From positions 1-64,000 of the forward strand of contig CALQTN020000013.1 in the NCBI GenBank assembly GCA_943333505.2: a stretch of 64,000 bases of DNA. Reading direction: 5' to 3'. Below are positions 1 to 64,000 of the stretch, one piece after another; positions within the stretch are counted from its first letter, which is position 1; each line of letters starts with the position of its first letter. This stretch comes from Asaia bogorensis (GTDB taxonomy: Bacteria > Pseudomonadota > Alphaproteobacteria > Acetobacterales > Acetobacteraceae). A program made the translations under genes and the position numbers. Under the pieces are notes generated by a model. That model had not been told where the DNA came from, did not search any database, and was given only the letters and a program-made list of their open reading frames with translations.

Positions 1-22
1 AACCCAAGGGATCGAGCGGCGA

Positions 23-196
23 GCGATCTGGTTTTCACCAAGTCACCACGCCCTGAGCCCCGCCCGTATCATGCAACACTGCCGGAACGGCGGGTTCACT
101 GCTGTTGGTGCCACTGACCGATCCGGTATTTGCCGGCAGCCAGGACGATGTTGCCACCCTTGCCACCCGCGTCGATATTTAAAGTTCCTATATCGC
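23..196 (-). pseudogene. possible remnant of a beta-repeat surface protein 3' end
   Basis: No intact gene lies in the first 227 bases. On the minus strand, reading in from about 196, one frame gives a glycine-rich stretch of the kind NIDAGGKGGNIVLAAG, which resembles repeats of haemagglutinin-like or autotransporter-associated proteins, and then stops after about 30 codons. A neighbouring frame continues with Ser/Thr/Val-rich sequence to a stop near base 40. This suggests a frameshifted tail of a surface protein next to the Hint-domain gene. The evidence is compositional only and the call is weak. Confidence 0.2.
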
Positions 197-200
197 AATG

Positions 201-231
201 ACATCTGATGGGCGCGGTCATTACGCTCTAG
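201..231 (-). repeat. half copy of the TAGAGCGTGATGACC palindromic element
   Basis: Read on the minus strand the segment starts TAGAGCGTAATGACCGCG, one mismatch from the consensus end found at 2014, 16762, 25697 and 29790. The second arm is degenerate here. Its first three bases (230-228) are the TAG stop codon of the Hint-domain gene. Confidence 0.7.
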
Positions 232-1220
232 GTGCTGCGCTCGGCCAGATAGCGGCCCAGCACGTGACCGCGAACGGTTACCCGGGTTAAATCCCCAGGT
301 GGAAAGCAGGTGAATAGCCCATCAGGCAGCAGGCAATTACCATCTGTCCAGCGTCGCGCGCCGAACATACTCTGCTCGACGGCATGTCCTCCGCGGGTGA
401 GGCCTGGGTGGTCGGCCTGCACTGTTATGCGAATGTCGCCGCACTCAATCGAGATATCCGAGATGCAGACACCTAGCCGCCGTTCGTCATTGCCCGCCCC
501 CATGCTGACGGGCGTGGTCGCATGGGACAGTAGGCGAACCTCGCTCGCCTGGGTTGGTACCAAGAACGTCCATTCGTTGATATCGGTGCTGTCTGCGGTT
601 ACGCGCAGGCCGTCAACCAGAAGATGGACCCCAGGGTCGTTCCTGAAATCTTCCGGTGGGACCCGGGCCAACAATGCGGCCCGGATCTCGGCAAGCGCAG
701 GATCACCGAGATGGAGTTGTGGCAGGCATCGGTCTTGGGTGGTGGAGATATGGTCTGGAAATTCTGCGCGAAACTCGGCAAGGTTATCGAATTGTGTGCG
801 ATTGTTGTGCTCGGCATAGCTTTCGGACCAGGCACCTTCTGCCACAACACAGTCATGCACGCCGAGATCAAGATGGAAATAATCCACCTGCGCGCTGGTC
901 GCGGTCTGGGTCACTGTGGAATTGTTCACCAGCAGGTAGGCACCCACCAAGCGGTCCATGATGACCATTGCGTGGGTGGGGGAAACATAAAGATCGCGGT
1001 TCGGGACATTATCGGCGATTGACCCGGCACGAAAGCACACAGGCGCCTGCGCGTGCCCGAGAAATCTTCCCGCATAGCTGCGCCGGCCAACCCATTTAAG
1101 CGCACGAAGCGCGCCAAAGCGCGTCACCAGCATGTCACCGGCGCGAAGGTCTTGCACCACCACTTCGCCGGTCGTGGTCAGAATTTTTGTGTCACGAACG
1201 TAGCAGGGAGGCATCGTCAT
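228..1220 (-). CDS. Hint-domain-containing protein
   Basis: A 330-residue protein with a bacterial Hint (hedgehog/intein-type) domain at its N-terminus. The putative nucleophile Cys6 opens the CYVRDTKI block, followed by the DLRAGDMLVT and LKWVGRRSYAG strands and the LYVSPTHAMVI block with the conserved His. Hint modules cleave or rearrange peptide bonds at Cys. In acetic-acid-type alphaproteobacteria many such proteins are large or surface-associated, and their biological role is unknown. No signal peptide or repeats are seen here. The ATG at 1220 follows an AGGACA ribosome site. The stop TAG lies inside a palindromic repeat. A small ORF (1349-1555) lies upstream on the same strand. The Hint call is good; the role is not known. 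Confidence 0.75.
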   Translation of the reverse strand: MTMPPCYVRDTKILTTTGEVVVQDLRAGDMLVTRFGALRALKWVGRRSYAGRFLGHAQAPVCFRAGSIADNVPNRDLYVSPTHAMVIMDRLVGAYLLVNNSTVTQTATSAQVDYFHLDLGVHDCVVAEGAWSESYAEHNNRTQFDNLAEFRAEFPDHISTTQDRCLPQLHLGDPALAEIRAALLARVPPEDFRNDPGVHLLVDGLRVTADSTDINEWTFLVPTQASEVRLLSHATTPVSMGAGNDERRLGVCISDISIECGDIRITVQADHPGLTRGGHAVEQSMFGARRWTDGNCLLPDGLFTCFPPGDLTRVTVRGHVLGRYLAERST

Positions 1221-1348
1221 TGTCCTGTTCGGTCATGGCGCGTGGCCGGCGATGGGCGCGGCCGGCGCGCGGACTGGTGGAGCGGTGGCGGCACGCTATC
1301 GAGGCGCAGTGGGCGATCGCTTGACCGCAGACAGGATACGCGGCGCAA

Positions 1349-1555
1349 TCAGGGGGGCGGTGCTGGCGTTGCACGCTGCCGTGTAAAGTGCCGCGCTTGC
1401 GGTGCGGAAAACGTAAGCCATGCATCGATATCTGGCGCTAGCCAACCGCGCTGCGCCATATCAAGGCGTATTCTGTCGAGAAGACCGTCGAAATAGTATT
1501 CGGCGGTTTCTGATGTGATGTCTGCATTGATATGGATGGCAATATTTATTTCCAT
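1349..1555 (-). CDS. small hypothetical protein (68 aa)
   Basis: A short ORF starting MEINIAIHINADITSE, preceded by a GAGGG ribosome-site-like motif about 10 bases upstream of its ATG. It has an acidic amphipathic middle (EYYFDGLLDRIRLDM) and a Pro/Ala/Arg tail. It points the same way as the Hint gene, 128 bases upstream of it, so the two could be co-transcribed. I recognise no family. The AT-rich start codons contrast with the GC-rich tail, which could mean the gene begins in transferred AT-rich DNA. A chance ORF is possible. Confidence 0.35.
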   Translation of the reverse strand: MEINIAIHINADITSETAEYYFDGLLDRIRLDMAQRGWLAPDIDAWLTFSAPQARHFTRQRATPAPPP

Positions 1556-2013
1556 GACACATAATCCCTCATAGTAGCGCATTTTAACCTGCATCGGGAG
1601 AATGAAATTTAATGGTTGGACTTAAATTAGGATGATGATGTATGAAAAAAAAGTAAAAATCTGGGATAATTAGTATTTATTTTCAATTGTTATGATATTA
1701 TGGAAATCAAAAAACTAAAAAACTTCCATATTGTATAATATGTAACAACAGAAAAAGATATCATCGCCGCCCAAATTGGCATAAGCCACCATGTATATTG
1801 GTTTGCAGTTTTGTTTTCGTGCATGTTCTGTTCTGCAAGGCATGATATCGAAGACATTTTTAATGCAACTTCCTTATTTATCTAAATGCGCCCCTCCAAT
1901 TGGGTCCGCGCCTTGTAGGAAGTAAATAGCATTATGAGGCGCCAAAATAACGTTGTTTTATGATGAGAAATGTTGGTGATTGTTGAAAATTGTATGCGTC
2001 GATCCTGGGTCGT
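1556..2013. other. AT-rich non-coding stretch
   Basis: From about 1600 to 1990 the DNA is visibly AT-rich (runs such as gaaaaaaaag and aaaaactaaaaaac), unlike the GC-rich genes on both sides. No ORF with coding character is seen. It probably carries the promoter for the minus-strand small ORF/Hint gene pair and looks like foreign or relaxed sequence. It ends at the palindromic element at 2014. Confidence 0.5.
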
Positions 2014-2118
2014 TAGAGCGTGATGACCGCTGATAGGCGCGGTCATCACGCTCTAACTCTTTGTTTGGTCGCGTGATTCAGACCTTCGTGTGATTCCACC
2101 TACGGTCATCACGCTCTA
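2014..2118 (+). repeat. full 105-bp copy of the TAGAGCGTGATGACC element
   Basis: The first 42 bases form a perfect hairpin: 17-base arms TAGAGCGTGATGACCGC (2014-2030) and its reverse complement (2039-2055) around TGATAGGC. A 47-base unique core follows, then a third arm (CGGTCATCACGCTCTA) ending at 2118, so the element is bounded by 16-base terminal inverted repeats. Near-identical copies lie at 25593-25697 and, inverted, at 29689-29790. The form is MITE-like. This copy is not at a gene end: rmuC stops about 100 bases downstream. Confidence 0.85.
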
Positions 2119-2216
2119 GGATCGATTCATCCGCTTTGTTACGGTCTTCCTGGGGCATGCGGGATATAGCCCGCCGTCGTAAGCCGGGGCTGCACGCTGT
2201 CAGGCCGCGCCTCTTA

Positions 2217-3851
2217 CTAATTCTTATCTGTCTGGGGGATATGGACCAAACCCGGATCGCTGTCCAGCAATCCCACCGGCAGGGTCTTGCTCGCCTTGGC
2301 CCCGAGCGATTTCAGCATCTCGAACTGGCGGAACACGTTGCCGCTGCCGGTCGTGAGCTTGCTCATCGCCTCGCCATAGGATTTCTGCGCGAGGCCGAGC
2401 CGCCCGCCGAGCTGTTCCATATCGCCGGTGAACCCTACGAATTTGTCGTACAACTGCCCGGCGCGGCTGGCGATTTCCTCGGCGTTCTTGTTGCGTCGCT
2501 CGACCTGCCAGACGCTCGCCGCTGTGCGCAGCGCGATCATCAATGTCGTCGGCGTGGCGATGTTCACATTGGCCTCGATCGCCATCCCGGTGAGGTCGGG
2601 GGCTTCCTGTAACGCCACCGCGAGCGCGCCTTCGATCGGCACGAACATGATCACGTAATCGACGCCGCCATTGGTGTGGGCGTGATAATCCTTGCCGCCG
2701 AGGGTTTTGATGTGGGTGCGCAGCGACAGCAGATGGCGTTGCAGTTGCAGCGCGCGTTCGTCGTCGGTTTCCCCGTTCACATGGGCTTCGAACGCGGTCA
2801 GTGACACTTTGGCGTCGATCACGATGCGTTGGCCGCCGGGCAGGTTCACGATCACATCCGGGCGCAGGCGCTGGCCGTCCTCGGTGGTGTGGCTCGCCTG
2901 GACGATATATTCCTCGCCCGCCCGCAGGCCGGATTTTTCCAGGATCGTCGCCAGGATCATTTCGCCCCACGCACCCTGGGTCTGTGCCTTGCCCTTCAGC
3001 GCGCGGGTGAGGTTGGAGGTCTCCGACGTCATCACCGCGCTGGTCGCCGAAAGTTGGCGGATCTGCTCGGCCAACGTTGCGCGGTCCTTGGCACTTTCGG
3101 TATGCGCGTTGGTCAGGCCCTGCTGGAATTCGACCAGCTTTTCCCGCAGCGGCGTCAGCACCACATCAATCTGGTCCTTGTTCTGCTTCTTAAAGGTCTC
3201 GCCATGCTCCTGCATGATGGTATTGGCCGCGAGCTTGAATTCCCTGGTCATCTCGTCGCGCACATCCTGCAATTGCGCGAGCTTTTCGGCGGATTTCCGC
3301 TGCTCCTGTAACAAAGCTTCGCGCACACTGGCGAGGGTTGCTTCAAGTTCGGCTTTCTCGCGCAGGGTTGTTTCGGCGACGGCCAGGCGGGCGCGCAGAT
3401 CGGCCAATTCAGTCTGACCAGCGTCAAGCCGCGCGGCGCTGGTGGCCAGCCGTTCCTCGCCTTGGGCCTTTTCCTGGCGCAACGCTTCGAGCCGCCCTGT
3501 GGCATCAACCAAGCCGGCTTCCAATTTTGTGGAGCGGTTCAGCGTATCGGCGAGCGTCGCCTCGACCCGGCTCAGCGCTTCCCGCGCGGTCGCAAATTCG
3601 GTTTGCAGCTTGCCATTGTCGATTTGCAGCCGCTCCGCCCGCTCGGTGCGCCCCGCAAGTTGCCCTTCGAGTTCCGGCACGCGCAGGGCATGCACCCGTT
3701 CGACCGCCAAATCGCGGCCCAATGCCGCATTTTCGGCGCGCAACGCCAGGAGTTCGGCGTCGCTGGCTGGCGCAGTTGTGCGACGGGACCCGAACAAGAT
3801 GATCGCGCCGAGGACGCACAAGATCAGTGCCCAGGTGATGTACAGTTCCAT
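2217..3851 (-). CDS. rmuC: DNA recombination protein RmuC
   Basis: RmuC family, 544 aa. These proteins limit DNA inversions and rearrangements at short inverted repeats in E. coli and carry a predicted restriction-endonuclease-like nuclease fold. Residues 1-20 form a single membrane anchor (MELYITWALILCVLGAIILF). Residues about 35-230 are a long heptad-rich coiled coil, and the conserved RmuC block follows, including KGKAQTQGAWGEMIL, LRPDVIVNLPGGQRIVIDAKVS and YVIMFVPIEGAL. The ATG at 3851 is chosen over an upstream GTG at 3917 because AAGGAC sits 6-7 bases before it and the membrane anchor then starts at residue 1. It is divergent from the flavoprotein gene at 3911. Confidence 0.95.
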   Translation of the reverse strand: MELYITWALILCVLGAIILFGSRRTTAPASDAELLALRAENAALGRDLAVERVHALRVPELEGQLAGRTERAERLQIDNGKLQTEFATAREALSRVEATLADTLNRSTKLEAGLVDATGRLEALRQEKAQGEERLATSAARLDAGQTELADLRARLAVAETTLREKAELEATLASVREALLQEQRKSAEKLAQLQDVRDEMTREFKLAANTIMQEHGETFKKQNKDQIDVVLTPLREKLVEFQQGLTNAHTESAKDRATLAEQIRQLSATSAVMTSETSNLTRALKGKAQTQGAWGEMILATILEKSGLRAGEEYIVQASHTTEDGQRLRPDVIVNLPGGQRIVIDAKVSLTAFEAHVNGETDDERALQLQRHLLSLRTHIKTLGGKDYHAHTNGGVDYVIMFVPIEGALAVALQEAPDLTGMAIEANVNIATPTTLMIALRTAASVWQVERRNKNAEEIASRAGQLYDKFVGFTGDMEQLGGRLGLAQKSYGEAMSKLTTGSGNVFRQFEMLKSLGAKASKTLPVGLLDSDPGLVHIPQTDKN

Positions 3852-3910
3852 TGCGATGTCCTTTTTCGGCGTCCAGCGACGTGGCGGCGATCTTACGCTA
3901 CCCTGGTCGG

Positions 3911-5119
3911 ATGACACACACCTACCCCACCGCCGCCCCCACCGCCGCGATCATCGGCGCCGGCCCCGCCGGGCTGTCGGCCGCCGAAACCCTTGCCGAG
4001 GCCGGCTTTGCCGTCACCATCTTCGACCGCATGCCGTCCCCCGCGCGCAAATTCCTCATCGCCGGCCGCGGCGGCCTGAACCTCACGCATAGCGAGCCGC
4101 TCGACGCGGTGCTCGATCGCTACGGCGCGGCGCGGCAGGCGTTGGAACCCGCCATCCGCGCCTTTCCGCCCGAAGCGGTTATCGCCTGGGCCGAAGGGCT
4201 GGGGCAGGAAACCTTCATCGGCTCCTCGGGTCGGGTGTTTCCGAAAGCGTTGAAAGCCAGTCCGCTGCTGCGCGCCTGGCTCGCCGACCTCACCCAACTC
4301 GGCGTCAGCCTGCGTCGGCACTCCGAATGGGCCGGCTGGACCGAAGCCGGCGCGCTGCACTTTGCCGATGGGCTGGAGGTTGCCGCCGATGTGACAATTC
4401 TGGCGCTTGGTGGCGCATCCTGGCCGCGCCTCGGGGGAACCGGGGCGTGGACGAAATTCCTGCCGCCCGAGGCGATCCGGCCCTTTCAGCCGGCCAATTG
4501 CGGCTTTGCCATCCCGTGGTCCGAGGTTTTCCGCACCCGCTATGCCGGCACCCCGTTGAAGCGCATCGCCATCAGCTTTGCCGGCCGAACCCAGCGTGGT
4601 GAGGCAATGGTGACCGAAACAGGCATCGAAGGCGGGGTGATTTACGCATTTTCCGGCGCATTGCGCGAGGCCATCGCCGCCCATGGTCCGACGACACTGC
4701 ATCTCGATCTGCGTCCGGATATCGATCGCGCGGTTCTGGCGAAAAGCCTGTCGGTTCCACGCCGCGGCCAGTCGCTGTCGACCTTCCTGCGCAAGCACGC
4801 CAATCTGCCGGCAGTGGCGGTCGGGTTGGTGCAGGAGGCGCTCCACGCCGGCAGCACCGCCGATCTGGTCGATCTGGTGAAAGCGCTGCCGCTGACCCTG
4901 GTCGCCCCGAGCCCGATTGCGCGCGCGATATCATCGGCCGGCGGCGTGCGGTTCGACGCACTCGACGACCATTTCATGCTGCGTGACCGACCGGGGGTGT
5001 TCGTGGCCGGAGAAATGCTGGATTGGGAAGCGCCAACTGGCGGGTATTTGTTGCAAGCCTGTTTTAGCACGGGACGGTTTGCAGCACAGGGCGCGATCGC
5101 GTTTCAGGCGCTGCAATAG
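3911..5119 (+). CDS. TIGR03862/YhiN (HI0933) family FAD-dependent flavoprotein
   Basis: A 402-residue flavoprotein of the HI0933/BaiN group. The N-terminal Rossmann motif GAGPAGLSAAETL (about 16-28) binds FAD. The family signature GRGGLNLTHSE follows near residue 55, and the C-terminal FAD-binding piece contains GVFVAGEMLDWEAPTGGYLLQ. Substrate is unknown for this subfamily. The ATG at 3911 (MTHTYPT) is preferred over an upstream alternative start at 3851, because it places the dinucleotide-binding motif at the usual distance from the N-terminus. The gene is divergent from rmuC with 59 bases between. Its TAG stop (5117-5119) is the first three bases of a palindromic element end. Confidence 0.9.
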   Translation: MTHTYPTAAPTAAIIGAGPAGLSAAETLAEAGFAVTIFDRMPSPARKFLIAGRGGLNLTHSEPLDAVLDRYGAARQALEPAIRAFPPEAVIAWAEGLGQETFIGSSGRVFPKALKASPLLRAWLADLTQLGVSLRRHSEWAGWTEAGALHFADGLEVAADVTILALGGASWPRLGGTGAWTKFLPPEAIRPFQPANCGFAIPWSEVFRTRYAGTPLKRIAISFAGRTQRGEAMVTETGIEGGVIYAFSGALREAIAAHGPTTLHLDLRPDIDRAVLAKSLSVPRRGQSLSTFLRKHANLPAVAVGLVQEALHAGSTADLVDLVKALPLTLVAPSPIARAISSAGGVRFDALDDHFMLRDRPGVFVAGEMLDWEAPTGGYLLQACFSTGRFAAQGAIAFQALQ

Positions 5120-5158
5120 AGCGTGATCCGTTGAAGCTGGGTCAGCAGACACGCTCTA
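5117..5158 (+). repeat. diverged short copy of the TAGAGCGTG element
   Basis: Ends TAGAGCGTG (5117-5125) and CACGCTCTA (5150-5158) are perfect 9-base inverted repeats matching the ends of the element at 2014. The interior is different. The leading TAG is the stop codon of the flavoprotein gene. Confidence 0.6.
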
Positions 5159-5173
5159 AAGTCTTGTTTTCAC

Positions 5174-5217
5174 GATCATCATTCGTCCAATCGAAGCCGA
5201 TTGGACGAATGATGATC
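5174..5217. terminator. perfect 20-bp hairpin between convergent genes
   Basis: Arms 5174-5193 and 5198-5217 are perfectly complementary over 20 bases around an AAGC loop (inner part CGTCCAATCG / CGATTGGACG). It lies between the ends of the plus-strand flavoprotein gene and the minus-strand membrane-protein gene at 5227, so it probably serves as a bidirectional terminator. No clear T-run follows. Confidence 0.6.
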
Positions 5218-5226
5218 TAGCCGCCG

Positions 5227-5661
5227 TTATTTTCCCCGGGGCATGGCCGCCACCGCAATCCCAAACCCGGCCCCCATCAAAGTCACCACCACGATCAACA
5301 GCCGCAGCCGCAGCGTCAGTTCCGCCTGCTCGGTCTCGAACCGTGCCAGCATCGCCCCACGTTCGGCGGCAACCCTGGCGGCGATGTCGGCTGGCGCGAT
5401 CCCCTTGTCCTTGGGCAGGACTGCCGCCGCGCTGTCATCGAGCAGCGGGCGCAGCTTTGCCAGCGCCGGTGCTGGATCGGCCCCGGCCGCTGCCACCAGC
5501 ACCGCATCGAGCGTCACTTGCCGGTGCAGCGCGCGTTGCATCGGCAAGGGCGCAATCGCCGCGGCCATGATCCCCACCAGACCAACCACCGCGAAGCACG
5601 CGCCGATGAAGCCCATCGCCGTGCGGGATAGCCGGGTCGGCGGTTGGTCGTCTGATGCCAT
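5227..5661 (-). CDS. hypothetical two-TM membrane protein
   Basis: A 144-residue protein with two predicted membrane helices. One is near the N-terminus (FIGACFAVVGLVGIMAAAIAPL, about 17-38) and one is at the C-terminus (LRLLIVVVTLMGAGFGIAVAA). They flank an acidic/Ala-rich loop of about 75 residues that would lie on one side of the membrane. No family is recognised. The ATG at 5661 is chosen because AGGAG lies 8 bases upstream. A start at 5688 has its purine run too close, and the more upstream one lacks any. The gene is divergent from the methyltransferase at 5771. Confidence 0.7.
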   Translation of the reverse strand: MASDDQPPTRLSRTAMGFIGACFAVVGLVGIMAAAIAPLPMQRALHRQVTLDAVLVAAAGADPAPALAKLRPLLDDSAAAVLPKDKGIAPADIAARVAAERGAMLARFETEQAELTLRLRLLIVVVTLMGAGFGIAVAAMPRGK

Positions 5662-5770
5662 GTCGGTCTCCTGTGCTGCCTGCGACATCCTCCCACCGCG
5701 TCGCGCCGTCAAGCTAAGGATAGTTTAACCTGTACGGTGCAATGTCGGTTGTCCGATCAGGCACAACCCG

Positions 5771-6712
5771 ATGTACTTACCCTCAGTTCGTGCCTGGCTC
5801 AGCCGGGTATTCAGCCGCCTTGCCAGCCCGGAACCGGGCGATGGTTCCGACCTTGATGCCCTCGCGGTTGGGCCGGTAGCCGGGTCTCGACTGCCGGCTA
5901 CCCCATCAATGATGCATTGGAACCCGTCCCGGCTGCTGGTGTCGCAGCATTTATGGGGCGATGGCTACGTAACCGCCGGAGGTGGGGGGGAAGCGAGGCA
6001 CCTCGTCACACCCATCGGGCTGTCGTCTGCGGCGACGGTCCTGTTGTTGGGGGCCGGCGCGGGTGGGGTTGCAGCGCTTATGGTCAGTGAGTTCGGCGCC
6101 TGGGTCGTGGGTTATGAGGCTGATCCCGAATTGCAGGCGGCGGCCGTTAAACATCTGCGCGTGGCGGGCTCGGCCGTTACCAAACGTGCGACGGTCGAAT
6201 TGTTCGATCCCCTGGCGCCGCAATTCCGATCGAACTTCTGTCACCACGCGGTGGTGCTCGATGCGATCCGCACGACCCCGATTGAGCCATTCCTCGGGGC
6301 GGTCAGCCTGGCGTTGAAGGCGCATGGCCAGCTCGTGATCGCGGAGTTTGTTGCCGCCGCGCCGCTCGATCTGTCCGACCCGGCAATTGCCGCCTGGTGC
6401 CGGCTGGAAGGCAGGTCGCCCGGCCTGTACAGCGAAGCGGCAATCACCCGCGCTTTGGCGGGCCTAGGGTTCGACGTTCGGGTGGTGGAGGATATTTCAG
6501 CCCGCCACATGCAACTCGCGTTGCACGGCTGGAAGGAGCTGGTGCGTAGTCTAGGGGGCGCTAAGCCGTCCACCCCGGAGGCCGCCGCAATCGTGCACGA
6601 AGCCGAATTATGGACCCGGCGTATCCGCCTGATGCATAGCGGCGCGATCCGGCTGGTGCGCTGGCACGTGCTCGGCGCGGTCCATGCGAAGGTAACGCTG
6701 GAGCCGAACTGA
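5771..6712 (+). CDS. class I SAM-dependent methyltransferase-like protein
   Basis: A 313-residue protein with a Rossmann methyltransferase core. The SAM-binding motif I is VLLLGAGAGGVAALM (about residues 89-103), with an acidic end of strand 2 in VVGYEADPE and a motif resembling post-II in NFCHHAVVLDAI. An N-terminal extension of about 80 residues carries no recognised domain. Acceptor substrate is unknown. It stands alone, with the ABC transporter operon converging on it from the right: the permease stop is at 6718, only 5 bases past this stop. A substrate cannot be assigned. Confidence 0.75.
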   Translation: MYLPSVRAWLSRVFSRLASPEPGDGSDLDALAVGPVAGSRLPATPSMMHWNPSRLLVSQHLWGDGYVTAGGGGEARHLVTPIGLSSAATVLLLGAGAGGVAALMVSEFGAWVVGYEADPELQAAAVKHLRVAGSAVTKRATVELFDPLAPQFRSNFCHHAVVLDAIRTTPIEPFLGAVSLALKAHGQLVIAEFVAAAPLDLSDPAIAAWCRLEGRSPGLYSEAAITRALAGLGFDVRVVEDISARHMQLALHGWKELVRSLGGAKPSTPEAAAIVHEAELWTRRIRLMHSGAIRLVRWHVLGAVHAKVTLEPN

Positions 6713-6717
6713 TCCGA

Positions 6718-7479
6718 TTATGCCCGCCAGCGTGCCATCCTGGTTTCGCCGCGCGACAGCAACTCGGTCAGCGCAATGCTGCACATCACCAGCGCCGCGA
6801 TTGCGGCATAGGACCCGGTGGTATCGAAATTGCCCGCGGCGAACTCGATCAGAAACCCCAGACCGCGGTTGGATGCGATCAACTCGGCGAGCAGCGTGTT
6901 GGTGAAGGCATAGCGCACCGCGATACGCATCCCGGTGAAAATCCATGGCAGGCAGGCCGGGATCAGCAGTTTGCGGACGGTCTCGAACCGGGTGGCGCCC
7001 ATCAGGCGGAAAGACTGCACCATGTCGTGATCGACATCGCGCACCCCATCGATGGTCGCGGTCAGGATCAGGAAGAACACCGTCACCCCGACAAGAGCGA
7101 TCTTGGAGCTGTTATCCACCCCCAGTACGATGATGAACAACGGCGCCAGCGCGATCTTCGGCACCGCGTACAAGGCCGACAGAAACGGTGCCAGCACCCG
7201 GTGCGCGCGGGTGAAATGCCCGAGCAGAAAACCGAACACCACGCCGAACACCGCCCCCACGACATAGCCCTGCGCCATGACCGCCAGGCTTGATTGCAGG
7301 TGAAACCACAACGTGCCGTCCAATACCCAGCGCCAGAATTGGACGGCGATCAGGCTCGGGCTGCTCATCCAGAAACGGGTGGCGCGGCTCACCGGGGCGA
7401 ATTGCCATGCCGCCATGATCAGCGCGACCAGCAGCAGCCGTGTGGCGATGCGGCCGGCCGGGTGCGCCATGAACCGCAT
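6718..7479 (-). CDS. ABC transporter permease (SsuC/TauC type)
   Basis: A 253-residue inner-membrane permease of the binding-protein-dependent family, last gene of the seven-gene minus-strand unit. It has about six hydrophobic segments, and the EAA loop follows the usual form in the region FRLMGATRFETVRKLLIPACLPWIFTGMRIA, through which it would contact the ATPase. Homologues import sulfonates, taurine, nitrate or pyrimidine precursors. The start ATG overlaps the stop of the upstream ATPase gene (TGATG), which indicates translational coupling. A second Met four codons in is an alternative start. It pairs with the other permease at 8267. Confidence 0.9.
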   Translation of the reverse strand: MRFMAHPAGRIATRLLLVALIMAAWQFAPVSRATRFWMSSPSLIAVQFWRWVLDGTLWFHLQSSLAVMAQGYVVGAVFGVVFGFLLGHFTRAHRVLAPFLSALYAVPKIALAPLFIIVLGVDNSSKIALVGVTVFFLILTATIDGVRDVDHDMVQSFRLMGATRFETVRKLLIPACLPWIFTGMRIAVRYAFTNTLLAELIASNRGLGFLIEFAAGNFDTTGSYAAIAALVMCSIALTELLSRGETRMARWRA

Positions 7480-8270
7480 CAGGCGCGTGCACCGGCAGCA
7501 ATCACATCATCCTGCATTGCATCCCACAACAGTTCATGACGGCGGGAGAAGTCTGGATCGAAGCGCGATTTGTAGACATCGCGCGGTCGGGCGAGCGGAA
7601 CCTCGTGGATGGATCGGATCCGCCCCGGGCGCCCGCTGAACGTCACGATCCGATCGGCCAATGTGAGCGCCTCGGACAGATCATGGGTGACAAACAGTAC
7701 TGTCATCCGCCGGTTCTGCGTCAGGCGCTGCAACTGGTCGAGCATGACGAGCTTCAATTGCGCATCCAACGCCCCAAATGGTTCGTCCATCAGCAGGGTT
7801 TCGGGCTCGTAGATCAGGGTACGCGCCAGTGCCGCCCGCTTGCGCATCCCGCCGGAAAGCTGGGCTGGGTAATGTTTCTCAAAGCCGCCCAATCCAACCA
7901 GCGCGATCATCTCGGCAACCCGGTCATCGGCTTCGGATTTCGCTGTCGCGCGGCATTTCAGTTCCAGCGAGACCCGGATGTTGTCCGCCGTGGTACGCCA
8001 CGGTAGCAAGGTGTCCTTCTGGGTCATGTAGCCCACCAGCCGGTTCGGCCCGGTGATCGCGGCGCCGTCATACAGAACCTGCCCGGTGCTCGGCGGCATC
8101 AGTCCGGCGACCATGTTCAGGATGGTGGATTTGCCACAGCCGCTCGGCCCGACGAGGGCGACGAATTCATGGGCGCGCACCGCAAGATCTATCGGTTGCA
8201 GCGCCTCGGTGACGGTGCCGCGCAACTGGAAGGTTTTGCCCACGCCGGCAAGTTCGATTTTGGAGGTCAT
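7479..8270 (-). CDS. ABC transporter ATP-binding protein (SsuB/TauB type)
   Basis: A 263-residue ATPase subunit with all canonical motifs: Walker A GPSGCGKST near residue 43, Q-loop in MTQKDTLLPW, signature LSGGMRKRAALARTL, Walker B TLLMDEPFGALD and switch His in FVTHDLSEAL. The LSGGM variant is common in the nitrate/sulfonate/taurine importer family. It would energise uptake through the two permeases encoded on either side (6718 and 8267). Its start overlaps the preceding permease stop by four bases (ATGA). Confidence 0.95.
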   Translation of the reverse strand: MTSKIELAGVGKTFQLRGTVTEALQPIDLAVRAHEFVALVGPSGCGKSTILNMVAGLMPPSTGQVLYDGAAITGPNRLVGYMTQKDTLLPWRTTADNIRVSLELKCRATAKSEADDRVAEMIALVGLGGFEKHYPAQLSGGMRKRAALARTLIYEPETLLMDEPFGALDAQLKLVMLDQLQRLTQNRRMTVLFVTHDLSEALTLADRIVTFSGRPGRIRSIHEVPLARPRDVYKSRFDPDFSRRHELLWDAMQDDVIAAGARA

Positions 8271-9055
8271 CGTGGGTCACTCTCGGACGGGCGCCAGCGC
8301 AGCAGGTGGGTTTCGAGGCGGGTGGATGCTTCGCTGAGCACCAGCCCAATGGTCATCAGGATGAACAGCCCCGCGAACAGCCCCGCCATGTCGTAGCGCT
8401 CACTGGACTGGCTCAACATGAAGCCCAGCCCCGCCCTGGTGGCCAGCATTTCGCCGGTGATGGTCGCGACCAGCGCGTAGGGCAGGGCGATCTTCAGCCC
8501 GCCGATGATCCACACCGTGGCGGCCGGCGCAACCACTTTGCGGAAAATTTCGCTCTGGCTCGCCCCCATCAGTTCCAAGGCGTGGACCTGATCGATGTCG
8601 ATCCGCTCGGCGCCGGCGAAGGTGTTGAAGAACAGCAGGAAGAACGTCACCAGCGCCACCAGAACGATCTTCGGCAGCATGCCAAGCCCGAGGAACATGA
8701 TGAACAGCGGTGCCAGCGCGATCAGTGGCACGCTGTAGAAAGCCACCACCACCGGGCGCAGCACCGCGGCCGTGATCGGCGACCGTCCCAGCAGCAGCCC
8801 GGCGATAATGCCGCTGGAACAGCCGATCGCCATCCCCGAGATCAGTTCGGCGAGCGAGACGGCCAGGTGCGGATAGATCGGCCCGGCGAACCACAGCATC
8901 AGCTTGCCGGCAACCTGGCTGGGCTGGCTGGTGAAGTTTGCCCCACCTGCGCGGCCCACCATCTCCCAAAGCGCCAGCAGCAGCAGGGCCAGTGCGATCT
9001 GCCAGAGAAGTGTTTGCCGGGCGGTCACCCCAGTTGTCTCATTCGGCGCGGTCAC
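8267..9055 (-). CDS. ABC transporter permease (SsuC/TauC type)
   Basis: A 262-residue integral membrane permease, second of two in the cassette, so the channel is probably a heterodimer with the product of 6718-7479. It has an N-terminal hydrophobic helix (ALALLLLALWEMVG), and the EAA-type loop appears as ALELMGASQSEIFRKVVAPA. Its ATG (9055) overlaps the stop of the binding-protein gene by four bases. The substrate specificity is not readable from the permease. Confidence 0.9.
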   Translation of the reverse strand: MTAPNETTGVTARQTLLWQIALALLLLALWEMVGRAGGANFTSQPSQVAGKLMLWFAGPIYPHLAVSLAELISGMAIGCSSGIIAGLLLGRSPITAAVLRPVVVAFYSVPLIALAPLFIMFLGLGMLPKIVLVALVTFFLLFFNTFAGAERIDIDQVHALELMGASQSEIFRKVVAPAATVWIIGGLKIALPYALVATITGEMLATRAGLGFMLSQSSERYDMAGLFAGLFILMTIGLVLSEASTRLETHLLRWRPSESDPR

Positions 9056-10086
9056 CCGCGACTCATCGATTTCAGCACCTCGGTGGCGATGGTTGGGTTG
9101 AAGACGTCGGCGAGCTTGGCCTCGATCGGCTGGCCTTTGCTGATCCGCATGAAATTGACCACGTTTTGCACCTGGCTCTCCGCTACCATCGGACTGGTCG
9201 GCACCCCGGCGCGGTATTTATTGAAGCCGATATCGTAGGCGGCCTGATCGAGGTCGGGGAAATAGCCACGCACCAGCTTGGCGGCATCGTCCTTGTGGTC
9301 ACGCACCACATCCATCGCCTTTACCCAGCTGCGCACCATCGCCACCAATAACGGCCGCTTGGCGGCGATGGTTTCCGGGCTGGTGGCCATGATGATGTAG
9401 GGCACGTTATTGGCTTCCGGCACATCGCCGTTCAGCGGTTCCAGCACAATTTGGCCGAGCTTGCGGCTGACCGCGAGTTCCGGGATCGGGGTGGTGAAGC
9501 AGAACCCGTCGGTCGCGCCGCGTTCCAGCGCCGCCATCATACCTTCGGCATTGACCAGCGGCTGGATGGTGATGTCGCGATTGGGGTCCATGCCACGCTT
9601 GTTGAGCACCGCACGGATCATGTCGTCAGTGCCCGAACCTGGCGTGGTAATGCCGATCCGCAAGCCCTTGAAGCGGCGCACTTTGTCGTCGGTGGACATG
9701 CCTGGGGTGATGCCGACCCGGGCGATCGCATCGTTGGACAGCAGGACCGACATTGGCAGGATGTTGTAGCCGGTGCAGATCGCCACGATGTTGCCGGCGC
9801 GCTGGCTCGCCTGGACCACCAGTTGCAGCCCGAGCGGCGCCACATCGGCGGAGCCCCCCATCACCGCGGCGGTCTGGCGCGGGCCGGACGATACGTTGAC
9901 CTCGTCCAGTTCCAGCCCCTCGGCCTTATAGAACCCGCCGGCCTGGGCGATGTAATGCAGGGTGAAATAGAACGCGCCGGCGCCCATCGCGAAGTTCACC
10001 TTCGTCTTGGTCTGGGCGATGGCGGGTGCGGCGAGGCTGCTCGCGAGCAGCAGGCTGGTGGCGCGGCGGGTGAGTTTCACGGTCAT
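9052..10086 (-). CDS. ABC transporter substrate-binding protein (NMT1/SsuA-like)
   Basis: A 344-residue periplasmic solute-binding protein. The Sec signal peptide is about residues 1-24 (basic MTVKLTRRAT, hydrophobic LLLASSLAAPA, likely cut after AIA). The mature N-terminus, VNFAMGAGAFYFTLHYIAQAGGFYKAEGLE, is typical of the NMT1/THI5-like fold. A GGGAGGATATAAAA stretch precedes the ATG. Family members bind sulfonates, taurine, thiamine precursors or other small organic molecules, and the ligand here cannot be assigned. The neighbouring genes suggest a small organic acid or thiol compound that is oxidised after import. Confidence 0.9.
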   Translation of the reverse strand: MTVKLTRRATSLLLASSLAAPAIAQTKTKVNFAMGAGAFYFTLHYIAQAGGFYKAEGLELDEVNVSSGPRQTAAVMGGSADVAPLGLQLVVQASQRAGNIVAICTGYNILPMSVLLSNDAIARVGITPGMSTDDKVRRFKGLRIGITTPGSGTDDMIRAVLNKRGMDPNRDITIQPLVNAEGMMAALERGATDGFCFTTPIPELAVSRKLGQIVLEPLNGDVPEANNVPYIIMATSPETIAAKRPLLVAMVRSWVKAMDVVRDHKDDAAKLVRGYFPDLDQAAYDIGFNKYRAGVPTSPMVAESQVQNVVNFMRISKGQPIEAKLADVFNPTIATEVLKSMSRG

Positions 10087-10115
10087 TTTTATATCCTCCC
10101 AAAGGCCGGCATCGG

Positions 10116-11015
10116 TCAGGTGTTCGGCGTGGCGTGCAGTTCGACGCCCGATGCACGCTCCATCGGTCGGATCACAGTGGTGACGTCATCGCCAGGTCCG
10201 CCCTCGGCCCGCGCGGTGTGATAGGCCGCGAGCACCGCTTGGGTGAGGCGGGATGGCGCGCCCGCTGCGCCCGCGTTGGCGACAAAAAGTTCGAGATCCT
10301 TGATCACCACATGCAGGCTGCCGCCATAGTCGAAGCCGCGCGTGAGCGTGTGGTTGGGAATTTTGGTCAGGGTCGCGCTGTTCTGCCCGCTGCCGTGATT
10401 GATCACCGCGAGCATCGCCTCGGCCGGGATGCCGACCTTGGCGCCGAGCAGCATCGCCTCCGACGCCACCGCGAGATTGGCGAGCGAAATCGCGTTGTTG
10501 ATCAGTTTCATCGTCTGCGCCGCTCCAGGCTGGAGGCCGAGATTGACGATGGTGCTGGCAAACGTCCGCAGCAATGGCAGGGCAAGGGCGAGGCTCTCTG
10601 CCGGCCCTGCCACCATTGCAGTAAGACTGCCATCGCGTGCCCGGCCCGGCCCGCCGGTGATCGGGGCGTCGAGCACGGCGATATCACGCCGGGCCAAGCC
10701 TTGGGCGAGTTCGACCACCAACGGTGGCCCGCTGGTGCCGAGATGCACGTAATGCCGCATCCGTCCGCCCTGGAGCAGGCCGTCCGGTCCCAGCACGGCA
10801 AGTCGGTAGTCATCGGGATCTGTCAGGCAGGCGAACACGATGTCCGCCTGGGCCGCGACACAAGCCGCCGATGTGGCGATGTTGGCAAATGGCGCAACGG
10901 CCTCGGGTCTGGTGTCGAAGACAATCACCTCGCCCATCGCCGCCAGGCGCGCTGCCATCGGCTCGCCCATCGCGCCAAGGCCGATGAACCCTACCGCTGG
11001 GCGCGCCGTGGACAC
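10116..11015 (-). CDS. NAD(P)-dependent beta-hydroxyacid dehydrogenase (3-hydroxyisobutyrate dehydrogenase family)
   Basis: A 299-residue two-domain beta-hydroxyacid dehydrogenase. The N-terminal dinucleotide motif is GFIGLGAMGEPMAARLA, the substrate-binding block PITGGPGRARDGSLT matches the DAPVSGG-type signature, and the catalytic lysine lies in AAQTMKLINNAIS. Such enzymes oxidise 3-hydroxy acids or reduce semialdehydes (3-hydroxyisobutyrate, tartronate semialdehyde, serine-type substrates). The gene starts with GTG directly after the stop of the cupin gene (no gap), which implies an operon. A specific substrate is not assigned. Confidence 0.88.
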   Translation of the reverse strand: MSTARPAVGFIGLGAMGEPMAARLAAMGEVIVFDTRPEAVAPFANIATSAACVAAQADIVFACLTDPDDYRLAVLGPDGLLQGGRMRHYVHLGTSGPPLVVELAQGLARRDIAVLDAPITGGPGRARDGSLTAMVAGPAESLALALPLLRTFASTIVNLGLQPGAAQTMKLINNAISLANLAVASEAMLLGAKVGIPAEAMLAVINHGSGQNSATLTKIPNHTLTRGFDYGGSLHVVIKDLELFVANAGAAGAPSRLTQAVLAAYHTARAEGGPGDDVTTVIRPMERASGVELHATPNT

Positions 11016-11579
11016 TCAGGCCAGCGCTTTCGGCTTGCGGGCCACGTAGCTTTTGTCCTCCGGCTTGAAATAATGCCGGATTGCCGCGTAGTGGCCGCCC
11101 ACCACGGTCAGCGAATAGGTGCCGTCTTCGAGCGCGGTGAAGCCATGGATTTCAGCCGGTTGCGCCACCAGCGAGATATCGCCGGCTTCCAGCACCCGGT
11201 CTTCCAGCACCGACAGATCGGCATATCCTTCCACCGATCCATCATCATGGCGCTGGTAAACCGTGTGCGAGACCTTGCCGCGATAGATCGCCAGGGTCTC
11301 CCACACGCCATGATCATGCGGCGGAATTTTTTTGCCCTTGGGGAACTCATCCAAGGTCATGGTCAGCAGGCCATCGTAATAGAGGTATTTCGAGTTATCG
11401 ATGTGATTGCCATCGCGCTTGACCCCGAGCGAGGTGAGGTCGGGGCAGGCCAGGACCTTGGAAAGCGGACCGCGCATGCCAGCGAGCAGGGCGGGGCCGT
11501 CTTCGCCGTGCTGCTTGATCAGGTCGATGATGGTCATCGCGCAGTCGCGGATGATTTTTTCGCTCTCGGTTGCTGACAT
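11016..11579 (-). CDS. cysteine-dioxygenase-like cupin metalloenzyme
   Basis: A 187-residue cupin of the cysteine dioxygenase/COG5553 type. The metal-binding cupin motif is PPHDHGVWETLAIYRG, with His88, His90 and a nearby Glu, and the third His is in PAEIHGFTAL. Non-haem Fe(II) thiol dioxygenases of this fold convert cysteine or 3-mercaptopropionate to sulfinates, and the exact thiol substrate cannot be read here. The gene sits between the SDR-like gene (23 bases upstream) and the dehydrogenase. Together with an SsuABC/TauABC-type importer this hints at organosulfur use. A non-sulfur role remains possible. Confidence 0.7.
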   Translation of the reverse strand: MSATESEKIIRDCAMTIIDLIKQHGEDGPALLAGMRGPLSKVLACPDLTSLGVKRDGNHIDNSKYLYYDGLLTMTLDEFPKGKKIPPHDHGVWETLAIYRGKVSHTVYQRHDDGSVEGYADLSVLEDRVLEAGDISLVAQPAEIHGFTALEDGTYSLTVVGGHYAAIRHYFKPEDKSYVARKPKALA

Positions 11580-11602
11580 GGGACTGCCTCCGTTGGGTTG
11601 GT

Positions 11603-12427
11603 TCAGGGAAAGATGCCGCGCAGTGCGCCGCCATCGATGGTGATCGACTGCCCGGTGATCGCGCCCGACAGGCGGGATGCCAGCAGCAGCACCATCGGCG
11701 CGATGTCGTCGGGTTCAATCATCCTCCCGATCGGGAAATTCGCCGCCATCTGGGCCTCGGCCTCATGGAGCGTGATGCCAAGCCGCGCTGCGCGGCCAGC
11801 GACTCGCGCGGGATGACGGCCGGTGCGGGTGACATGCGGGTGGACGGCGTTGACCAGGATCTGGTCGGCCGCGACTTCTTCGGACAGATGCTTGACGAAA
11901 TTGACCAGCGCGGAATTGCCGAGGCCCTGGGGTAGGCCAGAGCCGGTGCCCGGCTGCTCGCCGCCGCGGAACACGCTGCGCGCCGCGGTGCCGCCGATGC
12001 AGATAATCCGCCCACCGCCGCCGCGCCGCATATGCGGGATTGCCGCCCGCGTGCATTTGATCGCCACCATGGTCTTGCCCATGAAGCGTTCAAGCAACTG
12101 GCTGTCAGAGGCATCTTCCAGCGATGCCGGGACGCGGTCGACATTGGTTGATGCGTTGTTGACCAACACGTCCAGCCGACCGAAATGGGCAGCCGCCTGA
12201 TCGATCATAAGTTGGCAGGCATCTTGGGCGGTAAGATCGGTGGCGATGGCCAGGCATTGAACGCCGAGGGCGCGGATCTGTTGGGCTGCGGTTTCGAGCC
12301 GGTCTGGCGTGCGGGCGAAAATCGCGATATTAGCGCCCTCGCGGGCAAAAGCAAGCGCAAGGGCGAGGCCAATACCCTGGCTGGCACCGGTGATCGCCAC
12401 GGCAGACCCTGACAGGCCGAGATCCAT
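11603..12427 (-). CDS. SDR-family protein lacking the catalytic triad
   Basis: A 274-residue protein with a good classical SDR fold: the cofactor motif TGASQGIG (13-20), a structural NNAS (90-93) and a C-terminal GQSITIDGG. However, the active-site residues are missing. Where most SDRs have YxxxK, this one has Q167 and N171 (…LPQGLGNSALVNF…), and the usual Ser strand reads CIGGTA. An insert rich in Gly/Pro (RGGEQPGTGSG) precedes this site. It may be a pseudoenzyme or an SDR with altered chemistry. It is the first gene of the minus-strand ABC unit. A frameshift is unlikely because sequence is SDR-like on both sides. Confidence 0.8.
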   Translation of the reverse strand: MDLGLSGSAVAITGASQGIGLALALAFAREGANIAIFARTPDRLETAAQQIRALGVQCLAIATDLTAQDACQLMIDQAAAHFGRLDVLVNNASTNVDRVPASLEDASDSQLLERFMGKTMVAIKCTRAAIPHMRRGGGGRIICIGGTAARSVFRGGEQPGTGSGLPQGLGNSALVNFVKHLSEEVAADQILVNAVHPHVTRTGRHPARVAGRAARLGITLHEAEAQMAANFPIGRMIEPDDIAPMVLLLASRLSGAITGQSITIDGGALRGIFP

Positions 12428-12479
12428 GATTGCTTCACGCCCCCTCTAAGGCCCCGACGCTAGTGGGGCGAGGCTTTCC

Positions 12480-12509
12480 AAGTCAAGTTCGATGGCCCAA
12501 GCTTGACTT
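12480..12509. promoter_or_regulatory. 8-bp inverted repeat overlapping a TTGACT -35-like box
   Basis: AAGTCAAG (12480-12487) and CTTGACTT (12502-12509) are perfect inverted repeats. The second arm contains TTGACT, a good -35 match for rpmJ transcription to the right. A clear -10 is not seen, the best candidate being TTAGGC at 12525. The repeat lies in the divergent spacer between the SDR operon and rpmJ and might be an operator. Confidence 0.35.
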
Positions 12510-12569
12510 GCACGATGCCAACCATTAGGCAGCGCCCTCCATTCCACTGATCACACTAGGTCGATTGTC

Positions 12570-12695
12570 ATGAAGATCCGTAACAGCCTGAAGGCGGCCA
12601 AAATCCGCGACAAGAATTGCCGCGTCGTGCGCCGCCGTGGTCGCGTCTACGTGATCAACAAGAAGAACCCGCGCATGAAGTGCCGCCAGGGTTAA
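12570..12695 (+). CDS. rpmJ: 50S ribosomal protein bL36
   Basis: A 41-residue, very basic protein, [17 protein letters not shown]… to RMKCRQG, which is the alphaproteobacterial form of bL36. It lacks the CxxC…C…H zinc-binding set of the other form; the only cysteines are Cys17 and Cys38. bL36 binds 23S rRNA in the large subunit. It stands alone between a divergent operon and glcD, as rpmJ often does in this class when away from the main ribosomal clusters. A stem-loop follows at 12720. Confidence 0.95.
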
Positions 12696-12719
12696 GCCCC
12701 TGCTGCAGGTTTGATGTTG

Positions 12720-12748
12720 CGCCCCGGAGGCATGCTTCCGGGGCGTTT
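12720..12748 (+). terminator. rho-independent terminator candidate after rpmJ
   Basis: Arms CGCCCCGGA (12720-12728) and TCCGGGGCG (12737-12745) around an eight-base loop, followed by TTT. It lies 25 bases after the rpmJ stop and before glcD, so glcDEF probably uses its own promoter or read-through. Confidence 0.65.
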
Positions 12749-12821
12749 GCTTGTGGGGTGCGAGTTGCGCGGCGTCGTGATTGCGGCCATCGTCCCTGCC
12801 TGTTTGCGGGGGGTGCCAGCG

Positions 12822-14258
12822 ATGATCGAACAACCGGAACCCTTGCACGGTGTGCTCGCCCGGCGTGACAGTATTGTCGCCGGCTTGCGGCGTTTGCTGC
12901 CGGAAACCGGGGTGATCGCGGAAGCGCTGCGGCTGAAGCCCTATGAAACCGACGGCCTGTCTGCCTATCGGCAGACCCCGATGGCGGTGGTGTTGCCGGA
13001 AACCACCGAACAAGTTGCCGCCGTGATGGCGTTCTGTGCCCACGAAGGTGTGCGGGTGGTGCCGCGCGGCGCTGGGACGTCGCTGTCCGGCGGTGCGCTG
13101 CCGATGGAAGATGCCGTCGTCCTTGGGCTGATGCGGATGAACCGTATCCTCGACATCGATTACGCCGATCGGTGTGCGGTGGTGCAGGCCGGCGTCACCA
13201 ATATCGGGATTACCCAGGCGGTAGCCGCCCGCCAGTTCTTTTATGCCCCTGATCCGTCGAGCCAGTTGGCCTGCATGATCGGCGGCAACGTCAACATGAA
13301 TTCCGGCGGCGCGCATTGCCTGCGCTACGGGGTGACCGCCAATAATCTGCTCGGCCTCAAGATCGTGACGGTGGACGGGCAGATCGTCGATATCGGCGGC
13401 GCCCATCTCGATGCGGCAGGGCTGGACTGGCTCGGGCTGCTGACCGGTAGCGAAGGGCAGTTGGCGATTGTCACCGAGGTCACCGTCCGCATTCTGCGCA
13501 GCCCGGAGGGGGCGCGGGCGATGCTGGCGGCGTTCAAGTCGAACGAGATCGCCGGCGCCTGTGTCGACTCGATTATTTCATCCGGCATCATCCCGGTGGC
13601 CTTGGAATTTATGGACCGCCCCGCGATCCATGCCTGCGAGGCCTTCGCCCATGCCGGCTACCCGCTCGACGCCGAGGCGATGCTGATTATCGAGGTTGAG
13701 GGTAGCGTGGCCGAACAGGATGATCTGCTCGGCCGGATCAGCGCGATCTGCGCCCGCCACGACCCGATCAGCCTGAAAGTCGCTGAAAGCGCGGAGCAGT
13801 CACTGGCAATCTGGAAAGGCCGCAAAGGCGCGTTCGGCGCGGTCGGGCGGATTTCTCCCGATTATCTCTGCATGGACGGCACCATCCCGACCAGCCAGTT
13901 GCCTGCGGTGTTGCGCCGGATTGGCGAGATGAGCGCGAGCTACGGCCTCCAGGTCGCCAATATCTTCCATGCCGGCGACGGTAATCTGCATCCGCTGATC
14001 ATGTTTGACGCCAATGACCCGGCAAGTTTCCACAAAGCCGAGGCGTTCGGTGCCGACATCCTCAAGCTCTGCGTTGAGGTCGGCGGCTGCCTGACCGGTG
14101 AGCACGGCGTCGGCGTCGAAAAGCGTGATCTGATGGGGGTGCAGTTCACTGAAATCGAGCTCGATCAGCAGCGCCGGGTGAAGGCGGCCTTCGATCCGGA
14201 CTGGCTGTTGAATGCCAATAAGGTATTCCCGCTGACGGCCGCGTTGCGCGCGGCATGA
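12822..14258 (+). CDS. glcD: glycolate oxidase subunit GlcD (FAD-linked oxidase)
   Basis: A 478-residue FAD-binding oxidoreductase of the GlcD/D-lactate dehydrogenase family. GlcD is the catalytic flavin subunit of the GlcDEF membrane-associated complex oxidising glycolate to glyoxylate. The PP-loop FAD-binding region is VVPRGAGTSLSGGALP (about 82-97) with IGGNVNMNSGGAHCLRYG further on, and the C-terminal family signature includes NIFHAGDGNLHPLIMF and GCLTGEHGVGVEKRDLM. The ATG at 12822 has a G-run ribosome site upstream and gives the normal family N-terminus; in-frame starts further upstream lie in the rpmJ terminator. glcE overlaps its end by four bases. Confidence 0.93.
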   Translation: MIEQPEPLHGVLARRDSIVAGLRRLLPETGVIAEALRLKPYETDGLSAYRQTPMAVVLPETTEQVAAVMAFCAHEGVRVVPRGAGTSLSGGALPMEDAVVLGLMRMNRILDIDYADRCAVVQAGVTNIGITQAVAARQFFYAPDPSSQLACMIGGNVNMNSGGAHCLRYGVTANNLLGLKIVTVDGQIVDIGGAHLDAAGLDWLGLLTGSEGQLAIVTEVTVRILRSPEGARAMLAAFKSNEIAGACVDSIISSGIIPVALEFMDRPAIHACEAFAHAGYPLDAEAMLIIEVEGSVAEQDDLLGRISAICARHDPISLKVAESAEQSLAIWKGRKGAFGAVGRISPDYLCMDGTIPTSQLPAVLRRIGEMSASYGLQVANIFHAGDGNLHPLIMFDANDPASFHKAEAFGADILKLCVEVGGCLTGEHGVGVEKRDLMGVQFTEIELDQQRRVKAAFDPDWLLNANKVFPLTAALRAA

Positions 14259-15439
14259 GCCCGACTGACGAAGCCGGCATCGTCGCCGCGATCCAGCACG
14301 CCGCCGGCCCGCTTGCCATTCAGGGCCATGGCAGCAAGCTCGCCATGCTGCGCCCGGTCCAGGCGGCCGCCACCTTGTCCACTGCCGGCCTGACCGGCGT
14401 CACCTTCTATTCGCCGAACGAATTAGTGATCTCCGCCCGCGCTGGAACCACGATTGCTGCGTTGCGCGACGTGGTGGCCGAACGCGGCCAGCATCTGATC
14501 GCCGAGCCGCCGGAACTCGGTGCGCTGTTGGGCAGCGATCAACCGGGCACCATCGGTGGGGCGGTCGCGACCAACCTGTCCGGCCCGCGCCGCGTCGCGT
14601 GGGGCGCGATGCGCGATCATGTGATGGGATTGCGCGCGGTCAATGGGCGAGGCGAAATGCTGCGCGCCGGTGGGCGGGTGCTGAAGAACGTCACCGGGCT
14701 CGATTTCTGCAAGCTGCTATCCGGCAGCCACGGCACCCTCGCGGTGATCACCGAAGTGACGTTGAAGGTTCTGCCCGCCCCGGAACGTCGCGCGACGCTG
14801 GTGCTCAAGGGCCAAAACCCTGCCCAGGCAGTGGCCGCGCTGTCTGCCGCGCTCGGCTCGCCCTACGCGGTGTCGGGGGCTGCCTGGCTGCCGGCTGATC
14901 TGGCCGCGCTGGTGCCGTCGCTGGGCTGGCTCGACGGCAACGTCACTGTGGCGCGGCTCGAGGATTTCGCCCCGTCGGTTGCCTATCGTGGCGAAAGGCT
15001 GCGTGCCGAATTGGCGGAATTCGGGGCCGTTGAAATGCTCGACGATGCGGCGAGCGCAGCACTTTGGGCTGATATCGGCAATGTGACGCCGCTGGTCGGC
15101 GCTCCGGGCGCGATCTGGAAACTATCGGTCCGTCCGTCGCAAGGCGCGGGTATTGTCGCGGCCATGCAGGCGATCGGTGCGACCTGCCTGCTCGATTGGG
15201 GCGGCGGGCTGGTCTGGGTGTCTGGCCCGGCGACCGAGGCTGCCCACCACGCTGTCACCACCGCTGCAAGCGCTGCTGGTGGCGTCTGGACGTTGATGCG
15301 CGCGCCTGATCCGCTGCGCAGCGCTGTGGCTGTGGTCCCGCCGGAACCGGCCGCGATGGCCGCGATTGGCGCGCGGGTCAAAGCGGCGTTCGATCCGCGC
15401 GGCATTCTCAATCCTGGGCGCATGGTCGCCGGAGCCTAG
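14255..15439 (+). CDS. glcE: glycolate oxidase subunit GlcE
   Basis: A 394-residue FAD-binding subunit, similar in fold to GlcD but shorter and lacking the long C-terminal region. The flavin-binding block contains QPGTIGGAVATNLSGPRR (about 92-109) and VLKNVTGLDFCKLLSGSHGTLAVITEVTLKV, and the end FDPRGILNPGRM is the usual FAD-oxidase C-terminal signature. GlcE is required for glycolate oxidation together with GlcD and GlcF. It starts on ATGA overlapping glcD and is followed two bases later by glcF. Confidence 0.92.
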   Translation: MSPTDEAGIVAAIQHAAGPLAIQGHGSKLAMLRPVQAAATLSTAGLTGVTFYSPNELVISARAGTTIAALRDVVAERGQHLIAEPPELGALLGSDQPGTIGGAVATNLSGPRRVAWGAMRDHVMGLRAVNGRGEMLRAGGRVLKNVTGLDFCKLLSGSHGTLAVITEVTLKVLPAPERRATLVLKGQNPAQAVAALSAALGSPYAVSGAAWLPADLAALVPSLGWLDGNVTVARLEDFAPSVAYRGERLRAELAEFGAVEMLDDAASAALWADIGNVTPLVGAPGAIWKLSVRPSQGAGIVAAMQAIGATCLLDWGGGLVWVSGPATEAAHHAVTTAASAAGGVWTLMRAPDPLRSAVAVVPPEPAAMAAIGARVKAAFDPRGILNPGRMVAGA

Positions 15440-15441
15440 CG

Positions 15442-16764
15442 ATGCAAACCAATTTTACCGCCGAGCAACTGCGCGATCCCGACACCGCCAGCTCGAACCA
15501 GATCCTGCGCACCTGCGTGCATTGCGGGTTCTGCACCGCGACATGCCCGACCTTCCTGCTGCTCGGTGACGAACTCGATTCGCCACGCGGCCGGATCTAT
15601 CTGATCAAGGACATGCTCGAAAGCGGCCGCGACGCCACTGAAGAGGTCGTCCGCCATGTCGATCGCTGCCTGTCCTGCCTGTCCTGCATGACCACCTGCC
15701 CGTCGGGGGTGAACTACATGCATCTGGTCGATCACGCCCGCACCCATATCGAGGCGACCTATGTGCGCCCCTGGCACGATCGCGCCCTCCGCAGTGTTCT
15801 GGCGACGGTATTGCCGCGTCCGGGGCTGATGCGGGCAGCGTTGCTGGCAGCCCGCCTCGCCCGGCCTTTCGCCGGGTTGCTGCCAAGCGGGCCCATGGTC
15901 TTCAAACGCCTGCGTGCGCTGCTGCGCATGGCACCGACCAATCTGCCGGCCAATGCCGCCGTCACCCCCCAGGTTTTCCGCCCGATCGGCCCGCGCCGCG
16001 GTCGGGTGGCGCTGCTCGCCGGCTGTGCCCAGCAAGTGCTCGATCCCGCGATCAACGATGCCACCATCCGCCTGCTGACGCGAATGGGGATCGAGGTTGT
16101 GGTGGCCAGGGGCGCCGGCTGCTGTGGCGCATTGGCGCATCACATGGGTAAGCACGACCCGGCGATGGATGCCGCCCGCGCCAACATCACCGCCTGGTCG
16201 CGCGAACTGGATGGCGAGGGGCTGGATGGCATCATCATCAACGCCTCGGGCTGCGGTACCACGGTCAAGGATTACGGGTTCATGTTCCGTGCCGAGCTTG
16301 GCGCCTGGCCCAGCCAGGCTGCGCGGGTAGCTGAATTGGCGCTCGACATCAGCGAATATCTGCTGCGGATCGGCTATGCCCCGAGCCGCGCCGCGCCGCC
16401 GCTGACTGTCGCCTATCATTCCGCCTGTTCCCTGCAGCACGGTCAGAAAATCACCGAGGCGCCCAAGGCCTTGCTGCGCCAGGCTGGCTTCAAGGTCGTC
16501 GAACCCGCCGAGGCGCATATTTGTTGCGGATCGGCCGGCACCTACAACATGCTGCAACCGGACATCGCTGACCAGTTGCGGGCGCGAAAACTCGGCAATC
16601 TTACTGCAACCGGCGCGGATCTGATCGCGGCCGGCAATATCGGCTGCATGACCCAACTGGCGGGTGAAGCGCTGTCAGTTGTGCATACGGTCGAGCTATT
16701 GGACTGGATGGCCGGTGGCCCGGCGCCCGGAAAGCCGAAAATTCAGGCGCTCGCGGCAGATTAG
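15442..16764 (+). CDS. glcF: glycolate oxidase iron-sulfur subunit GlcF
   Basis: A 440-residue iron-sulfur electron-transfer subunit. Two ferredoxin-type 4Fe-4S clusters lie in CVHCGFCTATCP (about 23-34) and CLSCLSCMTTCPSG (about 74-87). Two CCG-type domains follow, with GCCGALAHHMGKHD and ICCGSAGTYNML. The arrangement is that of GlcF, which passes electrons from the flavin subunits to the quinone pool. The stop TAG (16762-16764) is formed by the first three bases of a palindromic element, so the repeat begins exactly at the end of the coding region. Confidence 0.93.
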   Translation: MQTNFTAEQLRDPDTASSNQILRTCVHCGFCTATCPTFLLLGDELDSPRGRIYLIKDMLESGRDATEEVVRHVDRCLSCLSCMTTCPSGVNYMHLVDHARTHIEATYVRPWHDRALRSVLATVLPRPGLMRAALLAARLARPFAGLLPSGPMVFKRLRALLRMAPTNLPANAAVTPQVFRPIGPRRGRVALLAGCAQQVLDPAINDATIRLLTRMGIEVVVARGAGCCGALAHHMGKHDPAMDAARANITAWSRELDGEGLDGIIINASGCGTTVKDYGFMFRAELGAWPSQAARVAELALDISEYLLRIGYAPSRAAPPLTVAYHSACSLQHGQKITEAPKALLRQAGFKVVEPAEAHICCGSAGTYNMLQPDIADQLRARKLGNLTATGADLIAAGNIGCMTQLAGEALSVVHTVELLDWMAGGPAPGKPKIQALAAD

Positions 16765-16803
16765 AGGGTGATGACCGCTGATAGGCGCGGTCACAATGCT
16801 CTA
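16762..16803 (+). repeat. short (42-bp) copy of the TAGAGCGTGATGACC element
   Basis: Arms TAGAGGGTGATGACCGC (16762-16778) and GCGGTCACAATGCTCTA (16787-16803) around TGATAGGC. This is the first hairpin of the 105-bp copies without the rest, and the loop is identical to the one at 2031. It supplies the glcF stop codon and could also act as a transcription terminator. Confidence 0.85.
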
Positions 16804-16838
16804 CTTGCCCCCATCGCCGATGTGGACGAAATTGACGC

Positions 16839-17390
16839 ATGCGCATTCCTCCTACGATTCTGGCAGGCTTTGTCCTGCTCCTGGCGGCCGGATCGGCGAT
16901 TGGCCAGGGCCGCCCCGACATCGACAATCTGCTAAGCCAGCTCAGAGTTGCGCCCGACGAACAGGCGGCGGTGCTGCTGGAACGCCGCATCCGCGACGCG
17001 TGGATGAAATCCGGATCGCCGTCTGCAGTCGTTATGTTGCAACGCGGCATGCGCGAACTGGCAGCGAAAGACTTCGATCGCGCGCTCGATGCGTTTGATT
17101 CCGCCCTGGTGCTCGAACCTGACTGGACCGAAGGCTACCACCGCCGCGCCGTCGCGCGTTTCGAAGCCGGGAAATACGACCTCGCGCTCGCAGACATTCA
17201 GGCAGCCCTGGCACGTGAGCCGCGCCATTTCATGGTGTTGCAATCCCTGTCGCGGATTGCCGAGGCCCGCAAGGACTGGACGGGCGCGCTGGCGGCATTC
17301 AAACGCTGCCTCGATGTCGATCCGAAGATGCCCGGCGGCGCCGAACGGTTGGCGATGTTGCAAAATAAAGTCTCAGGGGAAGCGCTATGA
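16839..17390 (+). CDS. exported tetratricopeptide-repeat protein
   Basis: A 183-residue protein with a Sec signal peptide (MRIPPTILAGFVLLLAAGSAIGQG, likely cleavage after AIG or GQG), so it is periplasmic. The mature part carries about three TPR units: AAKDFDRALDAFDSALVLEP, FEAGKYDLALADIQAALAREP and RKDWTGALAAFKRCLDVDP. TPR proteins usually scaffold other proteins, and the partner is unknown. It overlaps the next gene (serine hydrolase) by four bases, so the two are probably co-translated and may work together. Confidence 0.85.
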   Translation: MRIPPTILAGFVLLLAAGSAIGQGRPDIDNLLSQLRVAPDEQAAVLLERRIRDAWMKSGSPSAVVMLQRGMRELAAKDFDRALDAFDSALVLEPDWTEGYHRRAVARFEAGKYDLALADIQAALAREPRHFMVLQSLSRIAEARKDWTGALAAFKRCLDVDPKMPGGAERLAMLQNKVSGEAL

Positions 17391-18427
17391 CGCCGGCCGC
17401 ATTTGCTCTTGCCCATGAAACCACCTGGCCACGCGATATTGGCGCGCATCTGGAGGCTGGCGCCTTCGAGCCGGCGCCGTGGAACGCGGTGCTTGGTCCG
17501 ACCGCAGTGCGAGGGGCGCCGAACGGGGTGCTGCTGCATCGCGGCGCGCGGATTGCGCAATGGGGCGATACACATCAGATCGACATGACCTTTAGCGTGG
17601 CGAAATCCTATCTGGCGATCCTCACCGGGCTGGCGATCGCCGATGGGTTGATCGGTGATATCGATGAGCTTGTCGGCGCGACGGTCGATGATGGCGGCTT
17701 TGCCGGGCCGCATAACGGGGCGATCACCTGGCGGCATTTGCTGACCCAGACCTCCGAATGGGAAGGCACCCTGTTCGACAAGCCTGACCAGATCGACCGC
17801 TACCGCAGCACTGCCAATGGCGGCGATGCCATGACAGGCCACAAGAAGGGCGATCCGCGGCCATTGCAGGCGCCGGGTAGCTACTGGGAATATAATGATG
17901 TCCGGGTGAACCGGCTGGCGCTGGCATTGCTGCGCCGCTTCGGGCGGTCGTTGCGCGACGTGTTCGCCGAACGGATCATGGCCCCGATCGGTGCCAGCAA
18001 TGATTGGCGCTGGGTTGGCTATCGCAATTCGATCGTATCAGTGAACGGTCACGCGGTTGAAAGTGTTTCGGGCGGCGGACATTGGGGCGGTGGCGTTTTC
18101 ATTCACGCCGAGGATCAGGCGCTGATCGGCCAGTTGATGCTGGCAGACGGGGTATGGAACGGCAGACGCCTGCTACCGCCCGGCTGGGTGGCCGCGATGT
18201 GTGCGCCCTGTCCGATCCGCCCGGATTATGGGCTGCTGTGGTGGCTCAATACCGATCGCAGCTTCAAGCCAGCCGCCAGCCCGGAAAGTTATTTCGGCCT
18301 CGGCGCGGGCGGCAACATCACCTGGATCGATCCGGCGAATGAGATCGTGGCCGTGCTACGCTGGATCGATGTGGCCGCGTTGAATGAGTGGATCGGCGTA
18401 GCGCTGGCGGCGGTGAAGCGGGGCTGA
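17387..18427 (+). CDS. serine hydrolase (class C beta-lactamase/penicillin-binding-protein-like)
   Basis: A 346-residue protein of the beta-lactamase/esterase fold. The SxxK motif is S70-VAK73 in MTFSVAKSYLAIL, and the second motif is an EYND in place of the usual YxN. A C-terminal HWGGGVF-like/GAGGNITW strand could play the role of the KTG-like region. No signal peptide is visible, so it could be cytoplasmic. Members of this family act as esterases, D-amino-acid peptidases or beta-lactamases, and no substrate can be assigned. It starts on ATGA within the TPR gene and converges with the methyltransferase at 18430. Confidence 0.85.
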   Translation: MTPAAFALAHETTWPRDIGAHLEAGAFEPAPWNAVLGPTAVRGAPNGVLLHRGARIAQWGDTHQIDMTFSVAKSYLAILTGLAIADGLIGDIDELVGATVDDGGFAGPHNGAITWRHLLTQTSEWEGTLFDKPDQIDRYRSTANGGDAMTGHKKGDPRPLQAPGSYWEYNDVRVNRLALALLRRFGRSLRDVFAERIMAPIGASNDWRWVGYRNSIVSVNGHAVESVSGGGHWGGGVFIHAEDQALIGQLMLADGVWNGRRLLPPGWVAAMCAPCPIRPDYGLLWWLNTDRSFKPAASPESYFGLGAGGNITWIDPANEIVAVLRWIDVAALNEWIGVALAAVKRG

Positions 18428-18429
18428 GG

Positions 18430-19971
18430 CTATACAATCCCCAGCGCACGCAGCAGCGGCACGCGCTGATCGATGAACTCGCCGAGTGCGCGCTCCAGCT
18501 CTGCGATGGTTTCATCATCGGACATGATCTTCTCGCCGTTCTTGATGATCCGCTCTCCCAGACGGGACATCAACCGCCAGACATAGCGTGCCAGCGCAGG
18601 CGCATCGCCAAGCCCCTGCTGCATCCCCAGCAGGCACATCTGCTGCACCCGGAAAACCGGGACCCCGCCGCCGATCACTGGGGAGGCGAGATAGGCAATC
18701 ACGCTGTTGCCGACTGCGTTGTTATCCATGACGTGCTGATTGAAGGCGCGACATTGGGCCAAGGTTTCCGCGCTCGGGGTTTGCGTCGGCCCAAGATGCC
18801 CGGCACCGGTGAGCAGCAGCAGGATCGCATGAAGTTTGTCGACGGTCAGATGCGCGAGGCCGGGCACCGTGAGCAACTGATCGATCGATTTTGGCGCATA
18901 GTTCTGCGCGGCCAGTGCGGCAATCAACGGGGTGAATACCGGCTCAGGGATGGTCGCCTCGCTGAACGGGCCAGGGTTTTTGGCAGGCACGTCGTTCAGC
19001 GAGGTCAGCAGGATGTAGGGCTGTGCCCGCAACGCCGCCCAACGCCGCACCGGTGACAACCGCCTGGGGCCCTTGATGAAAATATCGCGCCGGAAACCCT
19101 GATTGGTCAGGCAATCGCGGGTCGCCTCGCGCAGCACCGGATGGGAGATGGTGGCGAGCAATTGCTGGCCTTCCGGCGGCAAACAAATGGCGTCTATATG
19201 GTTCAGCAAGTAGGCTGAGGTCGCGTAGCTGAGCTTGGCCTGTTCCATACGCGCGGCGAAATCGGCAAAGCCCATCACCCGCCAGTCCGGCACGAAATAT
19301 TCGTGGGCAAGATAGTCCCTGCCTTGATCGGTGAGGCTTTGCAGCTTGGCATCGAGGCCCGGATTGGCGCGAAAATAGACCGAGTTGGCGTCGATCAATG
19401 TGCGTGCAAAGCCGATTGCCCCATCTATGCCGGCCGCCATGCCATCGGCGGCACTGCCGGCAAGGTCTGAATGCAGTTTCATCAGATTACGCAATGGCAG
19501 CAACGGCGCCATGCCCGGCAGACAGTTATAGCTGGCATAAACCATGCCGCCGACCCGCAGCTTGCGACGGATCAGATCGATGACGATCTGGCCATCGGCC
19601 TCGGAAATCCAGCTCCACACGCCATGCAGGGCGATGACATCGAAGTCCGGCAAATCAGGGCGGGCGGCGAAATCGGCGAAACTGTCATCGAACAGCATCG
19701 CCTGCGCGCCCGATGCCGCGACCAGTTCCTGGGCGTGGGCGGCGTGGCTGGGGTTATAATCAGTGCCCCAGAAGGTGCCCGCATTCGATGCGGCATGAAG
19801 TGCCACGTCCACACCCTGGCCAAAGCCGAGTTCGAGATAGCGCGTCGGCCCGTCCGGTGCCGGTGCGAAACCGGCATCAAGACAGGCCAGACGCAGGATC
19901 GCCGGGCAAAGCTCACGATAATAGCCGAAGCTATAGGCGATTTCCGCGGGCTTGCTCGACATCCAGGTCAT
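18430..19971 (-). CDS. SAM-dependent methyltransferase with methyltransferase regulatory domain
   Basis: A 513-residue protein. The N-terminal class I methyltransferase core has motif I YLELGFGQGVDVALHA (about 46-61), then WGTDYNPSHAAHA and DFDVIALHGVWSWI. The middle region (about 220-400) resembles the methyltransferase regulatory domain found fused to such enzymes, and the C-terminal part is helical. The methyl acceptor is unknown. The start at 19971 has a GGAT-like site, and a Met three codons later is an alternative. The ECH gene starts upstream with a short gap, so the two could share a transcript. The stop lies two bases from the convergent serine-hydrolase gene. Confidence 0.8.
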   Translation of the reverse strand: MTWMSSKPAEIAYSFGYYRELCPAILRLACLDAGFAPAPDGPTRYLELGFGQGVDVALHAASNAGTFWGTDYNPSHAAHAQELVAASGAQAMLFDDSFADFAARPDLPDFDVIALHGVWSWISEADGQIVIDLIRRKLRVGGMVYASYNCLPGMAPLLPLRNLMKLHSDLAGSAADGMAAGIDGAIGFARTLIDANSVYFRANPGLDAKLQSLTDQGRDYLAHEYFVPDWRVMGFADFAARMEQAKLSYATSAYLLNHIDAICLPPEGQQLLATISHPVLREATRDCLTNQGFRRDIFIKGPRRLSPVRRWAALRAQPYILLTSLNDVPAKNPGPFSEATIPEPVFTPLIAALAAQNYAPKSIDQLLTVPGLAHLTVDKLHAILLLLTGAGHLGPTQTPSAETLAQCRAFNQHVMDNNAVGNSVIAYLASPVIGGGVPVFRVQQMCLLGMQQGLGDAPALARYVWRLMSRLGERIIKNGEKIMSDDETIAELERALGEFIDQRVPLLRALGIV

Positions 19972-19998
19972 CGCGCAGCAATCCAGGGGTGGGGCATG

Positions 19999-20796
19999 CT
20001 ATTGCCCGGTAAACACTGGCTTGCGCTTTTCAACGAAGGCGTTTGCAGCTTCGCGGTGATCGTCGGTCGCATGCGCCAGCGCCTGCATCGCGGCGGACAT
20101 TTCGAGCAGTGTATCGAGCCGCGAATGGCGTCCCTCGGTCAGCAGCCGCTTGGTCAGCCGCACTGCTTGCGGTGGGTTGGCAGCGATGCGTTTGGCGAGT
20201 GCCACCGCGGTTGCCATCAACTCGGCGTCCGGCACCACCCGTGATACCAGCCCGCAGGCCAGCGCTTCGTCGGCGGAAAGCTGATCGCCGGTGAAGGCCA
20301 TTTCGGCGGCCTTGGAGAAGCCGACCACGCGCTGCAACAGCCATGCCCCGCCATCGCCTGGTACCAAGCCAACCTTGACGAAGCTTTCAGCGAAGCGCGC
20401 CGATTGGCCGGCGATGCGGATGTCGCACATGCAGGTCAGGTCGCAGCCCGCGCCAATCGCCGGGCCGTTCACGGCGGCAATGATCGGCACTTCCAATTTT
20501 TCGAACGCCAGCGGGATGCGCTGAATGCCGCGCTTGTAATAGCTGGTGGTGTTGACCGGCCGGCGGCGGCGTTCTTCGGCGCCTTCGGCCATGCGCTTGA
20601 CATTGCCGCCGGCGGAAAATGCGCTGCCATTGGCGGTCAGGATCGCGACGCGCACCGATGGGTCGCCGTTCATCCGGTCGCAGGCGGCAACCAGGCCTTC
20701 GATGATGTCATCGGAAATCGGATTGCGCTGTTCAGGCAGGTTCAGGGTCAGCGTGACGATGGCGCCGTCTTGCTGGTAGAGCAGGTCTTCGGACAT
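19999..20796 (-). CDS. enoyl-CoA hydratase/isomerase family protein
   Basis: A 265-residue crotonase-fold protein. The oxyanion-hole glycines are in FSAGGNVKRM (about 61-70) and AAVNGPAIGAGCDLTCMCDIRIA. The second catalytic-region block, ARFAESFVKVGLVPGDGGAWLLQ, supplies one Glu, in the AES segment. The position that is the second catalytic Glu in hydratases is occupied by Asp/Gly (PGDGG), as in several crotonases with other activities, so hydratase activity is not certain. It probably acts on a short or branched acyl-CoA in the same pathway as the acyl-CoA dehydrogenases at 20948 and 22169. Confidence 0.85.
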   Translation of the reverse strand: MSEDLLYQQDGAIVTLTLNLPEQRNPISDDIIEGLVAACDRMNGDPSVRVAILTANGSAFSAGGNVKRMAEGAEERRRRPVNTTSYYKRGIQRIPLAFEKLEVPIIAAVNGPAIGAGCDLTCMCDIRIAGQSARFAESFVKVGLVPGDGGAWLLQRVVGFSKAAEMAFTGDQLSADEALACGLVSRVVPDAELMATAVALAKRIAANPPQAVRLTKRLLTEGRHSRLDTLLEMSAAMQALAHATDDHREAANAFVEKRKPVFTGQ

Positions 20797-20821
20797 TTAG
20801 GACGTTTCCCTTAAGAAAGTA

Positions 20822-20939
20822 GTTCTTTTTGTGAACAAAAAGAACCAAAAAAACTTTTTGATACTGACGCACCGCATGTGGCGCGCACTCGGACACAAAG
20901 TCGGCAGTTCTTTTGCTTCTTTTCTTCCAGGAAAAGAAG
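20822..20939 (+). repeat. composite palindromic repeat (GTTCTTTTTGT family), full copy
   Basis: First palindrome: 11-base arms GTTCTTTTTGT (20822-20832) and complement (20835-20845) around GA, followed by a run ending AAACTTTTTGATAC. Second palindrome: CTTCTTTTC (20916-20924) and GAAAAGAAG (20931-20939) with a six-base spacer. It lies in the spacer between the acyl-CoA dehydrogenase and the enoyl-CoA hydratase genes. The same order of parts recurs at 59275-59409. Confidence 0.8.
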
Positions 20940-20947
20940 TCCTGCCT

Positions 20948-22102
20948 TCACCTTAACCCGAGACCCCTTGCGATCATGCCGCGCAAAATCTCCCTTGTGC
21001 CGCCCCGCAACGAAAAGCTCGGCGCGTGCAGCATGCTATGCGCCAACACCGCGAGGAAATCCTCCGTGGTCTCCGCCGTCGGCTCACTCGCGATCAAGGT
21101 CCGCGCGATCTCCGGAATTTCCTGTTCCAGCGTGGTGCCCAAATCCTTCACCATCGCTGCATGATTGGCTGGCTCCAGGCCTTGCTGCAGCATCCCGGAA
21201 ATCGACCGCGACATCCGCCGCAAGGTGATGAAATGCGCCTGCAAGCGCCCGAGCGCGATCGCGGCGCGTTCCGACGGGTCCTGGCCCAGCACCCGCATCA
21301 GTTCGACGACCAGCCCGAACGTTGACAGGAACCGCTCCGGCCCGCTGCGTTCGAACGCGAGTTCGCCGGTGACCTGCTTCCAGCCTGCGCCCTCGGTGCC
21401 GAGCAGGGCATCCTCCGGCAGGAAGGCGTCGGTGAAGACAACTTCGTTGAAATGATGCGCGCCGGACAAGGCGTGGACGGGACGGATCTGCATGCCGGTC
21501 GTGGTTTTCATATCGACCAGAAACTGCGTCGTGCCAGCATGGCGATCGGTCGAGTCGACCGATCCCGTCCGGCAGAACAGGATCATGTAGTCAGCCTGAT
21601 GTGCCGCACTGGTCCACAACTTGGTGCCGTTCACCACCCAGCCGCCCTGCACCTTGGTTGCCTTGGTGCGGGTGGAAGCAAGGTCTGATCCGCTATCCGG
21701 CTCGCTCATCCCGATGCAGAAACAGCATTCGCCGGCGGCGATCTTGGGCAGGATTTTCTGCTTCTGTTCATCGGTGCCGATCTTGAGGATCTGAACCCCG
21801 CTTTGCCGATCGGCAACCCAATGCAGCGCGACCGGCGCGCCGGCTGCCAAGGTTTCTTCCATGACCACATAGCGTTCCAGCGCGCTGCGCTCGTGTCCGC
21901 CATATTGCTTCGGCCAGGTCATCCCAATCCAGCCCTTGGCGCCGAGCTTGCGGCTGAACTCGGCGTCGTGACCGGACCAGCTTTCGGCTTTGCCGCGGGC
22001 ATCGCGGCCCGCCAACTCAACGCGCAGGAACTCTCGCACTTCTGCCCGCAAAATCTCGGCTTCCGGGCTCGCGGGTGGTTTGGGGAAGGTGATGGCGTTC
22101 AT
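20948..22102 (-). CDS. acyl-CoA dehydrogenase
   Basis: A 384-residue acyl-CoA dehydrogenase. The FAD-binding signature FCIGMSEPDSGSDLASTRTKA lies near residue 125-145, and the C-terminal block LRGGTREILRGMIARGLGL matches the family's FAD/dimer end. It catalyses alpha,beta-dehydrogenation of an acyl-CoA with electrons going to ETF. ATG 22102 has GAGGGAC upstream, and a further upstream start at 22120 is less likely. It stands next to a more diverged acyl-CoA dehydrogenase (22169), a pairing typical of heteromeric enzymes. The chain length or substrate is unknown. Confidence 0.92.
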   Translation of the reverse strand: MNAITFPKPPASPEAEILRAEVREFLRVELAGRDARGKAESWSGHDAEFSRKLGAKGWIGMTWPKQYGGHERSALERYVVMEETLAAGAPVALHWVADRQSGVQILKIGTDEQKQKILPKIAAGECCFCIGMSEPDSGSDLASTRTKATKVQGGWVVNGTKLWTSAAHQADYMILFCRTGSVDSTDRHAGTTQFLVDMKTTTGMQIRPVHALSGAHHFNEVVFTDAFLPEDALLGTEGAGWKQVTGELAFERSGPERFLSTFGLVVELMRVLGQDPSERAAIALGRLQAHFITLRRMSRSISGMLQQGLEPANHAAMVKDLGTTLEQEIPEIARTLIASEPTAETTEDFLAVLAHSMLHAPSFSLRGGTREILRGMIARGLGLR

Positions 22103-22128
22103 TGAAAGTCCCTCAGGCAAGGAAGCGC

Positions 22129-22160
22129 GTTGTTTTTGTGAACGAAAAGAACCAAAAAAC
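22129..22160 (+). repeat. partial copy of the GTTCTTTTTGT palindrome family
   Basis: A degenerate version of the first palindrome (GTTGTTTTTGT, GA, ACGAAAAGAAC at 22129-22152) with the trailing CAAAAAACTTT seen in the other copies. It lies between the two acyl-CoA dehydrogenase genes. The second palindrome is absent. Confidence 0.7.
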
Positions 22161-22168
22161 TTTATCCA

Positions 22169-23224
22169 TTAGAGCGTCGTCATATCCGCCCAGAACTGGT
22201 CCGGTCCACGTTCGGCGGCCATTCGGCCTAGAAGCAGCGCCCATTCGGCCTCGCCACCGAACTCGTCGCGCCAACTCCACAGCCGTTTGGTGAAGTAATG
22301 CAGGCTGTGCTCGTAGGTGAAGCCGATGGCGCCGTGGATGGCATGCCCGAGGCTTGCAACCGTGCCAGCAGCCTCACCACAGCGTAACTTCGCTGCGGCA
22401 ATCGCGGTGATGCCCATGCCATGCCCGACCGCCTCGGCGGCGAGGTCGGCGGCAGCACTTGCTGCCGCAGTCTGGCTCGCCATGATCGCGAGGTTCTGCT
22501 GCACCGCCTGGAACTTGCCGATCGGCTTGCCGAACTGCTTGCGATCCAGGGCATATTGCAGGGTGAGGGCCAGGATATGATCCATCGCCCCCGACATTTG
22601 CTGGCAGCGCGCGGCAGCCCCGAGCCTGCGCAGTTGTGCCGCATCAACAATGGTTGCACCCACTGCCGCGCGCGGCACCACGGCGGCGAAGGTCACGTTG
22701 TCGCGCGGTTCACGCGCCAGATTGGCGCTCGTCGTCACCGTCCAGCCGCCGGCCGGCACACATGCCACCACCATCCCGTCCGGCCCTTCGGCCAGCACCG
22801 CGATCGCGCCGACCGATCTGCCCCACGGAATACGCCTGGCTTGGCCGGTGATCCGCCAGCCATCGCCATCCGGTGTCGCAAACAGGTTATCGCCCGGCAG
22901 CACCGGGGCGATCGACATCGTGCCATCAGGGATCGCGAGCCCCGCCTGGGCCAGAAGCCAGCTCGCCATCATGGTCTCAGCCAGCGGCAGTGGCACCGCG
23001 GCGCCGCCTGCGGCACGCAGGATCGACAGGGCTTCGGCCGGATCGACCCCATAGCCACCAGCTTCTTCCGGCACCAGCGCGCGCGTCAGCCCGGCATCTT
23101 CCACCGCCGCCCAACCGGCCGCCGGCCACGTGCCAGCTTCGGCGGTGGCAAGATCGCGCGGCGCGAAATGGTCGGCAAAGACCCGTGTCGCGGTCTCGCG
23201 CAGCATGTCGGTTTCTTCTGGCAA
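22169..23224 (-). CDS. acyl-CoA dehydrogenase-like protein (diverged)
   Basis: A 351-residue acyl-CoA dehydrogenase-type protein, shorter and more diverged than its neighbour. It retains the helical C-terminal core (LQYALDRKQFGKPIGKFQAVQQNLA and IHGAIGFTYEHSLHYFTKRLW) but the central FAD-binding signature is poorly matched. Such partners often form heteromers with a catalytic acyl-CoA dehydrogenase, as the FadE28/FadE29-type pairs do. I take TTG 23224 as the start because GGAGGA stands 6-7 bases before it; ATG 23206 is the alternative. The substrate is unknown. Confidence 0.82.
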   Translation of the reverse strand: MPEETDMLRETATRVFADHFAPRDLATAEAGTWPAAGWAAVEDAGLTRALVPEEAGGYGVDPAEALSILRAAGGAAVPLPLAETMMASWLLAQAGLAIPDGTMSIAPVLPGDNLFATPDGDGWRITGQARRIPWGRSVGAIAVLAEGPDGMVVACVPAGGWTVTTSANLAREPRDNVTFAAVVPRAAVGATIVDAAQLRRLGAAARCQQMSGAMDHILALTLQYALDRKQFGKPIGKFQAVQQNLAIMASQTAAASAAADLAAEAVGHGMGITAIAAAKLRCGEAAGTVASLGHAIHGAIGFTYEHSLHYFTKRLWSWRDEFGGEAEWALLLGRMAAERGPDQFWADMTTL

Positions 23225-23346
23225 CCCAAATCCTCCCGGCGGCAAATTCTTGCCAATGCTAACAGCTTCTTCGCGGCGGGAAAGCGTCTCGACAGATGCA
23301 CCATCGGCGGGCAGGTTCCCGTCGATGGCAGGTAAGGATTTTTACG

Positions 23347-24897
23347 ATGAGTGACAGCGCCCCAAGACGCGGCGGACGTGCCGGCCGTGCCGGGCGCAGT
23401 GCCGGCAAAGGCCCGATTGATCAGAAGCCGTTCCGCCAGCCACGCCGCCGTTTTGCGCCGACCGATATCGTCTCGGCCGACGCGCTGGAGCGCATTCATC
23501 AGGCCTCGCTGACCATTCTCGAAGAAATCGGGATGGATTTCCTCGATGCCGAGGCGCGCGACATCTGCGTGAAAGCGGGCGCGACTGTCACCGCCGGCGG
23601 GATCCGGGTCCGCTTCGACCGCGCGATGATCGAAGCCGCTATCAAGACCTGCCCGGCGGAATTCACCCTGCATGCCCGCAACCCGGCGCATAATGTCCGC
23701 ATGGGCGGCGACTGGCTGGCTTTCGCGCAAATGGCCAGCGCGCCGAATTGCTCCGACCTCGACAATGGCCGCCGACCGGGCGCGCATGCCGATTACCAGA
23801 ACCTGCTGCGGCTGGGCCAAAGCTTCAATATCCTGCATCTGACTGCGGGCTACCCGGTTGAGCCGGTTGATCTGCATGCCTCGACCCGGCATCTCGATTG
23901 CCTCGCCGATTTTGTCATGCTGACCGACAAGGCCTTTCACCTTTATTCGCTCGGCACCGCGCGGGTGCGCGATGGGCTGGAAATCACCCGGATCGGGCGT
24001 GGCATTACCGAAGCGCAGATGGATGCCGAGCCATCGGTGCTGTCGGTGATCAACTCGTCATCGCCGCTGCGCCTTGATGAGCCGATGTTGCAGGGCATGA
24101 TCGAGATGGCGCGGCGCAATCAGGTGATTGTGATGACGCCGTTTACCCTGGCCGGCGCCATGGCCCCGGTCACCATCGTCGGCGCGCTTGCCCAGCAGAA
24201 CGCCGAGGCTTTGGCCGGCATCGCCTTCACCCAGTTCGTCCGCCCCGGCGCGCCGGTGATGTATGGCGGCTTCACCAGCAATGTGGACATGAAATCCGGC
24301 GCGCCCGCTTTCGGCACTCCGGAATACATGAAGGCGCAGATGGTTGGCGGGCAGTTGGCGCGGCGCTACGGGATCCCCTACCGCACGTCGAATGTGTGTG
24401 CCGCCAACAGCGTTGATGCCCAGGCTGCTTACGAGTCGGTGTTTTCGCTCTGGGGCGCCGCGATGGGCGGCGGCAACCTGATCAAGCACGCGGCAGGCTG
24501 GCTTGAAGGTGGGCTGACCTGTTCGTTCGAGAAAACCATCCTCGACATCGATCTGTTGCAAATGGTCGCCGAGTTCCTCGATCCGCTGGTGATCGACGAT
24601 GACACTCTGGCGCTCGAGGCGGTGCGCGATGTCGGGCCGGGCGGACATTATTTCGGCACGCCCCACACCCAGGCGCGTTACACGAATGCGTTTTATGCGC
24701 CGATCTTGTCGGATTGGCGGAACTTCGAGAACTGGGCCGATGCCGGCAGCCCGACCGCGGAGATCAAGGCCAATAAAGTCTGGAAGGACGTGCTGGCCGC
24801 CTATGAAACGCCGGCGATTGATCCTGGGGTTGCCGAGGAGTTGGCGGCGTTTGTGGCCAAGCGGAAAGATGAGGGTGGGATGAAGGTGGATTTTTGA
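23347..24897 (+). CDS. MttB/trimethylamine methyltransferase family protein (no pyrrolysine codon)
   Basis: A 516-residue member of the MttB superfamily. Archaeal MttB moves a methyl group from trimethylamine to a corrinoid protein and needs pyrrolysine (an in-frame TAG). This gene reads through without any in-frame stop, so it belongs to the non-Pyl group whose known members act on glycine betaine or related quaternary amines. The N-terminal ~40 residues are Gly/Arg-rich and basic, and the barrel follows with [22 protein letters not shown] and [18 protein letters not shown]. No corrinoid protein or methyltransferase 2 is encoded nearby. ATG 23347 follows an AAGGA site. The gene is divergent from the dehydrogenases. 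Confidence 0.85.
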
Positions 24898-25035
24898 GCC
24901 GACGACCGCGCTCGACGTCACTATCCAAGACCAGATTTTGCGGTTGCTGCGCGGGCTGGTCGATGATCTCGGGGTGATCGCCGAAACCTGCGATTGGGTG
25001 GCGGTGATGTATGCCGGGCCGCTGGATGCCCCGCC
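24896..25035 (+). pseudogene. fragment of an oligopeptide/dipeptide ABC transporter ATPase (OppD/DppD-like)
   Basis: Starting in the bases that overlap the mttB-family stop, one frame reads [19 protein letters not shown], the Walker-B/D-loop region of OppD/DppD ATPases. It then jumps by an internal deletion to [19 protein letters not shown], the segment around the switch histidine, which is lost here. Everything before and after is missing. The fragment shows that a peptide ABC transporter gene once stood here and that its 5' part was replaced by the end of the methyltransferase gene. Confidence 0.7.
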
Positions 25036-25065
25036 ATCCGATCGCTTTTACGTGCTGACGGGTCA

Positions 25066-25575
25066 GCCCCACCGCCGATGTGATCGACAGTCAGAGCGTC
25101 AAGAGCGCAGAAAAAGCGGGGCCTGCGTCGACCCGAATGGCTATGATGCAGGCAAGAAAATCAAAGGTAAGAAGCGGCATATCCTTGTCGATACGATAGG
25201 GTTGCTGCTGCACGCGGTTGTTCAACCGGCCATATCCAGGACAGGGATGGCGGCGTGCTGGTGATCTCGACGCTGTTTGGGATGTATCCATTCCTGCACA
25301 AGCTGTTTGCTGATGGTGGCTACCAGGGGCCACAGTTCGCATCCGCTGTGGCCACGGTAATGCCGCAACTTTCGGTCGAAATCGTCAAGCGATCCGATCA
25401 GGCAAAGGGGTTTGTGGTCACCCCGAAAAGATGGGTCGTTGAACGGACGCTGGCCTGGCTGAACCGGTGCCGGAGATTGGCAAAAGATTTCGAGAACCCC
25501 GCTCGTGTGGCGGTGGCGTTCATCCGATTGGGATCAAGCCGAATGATGCTGAGAAGGCTCTGTAACCCAATATGA
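25066..25575 (+). pseudogene. IS5-family transposase remnant with frameshifts
   Basis: Pieces of a DDE transposase are spread over three frames: [15 protein letters not shown] (first Asp), then after a frameshift [20 protein letters not shown], then after another frameshift HKLFADGGYQG (second Asp) and KRWVVERTLAWLNRCRRLAKDFE (Glu, with the typical R…K spacing). The N-terminal third is absent. The layout is that of IS5-type (IS427-group) transposases. Clear terminal inverted repeats were not found, so element borders are not set. Confidence 0.8.
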
Positions 25576-25592
25576 ACCTTCCGGACGGACTC

Positions 25593-25697
25593 TGGAGCGT
25601 GATGACCGCTGATAGGCGCGGTCATCACGCTCTAACTCTTTGTTTGATCGCGTGATTCAGACCTTCGTGTGATTCCACCTACGGTCATCACGCTCTA
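25593..25697 (+). repeat. full 105-bp copy of the TAGAGCGTGATGACC element
   Basis: Nearly identical to 2014-2118 along its whole length: the hairpin, the core with CGTGATTCAGACCTTCGTG and the last arm CGGTCATCACGCTCTA. The visible differences are TGG for TAG at the left end and GATCGCG for GGTCGCG in the core. Its right end, read on the minus strand, is the TAG stop codon of the DUF2786-like gene. It directly follows the IS5 remnant. Confidence 0.88.
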
Positions 25698-26144
25698 AGC
25701 GCTCACGCCCGATGGCAGCGCCTGCACCAACTCGGCCGCCTCGCTCGCATCGCCATGCACTTCCTCGCGGATCACCCGCATGGTGACCTCCATCAGATAC
25801 TGGGTCAGCGCCGCGTTAAGCTGTTCGAATTCTGGCCATAGCACCTCGGTCACAAAGCCTGGCGGGACGCGCAGCATCACCGTGGTCATGCGCTGGCGGG
25901 CGTAGCGATAGGGCTTGAGGCCGTAGCGCCGGGCCAATGCCAGGAACAACCGCCGCGACCATTGATCGCCAAGGCCAAAGCGCATTTCCACCGCCGGATC
26001 ACTGCGCCCAAGCTCGGCAAGGCGGTCGCGCACCCTTTTGATCGCGGCCTCGGCGGCCAGACGTTCACCGGATGTACCGGCGCCGGCGAACAGCGCCTCG
26101 ATCTTGCGAAGTTTGTCGCGGAGTTGGGCTTCGTCTGGCATCAT
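25695..26144 (-). CDS. DUF2786-like hypothetical protein
   Basis: A 149-residue protein. The N-terminal 45 residues (RDKLRKIEALFAGAGTSGERLAAEAAIKRV) match the helical DUF2786 pattern seen at the start of several alphaproteobacterial proteins, while the remainder (RRLFLALARRYGLKPYRYARQRMTTVML…) is not recognised beyond this group. Function is unknown. The start could be either of two adjacent Met codons. Its TAG stop is provided by the 105-bp repeat. The divergent amidohydrolase operon lies beyond the next gene, and the DUF1295 gene ends 11 bases before this start on the same strand. Confidence 0.7.
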   Translation of the reverse strand: MMPDEAQLRDKLRKIEALFAGAGTSGERLAAEAAIKRVRDRLAELGRSDPAVEMRFGLGDQWSRRLFLALARRYGLKPYRYARQRMTTVMLRVPPGFVTEVLWPEFEQLNAALTQYLMEVTMRVIREEVHGDASEAAELVQALPSGVSA

Positions 26145-26154
26145 GGCGGCGATC

Positions 26155-26958
26155 CTATGCGCGGGGCGGCCACAGGATAATCAAACTGGTGCGGCGGACA
26201 TAGGCATCATAGGCGGGATTGCCGCCGAGCCGCTTTTCCAGCAGCGCCGCGCCCATCGGGCCGATGATCGCGTAGGTCAGGATAGCCGGGCCGATAGCGG
26301 CAACCAGCGCCCATAGGCCAGTATCCAGCGCCAGCAGGAACAGGCCCCACTGTACCAGGATTTCGCCGAAATAATTCGGGTGGCGGGAATAACGCCACAG
26401 GCCGCGATCCATCACCTCGCCGCGATCGCGCCGTGTCGCGCGGAAACGCGACATCTGCTGATCGGCGATGGTTTCGATCACCAGACCGGCGCCGGCGACG
26501 AATGCGCCTAACCAGCCGAACAGCCCCAGGCCTGGCGCGGTGCCGGTGATCGCGAACAGCGCCGGCAAGGTGCAGGCCAGCATGGCAAGGCCCTGGTAGA
26601 TGAACACCACACGCAGGCTGTAGAGCGCGAAATTGCCGCCGCGTGCGGCGACTTCGTCGCGGATTGCGGTGTAGCGCGGGTCTTCGCCGCTATGGTTTCG
26701 TCGGCCGATATAAACCCCAAGCCGCAGGCCCCAGGCGGTTGCCAGGATCAGGCAGATCAACGCGCGCGAACCGGGGTCTGGGGTGGAAAGGTAATAAATC
26801 CAGGCGATCGCCGCGCAGCCTGGCCCCCACAAAATATCGACGATGCTGGCATCGCGCAGACGCAGGCTGATCGGCCACAGCACCAGCACAAATGCCACCA
26901 GCGCGAACCCGGCGGATCGCAGCAGCAGCGGCGCCTGGACAGTCATTACATCGATCAT
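26155..26958 (-). CDS. DUF1295 integral membrane protein (steroid 5-alpha-reductase-like fold)
   Basis: A 267-residue protein with about six to seven hydrophobic segments and the DUF1295 signature near the C-terminus: RFRATRRDRGEVMDRGLWRYSRHPNYFGEILVQWG. That Arg-His-Pro-Asn-Tyr-Phe-Gly-Glu motif is the NADPH/sterol-reductase-type loop shared with isoprenylcysteine methyltransferases and 5-alpha-reductases. The reaction in bacteria is unknown. A GGGGAA site stands shortly before ATG 26958. It reads toward the DUF2786-like gene and is divergent from the amidohydrolase operon. Confidence 0.85.
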   Translation of the reverse strand: MIDVMTVQAPLLLRSAGFALVAFVLVLWPISLRLRDASIVDILWGPGCAAIAWIYYLSTPDPGSRALICLILATAWGLRLGVYIGRRNHSGEDPRYTAIRDEVAARGGNFALYSLRVVFIYQGLAMLACTLPALFAITGTAPGLGLFGWLGAFVAGAGLVIETIADQQMSRFRATRRDRGEVMDRGLWRYSRHPNYFGEILVQWGLFLLALDTGLWALVAAIGPAILTYAIIGPMGAALLEKRLGGNPAYDAYVRRTSLIILWPPRA

Positions 26959-27083
26959 CGCTTCCCCGCTGCCTGATAATCACGTCATATGGGGGCCTGG
27001 CACCGGGCCGCCAATATGATTGGCTTGCAATGACCGGCCATTCCTGGCGATGATGGGTTTGTCTGCCAAGGGAAACCCCAAAA

Positions 27084-28175
27084 TTGACGCTGCAACAAGG
27101 CGCGATTGACTGCGATATTCACCCGACGGTGCCGTCGGTGCGTGATCTGCTGCCGCATCTGGAGCCTTACTGGCGCGAACATATTCTGCGCCGTGGGCTG
27201 GAACGCGATAACTTCGACATTTCCGCCTATCCCTCCGGCTCGCCGCTCACGTCACGGCCAGACTGGCGCGGCACAAATGGCCTCGCGGCCACCAACCTTG
27301 CGTCCATCCAGGCCCAGTTGCTCAACCCGTTCCGCCCGTCGGCTGCCATCTGCAACGTGTTGCACGGGGCGCAGATGATGATGAGCGAGGATTTGTCGCT
27401 GGCCCTGTGTCGCGGCATCAATAACTGGCTGATCGCCGAGTTTCTTGACCGTGACCCGCGCCTGCGCGCTTCGATCACCGTCCCGATCCATAGTGCCGAG
27501 CTGGCCGCTGAGGAAGTTGAGCGCCTCGCCGGCGATAAGCGCTTCGTGCAGGTGTTGCTGCTGGCGATGGCGGAACTGCCGCTCGGGCGGCGGCAGATGT
27601 GGCCGCTTTATAAGGTTGCGGAAAAATATGGACTACCGATCGGCATCCATGCCGGATCGAGCTTTCGCCATCCACCGAGTGCTGGTGGCTGGGGTTCGCT
27701 CTACCTCGAAGACTACGTGTCGTTCGCACAGGGCTTCGCCGGGGCGCTGAATTCGCTGATCGCCGAAGGTGTGTTCCAGAAATTCCCCGACCTCAAGGTT
27801 GTGCTGATCGAGTCGGGCGTGACCTGGATGCCGGCCAGCATGTGGCGGATCGACAAGACCTGGCGCGGGGTGCGCTCCGAAGTGCCGTGGCTGGCGCAAT
27901 TGCCCACCGAGATTATCCGCGACCGGGTGCGCATGACCTTGCAACCCTTCGACGCGCCGCCCGATATGGCCGCGGTAACGCGGGTGCTGGAGCAGCTTGG
28001 GTCCGACGACATGCTGCTGTTTTCGACCGACTATCCGCATTGGCAGTTTGACGGAATGGATGTGCTGCCGGATGGCCTGCCACCGGCGCTGATCCAGAAA
28101 ATTCTGTTCGACAATCCGCTCGCCACCTATCCACGCCTTGCTGCCCTGAACCCTGTTGGGGAGACCGCCCAATGA
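27084..28175 (+). CDS. amidohydrolase family protein (amidohydrolase_2/ACMSD type)
   Basis: A 363-residue TIM-barrel hydrolase of the amidohydrolase_2 family, which includes decarboxylases such as ACMSD and 6-methylsalicylate decarboxylase. The N-terminal metal-binding region reads IDCDIHPTVPS. Later blocks include LPIGIHAGSSFRHPP, FPDLKVVLIESGVTWMPASMWR, and near the C-terminus FSTDYPHWQFDGMD, which holds the conserved Asp. The start is a TTG with AAGGGA about 10 bases upstream. The second, homologous gene overlaps its end by four bases, so the two products probably form a heteromer or act in succession. The substrate is unknown. Confidence 0.85.
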   Translation: MTLQQGAIDCDIHPTVPSVRDLLPHLEPYWREHILRRGLERDNFDISAYPSGSPLTSRPDWRGTNGLAATNLASIQAQLLNPFRPSAAICNVLHGAQMMMSEDLSLALCRGINNWLIAEFLDRDPRLRASITVPIHSAELAAEEVERLAGDKRFVQVLLLAMAELPLGRRQMWPLYKVAEKYGLPIGIHAGSSFRHPPSAGGWGSLYLEDYVSFAQGFAGALNSLIAEGVFQKFPDLKVVLIESGVTWMPASMWRIDKTWRGVRSEVPWLAQLPTEIIRDRVRMTLQPFDAPPDMAAVTRVLEQLGSDDMLLFSTDYPHWQFDGMDVLPDGLPPALIQKILFDNPLATYPRLAALNPVGETAQ

Positions 28176-29284
28176 ACGTTATCGCGCCTGAACGCCGCGC
28201 CGATCCGATCGCCCAAAGCCATCTCGGCTTCATCGATTGTGATGTGCATCCTTTCGTAAAATCCGGCGCGGATTTCGATCCGTTCCTGTCCGAACGCTGG
28301 CGGGCGCATCGTGTCGCGATCGGTGGAAGATCGCGCCAGGGCCTGGGGCGGGGCACTGCGTATCCGCGCATGTCGCCCGGCAACGGCATGCGGATGGATG
28401 CCTGGCCCAAAGGTGGCGGCATGCCGGGGTCGGATCTCGCGCTGATGCAGGAACAACTGCTCGATCTGTTCAATGTCGAATACGGTTTGCTCGCCCCGCT
28501 CGTCGGGGGCGCGGCCGGCGAACGCAATGTTGATTTCGCCGCCGCCATGGCGATCGCGGTCAATGAATGGCAGGTGGCGGTGTTCTGCGATCCGGAACCG
28601 CGGCTCAAAGGCTCGATCCAGATTACCCTCGAGCACGAAGCTGCCGCGATTGCCGAGATCGAGCGTTGGGCCGGCGACAAGCGCTTTTGTCAGGTCAATA
28701 TCGCACCGCGCGGCCTCGAACCGCTCGGCCGTCGGCGCTACCGCAAAATCCTTGCCGCCTGTGCGGCCAATGGCTTCCCGATCTCGCTCCATCTCGGCGG
28801 CACCAGCGGCCATGCCTCAACCGGTGGTGGCTGGCCGTCTTTTTATCACGAGGAACACCCGTCTTACGTCCAGACCATGCAAACCCTGGTGACGAGCCTG
28901 GTCTGCGAAGGTGTGTTCGAGGAAATTCCTGACCTCAAAGTCGTGCTCGTCGAAGGTGGTTTCGCCTGGGTGCCAGCTTTATCCTGGCGGCTTGACCGTA
29001 ACTGGAAGCGGCTCAAAGCCGAAGCACCAAGCCTTACCAAAGCGCCGTCGGAATATGTCCACCAACATTTCTGGGTCACCACCCAGCCGATCGAGGAGCC
29101 CGAGCGGCCCGACGACATGCTGGCGATCCTGGATTGGATCGGGCCGGACCGGATTATGTTTTCGACCGACTACCCGCATTGGGATCAGGACGATCCGCGT
29201 TACGCCTTCAAGGTCAAACTTCCGACTGACTGGAACCGGATGATCTTCCGCGACAATGCCCGCGCGCTGTATCGCTTCGACTGA
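28172..29284 (+). CDS. amidohydrolase family protein (paralogue of the preceding gene)
   Basis: A 370-residue homologue of the preceding product with the same sequence blocks: IDCDVHPFV at the metal-binding start, FPISLHLGGTSGHA, IPDLKVVLVEGGFAWVPALSWRLDRNWKRLK and FSTDYPHWDQDDPR with the conserved Asp. It begins on an ATGA overlap with the first amidohydrolase, and its TGA overlaps the ATG of the Rieske ferredoxin by one base. The three genes are therefore one translationally coupled unit, plausibly for breakdown of an aromatic or cyclic carboxylate. This is inference. Confidence 0.85.
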   Translation: MNVIAPERRADPIAQSHLGFIDCDVHPFVKSGADFDPFLSERWRAHRVAIGGRSRQGLGRGTAYPRMSPGNGMRMDAWPKGGGMPGSDLALMQEQLLDLFNVEYGLLAPLVGGAAGERNVDFAAAMAIAVNEWQVAVFCDPEPRLKGSIQITLEHEAAAIAEIERWAGDKRFCQVNIAPRGLEPLGRRRYRKILAACAANGFPISLHLGGTSGHASTGGGWPSFYHEEHPSYVQTMQTLVTSLVCEGVFEEIPDLKVVLVEGGFAWVPALSWRLDRNWKRLKAEAPSLTKAPSEYVHQHFWVTTQPIEEPERPDDMLAILDWIGPDRIMFSTDYPHWDQDDPRYAFKVKLPTDWNRMIFRDNARALYRFD

Positions 29285-29673
29285 TGGCCAAACACGTGGT
29301 TGCCCGGGTTGCCGAAATCCCGCCAGGAAGCCGTAAAATCGTCTCGGTGCGCGGCCGCGAAATCGGCATCTTTAACCTTGATGGGGCGTTCTTCGCGCTG
29401 TTCAACCGCTGCCCGCATCAAGGGGCGGCGTTGTGTCAGGGGGAAATCGTCAGTCGGCTCGAATCGACCGTCCCGGGTGATTATCGCCTCAGCCGGCCCG
29501 GCGAAATGCTGCGCTGCCCCTGGCATTGCTGGGAATTTGACATCCGCACCGGCCAGTCCTGGTGCGAACCCAATTCGGTCCATGCGCGGACGTTTCCGGT
29601 CACCACTGAACCTTTAGTTGCCGAAACCGTCGATGTCAGCATCGCCGAGCGCTATGTGGTGGTGACCCTGTAG
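29284..29673 (+). CDS. Rieske [2Fe-2S] ferredoxin
   Basis: A 129-residue soluble Rieske protein. The cluster ligands are in CPHQGAAL (C-x-H, about 44-46) and CPWHCWEFD (C-x-x-H, about 79-82), spaced as in bacterial oxygenase ferredoxins. It lacks a membrane anchor, so it most likely passes electrons to a ring-hydroxylating or other oxygenase rather than to a bc1 complex. No oxygenase subunit is encoded beside it, and its partner may be elsewhere. The start overlaps the amidohydrolase stop by one base. The TAG stop lies next to a hairpin and the inverted 105-bp element. Confidence 0.92.
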   Translation: MAKHVVARVAEIPPGSRKIVSVRGREIGIFNLDGAFFALFNRCPHQGAALCQGEIVSRLESTVPGDYRLSRPGEMLRCPWHCWEFDIRTGQSWCEPNSVHARTFPVTTEPLVAETVDVSIAERYVVVTL

Positions 29674-29688
29674 GGTCATCACGGTCTG

Positions 29689-29790
29689 GAGCATGATGAC
29701 CGTAGGTGGAATCACCGAAGGTCTGAATCACGCGACCAAACAAAGAGTTAGAGAGTAATGACCGCGCCTATCGGCGGTCATCACTCTCTA
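29689..29790 (-). repeat. inverted full copy of the TAGAGCGTGATGACC element
   Basis: Same layout as 2014-2118 but in the opposite orientation: GGAGCATGATGACCG end, the core, then a hairpin with arms TAGAGAGTAATGACCGC and GCGGTCATCACTCTCTA (29750-29790), a few substitutions from consensus. The last three bases, read on the minus strand, are the TAG stop of the GTPase gene. A further small palindrome (GGTCATCA…TGATGACC) immediately before it abuts the Rieske stop. Confidence 0.85.
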
Positions 29791-30774
29791 AGCCGCTGCG
29801 GCGGAAAACGCCGCAAGGCCGTGTTCGACGGTCTCGCGGTCCAAATCCTTGGTGATGAACACAATCCGGCTGGTGCGCGGATCGCCGTCGGGCCAGGCCG
29901 GCAGCAGGTCTGGGGCATGAAACATGTGCTGGATACCGTGTATGGCGACTGGGCGATCCTGGCCGACCAGGTTCAGAATGCCCTTCACCCGCAGTAAACG
30001 CTCCCCGCTGGTGCCGATCAACATCTCCAGAAACGTGCCGATGCCCTGCCAATGGAGCGGCTCGGCGAAAGTCAGGCAGAAGCTGTGGATCGATGGATCG
30101 TGGCGCGGCGTATCGTCGGCAAAGGCGGCCTCGTTGATCCAGGCGGCGACATCGCGTGGCTTCCCGGCGAGATCGAAGAGACCGCAATCGAGGATTTCAA
30201 CCGGATCGAGCGCCCCCTTGGTCGCCACCAGCACCGGCACGCCTGGATTGATCTTTGCGATCCGCTGGCGCAGTACGCTGATATCGGCGGCCAGATCAGT
30301 CTTGCTCAGCACGATGCGATCCGCCATCGCCACCTGGCGTAACGCTTCCTGATATGCGTCCAGCTGCCCCATCGCATGCACCGCATCGACCACCGTCACG
30401 ATGCCGTCCAGCCTATAGTGCAGCGCTACCCCGATATCGCCGAGCAGGCTTTGGACGATCGGTGCCGGATCGGCGAGGCCGGTGGTTTCGACCACCACCC
30501 GTTGCACCGCGCCGGCTTCAATCCTTGGCAGTAAATCGCGCAACGCCCGCACCAGATCGCCGCGCACCGCACAGCACAGGCAACCCGAGGGCAGCAACGC
30601 GGTGTCGTCATCAAGCTTCTCAACCAGGATATGGTCGATCCCGATATCGCCGAATTCGTTGACCAGAACTGCCGTTCCCGCCATTGCCGGATGGCGCAGA
30701 ATTGCGTTCAGCAACGTGGTCTTGCCGGCGCCGAGAAATCCGGTCAGCACGGTTACCGGGGTCAAATCAGCCAT
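29788..30774 (-). CDS. COG0523 (CobW/P47K) family GTPase, putative zinc chaperone
   Basis: A 328-residue G3E P-loop GTPase. The P-loop is GFLGAGKTTLL (about 10-20), the metal-binding CxCC motif lies in SGCLCCAVRGDLV, and the NKxD-like SKTDLA follows at about residue 145. COG0523 members deliver metals, often zinc, to enzymes under limitation. The gene overlaps hisI by eight bases, and the operon is divergent from a Fur-family gene. Zinc-linked regulation is therefore likely, since HisI is a zinc enzyme. ATG 30774 is chosen because it gives the standard P-loop position; starts further upstream fall within hisI. Confidence 0.88.
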   Translation of the reverse strand: MADLTPVTVLTGFLGAGKTTLLNAILRHPAMAGTAVLVNEFGDIGIDHILVEKLDDDTALLPSGCLCCAVRGDLVRALRDLLPRIEAGAVQRVVVETTGLADPAPIVQSLLGDIGVALHYRLDGIVTVVDAVHAMGQLDAYQEALRQVAMADRIVLSKTDLAADISVLRQRIAKINPGVPVLVATKGALDPVEILDCGLFDLAGKPRDVAAWINEAAFADDTPRHDPSIHSFCLTFAEPLHWQGIGTFLEMLIGTSGERLLRVKGILNLVGQDRPVAIHGIQHMFHAPDLLPAWPDGDPRTSRIVFITKDLDRETVEHGLAAFSAAAA

Positions 30775-31159
30775 GCTTGTGGCCGTATAGCTGCGCCGGA
30801 TCGACCAGCGGCACCGCGATTTCCACCATCGCCCCGTCGCGCGCCGCCCGGTAGAAACAATTCCGCCGACCGGTGTGGCACGCCACCCCATCCTGATCGA
30901 CCAGCAACAAAATCGTGTCGCCATCACAGTCCAGGCGCAAATCCACCAAACGCTGGCGCTGCCCGGAACTCTCGCCCTTGCGCCATAACTGCCCACGGCT
31001 GCGGCTGAAGTAACATACCTGCCCGGTCGCCAACGTCTCTGCCACCGATTCCCGGTTCATCCATGCCAGCATCAACACCTCCCCGGTGTCATGCTGCTGC
31101 GCCACCGCGGCTACCAAGCCATTTTCGCCAAAACCGATGGCATCAAGTATATCCTGCAT
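30767..31159 (-). CDS. hisI: phosphoribosyl-AMP cyclohydrolase
   Basis: A 130-residue HisI without the HisE domain. It opens the ring of PR-AMP in histidine biosynthesis and needs Zn and Mg. The core shows GLVAAVAQQHDTGEVLMLAWMN, SRGQLWRKGESSGQ, then the acidic DCDGDTILLLVDQDG and the zinc-ligand block VACHTGRRNCF with Cys and His retained. ATG 31159 is chosen as it matches usual HisI length and has an AGGG site, and ATG 31192 is a possible alternative. It precedes the COG0523 GTPase in a two-gene operon. A zinc-responsive paralogue of the main histidine-operon HisI is possible, but the sequence alone does not show it. Confidence 0.9.
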   Translation of the reverse strand: MQDILDAIGFGENGLVAAVAQQHDTGEVLMLAWMNRESVAETLATGQVCYFSRSRGQLWRKGESSGQRQRLVDLRLDCDGDTILLLVDQDGVACHTGRRNCFYRAARDGAMVEIAVPLVDPAQLYGHKHG

Positions 31160-31190
31160 CCGACAAGCCCTAAGTTGGAGCGGCACATCC

Positions 31191-31655
31191 ATGGAGACCG
31201 CGTTTTCCGCCCGTACCACGGCGGCCCTCGATCACGCCAGCCTGCTCTGCGCGCGCACTGGCGGCAAGCTTACGCCGCTGCGCCGCCAGGTGCTTGGGCT
31301 TATTCTTGAAAGCCCGGCACCGGTCGGCGCCTACGATCTGCTCAACCAACTCCGCACCGAACGCGCCGCGTCGGGCCCGCCCACTGTCTACCGCGCCCTC
31401 GAATTCCTTCGCGAACAAGGCCTCGTGCACCGCATCGAACGCCTCGCCGCCTTCATCGGATGCGTCGACGCCGAACCCCATGACCATCCCGCCCAGTTCC
31501 TGATCTGCCGAACTTGCCACAGGGTCACCGAACTCGATGACCACCACCTCGCCCATGCCCTCACCGATGCGGCCCGGAAACTCGGGTTCACCGTATCGGG
31601 GGCCACGATCGAGGCTGAAGGGTTGTGCGCGGCGTGTGCGGCGGGAAGTAAGTAA
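31191..31655 (+). CDS. Fur-family transcriptional regulator, probably Zur
   Basis: A 154-residue Fur-family repressor. The winged-helix part (TPLRRQVLGLILESPAPVGAYDLLNQLR…TVYRALEFLREQGLVHRI) precedes the metal-binding half, with HDHPAQFLICRTCHRVTELDDHHLAHAL and GLCAACAAGSK. The two CxxC motifs would form the structural zinc site. Gene context (divergent from hisI-COG0523 with only 31 bases between the chosen starts) supports a zinc rather than iron role. The ATG at 31191 has GGAG about 10 bases upstream. No Zur box could be confidently drawn in the very short spacer, so the operator would have to overlap coding sequence or lie elsewhere. Confidence 0.8.
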   Translation: METAFSARTTAALDHASLLCARTGGKLTPLRRQVLGLILESPAPVGAYDLLNQLRTERAASGPPTVYRALEFLREQGLVHRIERLAAFIGCVDAEPHDHPAQFLICRTCHRVTELDDHHLAHALTDAARKLGFTVSGATIEAEGLCAACAAGSK

Positions 31656-31712
31656 GTCGAGGGGCGCTGCCCCCTCGACCCCCGCCGGGGCCGGGGGCAG
31701 AGCCCCCGTTGC
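31656..31712. terminator. two GC-rich hairpins between convergent zur-type and metC-type genes
   Basis: First stem: GTCGAGGGGC (31656-31665) paired with GCCCCCTCGAC (31669-31679, one bulged base). Second stem: CGGGGGC (31692-31698) and GCCCCCG (31702-31708), followed by TTGCTT. They separate the ends of two convergent genes, a layout typical of bidirectional termination. Confidence 0.65.
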
Positions 31713-31724
31713 TTGCCTTCCTTC

Positions 31725-32933
31725 CTACCCCACAAACCCGCGCAAAACGCTCAGGCCATGATCGAGGTCCGCGATCAGGTCGACCGGGTCTTCGAGGCCG
31801 ATATGGAGGCGCATGACCGGGCCGCCGAAGTCGCCGGAGTTGGCGGATCGGGTGAGGAAGCCGGTTGTGGGCAGGACGAGGCTTTCGTAGCCGCCCCAGG
31901 AGGCGCCGATGCCGAACAGGTCGAGGGAGTTGATCATGGCGTCCATCGCGCCTTGGGTGACGCCTTGTTGCAGGACGATGCCGAAGAGCGAGCAGGCGCC
32001 GGTGAAGTCGCGTTTCCAGAATTCATGACCGGGGGAGCCGGGGAGGGCGGGGTGGAGGACCTTTTTGACGTCTTGTTGGCGCGACAGCCACGCGGCGACT
32101 TCGATGGCGGATTTCTCCTGACGGTCCATGCGGACGGCCATGGTGCGGACGCCGCGCAGTGCGAGCCAGCAATCATCGGGGCTGGCGAATTGGCCCAGGG
32201 CCATCGACGTGCCGCGGACCAGTTCCCAGTCTTCATCGGAGTTGGTGGTGATGCCGCCGAGGATGACGTCGGAGTGGCCGGCGACGTATTTGGTTAGGGC
32301 CTGGATGGAGACATCGATACCGTGTTTGAAGGGCTGGAAGTGATGGATGCCCCAGGTGTTGTCCATCAGGACTTTGGCGCCTTTGGATTTGGCGACAGCG
32401 GCGAGCGACGGCGCATCCTGGACTTCGAAGGTGTGGCTGCCGGGGCTTTCGAGGAACAGAACTTTTGTGTTGGGCTTGAATAGGTTAGCGAGGTCGGCGG
32501 GCGTGATCATCGGGTCATAGAAGGTGGTTTCGACGCCGAATTTGGCCAGCACATTGCCGCAGAAATTGCGGCTCGGGCCGTAGACGCTGTCGGGCATCAG
32601 CAAATGGTCGCCGGTTTTGAGGTAGGCGAGCAGCGGTGTGGTGACGGCTGATAGTCCGGAGGAGACGATCTGGCAGCGTGTGCCGCCTTCGACCTCGGCG
32701 ACGATGTCTTCGAGCGGCCAATGGGTGGGGGTGCCGCCGACGCCATAGGTCAGGGCGCGTTCGAAGCGGTTGCTGGGTGCGCGGCGGGTGGCGACGTCGG
32801 GGACCAGCAGGGTTGATCCGCGGTGGACGGGCGGGTTGACGAAGCCGTGGCTATGGGTGGCGGCGCGGCCGGCGTGCGACAGGCGGGTGAAGTAGCTGTG
32901 TTTTGCGCGGCTGGCGTCTTGGTTGTCGGTCAT
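31725..32933 (-). CDS. metC: cystathionine beta-lyase-like PLP enzyme
   Basis: A 402-residue member of the Cys/Met-metabolism PLP family (fold type I). The PLP lysine is in IQALTKYVAGHSDVILGG, with substrate-binding features in GLSAVTTPLLAYLKTGDHLLMPDSVYGP, DPMITPADLANLFKPNTKVLFLESPGSHTFEV and MDNTWGIHHFQP. The sequence best fits MetC-type beta-lyases, which cleave cystathionine to homocysteine, pyruvate and ammonia in methionine synthesis. Methionine gamma-lyase or cystathionine gamma-synthase cannot be fully excluded. Convergent with the zur-type gene. Confidence 0.88.
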   Translation of the reverse strand: MTDNQDASRAKHSYFTRLSHAGRAATHSHGFVNPPVHRGSTLLVPDVATRRAPSNRFERALTYGVGGTPTHWPLEDIVAEVEGGTRCQIVSSGLSAVTTPLLAYLKTGDHLLMPDSVYGPSRNFCGNVLAKFGVETTFYDPMITPADLANLFKPNTKVLFLESPGSHTFEVQDAPSLAAVAKSKGAKVLMDNTWGIHHFQPFKHGIDVSIQALTKYVAGHSDVILGGITTNSDEDWELVRGTSMALGQFASPDDCWLALRGVRTMAVRMDRQEKSAIEVAAWLSRQQDVKKVLHPALPGSPGHEFWKRDFTGACSLFGIVLQQGVTQGAMDAMINSLDLFGIGASWGGYESLVLPTTGFLTRSANSGDFGGPVMRLHIGLEDPVDLIADLDHGLSVLRGFVG

Positions 32934-32952
32934 CTTGGGTTTCCTGTTGGGG

Positions 32953-33108
32953 CTAGGCGCGGGCGATAAGTTCGTCGATCGCGGGGAAGATATCGCCTTG
33001 ATCGGTTTGCTGCACGAACTGGGTTAGCGGGGTTTCGACTGTGTCTGACAGATGAGGGGTCACACGCCGGGCTTGCGGGGGGGGGGGGCGTTCCAGGGCG
33101 ACGGACAT
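32953..33108 (-). pseudogene. short ORF with a 12-G tract, possible gene fragment
   Basis: A minus-strand reading frame of 51 codons (MSVALERPPPP…IDELIARA) with no recognisable domain. Its start region carries an uninterrupted run of 12 G on the plus strand (33077-33088), read as four prolines. The C-terminal part, QTDQGDIFPAIDELIAR, looks protein-like. No ribosome site is clear. It lies in a patch that also has a broken symporter, so I treat it as a gene fragment; a real small protein is the alternative. Confidence 0.3.
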
Positions 33109-33144
33109 ATCGCGATAACCTTGTGGGCCTTACCTGCGCAAAAA

Positions 33145-33477
33145 CTAGCTGTTTGGCGCAACGCCGACAAGCAAAGCCTCGGGGCGTTTGATCTCGATTT
33201 CGACGAACGCGAGCGGATGGTCGGACGCATTCATCACATCGTGCTCGGTGCCGGCGACGCGGTTATAGGTCTGCCCGGCGGTGAGTTTGGTGTCGATGAT
33301 GTCGGTGCCGTTATGGACGCGCAGCGTGCCGTCGGTCAGCAGGATCACGAAATAGGGCCAGGCATGGGAGTGCCAGCCAGTGACCGCGCCGGGTTCGAAG
33401 TCCCAGCGGGTGATGCGGACATCGTCGTCGTCGCGCTGGGTGGTCGGGATGGCGGGGATGGTGCAGACGAAGGCCAT
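33145..33477 (-). CDS. cupin-domain protein
   Basis: A 110-residue single cupin. The metal-binding motif of motif 1 is GAVTGWHSHAWPYFVILLTDG, with two His, and motif 2 is YNRVAGTEHDVMNASDHPLAFVEIEIK, with a third His. Small cupins like this bind a metal and can be isomerases, dioxygenases or sensors, and no substrate is assignable. ATG 33477 is chosen because GGAGG lies about 7 bases before it; an upstream TTG is less likely. It is flanked by a small unrecognised ORF and a truncated transporter fragment. Confidence 0.85.
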   Translation of the reverse strand: MAFVCTIPAIPTTQRDDDDVRITRWDFEPGAVTGWHSHAWPYFVILLTDGTLRVHNGTDIIDTKLTAGQTYNRVAGTEHDVMNASDHPLAFVEIEIKRPEALLVGVAPNS

Positions 33478-33497
33478 GGGCAATCCTCCAGGCGTCG

Positions 33498-33752
33498 CTA
33501 ACCGGCGGAGGCCAGGGTGGCGGACGGTGCGAGGATATCATCTTCCCGCTTTTGTCGCCCGGCGGCGAGGGCTGTGATCGCAGAGACGATGGCGACGTTG
33601 AGCATGGCGCGCAGCATTGACATCACCGGATCGACGACGATCAGGATTGGCAGAGCGAGCTCAAACGACATTGCGAACGGGCGCAGCACGGGGGCAAGCG
33701 GCGCCAGGCCGACAGCGCCTGACAGCCCAATGGTGCCGAACGAGGCGACCAC
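33498..33752 (-). pseudogene. C-terminal fragment of a dicarboxylate/amino-acid:cation symporter
   Basis: About 84 codons reading SFGTIGLSGAVGLAPLAPVL and then PILIVVDPVMSMLRAMLNVAIV, which align with the last transmembrane segments of DAACS (GltP/DctA-like) symporters, including the helix before the conserved R…NV motif. The N-terminal three quarters are missing: an in-frame stop lies only eight codons upstream, at the end of the neighbouring 2OG-oxygenase gene. It is a decayed gene end. Confidence 0.6.
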
Positions 33753-33775
33753 CGCAATGGCGCTGCGTCACCCGG

Positions 33776-34477
33776 TCAGGCGGCGTCGTGAAAGATGACC
33801 CCCAGCGTGTGGCGATGGCCGCTGCGCACCACGCTGACGCCGTGGCGCAGATTGACCCGGTATATCCCGCGCGTGCCCTGGACCGGGCGCTGATTGACTG
33901 CGAACACCACAGCGTCGCCCTGGCGGAGTGGCACCACGGCGACGCGCGACTGCATGCGGGGGCGTTGTTCGGTGAGGACGAACTCGCCGCCTTCGAAATC
34001 ATCGCCGGGCGCGTTGAGCAGGATCGCGACCTGAAGCGGAAAGACGTGCGGGCCATACAGGTCCTGGTGCAGGCAGTTATAGTCGCCAGAACCATATTTC
34101 AGCAGTAAGGGGGTTGGTTTGGTCTGGCCGTCTGCGTGGCAGCGCGCAAGAAATTCGGCATGGCTGGCGGGAAAGCGCGGCGCCATGCCCATCGTGGCGT
34201 ACCAACGATTGGCGATCGGGGCGAGGGTGGGATAAAGCGATTGGCGCAAATTCGCAACGATCGATGGCAGCGGATTGGCGAAATAACGATACTCGCCGCG
34301 ACCGAAGCCATGGCGGGCCATGACAACCTGGCTGCGGAACAGATCCGGCGCGTCATAAAACCCGACCAGGGTGGCGCATTGGTCAGGGGCTAATAGCCCG
34401 GGCAGCACCGCCCAGCCTTGGGTGTCTAGATCTGTTTGCATCCCGGCATTGTCGGGGCCGGGTGCATCCTGCGCCAT
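33776..34477 (-). CDS. 2-oxoglutarate/Fe(II)-dependent oxygenase
   Basis: A 233-residue protein of the 2OG-Fe(II) oxygenase (prolyl-hydroxylase-like) superfamily. The facial triad is given by H-x-D in LHQDLYGPHVFPLQVA and a distal His in VRSGHRHTLGVIFHDAA, with an Arg/His segment suited to 2-oxoglutarate. FEGGEFVLTEQ is a family hallmark. It hydroxylates an unknown small molecule or protein. ATG 34477 is the working start; a Met 12 codons downstream would shorten it without affecting the fold. It lies 33 bases after sseA in the same direction. Confidence 0.8.
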   Translation of the reverse strand: MAQDAPGPDNAGMQTDLDTQGWAVLPGLLAPDQCATLVGFYDAPDLFRSQVVMARHGFGRGEYRYFANPLPSIVANLRQSLYPTLAPIANRWYATMGMAPRFPASHAEFLARCHADGQTKPTPLLLKYGSGDYNCLHQDLYGPHVFPLQVAILLNAPGDDFEGGEFVLTEQRPRMQSRVAVVPLRQGDAVVFAVNQRPVQGTRGIYRVNLRHGVSVVRSGHRHTLGVIFHDAA

Positions 34478-34509
34478 CCGATGCTTGCGCCGGTTCAGGT
34501 GGCGCCCGC

Positions 34510-35346
34510 TCAGGTGGCAATCGGGGTATCTGGGCGGCCGCCCCATTCGGTCCATGATCCATCGTAAACCGCGCCCATCGGCAACCCGGCCTGCACCATC
34601 GCCAGCGTCAGGATGGTGGCGGTGACGCCGCTGCCGCAACTGGTCACCACCGGACGGCTGCCATTGACCCCGGCTGCTGCAAGCCTTGCGCGCAACGCAT
34701 CGGGTGGCAGCATGGTCTGATCGGGCGCGAGCAATTCGGTGTAGGGTAAATTTGCGCTGCCGGGGATGTGACCCGACCGCATGCCGGCGCGCGGTTCTGG
34801 TACCTTGCCAGTGAAGCGCCCGGCGGCGCGTGCGTCGAGCACCAGTTCCTGCCGGCTGCCGACATTTGCCAGCATGTCACCAATGCCGCGCACCCGGGTC
34901 GGCCGCCAGTCCGTGCGGAACGTGGCCGGGGTTGCCTCCGATGGCTCCCCGGTTACAATTTTCTGGCCATCGGCGCGCCATTTCGGCAGTCCGCCATCGA
35001 GCACGGCGGCGCGGTCATGGCCGAACAACCCCATCATCCACCAGCCGCGGGCGGCGGAGGCGAGGCCCTTCTGGTCGTAGAAAATGACCGTGGTGGTGTT
35101 GCCGACGCCCAGCGCGGATAGTTTGCGGGCGAAGCGGCCGGCGGTGGGGACCATGTGCGGCAGGTCGGTGTCGGCATCGGCAATATCGTCGATGTCGAAG
35201 AACTGTGCGCCGGGAATATGACCGAGACGGAATTCGGTGAGCCCGTCTTTACCCTCATTCGGGAGGTATTTGGTGGCATCAAAGATCACCAGATCGGTAT
35301 CTTCTGCATGTTCGGCGAGCCAGGCGGTTGAGACCAGTGATTGCAC
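34510..35346 (-). CDS. sseA: 3-mercaptopyruvate/thiosulfate sulfurtransferase
   Basis: A 278-residue two-domain rhodanese. The active-site loop is TSCGSGVTATIL, with Cys as the nucleophile and the CG[S/T]G[V/I]T pattern that distinguishes mercaptopyruvate sulfurtransferases from thiosulfate-specific ones. The N-terminal, catalytically inactive domain includes FDATKYLPNEGKDGLTEFRLGHIPGAQFFDIDDI. It transfers sulfur from 3-mercaptopyruvate to cyanide or thiols. The GTG start has AAGGA 10-11 bases upstream. It is followed by the 2OG oxygenase and lies downstream of alaX in a loose co-directional series. Confidence 0.92.
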   Translation of the reverse strand: MQSLVSTAWLAEHAEDTDLVIFDATKYLPNEGKDGLTEFRLGHIPGAQFFDIDDIADADTDLPHMVPTAGRFARKLSALGVGNTTTVIFYDQKGLASAARGWWMMGLFGHDRAAVLDGGLPKWRADGQKIVTGEPSEATPATFRTDWRPTRVRGIGDMLANVGSRQELVLDARAAGRFTGKVPEPRAGMRSGHIPGSANLPYTELLAPDQTMLPPDALRARLAAAGVNGSRPVVTSCGSGVTATILTLAMVQAGLPMGAVYDGSWTEWGGRPDTPIAT

Positions 35347-35367
35347 TGCGGCGTTTCCTTTTATCGT

Positions 35368-36081
35368 TCAGCCGAGCGTGATTGTGATCCGCCGGTTCTG
35401 TTTGCCCTTGTTTTCGATCTTGCCGACCACGAGCCGGCCAATCAAGCCGGTGCTCGCAACATGGGTGCCACCGCAGGGTTGCAGATCGACGGGAACCTCG
35501 CCGGCGCCAATCCGCACCAGCCGGACCAGGCCCGTGCCACGGGGCGGCTTAACCGACAGGGTGCGCACCAGTTCGGGGTTGGTATCGAGGACTGAGCTAT
35601 CGACCCAGCTGGCGGATATGGGATGATCGGCGGCGACCAGCGCGTTCAGCCCGGCCTCGATCTCGTCTTTCGGCGGTGGGGCGGACAGGTCAAAGTCCAA
35701 ACGTGATTTTTCGACCCCGATTGACCCGCCGGTGACCGATGCGCCGGGTAGGACCACGCAGAGCAGATGCAGCGCGGTGTGCATCCGCATCAGGGTTTCC
35801 CGGCGCGCCCAGTCGAGCCGGAGGGTGACATTGGCCCCGACTGGCGGCAACGCGGCGTCCGGCGCCGGGACGTGGAGTATCGCCTCAGCCTCGCCCTTGA
35901 TGGTGTCGCTAACCGGGCAGGCGCCGCCATCCCAAACGATGTCACCCAGGTCGCCGGGTTGGCCGCCGGAGCGGGCGTAGAAAATGGTGCGGTCGAGCAC
36001 GATGCCGGTTGCATCGCTGGCGATGACCGTGGCGGTGGTTTCGCGCAACGCGGTCTGGTCAAGAAACAAGCGCTCGGTCAT
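35368..36081 (-). CDS. alaX: alanyl-tRNA editing protein (AlaX)
   Basis: A 237-residue trans-editing hydrolase of the AlaX family, which clears Ser or Gly from mischarged tRNA(Ala). The conserved zinc ligands are in HTALHLL (HxxxH, about 81-87) and CGGTHVASTG near the C-terminus. It is homologous to the editing domain of AlaRS without its aminoacylation part. The N-terminal glycine-rich motif FYARSGGQPGDLG is typical of the long AlaX type. GGAGGATGC stands before the ATG. Confidence 0.92.
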   Translation of the reverse strand: MTERLFLDQTALRETTATVIASDATGIVLDRTIFYARSGGQPGDLGDIVWDGGACPVSDTIKGEAEAILHVPAPDAALPPVGANVTLRLDWARRETLMRMHTALHLLCVVLPGASVTGGSIGVEKSRLDFDLSAPPPKDEIEAGLNALVAADHPISASWVDSSVLDTNPELVRTLSVKPPRGTGLVRLVRIGAGEVPVDLQPCGGTHVASTGLIGRLVVGKIENKGKQNRRITITLG

Positions 36082-36136
36082 GCATCCTCCGGTGGGTTGG
36101 ATGGACGATAGAGTGCCGCGCCGCCCTTGCCCAGGG

Positions 36137-36367
36137 TCAGACTTTCTTGAGAAACTCGGTCTTCAGCACCAGCCCCTTGATCTTGTCGGCGTTGCATTCG
36201 ATCAGGCCGGGATCGTCGGTCAGGCGGATGTTCTTGATCACAGTGCCGCGCTTCAGGGTGGCGGAGGTGCCTTTGACCTTGAGGTCCTTGATGACCTGGA
36301 CCTGGTCGCCGTTCGCGAGCTTTGCGCCGTTGCTGTCGCGGGTATCAACGTCCATGTTCTCGCTCAT
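36137..36367 (-). CDS. PhnA/YjdM-type small protein
   Basis: A 76-residue protein corresponding to the C-terminal beta-barrel domain of YjdM/PhnA (ANGDQVQVIKDLKVKGTSATLKRGTVIKNIRLTDDPGLIECNADKIKGLVLKTEFLKK). The N-terminal zinc ribbon of full-length YjdM is absent. Despite the historical name, a role in phosphonate use is unproven. The ATG overlaps the stop of the XRE-type regulator by four bases, so the two form an operon. Confidence 0.88.
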   Translation of the reverse strand: MSENMDVDTRDSNGAKLANGDQVQVIKDLKVKGTSATLKRGTVIKNIRLTDDPGLIECNADKIKGLVLKTEFLKKV

Positions 36368-37245
36368 GCGGTGCGGCTTTCGGCGATCAGTTTGCGCAGT
36401 GCCGCGGCGGCGGCGGCGCCTTTGACGGCATCGCGCCAATAGGCTTCAGCGACACGCTGATGGGCGGTGATGGCTTCATCGGCGGCGGTGATCATGGCAA
36501 CGCCTGGGGCGGCCGACGGGGAGGTATCGGCCGGGAAAGCGTTGACGAACAAGGTGGCGCGGTCGCGGGCCCGCATGATGGTGAAGGCGCCGGTCGGCTC
36601 GGCGATCGGCAGCAGGCCGAACTGCAATCCCATCGGTTCGGCCTCCATCATCTTGGCGATGTGTTCGACCTCGGTGGCGGCAACCTCGCGGCACATGCGG
36701 CGGGTGCGTTCGGTCAGCACCATACCGGGGGCGATGCCGACTTCGAGGAAGCGGCGTAGCCGGGTTGCTGGGATCATCGCGATGATGCTGGGGCGGCGGA
36801 TCGCATACATGCGTTTGCGAGCTGCCAGAATGCCGAGCACCTGTTCGGCCGCCGCACGGGCGGCCAGTCGGTCGGCGCCGGCAACGTCGGAGGCTTCCTC
36901 AAACGCGGCGGTCAGTGCTTCGTCATAGGCGTTGGTGCTGGTGATGTAGGTTAGCAGGCCCTCGACGGTCAGGATCTGATCGGCGGTTTCTTCTGCCTGT
37001 CGGGTGCGCTCGAACAGCGCCACCGGGCGATTATAATATTCGACGCCGATCCCGAGCAGAGACAGCGGTGAAATTTTGAGCAGTTCTGCGAGGCGCTGAA
37101 TCGTGTCGAGCTTGATCACCTCCCCTTTCTCATAGCGATACAGCGCTGCCCGGGAAACGCCCAGTCGGGCGGCGATTTCTTCGGCGCGAAGGCCGGATTC
37201 GAGGCGGTAGGCCCGCAATTGCTGGCCGATTTCGGTGAAGCGCAT
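36364..37245 (-). CDS. XRE-family transcriptional regulator
   Basis: A 293-residue regulator with an N-terminal helix-turn-helix (LRAYRLESGLRAEEIAARLGVSRAALYRYEKGEVIKLDTIQRLAELL, about 9-54) and a long ligand-binding-like C-terminal part of unknown fold. It may sense a small molecule. The adjacent PhnA-like gene overlaps its end. The spacer upstream is AT-rich and repeats a TTAAA/ATCACA pattern (TATTAAATCACAC near 37310 and GTTAAAAAATCACAAA near 37360), which may be its operator. Confidence 0.85.
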   Translation of the reverse strand: MRFTEIGQQLRAYRLESGLRAEEIAARLGVSRAALYRYEKGEVIKLDTIQRLAELLKISPLSLLGIGVEYYNRPVALFERTRQAEETADQILTVEGLLTYITSTNAYDEALTAAFEEASDVAGADRLAARAAAEQVLGILAARKRMYAIRRPSIIAMIPATRLRRFLEVGIAPGMVLTERTRRMCREVAATEVEHIAKMMEAEPMGLQFGLLPIAEPTGAFTIMRARDRATLFVNAFPADTSPSAAPGVAMITAADEAITAHQRVAEAYWRDAVKGAAAAAALRKLIAESRTA

Positions 37246-37426
37246 CTCTGATCCCTTTGCGGCTTGGCCGGCCGAGACGCTGTCACGGTCGCGTTAACAA
37301 TGTCTAAGTATTAAATCACACTGCCGGGATGTTGGGAATGGATGTTGTTTTCGTGCATGTGTTAAAAAATCACAAATATGTTCACGTTTTTTTTACGGTG
37401 CGGGTTTGCATTGGGTTAAGCGGTTG

Positions 37427-37457
37427 CTGCCCGGCCTTCGGGGAGAAGGCCGGGCAG
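37427..37457. terminator. 12-bp perfect hairpin downstream of glxR-type gene
   Basis: Arms CTGCCCGGCCTT (37427-37438) and AAGGCCGGGCAG (37446-37457) with a CGGGGAG loop. It lies just after the 3' end of the minus-strand reductase gene (stop at 37466). No T-run follows on either strand, so its termination strength is uncertain. Confidence 0.6.
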
Positions 37458-37465
37458 AGGGGCAC

Positions 37466-38341
37466 CTACTCCGCTAAATTCGCCATCAACTCGATGGCTT
37501 GCACCAGTGCCGAATGGTCCTGCTCGCCGCCGCCATGGGCTGATACGATTGAAAACATCTGTTGGGCGATGGCAGTATTGGGCAGCGCCATGCCCATTTC
37601 CTTGGCCGATGACAGCGCGAGGTTGAGGTCCTTCTGATGCAGCCGCACCCGGAAGCCGGGGTTGAAGGTGCGGTTGATCATGCGCTCGGCATGCACTTCG
37701 AGGATGCGTGACGATGCGAAGCCGCCCATCAGCGCCTGGCGCACCTTGGCGGGATCGGCGCCGGCCTTGCGGGCGAAGGTCAGCGCCTCGGACACTGCCT
37801 GGATGTTGAGGGCGACGATGATCTGGTTGCAGACCTTGCAGGTTTGTCCCGCGCCGTTGTCGCTGCCGACATGGGTGATATTTTTGCCCATGATTTCGAA
37901 TAACGGCCGCGCGCGTTCGAACGCATCGTCCGGGCCGCCGACCATGATGGTGAGGGTGGCTTGCTTGGCACCAACTTCGCCGCCGGAAACCGGGGCGTCG
38001 AGATAGTCGCAGCCGAGCTTGTTAATGCGGGCCGCGAAGTCTTTCGTCGAAATCGGTGAAATCGACGACATGTCGATCACCAGTTTGCCCTGCGACAAGC
38101 CTTCAGCGACGCCGTGTGCGCCGAACAGGACGTGTTCGACATCGGGGGTGTCGGGGACCATCAGAATGATGATGTCGCTGCGCTCGGCGACGGCCGCGGC
38201 GTCGGCCACTACCTCGGCGGCGGCGCGCATGTCCTGGGTCAGGCTGTGGCGTTCCGGCACCACCACGTCGTGGCCGGCGGCGCGAAGATTGAGGGCCATG
38301 GGGCGGCCCATGATGCCGAGGCCGATAAATCCGATTTTCAT
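37466..38341 (-). CDS. glxR: 2-hydroxy-3-oxopropionate (tartronate semialdehyde) reductase
   Basis: A 291-residue beta-hydroxyacid dehydrogenase starting MKIGFIGLGIMGRPMALNLRAAGHDV, with the NAD(P) motif GLGIMG. The signature DAPVSGGEVGAKQATLTIMVGG follows at about residue 120, and the catalytic Lys region is GAGQTCKVCNQIIVALNIQAVSEA. This close match to the GlxR/GarR group, plus the adjoining hydroxypyruvate isomerase, supports reduction of tartronate semialdehyde to glycerate. It reads in the same direction as hyi with a 31-base gap. Confidence 0.9.
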   Translation of the reverse strand: MKIGFIGLGIMGRPMALNLRAAGHDVVVPERHSLTQDMRAAAEVVADAAAVAERSDIIILMVPDTPDVEHVLFGAHGVAEGLSQGKLVIDMSSISPISTKDFAARINKLGCDYLDAPVSGGEVGAKQATLTIMVGGPDDAFERARPLFEIMGKNITHVGSDNGAGQTCKVCNQIIVALNIQAVSEALTFARKAGADPAKVRQALMGGFASSRILEVHAERMINRTFNPGFRVRLHQKDLNLALSSAKEMGMALPNTAIAQQMFSIVSAHGGGEQDHSALVQAIELMANLAE

Positions 38342-38372
38342 AACGGTAAGTCCTTTCGTGGGAAACTGGCGA

Positions 38373-39152
38373 TCAGACGCCGAAACGCGCGCGCCAGGCA
38401 AGGCCGGCGACGGTGTCACCGGCGGGGCGATATTCGCAGCCGACCCAGCCGGTATAGCCGAGTTCGTCGATGCGACGGAAAACATAGTCCCAGCCGATTT
38501 CGCCGGTGCCGGGTTCGTTGCGCAATGGCACGTCGGCGATCTGCATATGGGCGACGACCGGCAGCAACTTCTCGAGCCGCTTGGTGATGTCGCCCTCTGT
38601 AGTCTGGCAGTGATAAACGTCAAACTGCAACCCGATGCGGTCCACCCCGATGGCATCCACGATCGCCGCTCCCTGGGCCAAGGTGTTGAGGTGATAGCCC
38701 GGCATGTCGCGATGATTAATCGGCTCGATCGCCAGCCGTACGCCGGCCGCTTTGGCGTGTTCCCCGGCCCAGGCGAGGTTGGCGGCGAACAAAGCGGCCG
38801 CAGTGACCGGTGATGTGCCGGCGGGCGGAATGCCGGCCATGCAGTGGATCAGCGGACAGCCGAGTGTGGTGGCATAATCAAGTGCGATCTTGACGTTGTC
38901 GCGGAATTCCTGTGCGCGGCCAGGGAGGGATGCGAGGCCGCGTTCACCCGCCGCCCAATCGCCCGGCGGCATGTTGAACAGCACCTGTTGCAGGCCGGCG
39001 GCATCGAGGCGCGCGCGTAAAACGGCGGCGGGGAATTCATAGGGGAACAGGAATTCCACGGCCTTGAACCCGGCCTTGGCTGCCGCGTCGAAGCGGTCGA
39101 GGAACGGCACTTCGTTAAACATCATCGACAGATTGGCGGCCAGACGTGGCAT
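38373..39152 (-). CDS. hyi: hydroxypyruvate isomerase
   Basis: A 259-residue TIM-barrel sugar-isomerase-fold enzyme. The N-terminal block MPRLAANLSMMFNEVPFLDRFDAAAKAGFKAVEFLFPYEFP is typical of Hyi, and the substrate/metal region follows with RLAIEPINHRDMPGYHLNTLAQG and GLQFDVYHCQTTEGDI. It interconverts hydroxypyruvate and tartronate semialdehyde. Together with glxR it could convert glyoxylate-derived C3 units to glycerate, which fits glcDEF at 12.8 kb. No glyoxylate carboligase gene lies in the window. A Met codon at 39152 gives the usual N-terminus. Confidence 0.9.
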   Translation of the reverse strand: MPRLAANLSMMFNEVPFLDRFDAAAKAGFKAVEFLFPYEFPAAVLRARLDAAGLQQVLFNMPPGDWAAGERGLASLPGRAQEFRDNVKIALDYATTLGCPLIHCMAGIPPAGTSPVTAAALFAANLAWAGEHAKAAGVRLAIEPINHRDMPGYHLNTLAQGAAIVDAIGVDRIGLQFDVYHCQTTEGDITKRLEKLLPVVAHMQIADVPLRNEPGTGEIGWDYVFRRIDELGYTGWVGCEYRPAGDTVAGLAWRARFGV

Positions 39153-39253
39153 GGCGGTTTTACTCCCGTGGGCGGCCACCTTACTGCGATGCCGGGACGG
39201 TGGACAATCCGGTGGTGTGGACTAGGTTCACCGCCAATTTTGGGGGCAGGTAC

Positions 39254-40291
39254 ATGCTGGCCGAGCGGGTGTTAATGGGGTTGCTGCTGGGCGGGGTGGC
39301 CGTTGGCTGCATGCTGGTGCTGTACCCGTTCTTTTCGGCGATCCTATGGGCATCGATCCTGGCTTTCAGCACCTGGCCGGTGTTCACCAGCCTGCGCACG
39401 CGGATCGGGCGGGCCGGAGCGGCGGCGCTGATGGTCCTGACCACCGCAGTGGTGGTCCTGCTGCCCTTGGCGCTGGTGGTGCCAAGCGGCGGGCACGACG
39501 TGGGCGAAATCCAGGCGATCCTGCAGTCAGCGATTGCCGGCGGGTTGCCGCCCGCGCCAGGCTGGATCGCCAACATCCCGGTGATCGGCGCCACGCTGCA
39601 TGATCTGTGGGCAAGCTGGGCGCATGATTTTTCGGTGATGGTGGCATTTTTCCGACCCTATTTCGGCATTGCCGCCGAGTTCGGATTGCGGCTGTTGCTC
39701 GGGTTGGCGAATGGCGTGCTCGAATTCCTGCTCGCGCTGGTGGTGGCGTTCTTTATCTATGGGTCGGGCGACACGATTGCCGCCAAATTGCAAACCCTGC
39801 TGCGGCGGATCGCCGGGGAGCGCGCGGACCGCCTGATCACGGTGACCGGGGCGACCGTGCGCGGGGTCGTCTACGGCATCCTCGGGACCGCGGTGGTGCA
39901 AGGGTTGCTGACCGTGTTCGGGCTGTGGATGGCAGGTGTGCCCCGGCCGCTGATGCTTGGCGTTATCGGTGGCGGGTTGTCGGTGTTACCAATCGGCGCG
40001 CCGTTCATCTGGATCCCGGCGTCGCTGTGGCTGCTGGCGTCAGGCAACACGGTCGCTGGGGTGTTTCTGGGGCTGTGGGGCGGGATTGTGATCAGTGGGG
40101 CGGATTCGCTGATCCGGCCCTATTTTATCGCGCGTGGTGCGCAGTTGCCATTTCTGCTGACCATGTTGGGGGTGCTGGGCGGCGCACTGGCCTTCGGATT
40201 GCTGGGAATTTTCGTCGGGCCGGTGTTGCTGGGGGTGGGCTACACGCTGGTCAATGAGTGGCCGGTGAAGGATGCCGGGAACAAAAGGTAA
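39254..40291 (+). CDS. AI-2E/PerM family transporter
   Basis: A 345-residue integral membrane protein with about eight predicted helices, of the UPF0118/AI-2E transporter family. It shows the typical central region VVYGILGTAVVQGLLTVFGLWMAGVPRPLMLGVIGGGLSVLPIGAPFIWIPA. The family name derives from one member; the true substrates of most are unknown, and quorum-signal export should not be assumed. ATG 39254 has a G-rich ribosome site and places the first helix near the N-terminus. Its stop lies one base from the converging ClC gene. Confidence 0.88.
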   Translation: MLAERVLMGLLLGGVAVGCMLVLYPFFSAILWASILAFSTWPVFTSLRTRIGRAGAAALMVLTTAVVVLLPLALVVPSGGHDVGEIQAILQSAIAGGLPPAPGWIANIPVIGATLHDLWASWAHDFSVMVAFFRPYFGIAAEFGLRLLLGLANGVLEFLLALVVAFFIYGSGDTIAAKLQTLLRRIAGERADRLITVTGATVRGVVYGILGTAVVQGLLTVFGLWMAGVPRPLMLGVIGGGLSVLPIGAPFIWIPASLWLLASGNTVAGVFLGLWGGIVISGADSLIRPYFIARGAQLPFLLTMLGVLGGALAFGLLGIFVGPVLLGVGYTLVNEWPVKDAGNKR

Positions 40292-40292
40292 G

Positions 40293-42179
40293 CTACTCGC
40301 CCGAAATATCCCGTCGCCGCCGATCGAGTTCTTCCGAGTACCGCCGCAGCGCATATTGTTCCGTCAATAACCCGATCACCCGCCTTGTTTCTGGCCCATC
40401 GACCACCACCAGCGCGTCGGCCTCGGCGGTTTCGAACAGTTCGACCGCGTCCTTGATGGTCATTTGCGGCAGCAGCCAGTGATCCTGGTGGTGCAGGATA
40501 TCCATCAGGGTCTTGGCCCGGCTGTCCGGCGCATGGGCATCGGGGATTTGTACCATGCCGAGATAGGTTCGGTTTTCGTCGAGGGCGACCGCGCGGCTCG
40601 CAGCGCCCAGCGGCACATCGCGGCGGAAGGTGGCGATCGAGGTATCGCCGCGCACGGTGCGGAATTCGCGGCGCATCATACGGGCGACGGTCAGGCTGCG
40701 CACCCAGCCGATGTCGACGGCGCTGCGGATCGCTTCGCCGCGCAAGTGGAAGCGCCAGGTTGCAAAGCTGTAGCCGAAGGTGCGCCGCACCGTGAGTGCG
40801 GACAGCACCGCGGCGGCAACGACCGCCACGGTCAGCGGCAGGCTGCCGGTGGCTTCGAGGGTGAGGAAGGCCATCGTCAGCGGCCCGCCGACCACGGCGA
40901 CAGCAAGCGCGCTCATGCCGACCAGCGCGCAGACCACGGTCGGGATGGCGGGCACGATGGTGAACATGGCGATTGCGGCGGCGAATAATTTACCGCATAG
41001 CGCGCCGAGAAACAGAGACGCAAAGAACAGCCCGCCGCGAAACCCCGATCCGAGCGAAATTGCCGAGGCGACTGATTTCAGCAGGATCAGGATCGCGATA
41101 TGGCCAAGCGTATAGGGCGCATCGAGGCTGACCTGCAGGGCCGCGTGCCCCGACGACAGCACTTGCGGGGAAATCAGCGCCATCACGCCGACCGCAAGCC
41201 CGCCAACGCCGGGGCGCAGCCAGGTCGGCATTTTGGATTTGTGGAATAATTCCTCGGTGATCGTCACCCCGCGCATGATCAGGATGCCCCCGAAGGCGCA
41301 GGCAATCCCAAGGATCAGGATTGGCGCGTAGGCAGTGGCCTCGATCGCGCCGGGCACCCGGATATCGAGCACGTATTCTTCCGGGATGATCGCGCGTACC
41401 ACGGCAACGGCGGAGATTGCCGCGACGACCACCGGGGCCAGCGTCGCCAGGGAATAGGTGCCGATCACCAATTCGAACGCATAGAATGCGCCGGTTAGCG
41501 GCGCATTGAAGGCGGCAGCAATCGCGCCCGCCGCACCGCAGCCGACCAGCAGGCGGAGATCGTTGCGCCGCACCCTGAACAGGCGCCCGAAGCGCGATGC
41601 GAGGGCCGCACCGATCTGGGTGTAACCAGCTTCAAGCCCGACCGATGCACCGACCGAGTTGGACAGCATGGTTTGCGCGACCACGACCAGACTGTCGTTG
41701 AGCGACATCCGACCGCCATAAAGGGCGTTGGCCTCAATCGGATCGACCGCGCGGCGCGGCCAGTAGCGGATAACCGCGAGTGCCAGCAGCCCGACCGCGA
41801 TGCCGCCCAGGCTTGGCACCAGAATGGCGCGCAGCGGTTCAATTTCGGCCTGGCCGGACAGGCGTTCATGGGGGCCGAGCACGAACAACAGCCGATGCGC
41901 CCAATGGGTGGTCAACGTCATGGCGACGACGCAAAAGCCGGCGGTGACGCCGACGAAGGCCGCGAGCACCGATAGCCAGATTTCGTCGGTGCGCACCAGC
42001 GCGCGCAGCATTTGCGGCAAGTGGCCCAGCGTGGCGATGAAGGTGCGGCGCGGACGGAGCGGCGCTTCAGCGTCTGGCGCGCGCGGTTTCCCGCCCAGGC
42101 GCCCGACCCAGCGGGGCAGCATGGGGGCTAGTTTAGAACCGAGCCGGTCCAATATCCCGGCACTGCGCAGCGCCACCAT
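40293..42179 (-). CDS. ClC-type chloride channel/antiporter with C-terminal CBS domain
   Basis: A 628-residue membrane protein: a ClC-type transmembrane core of about 12-14 helices (residues ~60-470) and a cytoplasmic part ending in a CBS domain (MDILHHQDHWLLPQMTIKDAVELFETAEADALVVVDG). The selectivity-filter segments differ from the textbook ones: GREGP appears as GLEAGYTQIG and the GGIFAP-type loop as GSGFRGGLFFASLFLG. The gating-type Glu is retained in GLEAG. It may be a Cl-/H+ antiporter or a variant anion channel. The start at 42179 is chosen to avoid a poor N-terminal extension. Confidence 0.85.
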   Translation of the reverse strand: MVALRSAGILDRLGSKLAPMLPRWVGRLGGKPRAPDAEAPLRPRRTFIATLGHLPQMLRALVRTDEIWLSVLAAFVGVTAGFCVVAMTLTTHWAHRLLFVLGPHERLSGQAEIEPLRAILVPSLGGIAVGLLALAVIRYWPRRAVDPIEANALYGGRMSLNDSLVVVAQTMLSNSVGASVGLEAGYTQIGAALASRFGRLFRVRRNDLRLLVGCGAAGAIAAAFNAPLTGAFYAFELVIGTYSLATLAPVVVAAISAVAVVRAIIPEEYVLDIRVPGAIEATAYAPILILGIACAFGGILIMRGVTITEELFHKSKMPTWLRPGVGGLAVGVMALISPQVLSSGHAALQVSLDAPYTLGHIAILILLKSVASAISLGSGFRGGLFFASLFLGALCGKLFAAAIAMFTIVPAIPTVVCALVGMSALAVAVVGGPLTMAFLTLEATGSLPLTVAVVAAAVLSALTVRRTFGYSFATWRFHLRGEAIRSAVDIGWVRSLTVARMMRREFRTVRGDTSIATFRRDVPLGAASRAVALDENRTYLGMVQIPDAHAPDSRAKTLMDILHHQDHWLLPQMTIKDAVELFETAEADALVVVDGPETRRVIGLLTEQYALRRYSEELDRRRRDISGE

Positions 42180-42312
42180 AAATATCCGTTCGTCACCAAC
42201 GTCGCCCGGCCAAAATGCTGGACGCATCAGGGGACTTACGCGGTATTCCTCAATGATGGCTGAATTGCGAGCAAAAAAGCCGTGCCGCAGCGATGCTGCT
42301 TGCGCAAGGCTG

Positions 42313-43287
42313 CTACATTCCGCGATCGGCCCTGGTCGCATCGAGATCGTCGGCGACGAAGCTGCGCACCAGGGTCACCAGATCCTCGTTCGGGGCAAAG
42401 CCCAGGGCGCGCGCGCGGGTGGCGGTGAAACCGGCCGGCCAACCGCCGACGATGGCGGCGATGGCGGGATCGGGCCGCCGCTGGATCAGCGCGGAGGCCC
42501 CTTGGCGGACCTGATCGAGTGCCGCGATGACGGCACCCACGGTCACGCTGATGCCAGGCGGATTGAGGCTGCGGTCGAGGCCAAGCGGCACGGTGTCCAT
42601 GGTTGCGGCCTGCATCAGCCATCCCAGCGCGCTGCGTGGGCTGGAGACCCAGAAGGTGAAATCATCCGGCACCGGCAGATCGGTTGCGAGGCCGAGCAGC
42701 GGTTCACGGACAATCGATGAAAAGAAACTCGACGCCGCCTTGTTGGGGCGGCCGGGGCGCACGATGATGGTTGGCAGACGCAGGCAGACAGCATCCATGA
42801 AGCCGCGCCGCGTGGCATCGATCAGGAACAACTCGGCGGCGGCTTTCTGCGCGCCATAGGAATTGGCCGGGACCTGGCGGGCATCATCTTCCAGCAGCGC
42901 GCCTTGACCGCCGGAGAAACTGGCGACGGACGAGGTGAACACAACCCTTGGCGGTGCTGCCAGCGCGCGGCAGGCATCGATCACCGCGTCGGTGCCACGC
43001 ATATTGACCCGGCGGCCGAGGTCGTAATCGGCTTCAGCGGCGGCACTGACCACGGCGGCGAGGTGAAAGACCACATCGGTGCCGGGTGGGATGGCGGCGG
43101 CGGGAAGCTCGGCGATGTCGCCCGCTAAGCAATGAACCGCAAAGGATGCCTTGGGAGCGGGCGGTGGGGCGATATCGAACAAGGTCAGGGCGGCGATCGG
43201 CTTGCCGCCGAGATGGCCATCGGCCGCGAGGCGGATTGCCAGCCGCTGGCCAAGAAATCCGCCGCCGCCGAGAATTGAAATCTTCAT
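42313..43287 (-). CDS. NAD-dependent epimerase/dehydratase, D-erythronate dehydrogenase-like (DenD)
   Basis: A 324-residue extended SDR. The NAD motif is ILGGGGFLGQRLA, followed by the family feature ADGHLGGKPIAALTLFDIAPP, which resembles DenD-type proteins. The catalytic region includes FTSSVASF and the Tyr-x-x-x-Lys in NSYGAQKAAAELFLID. DenD oxidises D-erythronate to a keto acid in a four-carbon sugar-acid pathway. Its usual partners (otnK, otnC, otnI) are not seen here, so this specific role is tentative. ATG 43287 has an AGGAGGAGCGGT ribosome site. Confidence 0.8.
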   Translation of the reverse strand: MKISILGGGGFLGQRLAIRLAADGHLGGKPIAALTLFDIAPPPAPKASFAVHCLAGDIAELPAAAIPPGTDVVFHLAAVVSAAAEADYDLGRRVNMRGTDAVIDACRALAAPPRVVFTSSVASFSGGQGALLEDDARQVPANSYGAQKAAAELFLIDATRRGFMDAVCLRLPTIIVRPGRPNKAASSFFSSIVREPLLGLATDLPVPDDFTFWVSSPRSALGWLMQAATMDTVPLGLDRSLNPPGISVTVGAVIAALDQVRQGASALIQRRPDPAIAAIVGGWPAGFTATRARALGFAPNEDLVTLVRSFVADDLDATRADRGM

Positions 43288-43385
43288 CACCGCTCCTCCT
43301 GGATATGCCCACCGCAAAGCATAGCCTGAGCCGGCTGGAAAGGGGCAGCCTTGCGAGCGGGCGCGCAGCCATTCACTGTGGCGGT

Positions 43386-44540
43386 ATGCGCGCATCAAAT
43401 GGCTTCGATCTGTTCGTCAACCCAGGCTTCGGCACGCCCGGCACGGTTGTGTTGCCGGAAGCGGGATTTCGCCGCGCCAACAGCGAAATTCGCAGTTGGC
43501 CGGGCTATGCGGTGACCCCGTTGCGCGATCTGGCGGAGCTGGCCGCGCAATACGGCATCGGCTGCCTGCGGATGAAGGACGAGGCATCACGGTTTGGTCT
43601 GGGCAGTTTCAAGTCGCTCGGTGGCGCTTATGCGGTGGGAGTGGCGGTGGCGGATGCACTGGCGCGCGCCGGGATCGCGGCCAATGCGACGATGACGGAG
43701 CTTGAAGCCGGGCGCTGGGCCGCGACGACTGCCGCAATCACGGTGACGTGCGCCACCGATGGCAATCATGGCCGTTCGGTCGCCTGGGGCGCGCAGCGAT
43801 TTGGCGCGAAATGCGTGATTTTCGTCCATGAGGGCGTGAGCCGGGGTCGCATCGACGCCATCGCGGCCTATGGTGCTGAAATCCGGGTGGTGGCGGGCAA
43901 CTACGATGACTCGGTACGCGAAGCCGCTTCCGTCGCCGCCGCGTCGGGCTGGTTGGTGATCTCGGACACATCATGGGACGGCTACAGCGAAACCCCGCGC
44001 CAGGTGATGCAAGGCTATCGGGTGATGGTGGATGAGGCGCTGGCCGGTTGGACCGGCGCACCGCCGACCCATGTGTTCATCCAGGGCGGGGTTGGCGGGG
44101 TGGCGGCGGCGGTATCGGTGCATCTGCGGGCCCACTGCCAGCCATTGCCGAAGCTGGTGGTGGTGGAGCCGGAAGCGGCCGCGTGCCTGTTGGCGAGCGC
44201 TCGGGCGGGCCAGCCAGTGGTGGTGCCGGGTGACCTCGATACGTTGATGGCCGGGCTTGCCTGTGGCGAGCCAAGCCCGCTGGCATGGGCCGAACTGGGA
44301 CGGGCGGGCTTTGCGTTCATGGCCATTCCCGATGCGGCCGCGGTGGCGGCGATGCGGACCTTGGCGGGGCTGGGGATCGTTGCTGGCGAATCGGGCGTGG
44401 CCGGGTTGGCGGGTTTGGCGCTGGTGGCGGCCGATCCCGCGGGGCGGGCTGAACTCGGGCTGTCGTCGGATAGTCGCGTGCTGGTGTTTAGCACCGAGGG
44501 GGCGACCGACCCTGCGCTATATGCCCGATTAATAGCGTGA
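43386..44540 (+). CDS. dpaL: diaminopropionate ammonia-lyase
   Basis: A 384-residue fold-type II PLP enzyme. It matches diaminopropionate ammonia-lyase, which converts 2,3-diaminopropionate to pyruvate and ammonia. The PLP lysine is in FGLGSFKSLGGAYAV, the phosphate loop appears in IQGGVGGVAAAV and CATDGNHGRSVAW, and the C-terminal KxS-like part is GIVAGESGVAGLAGL. This start gives the normal length; an upstream in-frame Met (MPTAKH) is less likely. It heads a run of six overlapping genes to 49449, in which the downstream amidase starts within four bases of its stop. Confidence 0.85.
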   Translation: MRASNGFDLFVNPGFGTPGTVVLPEAGFRRANSEIRSWPGYAVTPLRDLAELAAQYGIGCLRMKDEASRFGLGSFKSLGGAYAVGVAVADALARAGIAANATMTELEAGRWAATTAAITVTCATDGNHGRSVAWGAQRFGAKCVIFVHEGVSRGRIDAIAAYGAEIRVVAGNYDDSVREAASVAAASGWLVISDTSWDGYSETPRQVMQGYRVMVDEALAGWTGAPPTHVFIQGGVGGVAAAVSVHLRAHCQPLPKLVVVEPEAAACLLASARAGQPVVVPGDLDTLMAGLACGEPSPLAWAELGRAGFAFMAIPDAAAVAAMRTLAGLGIVAGESGVAGLAGLALVAADPAGRAELGLSSDSRVLVFSTEGATDPALYARLIA

Positions 44541-46198
44541 TACCTCGATTATTGATGAAATGTCTGATCGCTTCGGCGATTTTTTGCGGACAAGCGGAGG
44601 CTGCGATGTTGTGTGTCGAGAATGCCGATCTGGTGACCATCCGCGATGCGCTGGCGGGCGGAAAAATAACCTCGGCGGCGCTGGTTGAAGCTTATCTCGC
44701 GCGGATTGCCGCCTATGACGCGGCGGGACCGATGCTGAATTCGGTGCGCGAAATCAACCCGGATGCGCTGGCGATTGCCGGTAAGATCGATGCGGCCAAG
44801 CGCAAAGAGCGCCGCCCGTTGGAGGGCGTGCCGATCCTGCTCAAGGATAATATCGCCACCGGCGACAAGCAGCACACCACAGCGGGATCGCTGGCGCTGG
44901 AGGGCGCGCGGGCGCAGCGCGATGCGACGGTCACGAAATTATTGCGTGAAGCCGGGGCGGTGATCCTCGGCAAGGCCAATCTGACCGAGTTCGCCAATAT
45001 TCTCGCGGTCGGCATGCCGTCGGGCTATTCGTCGCTGGGCGGGCAGGCGCGCAACCCGTATGCGCCGGCCGTTGACGCCCGTGGCACGCCAATTGTGGCG
45101 ACCGGTGGATCTTCCGCCGGATCGGGCGTGGCGGTGGCAGCAGGGCTGGCGGCGGCGGCGATCGGGACGGAAACCTCGGGGTCCTTGCTGTCACCGGCCA
45201 ATCAGAACGGGGTGGTGACAGTGAAGCCCACGGTGGGCCTTATCAGCCGCGCCGGGATTATTCCGATTGCGGCGAGCCAGGACACCGCCGGGCCGATGAC
45301 CCGCACGGTGCGCGATGCGGCGGTGCTGCTGAACGTGCTGGCAGTGCCCGATCCGGCCGATCCGGCGACGGCCAAAATGAAGCGGCCCAAGGATTATACC
45401 GACGGGTTGAGCAAAGACGGGCTGCGCGGCATGCGCATTGGCGTGCCGTCTGATCCGTCCGATCCGGGCAATGATGTCTATTACGGCCCGCTCGGGCTGC
45501 GCGCGCGGCAGGTGATGGCGCGGGCGATCACCGCGCTCGAAGATGGCGGGGCGACGATTATCCGCGCCAATATCCCGACCGCCGGCTGGATCGGCGGGCC
45601 TGGCACCGATATGGCGGTGCTGAACCGCAATCCGGAAAGCCCGGCGGTGAACATGGTGTCGCGGTTGTCGATCGTGTTTGTCTATGAACTCAAGCACGAC
45701 ATGAATATGTATCTGCGTGACTGGGCGCGTGACACCAAAATGAAAACCTTTGAGGATATCATCGCTTTCAACCAGGCCCATGCCGACCGGGCGTTGCGCT
45801 TTGGCCAGGATATTTTCCTCGCTGCATCGGCCACCAAGGGTGACCTTTCGGAGCCGGAATATAAGGCCGCGCGCCGTAACGATCTGCTGTCGTCGCGTAA
45901 GAACGGGCTCGATCCCTATATGGCTGCCCACAAGCTCGACGCGGTGCTGTTTCCAGGGACGGCTGGCGCCGGCATTGCGGCCAAGGCCGGTTACCCGAGC
46001 GTGCTGGTGCCGGCGGGGATGGTGTCCGGGGTTGGTAGCGTGGAAACACCGGATTATCCGTTGGGCGCCACTTTCGCTGGGCGAGCTTGGTCGGAGGCGA
46101 AGTTGCTGCGGATCGCCTATGCGTTCGAGCAGGCGACTTTGGCGCGGCTGATGCCGCCGAACCTGCCGGCGCTGTCTGCCTGCGAACCGGCGCTGTGA
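44537..46198 (+). CDS. exported amidase (amidase-signature family)
   Basis: A 553-residue amidase-signature hydrolase with an N-terminal signal-like segment ([17 protein letters not shown]). The Ser-cisSer-Lys triad is visible as Lys in [11 protein letters not shown] and the two Ser in [30 protein letters not shown]. It is probably periplasmic or membrane-near and cleaves an amide. The GTG at 44537 overlaps the dpaL stop (GTGA); an ATG six codons in is possible. Since dpaL acts on an amino acid, the amidase may free its substrate from an acylated or amide form. That link is an inference. Confidence 0.85.
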
Positions 46199-46806
46199 TC
46201 ACGGTCTATGGCTACACCGCATCAGGCAATTGCTGGAAGGTCGCGCAAATCCTGCGCTCGACTGGTTGTGATTTCGCCTGGGTGGAGGTTGATTCCAACG
46301 CCGGCGGCACCCGAACGCCAGAATTCCTCGCGATGAACCCGAACGCCAAAATCCCGATCGTGGTGCTTGATGACGGGCAGGTGATAACCGAGTCGGGCGC
46401 GATCCTGTGTCACTTCGCCGAGGGTACTGCTTGGCTGCCGCCGCCGGGGCTGGCGCGGACCCGGGTGATGGAATGGTTGTTCTTCGAGCAGTACAGCCAC
46501 GAACCCTATATTGCCGTTGCCCGCAACATCATTGCCTACCAGAAGCAGAAAGCGGCCCATGCGGACCGCCTCGCGCAATGCTGGCAGCGTGGAGCGGCGG
46601 CACTGGATGTGATGGAAACGCGCCTGTCGCGGCATCAATGGCTGACCGATAACGGCCCGACCATCGCCGATCTCGCGCTGTTCGGCTACACCCATGTCGC
46701 CGGGGAAGGTGAGTTCGATTTGTCGCGTTGGCCGGGCATTGTGGACTGGATTGCCCGGCTTTCGGCGCTTCCCGGTATTGTACCGATGCAAGGACCCCCA
46801 GCATGA
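46195..46806 (+). CDS. glutathione S-transferase family protein
   Basis: A 203-residue protein with an N-terminal thioredoxin-like domain ([23 protein letters not shown]; the cis-Pro region is [24 protein letters not shown]) and an alpha-helical C-terminal domain. The [12 protein letters not shown] block is the GSH-binding SNAIL/TRAC-type motif of GSTs. The thiol/hydroxyl residue near the N-terminus (Ser/Cys in ASGNC) fits a beta-class or nu-class-like enzyme. The substrate is unknown. It starts on a GTG overlapping the amidase stop and is followed by a quinone oxidoreductase with an ATGA overlap. Confidence 0.88.
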
Positions 46807-47804
46807 CCCTCCCGACCAGCATGACCCATATCACCACGACCGGCCCGGGCGGCCCGGAGGTGCTGGTGACCACAACCGGCGCGGTGCCGACGCCGCGTGC
46901 TGACGAGGTGCTGATCCGGGTGGCCGCCGCCGGGGTCAACCGCCCCGACGTTGCGCAGCGCGTGGGCGCGTATCCGCCGCCGCCCGGTGCCAGCCCGATC
47001 ATCGGGCTTGAGGTCGCCGGCGAGGTTGTCGCGATGGGTGCTGATGTCACCGCCTACAAGATCGGTGACAAGGTCTGTGCGCTGACCAATGGCGGCGGGT
47101 ATGCGCAATATTGTGCGGCCCCTGCTGCCCAGACCCTGCCATGGCCCAAGGGCTACGACGCGCTGCGCGCTGGCGCGGTGCCGGAAACCTATTTCACCGT
47201 CTGGGCCAATCTGTTCATGATGGGGCGGCTGGCGGTAGGCGAGTCCGTGCTTATCCATGGCGGCACATCGGGCATCGGTGTTACCGCGATCCAGCTGGCC
47301 GCGGTCCTGGGATCGACCGCCTATGCAACTGCCGGATCGGACGACAAGGTTGCCGCCTGCATCCGGCTGGGTGCGAAGGCGGCAATCAATTACCGGAGCG
47401 ATGATTTCGGTGACGAGATCAAGCGCCTGACCGATGGGCGTGGCGTTGACGTGGTGCTCGACATGGTTGGCGCGACCTATTTCCAGCGCAACATTCGCGC
47501 GCTCGCGATCGATGGGCGGCTGGTGCAGATCGCCTTCCTGCAAGGCGCGAAAGTGGCGGAATTCGATCTGACCCCGGTCATGACCCGGCGCCTGACCATC
47601 ACCGGCAGCACGATGCGCCCGCGCAGCACCGCCCAGAAGGGCGAGATCGCGGCGCAGTTGCGGGATAAGGTCTGGCCGCTGCTTGAGGCGGGGAAGGCGG
47701 GGCCGGAAATCTACAAGGTGTTTCCGCTGGCCGAAGCCGCCGCCGCCCATGCGCTGATGGAAAGCTCCGCCCATATCGGCAAGATCATGCTGTCGGTGGA
47801 ATGA
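46803..47804 (+). CDS. NAD(P)H quinone oxidoreductase / zinc-independent MDR family
   Basis: A 333-residue medium-chain dehydrogenase/reductase of the quinone oxidoreductase type. The N-terminal block is [40 protein letters not shown], the NADPH motif is [18 protein letters not shown], and no structural zinc cysteine set is present. It transfers electrons from NAD(P)H to quinones or enals. It starts on ATGA inside the GST gene and its end overlaps the EamA transporter gene. GST plus quinone oxidoreductase suggests detoxification of an electrophile made by the operon's pathway; this is inference. Confidence 0.88.
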
Positions 47805-48685
47805 AGACACTGCCGCCCATCGGGCTTGCGCAACTCGCGGGCTCGGTGGTGCTGCTGGCGAGTGCGTGGCCAATCACCAAAAGCGCGGTGATGGCGGGTG
47901 CCTCGCCGATCTGGTTTGCTTTGGGGCGGGTGGGGTTTTCGGCGCTCGCGGCGTTTGTGCTGCTCGGGTTGCTCGGGCGCTTGCGACTTCCAGGCAGGCA
48001 AGACCTGCCAGCGCTGATGGCGGTTGGCGTGCTGCAACTGGCGGTGTTTTTTGGTTTTGCCCATGCGGCTGTCGAATTCGTGCCGGCTGGGCGGACCACG
48101 GTGCTGGCCAATGTGACACCGATTTTTATCGTGCCGTTGTCGTTGCTGATCCTGCGGGAGCCGATTTCACGGCGGCGCTGGCTGGCGACAGGCTTGGCGC
48201 TGGTCGGGGTGGTGGTGCTGATCGGGCCATGGGCGATCGACTGGTCGGCGCCGGGTGTGCTGCGTGGGCATTTTTATCTGCTGGCGGCGGCTGGTGGTTT
48301 CGGGAGCGCCATCGTGCTGGTGCGGCGCTTTCCGCCGAAATTGCGCATGCTAGAATTGTTGCCGTGGTGCTTCACCCTGGCCAGCCTGCTGCTGCTGCCG
48401 CTGGCGTGGCGCCATCCCGGGGGCGCGGGGAATTGGCCGGCGCAGTCGCGTTGGGCGATGCTGTATATCGGTGGCTTTGCTGGCCCGGTCGGCACCTGGT
48501 GTGTGATGGAAGCGGCATCGGTGCTGCCGGCGATGGTGTCGTCGGTCGGATTTCTGGCAACCCCAGCCTTCGGATTGCTGTTCGCGGCGTGGTGGCTTGG
48601 TGAGCCGCTGGGCGCCGATCTGCTGGCCGGTTCGGGGTTTATTCTTGCCGGTGTCGGGCTGGCGGCGTGGCCGGCGCGGCGATGA
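47801..48685 (+). CDS. EamA/DMT family transporter
   Basis: A 294-residue membrane protein with about ten hydrophobic helices in two EamA repeats (around residues 10-145 and 155-285). Typical features are the [31 protein letters not shown] block and the second-repeat equivalent [25 protein letters not shown]. Members export amino acids, sugars or toxic compounds. Its place in a coupled operon with GST and quinone reductase suggests efflux of a related product. It starts on ATGA overlapping the oxidoreductase stop. Confidence 0.88.
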
Positions 48686-49449
48686 TCCTGCGCTCGACAA
48701 TTCTGGGCGAAGGGCCGCCAGTGGTGCTGATGCACGGGCTGTTCGGCCAGGCGCGCAATTTCGCCGGGGTGCAGCGCCAACTTGCCGATACATTCAAGGT
48801 TGTGGCGCTCGATCTGCGCAACCATGGCGGCAGTCCGCATGGAACGGCGATGGATTATCGCAGCATGGCCGGCGATGTGCTGCAAACCCTGTCCGAGCTT
48901 GGGCTGCCGCCCTGCCCGTTGATCGGGCATTCGATGGGTGGGAAAACGGCCATGGCAGCGGCATTGCTGGCGCCGGCGCGGGTCAGCAGGCTGATCGTGG
49001 TCGATGTCGCCCCGGTGCGCTATCCGCCGCATTTCGACGCCATCATTGCGGTGCTGCGTGGCCTGAAGCTCACCGCCGGATTGACCCGCGCGGCGGCTGA
49101 TGCAGCCTTGGCGGAGGTCGAACCCGATCCCGGAACGCGCGGCTTTCTGCTGTCGAACCTGCAACTGGGTGCAGCGCCATCATGGCGCATCGGCCTTGAC
49201 GAAATCGCTGCCGCCATGCTGGATATCTCGGATTGGCCGTTCACGGACGAAACCTATCCCGGCCCGACCCTGTTCATCCTGGGCGCGAAATCGCGCTATG
49301 TCCGCGCCGAACATCGCCCGATGATCCAGGCGCATTTTCCGCGTGCCCGCTTCGTCAGTCTGAAAAATGCCGGGCATTGGGTGCATGCCGATGACCCGGA
49401 AGGGTTTCTCGCGGTGCTGCGCGCGGCGCTGGCGTTACCGGACCGCTGA
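48682..49449 (+). CDS. alpha/beta-fold hydrolase
   Basis: A 255-residue hydrolase with an oxyanion-loop HGLFGQARNF and a nucleophile elbow GHSMGGKTAMAAAL (Ser in the GxSxG). The acid and His of the triad lie in the C-terminal half, His most likely in NAGHWVHADDPEGF. It resembles YbfF-like esterases and is last in the six-gene operon, starting on ATGA inside the EamA gene. It may hydrolyse an ester or thioester. The convergent FAD-monooxygenase gene overlaps its 3' end by 15 bases. Confidence 0.87.
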   Translation: MILRSTILGEGPPVVLMHGLFGQARNFAGVQRQLADTFKVVALDLRNHGGSPHGTAMDYRSMAGDVLQTLSELGLPPCPLIGHSMGGKTAMAAALLAPARVSRLIVVDVAPVRYPPHFDAIIAVLRGLKLTAGLTRAAADAALAEVEPDPGTRGFLLSNLQLGAAPSWRIGLDEIAAAMLDISDWPFTDETYPGPTLFILGAKSRYVRAEHRPMIQAHFPRARFVSLKNAGHWVHADDPEGFLAVLRAALALPDR

Positions 49450-50847
49450 GCGGTACATCGCGTCGGTAATGCCCGGCGGCACATCGCCGCGCATGCGCAC
49501 CCGCAAAGCGTCGAGGTCGGCGGCGAACAGATCGGCGCTGATCTGGCGGGCCAACGTCGGAATATCGCGCTTCATGCACGGCACATCGCCGATCGGCAGG
49601 CCGAGGCTGACGAAGCCGGCCGGATTATGGACATGGATGTCGCGCAGCAAGGGCGCGTGGCCGGGGGTTTTCTCGATCAGTTCGTGGCCGGTGCCGAGAT
49701 AGGGGTGCGCGCCGATGAAATCATCCGCCTGATCCGCGGGCGGGGTGTAGCGGTCGCGCCAGCGCAGGATCTGGCCGGCGAAATCGGCGAGTTCGGGGCG
49801 AGCAGCCAGATCGCCACTATAGCCGGTGCCGGCGATGATGAAATCGACCCGATGGGTGGTGCCGTTGATGATGGTTTCCACCTGGCCGTCGCGCTCGGCG
49901 GCGTTGGTCCAGGGGGCGGCGAGATGCAGATGGAAATTGGGAAACTTCACCGTGCGCACGATGGCGTCGCTGGTGGTCATCGATCCGGCGCGGAAGTAGC
50001 GGAGCGCGTGGAGCCAGCGATCGGCGTCGGGCAGGGCGGGGAAATTGTCTATGGCGCCGGGGAAAAAGCGCGCGCCGATCACCGGGACCGATGCCAACGC
50101 CGGGCGGCGGCAGAACAGATGGACGGCGGCGGCACCGTGTTCTAGCGCGACGCCGGCGGCATCGAAGGCCGAGGCGGCGGCCCCGATCACCCCGACAATC
50201 TTGCCGCGCAGGGCGGCGAAATCGATGGCGTCCTCGGTGTGGGCATAGCGCGAAGCCGGCAGGTTTTTGGTCAGCACGTCGGGGGTGAATTTATCCCCGG
50301 CGCCGCGAAAGCCGGTGGCGAAGATGATCTGGCGGGCGGTTTCGTGGCTGGTGGTGCCGGCGTGGTCGAGGTGCAGGCGGAAATGATCGCCGGCCGGTTC
50401 AATCCGGGTGACGCGCGTGCTGTAGCGTGGCTCGATCTTGAGGAAGTGCTTGAACCAGATCAGGTATTCGGCCCAGTCAGTGCGGGCGATACGCTCGATC
50501 GCGTCATAGGCCGCCTGGCCGTGGCGGCTCTCGTACCAGGCCTGAAAGCCCAGCGCCGGGATGCCGTATTCAGGTCCGGGCAGGCCCTTGGGCGTCCGCA
50601 GCATGTTCATCCGTGCGGCGGTGAGCCAGATGCCGGCATGGCGTTCATCGGGTGCGGCATCGAAGGCGGTGACCTTGCCGATGCCGGCGCGACGCAGGGC
50701 GAAACTCAGCGCAATGCCGCTTTGTCCACCGCCGAGGATGGCGACGTTGTGATCAATGCCGGGGCGGTTGGGGACCCAGTTGGCGGGGTCTGGGCCGATC
50801 ATGCGGAGCGCGGCCGTGGCAAGGGCGTCGTGATCTTGTGTGGTCAT
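49435..50847 (-). CDS. FAD/NAD(P)-binding monooxygenase-like protein
   Basis: A 470-residue flavoprotein. The first Rossmann motif is NVAILGGGQSGIALSFALRRAG (about 33-54) and a second dinucleotide-binding part is KIVGVIGAAASAFDAAGVALEHG. It resembles flavin-containing and Baeyer-Villiger-type monooxygenases, but a complete fingerprint for that class was not seen, so NADPH:substrate oxidase or reductase is possible. Its 3' end overlaps the convergent hydrolase by 15 bases. Confidence 0.75.
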   Translation of the reverse strand: MTTQDHDALATAALRMIGPDPANWVPNRPGIDHNVAILGGGQSGIALSFALRRAGIGKVTAFDAAPDERHAGIWLTAARMNMLRTPKGLPGPEYGIPALGFQAWYESRHGQAAYDAIERIARTDWAEYLIWFKHFLKIEPRYSTRVTRIEPAGDHFRLHLDHAGTTSHETARQIIFATGFRGAGDKFTPDVLTKNLPASRYAHTEDAIDFAALRGKIVGVIGAAASAFDAAGVALEHGAAAVHLFCRRPALASVPVIGARFFPGAIDNFPALPDADRWLHALRYFRAGSMTTSDAIVRTVKFPNFHLHLAAPWTNAAERDGQVETIINGTTHRVDFIIAGTGYSGDLAARPELADFAGQILRWRDRYTPPADQADDFIGAHPYLGTGHELIEKTPGHAPLLRDIHVHNPAGFVSLGLPIGDVPCMKRDIPTLARQISADLFAADLDALRVRMRGDVPPGITDAMYRSAVR

Positions 50848-51061
50848 TTTGATGCGGTCCCACCTTTTGCCGGATGAGGCTGATATTTTTTGCGCGGGTC
50901 GTCAATTATATCCGCTTGCGTGGGGCCGGATTGTGTGGCTCGCCGAACCGCTCAATCCCGAGGCAAACCGAAGGTTGATCGCAACAATCCGGATGCGGGG
51001 CAGCAGACCAGGCCAATTCTGGGGTGCGCGCCAACGGCAACAAAGGCGTGAAGTTTTTTGC
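50848..51061. other. intergenic spacer, nothing recognised
   Basis: A 214-base spacer between the flavoprotein start and the glycosylase stop, both on the minus strand. I see no ORF of coding character, no strong hairpin and no repeat-family member. It should hold the promoter of the flavoprotein gene. Confidence 0.5.
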
Positions 51062-51679
51062 TTAAGTCTTAATCTTCGCCAAATCCGTCGCCCGCCATAA
51101 ATACCACGACGCGACACTGCGATAAGGCGCCCACATCTCCCCGATCGCTGCCAGTTCGCGCGGCTTGGGCTGGGCATCCAGGCCGTTGAGCACCCGGTAG
51201 CCTTCCCGCACCCCAAAATCATCGACCGGCAGGATATCGGGCCGGCCGAGCGTGCCCATCAGCATCATTTCCACCGTCCAGCGCCCGACGCCACGGATCA
51301 CCGTCAGGCGTTCGATCAGGGCGGCGTCCGACAGGCGGGCGGCGGCGCGGCGGGTGGGGACTACGCCCTCGGCGGCTTTGGCGGCGATGTCGCGGATGGC
51401 GAGGGTTTTGGACGCCGAGAAGCCGCAGGCGCGCATGGCGGCGTCGCTGAGCGATAACACTTGTTCCGGGCGCGGGAAGTCCTGGTCGGGGAACAAAGCG
51501 GTAAAGCGGCCGAGGATGGCGCGGGCGGCGGTGCCGTGCAACTGCTGGAAGGCGATGGAACGGACCAGGGCCTGGTAGGGCTCGGTTTTCTCCGCGCCGC
51601 CGCCATAGCGGCCGACGCGCTTGATATGCGCGCCCAGAACGGGATCGGCGGCGGAGAGATGTTTGGTGGCGCGCAGCAT
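51062..51679 (-). CDS. DNA-3-methyladenine glycosylase II-type protein (AlkA family)
   Basis: A 205-residue HhH-GPD base-excision glycosylase. The helix-hairpin-helix plus catalytic Asp lie in IRGVGRWTVEMMLMGTLGRPDILPVDDFGVREGYRVLN. The fold excises alkylated bases from DNA. It is shorter than E. coli AlkA because the N-terminal TATA-box-binding-like domain is missing, as in many bacterial members. The start at 51679 is MLRATKHL. It lies 12 bases after the end of the lactate-permease gene in the same direction. Confidence 0.9.
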   Translation of the reverse strand: MLRATKHLSAADPVLGAHIKRVGRYGGGAEKTEPYQALVRSIAFQQLHGTAARAILGRFTALFPDQDFPRPEQVLSLSDAAMRACGFSASKTLAIRDIAAKAAEGVVPTRRAAARLSDAALIERLTVIRGVGRWTVEMMLMGTLGRPDILPVDDFGVREGYRVLNGLDAQPKPRELAAIGEMWAPYRSVASWYLWRATDLAKIKT

Positions 51680-51691
51680 GAAGCCAGTTTG

Positions 51692-53080
51692 TCACCCCAG
51701 CCCGACGACCGCCAGCCCCACCAGCAACGCGGCGAGCGGCACCGGCCAGGCGCGCCGCCAGATTTCCGCCTGGGTGGCGCCGGCGCCGGCAACGCCTGCC
51801 GCCATCGCGGTCAGTTGCGGGGAGACCAGCAGGAACGCCGTGCCATTCTGGATTGATGGCAACAGCACCGGTGGCAGGCCGGCGAGGCGCCCAAGCTCGG
51901 CCTGCAGCGGCATCATCACCGAGTTGGCGCCGACATTGGTGCCGGCGAGGAAGCCGGCGATGCCGGCCAGCAATGGCCCGGCAAAGGGCGCGGCGCCGCC
52001 AAACGCGGCGGCCAGCGCCAAAGCGAGGCCCTGTGGAACCCCGGCATTGAACAGCAGGCGCGACAGCAGGGCGAACATCAGCAGCGCGCTGACCGGGCGC
52101 CGGACCCGGCGCAAAGCATCCGCGAGGCGGGCCAGACGGCGGGGACGGAGCGAGAGCTGAACCAGGGCGGCGAGCCAGATGCCGACCATCGCATGGGTTA
52201 GCGGCACCGCCGGTAGATTGGCAATTGGCTGCCAACTTGGCGGGTTTGGCCATAGCCGGCTGGCCAGCAAAATCCCGATCAGCAGCAGATAGGGCGCGGC
52301 AGCGGCGATGGCGTGGCGCAATGCGGCGGCGTTGCGCGGCGGCGCGGCAAGCCATAGCCGCGCGATAAGCACGGTTCCGGTGGCGAGCGCGCCGCATAAT
52401 TCCCATGGCGCCAATCGATGCCACAACACCAGCCCGACGCAGATTGCCAGCACCCAGACGCCGTGGCGGATCTTGGTCGGGCCCGGGACGGGATGCCCGG
52501 CGAGCCGACACCAGTGCCAGAACGCTGGCAGCAGCAGGATCAGCATCGCCGAGGTGATCCAGGCGCTCGCCGCGGCAAGTGCGCCTGGGCTTATGCCGGC
52601 GAGCGCTGCGCCGATTGCGGTGCCGGGGCCCAGCCCGCCCCACGGGATGAATAATTGCGAGATCAGCGCCATTAGCGCGGCGTGGCTCCCGCCTACGCCG
52701 GCACGGCGCATCACGCCGAGGCTGAAGACCAGGCCGACGCCGAAGCCGGTGACGGTTTCGGTGAACGGGCCGAGCAGGAAGGCAGCGGTGAAGATGGTGT
52801 CGACCGGCAGAGCCGCTGAACCGGTCGCCGGCTGTTCGGGGATCGCGGCATGGAACACCATGCCGGCGGCGATGATCGCGCACGGCACCAGCGCCAACCA
52901 CGCGCCCTGCGCCAGCGCGTCGGCAAGCAAGCCGGGCAGGGCGGCGCCATCGGCATGCAGCAGCACGGCCGGCAGGCTCACCGCCATTGCGATCGTGCAG
53001 GCGGGCACCGCGCCGACCCGCCCCGAAGCAAGCAGTGCGATCAGTGTCAGCAGCGGCAGGGCCTGGAGCAGCAGGGTCAT
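51692..53080 (-). CDS. L-lactate permease family (LctP) transporter
   Basis: A 462-residue inner-membrane protein with about 12 helices, of the LctP family. Characteristic parts are FTETVTGFGVGLVFSLGVM (about 104-122) with the conserved Thr-Glu-Thr, LFIPWGGLGPGTAIGAALAG, and the late block FLAGTNVGANSVMMPLQAELG. It imports lactate or glycolate by proton symport. Glycolate is plausible here because GlcDEF is encoded in the same window, but that is inference. It is probably co-transcribed with the downstream glycosylase gene. Confidence 0.88.
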   Translation of the reverse strand: MTLLLQALPLLTLIALLASGRVGAVPACTIAMAVSLPAVLLHADGAALPGLLADALAQGAWLALVPCAIIAAGMVFHAAIPEQPATGSAALPVDTIFTAAFLLGPFTETVTGFGVGLVFSLGVMRRAGVGGSHAALMALISQLFIPWGGLGPGTAIGAALAGISPGALAAASAWITSAMLILLLPAFWHWCRLAGHPVPGPTKIRHGVWVLAICVGLVLWHRLAPWELCGALATGTVLIARLWLAAPPRNAAALRHAIAAAAPYLLLIGILLASRLWPNPPSWQPIANLPAVPLTHAMVGIWLAALVQLSLRPRRLARLADALRRVRRPVSALLMFALLSRLLFNAGVPQGLALALAAAFGGAAPFAGPLLAGIAGFLAGTNVGANSVMMPLQAELGRLAGLPPVLLPSIQNGTAFLLVSPQLTAMAAGVAGAGATQAEIWRRAWPVPLAALLVGLAVVGLG

Positions 53081-53220
53081 TGCGGCACCATGTCCGGATC
53101 ACGACTGCGTGCGCACCGACCCCGCCGCGCCCCGGCCATGCTTTTCCTGCTTGCCTTGCTGGCGCAGGAAGGCGCTAACGTGGATTGTGACGCTAGAGTT
53201 CCGGCAGGAGGAAAGCTGCA

Positions 53221-53448
53221 ATGCAACATTTGCCAGCTATGCGGGCGCAGGAAGACGAGCAGAAAGCCGCCAATCGGCAGACCGAAAGTCTGGCGGGCCT
53301 GGCTTTGACGATTGCCATCCTGGTTTTGTCGCTATTCGTGCTGCGGCAGTTGCAGCATTCCACCCAGCTCGAAGATTGCATCATGGCGGGGCGCTTGAGT
53401 TGCGGGATGCCGGTGGTGGCGACGCTTCCCCCGCAAAAGCGGATTTGA
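53221..53448 (+). CDS. small single-TM hypothetical protein
   Basis: A 75-residue protein with one membrane helix (LAGLALTIAILVLSLFVLRQL, about 24-44) and a short C-terminal tail with two cysteines (EDCIMAGRLSCG). GGAGGA stands about eight bases before the ATG. No family recognised. It lies alone, 54 bases before the creatininase-family operon, and might be its leader gene or an independent small membrane protein. Confidence 0.65.
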   Translation: MQHLPAMRAQEDEQKAANRQTESLAGLALTIAILVLSLFVLRQLQHSTQLEDCIMAGRLSCGMPVVATLPPQKRI

Positions 53449-53502
53449 TCTCACGCATAACTGTGGCAGCCTGATTGGGTAACCGAATTCAGGAGTAGCC
53501 GC

Positions 53503-54195
53503 ATGCGCATCGCCGACATGGACTGGCGGATGGTTGAGGATTGGCTGCGCGGTGATGACCGCGGTGTGCTGCCGCTGGGCAGCGTCGAACAGCATGCCGG
53601 ATTGTCATTGGCGGTCGATATGATCCTCGCCGAGCGGGTTGCGGTTGAGGCCGCCGAACCTTTGGGCGTGCCGGTTTTCCCGGCGCTGCCGTTCGGACTG
53701 GCGCCGTATTTCCAGGCTTTTCCCGGCAGCATGACGTTGCGGGTGGAAACCTATGTCGCGGTGGTGCGCGAATTGCTCGACAGCATGAAACGGTCGGGGT
53801 TCCGCCGCATCCTGATCGTCAACGGCCATGGCGGCAACCAGCCAGCCGCCGCGCTGGCGCAGGAATGGATGATGGACAACCCCGACTGCCGGGTGCGGTT
53901 CCATGACTGGTGGCGGGCGCCGAAAACCATGGCGCAGGTGCAGGCAACCGATACGGTGGCGAGCCATGCCAGCTGGATGGAAAACTTCCCGTGGACCCGC
54001 CTGCCATCGACGCCGGCTGACGGGGTGAAGGACATGGTCGATACCGACCTGTTGAAAACCCTGCCGCCGTTCGAGAGCCGCAACCTGCTGGATGATGGCA
54101 ATTTCGGTGGACGCACCCAGCGTTCCGATAACGAAATGCTGGCGATCTGGAATATCGCGGTCGAAGAAACCCGTGCATTACTGGAGGCATTATGA
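53503..54195 (+). CDS. creatininase family protein
   Basis: A 230-residue protein of the creatininase/creatinine amidohydrolase family. The metal-ligand block LGSVEQHAGLSLAVDMILAE provides Glu, His and Asp, and the second is IVNGHGGNQPA with His and Asn. Family members include mycofactocin-associated MftE and formamide hydrolases, so the amide or lactam cleaved is open. GGAG stands before the ATG. The next gene overlaps by four bases. Confidence 0.87.
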   Translation: MRIADMDWRMVEDWLRGDDRGVLPLGSVEQHAGLSLAVDMILAERVAVEAAEPLGVPVFPALPFGLAPYFQAFPGSMTLRVETYVAVVRELLDSMKRSGFRRILIVNGHGGNQPAAALAQEWMMDNPDCRVRFHDWWRAPKTMAQVQATDTVASHASWMENFPWTRLPSTPADGVKDMVDTDLLKTLPPFESRNLLDDGNFGGRTQRSDNEMLAIWNIAVEETRALLEAL

Positions 54196-55202
54196 GCGAT
54201 CCGATTCTGATCTGGGGCGCGGGTGCGATCGGCGGCAGCGCCGGGGCCTGGCTTAAGCGTGCCGGGCACGATATTCATTTCGTCGATGTGGTGGCCGAAC
54301 ATGTCGAGGCGATCCGGACCACCGGGCTGCGGATCACCGGGCCGGTGGATCAGTTCACTGTGGTGGCGCCGGCGTTTTTGCCGTCCGAGGTGCGCGGCAC
54401 GTATCGCCGGATTTTCCTGGCGGTGAAGGCACATCACACCGAAGACGCCGCGCGGGCGTTGCTGCCACATCTTGCCGCGGATGGCTATGTTTTGTCGTTG
54501 CAGAACGGATTGTGCGAGCGGATCATTGCCGATGTGGTGGGCAAGGAGCGCACCGTCGGGGCCTTCGTCAATTACAGCACCGACTGGATTGCGCCGGGCG
54601 AAGTGATGTTTGGCAGCCGTGGCGCGGTGGTGCTCGGCGAACTCGATGGCGCAATGACCGCGCGTCTGGCCGAACTGCACCGGTTGATGCTGCAATTCGA
54701 TGCGAACGCGATCATGACGACCGAAATCTGGGGCTATCTGTGGGGCAAACTCGGCTACGGGGCGATGCTGTTCGCCCAGGCGCTGGGCATGGCCGGGATT
54801 GCCGATTGCCTTGGGCGGCCGGAATTGTTGCCGCTATGGTGCAAGCTGGCGGGCGAGGCCAATGCGGTGACCTTGGCTGAGGGCGTGACGCCGCGTGGCT
54901 TTAACGGTTACGATCCGGAAGCGTTCATGCCGGGCACACCGATCGAGAAAAGCCGCGCCGCAGTGGCCGCGATGGTGGAATTCAACCGCCCGAGTGCGAA
55001 AACCCATTCCGGGGTCTGGCGTGATCTGGCGATCCGCAAGCGCCGCACTGAGGTTGATGTGCAGATCGCGCCAATTTCTGAAATTGGCGCCACCCACGGC
55101 ATTGCCTGTCCGACCATCGACCGCCTGGTGCGGATGATCCACGAGGTCGAGGCTGGAACACGCATACTTTCCGACGATAATCTGGTGGAGTTGATGGCAT
55201 AA
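54192..55202 (+). CDS. ketopantoate reductase family protein (ApbA/PanE-like)
   Basis: A 336-residue two-domain reductase. The NADP motif is LIWGAGAIGGSAGAWLKRAGHDI, a Lys in the region IFLAVKAHHTED matches the family's catalytic-site position, and the C-terminal helical domain has the family form. Pantothenate synthesis is one family role, but location between a creatininase-like enzyme and an SDR suggests a catabolic keto-acid reductase. Its TAA stop shares one base with the next ATG. Confidence 0.82.
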   Translation: MSDPILIWGAGAIGGSAGAWLKRAGHDIHFVDVVAEHVEAIRTTGLRITGPVDQFTVVAPAFLPSEVRGTYRRIFLAVKAHHTEDAARALLPHLAADGYVLSLQNGLCERIIADVVGKERTVGAFVNYSTDWIAPGEVMFGSRGAVVLGELDGAMTARLAELHRLMLQFDANAIMTTEIWGYLWGKLGYGAMLFAQALGMAGIADCLGRPELLPLWCKLAGEANAVTLAEGVTPRGFNGYDPEAFMPGTPIEKSRAAVAAMVEFNRPSAKTHSGVWRDLAIRKRRTEVDVQIAPISEIGATHGIACPTIDRLVRMIHEVEAGTRILSDDNLVELMA

Positions 55203-55957
55203 TGAATATTCGTTTTGATGGACGTTTGGTTGTGGTCACCGGCGCCGGCCACGGCCTGGGCCGGGTGATTGCGCAGAGTTTTTCGGCGTTGGGCGCCAAG
55301 GTCTATGGCGGCGACCGATCGGCGGAGAATTTGAAGGTGACGGCCTCGGCTGGTGGGATTACCGGGGCGGTGGTCGATCTGACCGACCGGTCCGCCGCCG
55401 CGGCCTGGATTGCCGATATCGAGCAGAAAGAAGGCCGGGCGGTGTTCGCGCTGGTCAATAATGCCGGCGGCGTGGCCGGGCAGAAAATGCGCCCGATTGA
55501 GCAGGTCAGCGATGATGACTGGGACCGGATTATTGCGGTCAATGTCGGGGCGGCGATGGCGGTGTCTCGGGCGGCGATCCCGGCGATGAAGGCGGCAGGC
55601 GAAGGGCGGATTATCAATATCAGTTCCGGCGCGGGTTTGCAGGCGTCGCTGACCGGTATTCAGGCTTATGCGACCGCCAAGCACGCGGTGGTCGGGCTGA
55701 CGCGGCAATTGGCGCATGAGCTGGGGGCGTTCAACATCACGGTCAATTCGGTGGCGCCTGGGTTTATCCGGTCCAATCCGGATACCGAAGTGCAGTGGGA
55801 CAGCTACGGGAGCGATGGCCAGAAGGCGCTGATCAATCGGATCGCGCTGAAGCGGCTGGGATCATCGCAGGATATTGCCAACGGGGTGATCTTTTTTGCC
55901 TCCGATCTGGCGAGCTTTGTCAGCGGGCAGATTTTGTCGGTGGATGGGGGGCGGTAG
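55202..55957 (+). CDS. SDR-family oxidoreductase
   Basis: A 251-residue classical SDR with all catalytic residues: TGAGHGLG cofactor motif, NNAGG, ISSGAGL (Ser) and YATAKHAV (Tyr-x-x-x-Lys). It reduces or oxidises an unknown alcohol/ketone. It shares one base (TAATG) with the ketopantoate-reductase-like gene and ends the three-gene operon started by the creatininase-type gene. The full catalytic set contrasts with the SDR-like protein at 11603. Confidence 0.9.
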   Translation: MNIRFDGRLVVVTGAGHGLGRVIAQSFSALGAKVYGGDRSAENLKVTASAGGITGAVVDLTDRSAAAAWIADIEQKEGRAVFALVNNAGGVAGQKMRPIEQVSDDDWDRIIAVNVGAAMAVSRAAIPAMKAAGEGRIINISSGAGLQASLTGIQAYATAKHAVVGLTRQLAHELGAFNITVNSVAPGFIRSNPDTEVQWDSYGSDGQKALINRIALKRLGSSQDIANGVIFFASDLASFVSGQILSVDGGR

Positions 55958-55965
55958 GGGAAATC

Positions 55966-55994
55966 TTGCTTTGATGGGGTGGAATTTATATAAT
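55966..55994 (+). promoter_or_regulatory. sigma70-type promoter of vapBC
   Basis: TTGCTT (55966-55971), a 17-base spacer and TATAAT (55989-55994), about 29 bases before the vapB start. The spacer and -10 are close to the housekeeping consensus. The region between -10 and the ATG is AT-rich and could hold VapB/VapC autoregulation. Confidence 0.6.
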
Positions 55995-56022
55995 TTAGGG
56001 GTAATTGCAAAAAGACCCCGTC

Positions 56023-56280
56023 ATGGCGCTCAGTCTGAAGGACCCTGAAACGGGCCGGTTGGCGCGCGCGGTGGCGGCGATGACCGGCGAAAGCCTGACG
56101 GTTGCGGTGCGCACGGCGCTGGCGGAACGGATGGAACGCGAAATGCTGCGGCGGGGACGGCCGGGAAATCTCGCGGCGAGAATTGATGAAATCGTCAAGG
56201 AGTTTGCCAAGCTACCGGTGCTTGACCTGCGCACGCCGGATGAAATTATCGGATATGACGAAACGGGTATGTGGACCTGA
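56023..56280 (+). CDS. vapB: VapB-type antitoxin
   Basis: An 85-residue antitoxin of the PSK transcription-factor (Rv0623-like) family. The first ~35 residues are the ribbon-helix-helix-like DNA-binding part (MALSLKDPETGRLARAVAAMTGESLTVAVRTALAER), and the tail (ARIDEIVKEFAKLPVLDLRTPDEII) would bind and block VapC. The ATG lies 29 bases after a TATAAT promoter. Its TGA overlaps the vapC ATG, as is normal for these operons. The antitoxin is intact while the toxin carries a nonsense codon. Confidence 0.88.
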   Translation: MALSLKDPETGRLARAVAAMTGESLTVAVRTALAERMEREMLRRGRPGNLAARIDEIVKEFAKLPVLDLRTPDEIIGYDETGMWT

Positions 56281-56669
56281 TGGTGATTGACACCTCGGCG
56301 ATTGTGGCAATTTTGCTGGATGAACCGGATGGCGATCATTTTACCGCCGCAATCGAACAGGATGAACTGCGCCTGATGTCAGCGGTTGGGCGGGTTGAAT
56401 TGTCGATGGTGATTGAGGGGCGTGGTGGTGCCTCTGGGCGTGCCCTGCTTGAGTAGATGCTGCGCACCTTCGGCGTTGAAATCGTCGCGGTTACCCCGGC
56501 CCACGCCGAAATCACCATAGAGGCGTTCCGCCGCTTTGGCCGCGGACGGCACAAAGCGGGGCTGAACATGGGCGATTGTTTCAGCTACGCGTTGGCAAAG
56601 GCACCCGATGTGCCTTTGCTGTTCAAGGGCGATGATTTTGCGTGGACTGATATTCGGGTGGCCCGGTAG
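56280..56669 (+). pseudogene. vapC: vapC toxin interrupted by one in-frame amber codon
   Basis: PIN-domain RNase toxin with codon 59 as TAG (56454-56456). The sequence before and after the TAG is in the same frame and carries all four acidic residues of the PIN active site: Asp4 (IDTSAI), Glu in VELSMVIE, Asp in MGDCFSYALA and Asp in GDDFAWTDI. Read through, it would be 129 residues, a normal VapC length. A premature stop therefore leaves a short 58-residue product with half the active site. The codon after the stop is ATG, so a second fragment could be translated separately. Confidence 0.85.
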
Positions 56670-56699
56670 CTGGCCGATTGGGGCTATGCCGGGCTCGCA

Positions 56700-57210
56700 G
56701 TGTGCCGACGCCGGACCAAGCCGAGGGCGGCGATGCCTGCGCTGGCGCGCCAATCTCACTCGATTGTCGCGGTTCACCCCTTGCCGGGTTTCACCAGCGC
56801 CGGATTGGAGCGCGATGCGTTTCTGTGCGCGATCGTTGCCGCATGGCTGGTGCATTACCGGCAAGGCCAGCGGATGATGGCCCCGGTGCTGACCTATGCG
56901 ACGTTGTCGACTGGAAGGCTGGGCTCGTCATGCTGCTGTCGGTGATGTTGAAGGACCAGGCGGGCGGGCCGGTCATGATCGCCGACCTCGTCCGCGATTT
57001 TTTCGTGGCGCGCGCGTATGTCCGAACACTTCTGCAGGAGGCGTCCGCGATCGGCCTGGTGGTCCGCTCGGGCGGCCATGGGCGGTATCGGGTGCAGCCG
57101 CTGCTGATCGATGCGATGCGCCGGTTTTTGCGGTATTGTTTCAAATTCATATCTTTGCCTTGGAGCGTGCGCTGGCCGGTTATGCGGAGATCGCATCCGC
57201 GGCGGGCTAA
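56700..57210 (+). pseudogene. frameshifted gene with a helix-turn-helix-like C-terminal part
   Basis: Three consecutive frames join into one protein-like sequence: VAVHPLPGFTSAGLERDAFLCAIVAAWLVHYRQGQRMM, then a frameshift to LVMLLSVMLKDQAGGPVMIADLVRDFFVARAYV, RTLLQEASAIGLVVRSGGHGRYRVQP, then another to FQIHIFALERALAGYAEIASAAG. The middle resembles a winged-helix regulator. I do not recognise the family. The two frameshifts argue that it is inactive, unless they are sequencing errors. Confidence 0.6.
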
Positions 57211-57269
57211 GCCGTTCCGAAATTGTTAATTGTGTTGGCTTATTGGGCGCGTTATGTCAATTGACATGC

Positions 57270-57809
57270 ATGTTCAATTTCACCGCCATCCTCACTGACC
57301 TGCAGGCCGCGATTGCGGTGGGCGCGGCGCGTCATCGCGCGCTGACCCCGCTGCTGGTGGCGGTGTGGGGGCGGATTTCGCGCATGTCGGTGCGGCTTGA
57401 GCGCCTGGTGGCGCTGTGGCGCGCGGGAAAACTGCCCAAGGCTGGGGCGCCGCGCGCGCCGCGCGCTCGGGCCGCAGATCAGCCAGTGCGCCGGCTGGGG
57501 CGGGCAGGAATGACTTACCCGCCCTCGCGCGCCTGGCTTACCGTCCGGGTCTGGGAAGCAACCGCCTTCCGCGGCCAGCTTGAGCATTTGCTGTCGCGGG
57601 AGGACTGCGTGGCGTTTCTGGCGGCGGTGCCGCAGGCGGGGCGGATTCTGCGCCCGCTATGCCACATGCTGGGGGTTGATCCGGTGCCGGCGGCAATCCG
57701 CAAGCCAAAGACGCCGGTGGTGGGCCATGGTTTGGTAGCGGCACCGGTGGTGCAAACCGTTTCTGTTGTGCCTGTGCCTGTGCAGGTGATTCAAATTTCG
57801 GGTAGGTAG
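57270..57809 (+). CDS. hypothetical protein
   Basis: A 179-residue protein: a hydrophobic/Ala-rich start (MFNFTAILTDLQAAIAVGAARHRALTPLLVAVWGRIS), a basic Pro/Arg/Ala hinge, then a helical part ending in FLAAVPQAGRILRPLCHMLGVDPVP and a Val/Pro-rich tail. Similar proteins are, from memory, seen in Acetobacteraceae without known function. ATG 57270 is chosen as the first Met after an AT-rich spacer. The upstream gene is frameshifted. Function unknown. Confidence 0.6.
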   Translation: MFNFTAILTDLQAAIAVGAARHRALTPLLVAVWGRISRMSVRLERLVALWRAGKLPKAGAPRAPRARAADQPVRRLGRAGMTYPPSRAWLTVRVWEATAFRGQLEHLLSREDCVAFLAAVPQAGRILRPLCHMLGVDPVPAAIRKPKTPVVGHGLVAAPVVQTVSVVPVPVQVIQISGR

Positions 57810-57899
57810 GGGACGGGTGTTTACGTGACTTTATTGTTACGATATCGAACTTAAAATAACTCTATTCCTTGAAAAAATGGAGATTTTCGGTAATGGGCC

Positions 57900-59252
57900 T
57901 TACCTGCTTTCCACTGTCATCGGCATCCCGCCCTCGGGCCGGGTGGTTACCCGCGACACTGGCACCGGCACATACCCTGGCTTCACCACCAACCGCGTCG
58001 CCGGTAAAAGCGTGGCCAGGATTGCCACCGCTTCCAGCAGCGCGAACTGCATGCCGATGCAGATGCGCGGGCCGGCGCCGAAGGGGAGCCAGGAAAGGCG
58101 GTGGCGGGACTTGATGGCGTCGGGGGCGAAGCGGTCGGGGTCGAATATGTCCGGCGCGTCCCAGATCAGCTTGTGGTGATGCACCGCGTGGATCGGCACC
58201 AGCAGGCGGTCGCCGGGGGCAAGTTGGACGTCGCCGAGCATGAAGCCTTCCATCACCTCGCGGCCGATTTGGGAGACCGGCGAATAGACCCGCATCGCTT
58301 CCATGATGACCTGGGTGGTGTATTTGAGGGAGGCGACCTGGTCGGCTTCGAGCGGGGCGCCACCGGTGATGGTTGCGATTTCGCCGAGGATTTTGGCCTC
58401 GATCTCGGGGTGCTGGCTCAGCAGATAGAAGGTCCAGGTGAGGGCGAGGGCGGTGGTTTCGTGGCCGGCGCCGATGAAGGTGAGCAGGTTGTCGGTGATG
58501 TTGGTGTCGGAAAAGCCGCTGCCGGTTTCAGGGTCCTTGGCATCGAGCAGCAGGCTCAGCAGATCATCGGTGCGCTGGCCGGTCTGGCGCCGGTCTGCGG
58601 CCCGGGCGCCGACCATGTTGCGGAGATAGTCGCGGCCACGGCCGGCACGGTATTTGCCGGGATAGGGCATCCATTCGGGCGCCTTGAGGGCAGCGAGCAC
58701 CACCGCCCAACTGGCGGATTTGAGAAAGTCGGCAATGCTGGCCTCGACGCGGGCCATATCGATGTCGCCACGGCCGGAGAGCATGGTTTCGAGGATGATG
58801 TCGAAGGTCAGATGCATCATTTCGTGACCGATTTCGACCGGGCTGCCATTCGGCATTGCCTGCCAGTCGGCGCTGGTGGTGCGGGCGGCACGGATCATCG
58901 CGGGCAGGAAGCTGTTGACATGGCTCGGGCGGAAGACCGGGGCGGCGATGCGGCGCTGGGCACGCCAGCGATCGTCCTCGGCGGTGAGGATGCCCTGGCC
59001 GAGCGCGGGTTCAAGGGCGCGGCGCATCTGGTCGGATTTATGCAATTTGTCGGCGTTGTCGACCAGGGCTGTCTGGATCAGCGCGGGGTCGGCGACGTAG
59101 TAGCGGGCGGTGCCGAGGAAATTCATCCGGATGATCGGGCGGTCGTAGATTTCGGCCGGCCAGGCGTCCATCGGGTTGCGCACGGCGCGGCGCAGGATGT
59201 TGAAGGTTTCGAGCCGCGTGGGGGTGTGGGTTAGGAGGGCGGCTTCGGACAT
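57900..59252 (-). CDS. cytochrome P450
   Basis: A 450-residue soluble P450. The I-helix threonine lies in GAGHETTALALTWTFYLLS, the K-helix ExxR in IMEAMRVYSP region, and the haem-binding loop is LPFGAGPRICIGMQFALLEA with the Cys ligand. It oxidises an unknown organic substrate using a ferredoxin partner encoded elsewhere. ATG 59252 has GGAGACG upstream; the longer frame runs back into the palindromic repeat and is not real. Gene context (Lin0512 paralogues and folC) gives no clue to the substrate. Confidence 0.92.
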   Translation of the reverse strand: MSEAALLTHTPTRLETFNILRRAVRNPMDAWPAEIYDRPIIRMNFLGTARYYVADPALIQTALVDNADKLHKSDQMRRALEPALGQGILTAEDDRWRAQRRIAAPVFRPSHVNSFLPAMIRAARTTSADWQAMPNGSPVEIGHEMMHLTFDIILETMLSGRGDIDMARVEASIADFLKSASWAVVLAALKAPEWMPYPGKYRAGRGRDYLRNMVGARAADRRQTGQRTDDLLSLLLDAKDPETGSGFSDTNITDNLLTFIGAGHETTALALTWTFYLLSQHPEIEAKILGEIATITGGAPLEADQVASLKYTTQVIMEAMRVYSPVSQIGREVMEGFMLGDVQLAPGDRLLVPIHAVHHHKLIWDAPDIFDPDRFAPDAIKSRHRLSWLPFGAGPRICIGMQFALLEAVAILATLLPATRLVVKPGYVPVPVSRVTTRPEGGMPMTVESR

Positions 59253-59274
59253 CAGGGACGTCTCCAGGAAGGGT

Positions 59275-59409
59275 GTTCTTTTTGTGAACAAAAAGAACCA
59301 AAAAAACTTTTTGATACTTTGTTGCCGTTGGCTTGGGACCTTGGTGGGAGCTGCGCTAACGGTGACTGAGTCGAAAGTTTTCTTGCTTCTTTTTGTTCGC
59401 AAAAAGAAG
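59275..59409 (+). repeat. composite palindromic repeat (GTTCTTTTTGT family), full copy
   Basis: First palindrome: GTTCTTTTTGT (59275-59285) with complement (59288-59298) around GA, then the run ending AAACTTTTTGATAC. Second palindrome: CTTCTTTTTG (59386-59395) and CAAAAAGAAG (59400-59409) around TTCG. The layout equals the copy at 20822-20939. It lies between the P450 and Lin0512 genes on the minus strand. Confidence 0.82.
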
Positions 59410-59427
59410 TGCTTTCTTCAATCCTTG

Positions 59428-59778
59428 CTAAGATTTCACCTGCGCCGGCACCCGCACCTCAATCGCCGCGGTGGCGATCACCGCCGGATCGTGGTTTTCG
59501 TCATCCGGGACATCGAGCCCGCCCTTGACAACGCGGACCGTAATGATGCCGTAGGGTAGGCTGGCTTTCACCCGCTCGGCATCGACTTTGTCGGGCTGCT
59601 GGACGCCGATTGTGACTGTAACCTGCATGGTGGCGGCAGGGATTTTCAGGGCACGCAGGAAGGTGAGGGACGAATGATGGAGTGCGTCCTGCACGGCGCG
59701 CAATGCGGCCTTGGTGTAGTCGCCGCCATGCAGATCATTGCCGGCGCCCATTTCGAGAATGGCTCGGACGAGGGTCAT
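59428..59778 (-). CDS. Lin0512 family protein (paralogue 1)
   Basis: A 116-residue protein of the Lin0512 family (about 115 aa, unknown function). The conserved pieces are ILEMGAGNDLHGGDYTKAALRAVQDALHHSSLTFLRAL and the C-terminal strands IGVQQPDKVDAERVKASLPYGIITVRVVKGGLDVP. It stands 11 bases after its paralogue (59790-60146) in the same direction, so the two may assemble together. No catalytic residue set is known to assign. Confidence 0.85.
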   Translation of the reverse strand: MTLVRAILEMGAGNDLHGGDYTKAALRAVQDALHHSSLTFLRALKIPAATMQVTVTIGVQQPDKVDAERVKASLPYGIITVRVVKGGLDVPDDENHDPAVIATAAIEVRVPAQVKS

Positions 59779-59789
59779 GTTGGGGCCTT

Positions 59790-60146
59790 TCAGCTTTGAT
59801 CAGACGGGGGCAGGTCGAGGCGGACGATGGCGGCGGCATGGGCGATCAGGGTGGAATTGGTGCCGGCATCATTGGGGATTTCGAGGCCGCCTTCGACCAC
59901 GGTGACGGTGCCGGTGCCGTGCGGCAGGACGGCGAGGACCTGGGCGTGGTCGACCAGTTGTGGGTAGGGGACGCCGATCCGGACTTCGACCTGCATGCTA
60001 TCGACATGCTGGCCGACCAAATCGCCGATCGACAGCGAGTTGTGCCAGAGCGCGTCGCGGAGCGCCCGGACTGCCGCCTTGGTGGGGTCTGTGCCCCTGA
60101 TATCGGTGCCCATGCCTATTTCGAGCACCATACGTTTCAACGCCAT
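59790..60146 (-). CDS. Lin0512 family protein (paralogue 2)
   Basis: A 118-residue paralogue with the same conserved blocks as its downstream neighbour: VLEIGMGTDIRGTDPTKAAVRALRDALWHNSLSIG and IGVPYPQLVDHAQVLAVLPHGTGTVTVVEGGLEIP. GGAAGGAAACCAC precedes the ATG at 60146; an upstream in-frame start lies in the folC spacer and has no ribosome site. The stop is 11 bases before the next paralogue. The tandem arrangement suggests duplication and possibly a heteromeric complex. Confidence 0.87.
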   Translation of the reverse strand: MALKRMVLEIGMGTDIRGTDPTKAAVRALRDALWHNSLSIGDLVGQHVDSMQVEVRIGVPYPQLVDHAQVLAVLPHGTGTVTVVEGGLEIPNDAGTNSTLIAHAAAIVRLDLPPSDQS

Positions 60147-60165
60147 GTGGTTTCCTTCCGCCGTA

Positions 60166-61458
60166 TTAAGTCGGGGTCCAGCCATCCTGCTTCAGAACCT
60201 CACCCGCAAGATAGAGGCTGCCGCAGATCAGCACCCGGCCGGGGGGGAATCTTGCGGCGATTTGGGCGAGGGATGCGGTGACGGTCGGGCCAGGTTTGGC
60301 CACACCGCCAGATGCGGCGATGACGCGCTCGACCGGCAATGCAAGATGCTGCTCAGGTTCGGCCACCGCCCACAGGCTGGCGGCGAGCGGCATGATCGGG
60401 GCAAGAAACTCGGCGGTGTCTTTTGCCTGCTTCATCCCAACCACGATATGGGTCGGGCGATCGCCCCAGGCGCGCAGTTGCGCCGCTACCGCGACGCCCC
60501 CGCCGGGGTTATGGCCGCCATCGAGCCAGACTTCCCAGCCGGGCGGCATTGCCTGGGGCACCGCGCCGACCAGGCGCTGCATGCGTGCTGGCCAGATTGC
60601 CTGGGCGATACCGCGACCGATTGCATCCTGGGTGATGGGCAGCCCGCTCGCACGCAGGGCGGCCACCGCGATGCCGGCATTGTCGATCTGATGGGCGCCG
60701 AGCAACGCAGGGGGAGGCAGGTCGAGCGTGCCGGCGGGGTCGGTAAATCGAAATCCGGTGGTGGAGGGGGTTGCGCTCCAATCCCGATCGCACGCGGAAA
60801 GCCGTATCCCGTGCGCGTCGGCCTGGGCCTGCAACACCGCCAGGACATTGGCTGGTTGCGCGCCGGTAACCGCCGGCACGCCTGACTTGAAGATGCCGGC
60901 TTTCTCGAAGGCGATTTTTTCGAGCGTGTCGCCGAGCATCTCGCGATGGTCGAGCGAGATTGAGGTGATGGCACAGGCGGCCGGCCGGGCGATCACGTTG
61001 GTCGCATCGAACTGGCCACCCAGGCCGGTTTCGAGGATGCAAAGCTCGGCCGGCGCATCGGCGAACAGGACGAATGTTGCGGCGACGAGAAGTTCGAAAA
61101 CCGACAGGGGCGCCAGGCCGTTGGCGGCCTCGATCCGATCGACCGCTGCTGACAACGCCGCGTCGGTCACCAGATCTCCGGCAATCCGGATGCGTTCATT
61201 GAAGCGCACCAGATGCGGCGAGGTGGTGACGTGAACCCGCCAGCCCTGGGCTTCGCCGATCGCACGCAAAAACGCGCAGGTGCTGCCCTTGCCATTGGTG
61301 CCTGCAACATGGATCACCGGGGGCAGGCGGTCCTGTGGGTTGCCGAGCCGGGTGAGAACATCGCGCAACCTATCGAGGCTGAGATCGATCAGACGTGGAT
61401 AGCGCGCGTGCAGCCTGTCGATGATCGCCTCGGCGCGGCCCGGGGCGGCGCTAGTCAC
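60166..61458 (-). CDS. folC: bifunctional folylpolyglutamate/dihydrofolate synthase
   Basis: A 430-residue Mur-ligase-fold enzyme. The ATP-binding P-loop is [20 protein letters not shown] (about 49-68), and FETGLGG-type residues lie in [18 protein letters not shown] with the [12 protein letters not shown] block, as in FolC. It adds glutamate to dihydropteroate and folates. Its start overlaps the accD stop by four bases, and it lies in the conserved trpB-trpA-accD-folC block typical of alphaproteobacteria. Confidence 0.95.
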
Positions 61459-62318
61459 GCGATCGCGACCTGCTTGATCCGCAGCAATCCGATCAGGCGT
61501 GCCAGGGTTGCGGCCAGTTCGCCGCGTTTGATCACCATGTCGACGATGCCGTGGGCGAGCAGATATTCCGAGCGCTGGAAACCGTCCGGCAGTTTTTCGC
61601 GCACGGTCTGCTCGATAACGCGGGCGCCGGCAAAACCGATTTCAGCGCCAGGCTCGGCAATCTGGATATCGCCCAGCATGGTGAAGCTGGCGGTGACGCC
61701 GCCGGTGGTAGGGTCGGTCAGCACCACGATGAAGGGGAGACCCTTTTCCTTGACCATCTGGGTCGCGATCACGGTGCGGGGCATTTGCATCAGGCTGATG
61801 GTGCCTTCCTGCATGCGGGCGCCACCTGACGCGGTGAACACGATCAGCGGTGCATCCTGGAGGATTGCAAGCTTGGCCGCCGCAACAATGCCTTCGCCGA
61901 CGGCCGCCCCCATCGAGCCACCCATGAACGAGAACGCCATCACCGCCGCGACCGCGCGATGCCCGCCGATGCTGCCATGGGCGACGACGATTGCGTCATC
62001 GAGATGGGTCTTGTCGCGATATTCCTTCAGCCGGTCAGTATAGCGCTTGCTGTCGCGAAACTTCAGTGGATCGGCCGGTGGTTTGGGAAGTTCGATGCGC
62101 GAGAATTTTCCGTCGTCGAAGGTCCATGACAGGCGCTGCACCGCGCCGACCCGCATATGGTGGCCACAATGGGTGCAGACGCGCAGGTTTTTCTCCAACT
62201 CGGCGTTGAAGATCATCTGCTGGCAGGAGGTGCACTGGCTCCACAGATTATCGGGCACCTCGCGCTGGCCGAGCAGGGTGCGGATTCTCGGGCGGACGAA
62301 TTCGGTGAGCCAGTTCAT
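61455..62318 (-). CDS. accD: acetyl-CoA carboxylase carboxyltransferase subunit beta
   Basis: A 287-residue subunit that transfers the carboxyl group from biotin to acetyl-CoA, making malonyl-CoA. The N-terminal zinc ribbon has four Cys at about 29, 32, 48 and 51 (CTSC…CTHC). The carboxyltransferase crotonase-like core contains [21 protein letters not shown] and [19 protein letters not shown]. The alpha subunit is encoded elsewhere. It overlaps folC by four bases and sits ten bases after trpA. Confidence 0.96.
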
Positions 62319-62328
62319 CGCAACGACC

Positions 62329-63159
62329 CTATGCTGCCATGCGGGCGGTACGCACCGCAGCGGCCAATTCCTTCACCTGGTCCAACACCAGTCGTATCGT
62401 GTCGGGGCCGGCGCGCCCGAATTCATCGAGGCTGCCTGCGAGGGTATCGAGCAAAGCGGATGCCACGACGGCCGCATCCGCAGCCTGCACGGCGGCTGCA
62501 GCCTGTGCGGGTGTGCGCACGCCAAAGCCGATGGCGATCGGGAGCTTGGTCGCCTTGCGTACCAAAGGAATGGCCGCCGCCAGTTCATCCGCGCTCGCGG
62601 TGCGGGTGCCGGTCACCCCAGTGATTGAGACATAGTAGACGAACCCCGAACTGCCATCGAGCACCAGCGGCAGGCGCTTGGCATCGGTAGTGGGCGCCAC
62701 CAGCCGGATCACATCGATCGCATTGGCGGTGGCGTGCGGCACCAGGAGATCGGCTTCTTCGGTTGGCAGATCGACAACGATCAGCCCATCGACACCGCAT
62801 ATGCCGGCGTCCTTGCAGAAACGTTCGACGCCGTAGGAGAGGATCGGGTTGAGGTAGCCCATCAGGATGATCGGGGTGGTATCATTCTCGCGGCGGAATT
62901 CGCGCACCATGGCAAGGGTGTGGGCCATGGTGGCGCCAGCCGCGAGGCCACGCTTGGCCGCCAATTGCACTGTCGGGCCATCGGCCATCGGGTCGGTGAA
63001 CGGGCAGCCGATTTCGATCAGGTCGGCGCCAGCCCCTGGCATGCCTCGCAGCAGGGCCATCGAGGTCGCCGCATCCGGGTCCCAGGCTTCGAGAAATGGG
63101 ATCAGCGCGCCACGACCCTCGGCCTTCAGTTGCGCGAAACGCGCGGCGATCCGGCTCAC
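62329..63159 (-). CDS. trpA: tryptophan synthase alpha subunit
   Basis: A 276-residue TIM barrel that cleaves indole-3-glycerol phosphate to indole. The catalytic Glu and Asp lie in [21 protein letters not shown], and the phosphate-binding glycine loop is near [17 protein letters not shown]. The GTG start overlaps the trpB stop by three bases, so the two subunits are translated in a coupled way, as expected for the alpha2beta2 complex. Confidence 0.96.
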
Positions 63160-64000
63160 AATGTAACTCCCAGCGCTTCGGCGACGGTGAAGATGTCTTT
63201 GTCCCCGCGTCCGCAGAGGTTCATCAGAATGATCGCGTCCTTTGGCATGGTTGGTGCGATCTTAGCGACATGGGCAATCGCGTGCGCGGGTTCAAGCGCC
63301 GGGATGATGCCCTCGGTGCGACAGCACAGCTGGAACGCGTCGAGCGCCTCCGTGTCGGTGGCCGATACGTATTCGACCCGCTTGATTTCGTGCAGCCAGG
63401 AATGCTCCGGGCCGATGCCGGGATAGTCGAGCCCGGCACTGATGCTGTGGGCCTCGGTAATCTGGCCGTCCTCGTCCTGCAGCAGGTAGGTCCAGTTGCC
63501 ATGCAGCACGCCGGGGCGGCCGCGCGACAGGCTCGCGGCATGCTCGCCGCTATCAAGACCATGACCGGCGGCCTCGACCCCGATCAGGCGGACCGAGGGA
63601 TCGTCGAGGAACGGATGGAACAGCCCCATCGCATTGGATCCGCCACCGATGCAGGCCACCGCGACATCTGGCAGCCGGCCTTCGGCGGCCAGCAACTGGG
63701 CCTTGGCCTCTGTCCCGATCACCGACTGGAAATCGCGCACCATTGCCGGATAGGGGTGCGGCCCGGCGACCGTGCCGATGATGTAGAAAGTGTCGGAAAC
63801 ATTGGCGACCCAGTCGCGCAAGGCCTCATTCATCGCGTCCTTGAGGGTTGCGGCCCCTGATGTCACCGGTCGGACCTCGGCGCCGAGCAGCTTCATGCGG
63901 AACACGTTGGGCGCCTGGCGGGCGACGTCGGTGGCGCCCATGTAAACGGTGCAGGGAAGACCAAACAGCGCGCAGACGGTTGCTGTTGCCACGCCGTGCT
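63156..64000 (-). CDS. trpB: tryptophan synthase beta subunit (5' part outside the window)
   Basis: The last ~281 residues of TrpB, running off the right edge; the frame stays open to base 64000 ([16 protein letters not shown] at the edge). Seen: [25 protein letters not shown], the serine-binding/PLP-phosphate region [16 protein letters not shown], and [14 protein letters not shown]. The PLP lysine and N-terminal third are beyond the window. It condenses indole with serine. Confidence 0.95.

Follow-up and report, generated by a model that had tools for sequence, protein, structure and literature searches.

An accessory importer-linked gene cassette of Asaia bogorensis and its cupin with a putative fourth, glutamate metal ligand

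Seven genes of Asaia bogorensis, at positions 6718 to 12427 of the window (the whole 64,000-nucleotide stretch that was analysed), are tentatively interpreted here, at somewhat less than even confidence, as an accessory operon that couples an importer to the breakdown of a small carboxylic acid and whose four-ligand cupin would probably act on a non-thiol substrate. A sequence-only reading had proposed a cassette for a thiol or sulfonate-like compound. Its pairing of an importer with oxidation-type enzymes is right; the thiol or sulfonate substrate is not supported, given a Glu at position 94 of the cupin, the loss of its Ser-His-Tyr motif, its place outside the clade of mercaptosuccinate dioxygenase, the cut-offs missed by the importer and the gene content of genome G823.

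Gene organization and conservation

All seven open reading frames are co-directional on the minus strand, and the coupled arrangement and gene order described in the sequence-only reading are confirmed. The genes encode, in coding order, an SDR-fold protein (11603..12427; adh_short in Pfam, and alignment), the cupin (11016..11579; alignment, structure comparison and tree), a beta-hydroxyacid dehydrogenase (10116..11015; NAD_binding_2 and NAD_binding_11), an NMT1-type periplasmic binding protein (9052..10086; NMT1_2, 2.2e-23, and NMT1), ABC permease 1 (8267..9055; BPD_transp_1, 2.7e-25), an ABC ATPase (7479..8270; ABC_tran, 2.7e-31) and ABC permease 2 (6718..7479; BPD_transp_1, 1.3e-24). The Pfam domains agree with the earlier naming of the two permeases, ATPase, binding protein and dehydrogenase. 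Overlaps of 1, 4 and 4 bases join the four transport genes, and the remaining gaps measure 29, 0 and 23 bases; a promoter scan of 6600-12800 found none (0.9 expected).

One other genome, Umea2_bin-1848 (locus L049), carries the complete set of seven, with gene order preserved and identities of 70-84%. Permease 2 is 84% identical there (53% in L103) and permease 1 is 74% identical. The dN/dS ratios of the seven genes range from 0.15 to 0.25 (for the dehydrogenase, over a 185-codon part only), indicating purifying selection; the SDR-fold gene, compared with its L049 counterpart, shows a dN of 0.16 and a dS of 0.93. Because the arrangement recurs in L049 under such constraint, it is not a product of chance.

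In four other genomes of the genus, the site of the segment (6714..12477) is empty and a methyltransferase-like gene lies directly beside glcD; the junction sequences are displayed for three of the four. The cassette is therefore considered accessory, and the neighbouring glcDEF genes are consequently not evidence of its function. A functional link to this adjoining glycolate oxidase was considered and rejected, as all four cassette-free genomes keep glcD next to the methyltransferase-like gene. A check for a mobile-element boundary found no exact direct or inverted repeats of at least 8 bases between 6661-6780 and 12421-12540. The GC content of the segment is 0.639, compared with 0.612 in the left flank, 0.642 in the right flank and 0.637 in the window.

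The SDR-like gene of the sequence-only reading does encode the cofactor fold, but the catalytic Ser and YxxxK residues of classical SDRs are absent: Gly replaces Ser, Gln or Ser replaces Tyr, and Asn replaces Lys in the window, L049 and L084. Such a protein would be expected in a decaying operon with an already inactive SDR, as would the L049 dehydrogenase, which is split over two frames, and the missing segment in the four genomes. We regard decay as very improbable, since the dN/dS values of all seven genes are low, the reading frames of the window copies are open, and an assembly error may explain the split in L049.

The importer and the dehydrogenase

The importer shares its superfamily (SsuA/TauA/Nrt) and subunit types with SsuABC, TauABC and NrtABC, but differs in possessing two unlike permeases and in scoring far below the substrate-specific NCBIfam cut-offs. 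The binding protein reaches 52.1 bits against SsuA_fam (cut-off 163.5). Permease 2 scores 98.2 of 347 with SsuC, 97.2 of 342 with TauC and 85.2 of 209 with ntrB, and permease 1 scores 79.2 of 347 with SsuC. For the ATPase, ntrCD heads the best 25 of 187 NCBIfam models with 201 bits (cut-off 291.8). The previous assignment to the sulfonate/taurine/nitrate importers thus holds at the level of the superfamily but not of substrate, and the failure of every subunit to reach the sulfonate, taurine or nitrate cut-offs favours a non-thiol function. The closest solved chain to the binding protein is 3qsl, named "Putative exported protein", and the predicted model of the binding protein is poor (pLDDT 58.6). 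Genes annotated as SDR or NAD(P)-dependent oxidoreductases occur near relatives of the binding protein in two of three plasmid loci (L090 and L091; not L089), which favours the proposed catabolic operon.

The dehydrogenase contains both domains of the beta-hydroxyacid dehydrogenases and belongs to the 3-hydroxyisobutyrate / tartronate semialdehyde reductase family, with 1wp4 and 1vpd as the closest solved chains. It reaches no NCBIfam equivalog cut-off (best score, 152.9 of 397).

Fold and phylogeny of the cupin

The predicted model of the cupin (pLDDT 92.4) adopts a thiol-dioxygenase cupin fold with N-terminal helices, according to the top matches of Foldseek and VIA-align. Ranks 1-47 of the best 50 structural matches listed are thiol dioxygenases; the first other match, the auxin-binding protein 1lr5, ranks below these (Z 13.0). 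The closest solved sequence is mercaptosuccinate dioxygenase 8vni (2.5e-12), which resembles the cupin in fold (Z 18.6, 2.5 A over 173 residues, 20% identity), in HxH and distal His, and in a VYxRxDDGS stretch. The 3-mercaptopropionate dioxygenases (4tlf, 4wvz and 6xb9) share the fold at Z 17.1-17.7. The suggestion that the cupin is akin to thiol dioxygenases was therefore well founded.

The window cupin matches no Pfam or NCBIfam profile at E<=0.001. Twelve members of its family matched eight families at E<=10; CDO_I (PF05995) was matched by none of the twelve, whereas PCO_ADO was matched by nine (best 1.2e-8), the window member not being among them. In the tree, the cupin family is recovered as a single clade (100/99 support) with a long stem branch, and 8vni, entered as residues 9-156 only, groups outside it with PAR_L006, L031, L035, L036 and L040 (support 100/100). 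The separate position of 8vni argues for the non-thiol reading.

The metal site of the cupin

All 20 aligned family members carry H88 and H90 (HxH), Glu94 and the distal His145 without exception, in agreement with the earlier description of the site; together these residues form the canonical cupin motif of four residues, HxHxxxE...H. Thiol dioxygenases are the standard example of a cupin whose metal is held by three histidines with no carboxylate. Glu94 aligns with Cys93 of CDO and Gly95 of 3-mercaptopropionate dioxygenase (3MDO), and no Glu occurs there in 36 relatives (A 21, G 7, C 4, I 2, F 1 and V 1); 8vni has Ala. At the His and Tyr positions of the Ser-His-Tyr motif, the family contains Thr (position 158, 20 of 20) and Val (19) or Ala (1) (position 160). 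Both differences favour the non-thiol reading. The three-histidine pattern of small-molecule thiol dioxygenases would still be provided by H88, H90 and H145. With a Glu at the predicted fourth-ligand position and the His and Tyr gone, however, the cupin fails, on its residues, the defining features of these enzymes, among which the consulted part of PMC13194613 gives the Ser-His-Tyr motif as common. The rat CDO variant C93E (6u4l; Z 15.8) bears a Glu at the equivalent position, but there it is engineered, while in the cupin family it is natural and invariant. Coupling is reportedly impaired in this variant. A G95C variant of 3-mercaptopropionate dioxygenase also appears among the structure titles. 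Our literature search found nothing joining a thiol dioxygenase with a 3-His-1-Glu site, and the papers it listed included none on the cupin clade.

A route in which a mercapto-carboxylate is imported, the cupin forms a sulfinate from which sulfite is lost, and the dehydrogenase takes the hydroxyacid skeleton is a possibility of some weight, at about one chance in three. It is favoured by the fold and closest solved sequence, by the PCO_ADO matches and by Arg168, which is invariant in the family, common to 30 of the 36 relatives, and aligned with the Arg that binds carboxylate in 3MDO-like enzymes (PMC8050391, in the portion consulted). Glu94 and the lost His and Tyr speak against it, as do the unmatched CDO_I and the lack of any sulfite-handling family among the Pfam matches of the seven cassette genes. 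3-Mercaptopropionate dioxygenase itself combines the aligned Arg with Gly95 and an intact Ser-His-Tyr motif.

Several observations count against our preferred carboxylic acid reading: the 47 thiol dioxygenases among the 50 structural matches listed, the wide occurrence of Arg168, and the Ser-His-Tyr motif, of which His and Tyr are kept in 28 of the 36 relatives and missing in eight, so that their loss is not peculiar to the family; the motif is reported dispensable for activity in the consulted part of PMC8050391. The TauE- and TauD-family genes described below are further such points.

The HxHxxxE...H motif is also shared by cupin DMSP lyases and auxin-binding protein. The cupin could accordingly be an O2-independent metal-dependent lyase, isomerase or sensor, as its full motif, the 1lr5 match and the dehydratase-like TIM barrels and MaoC hydratases beside some family members would allow. 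We consider this unlikely: 1lr5 lies below the 47 thiol dioxygenases listed, and no lyase family appears among the eight families matched by the 12 members or in the NCBIfam search.

Genomic contexts of the cupin and the importer

Beyond the cassette, the cupin family occurs in two further, quite different operon types. In type B (9 loci), the cupin is accompanied by an ACMSD-like amidohydrolase, ThuA and SDRs, and every one of the 9 loci also has a TauD-family gene; the papers listed by the literature search included none on this operon. The ACMSD-like neighbour prompted us to consider a ring-cleavage role for the cupin. In type C (8 loci), it stands with class II aldolase, CoA ligase and MaoC genes, and all 8 loci include a TauE-family gene. 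This recurrence among unlike neighbours favours the proposed carboxylic acid operon. A plasmid search with the cupin returned one record, from Azospirillum brasilense.

The TauE- and TauD-family genes fit a sulfur substrate, and the former keep that possibility alive. Mercaptosuccinate use releases sulfite, with possible export by TauE, according to the consulted part of PMC5373536. The same part gives a rhodanese, a cystathionine beta-lyase and an amino-acid-type ABC importer as neighbours of the Advenella Msdo gene, a context unlike that of the cassette.

In G823, the importer and hydroxyacid dehydrogenase occur together, with no SDR within the stretch examined. A whole-genome search of G823 found no member of the cupin family, which favours the non-thiol reading. 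In G823, as in each of the genus's four other genomes, the search gave one distant relative (E 1e-8 to 9e-13) and none at the family's own level (members scored E<1e-80 in other searches).

Proposed function and significance

In the carboxylic acid operon that we tentatively favour, the binding protein would capture a small hydroxy or oxo carboxylate and the ABC unit would bring it into the cell. The dehydrogenase may oxidise an alcohol, or reduce a semialdehyde, of the substrate or an intermediate. The cupin, a putative 3-His-1-Glu metal enzyme whose invariant Arg168 could hold the substrate carboxylate, would cleave or oxygenate the substrate at carbon, with no sulfinate made, and the SDR-fold protein may play a non-canonical, non-redox or accessory role.

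More generally, the cupin may represent, though we put this at slightly below an even chance, a natural clade of the thiol-dioxygenase fold in which Glu is the fourth metal ligand and which has thereby switched from sulfur oxygenation to another reaction, a step that three or more dissimilar operon types of alphaproteobacteria would have in common. Such a clade, its carboxylate conserved in 20 of 20 members, would offer a direct test of whether this ligand change sets the reaction, and a handle on the three unassigned operon types.

The cassette and its conservation

Examination of the open reading frames, together with Pfam and NCBIfam family searches, bore out the presence of seven minus-strand genes at 6718-12427, arranged in the order SDR, cupin, beta-hydroxyacid dehydrogenase, binding protein, permease, ATPase and permease. 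Together they form an accessory operon for import and breakdown. In the four other genomes of the genus that were compared, DNA similarity to the window ends between 6666 and 6713 and restarts at 12478-12517, with 7 to 69 bases at the site of the cassette (L104 begins its contig here and so matches on the left over 88 bases only, at 78%). This empty site implies that the adjoining glycolate oxidase genes, glcDEF, are resident and thus uninformative on the function of the cassette. The segment is not set apart by base composition from its flanks or from the window, and no repeats marking its junctions were found.

A second locus, L049, contains all seven genes in identical order (70-84% identity); the record CAIRTN010000311.1 (uncultured Rhodospirillales MAG, Umea2_bin-1848) shows matching gene identities and was counted together with it as one. 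Between the window and L049, dS is 0.64-1.01 and dN 0.13-0.22 per site, and the resulting dN/dS of 0.15-0.25 for the seven genes (for the dehydrogenase, over a 185-codon part only) indicates that the proteins of the cassette have been kept. The L049 dehydrogenase gene (4405-5258) lies in two frames, which may reflect decay or an assembly error. Two enolase-superfamily genes resembling acid-sugar dehydratases are located at 7066-9305 of the same locus, divergent from its cassette.

The SDR-fold protein (11603-12427) retains the glycine-rich cofactor motif, but Gly replaces the catalytic Ser and, in the same alignment, Gln or Ser and Asn occupy the YxxxK of canonical SDRs. The same deviations occur in the SDR-fold proteins of L049 and of another cupin-bearing locus, L084. 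Since the protein is nevertheless under purifying selection (dN/dS about 0.17), it probably does something different from the usual oxidation of alcohols.

Structural relationships and metal site of the cupin

The closest solved sequence to the cupin is mercaptosuccinate dioxygenase, 8vni (2.5e-7 with the single sequence, 2.5e-12 with a 12-member profile). Thiol dioxygenases also head the Foldseek and VIA-align comparisons of its AlphaFold model (pLDDT 92.4), with Z values of 18.6 for 8vni, 17.7 for 3-mercaptopropionate dioxygenase (3MDO), 15.8 for CDO, 15.7 for PCO and 14.7 for ADO; they fill ranks 1-47 among the best 50 rows, in which the first other protein is an auxin-binding protein (Z 13.0). 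The structural half of the earlier idea, kinship with thiol dioxygenases, is therefore right.

The metal site is distinctive. The segment G82-x5-H88-x-H90-x3-E94-x6-G101 is the canonical cupin motif 1, complete with its Glu, and the protein is a thiol-dioxygenase relative in which the residue of the fourth cupin ligand is present; judged from its position, Glu94 may bind the metal. This residue occurs in all 20 members of the cupin family, and in none of 36 more distant relatives with fetched loci, where the position holds Ala (21), Gly (7), Cys (4), Ile (2), Phe (1) or Val (1); in four of the 36 a one-residue insertion makes the alignment there less sure, with no Glu within 10 residues after the HxH. 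Among the relatives, L034, L037, L045 and L047 make up a further deviant set within this fold, in which a one-residue insertion after the HxH is combined with Arg and Val/Ile/Thr in place of the His and Tyr of the Ser-His-Tyr motif. The window's own genome encodes a second thiol-dioxygenase-like cupin (L002, contig C90) with the segment HDHGIWC, common to three loci of the genus (L008, L010 and L013). In a 57-row tree, the cupin family forms one clade (support 100/99) on a long stem away from 8vni; long branches meet in the tree, leaving its sister group unsure.

According to PMC13194613, small-molecule thiol dioxygenases share a 3-His triad, the CDO_I fold and a Ser-His-Tyr motif, and PMC8503633 describes the 3-His coordination as strictly conserved throughout the superfamily. 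Within the Ser-His-Tyr motif, all 20 family members have Thr for His and Val (once Ala) for Tyr; the pair is also missing from eight of the 36 relatives, and its loss is less special than Glu94. PMC8050391 reports the Ser-His-Tyr residues as dispensable for activity, so this motif carries less weight in a test for thiol dioxygenases. Arg168, kept in all family members and in 30 of the 36 relatives, aligns with the Arg of 3MDO to which the same paper assigns carboxylate binding.

Distribution and operon types of the cupin family

The cupin family is rare in broad samples: 385 genomes from the class yielded 8 carriers (matches below 1e-45), 395 from the order 4 and 398 from the phylum 1 (own genome included throughout; for the order and phylum, at most eight candidates per genome were scored). 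In three families centred on carriers it was found in 9/13, 5/11 and 2/2 genomes.

Operon typing covered the window and 20 further loci. Type A comprises the window and L049. Type B comprises nine loci, including Azospirillum brasilense, all with ThuA, SDR3, TauD and an amidohydrolase (in L058 cut by the contig end) and eight with a TIM barrel and a second SDR; transport is represented by an NMT1-type ABC importer in seven and by TAXI-TRAP in two. The amidohydrolase is closest to ACMSD, and TauD scores 190.8, short of the 313 required by the taurine dioxygenase model. Type C comprises eight loci of one family, all with a class II aldolase, the cupin and TauE, and seven of them with complete MaoC, RidA, second MaoC and ligase genes, the ligase being closest to phenylacetate-CoA ligases. 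In the eighth, L053, MaoC and the ligase are represented by pieces only, there is no RidA or second MaoC, and the TauE match is in two pieces. In L084, the cupin neighbours a TauD-like (32%) and an SDR-like (34%) protein, and an SDR 54% identical to that of the window; in L051 it is present without such neighbours. About 7 kb off in the type C locus L085, four consecutive TauD-like matches (31-43% identity) span 16968-19869.

These TauE and TauD neighbours are the strongest evidence for a thiol as substrate. The TauE genes of type C belong to PF01925, a broad family, of which one member reportedly exports sulfite.

The importer and the possible substrate

The importer subunits do fall within the SsuA/TauA/Nrt superfamily, as the sequence-only reading held, but no NCBIfam cut-off for sulfonate, taurine or nitrate was reached. 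The closest solved chain to the binding protein, 3qsl, has no stated ligand. Its relatives on plasmids (three loci, 27-30% identical) are accompanied in two cases by SDR and NAD(P)-dependent oxidoreductase genes, but not in the third, L089.

At E<=1e-40 the binding protein occurs in 2 of 299 genomes of the order, namely its own and G823. The latter carries the dehydrogenase, the binding protein and three transport genes together (38-68% identical), with no cupin or SDR match within the 19.9-kb stretch; a search of the genome for the cupin returned only one distant relative elsewhere (E 5e-11). The importer and dehydrogenase are therefore a unit separable from the cupin.

The proposal of a cassette for uptake and oxidation of a small thiol or sulfonate-like compound thus draws support from the cupin fold and the TauE and TauD neighbours of types B and C; Glu94, the unmatched importer cut-offs and the G823 unit lacking the cupin family count against it. 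On balance, a sulfur-free small carboxylate is somewhat more likely as the substrate, and a thiol less so. The occurrence of the importer and hydroxyacid-dehydrogenase unit independently of the cupin points more towards a hydroxy acid than towards a thiol.
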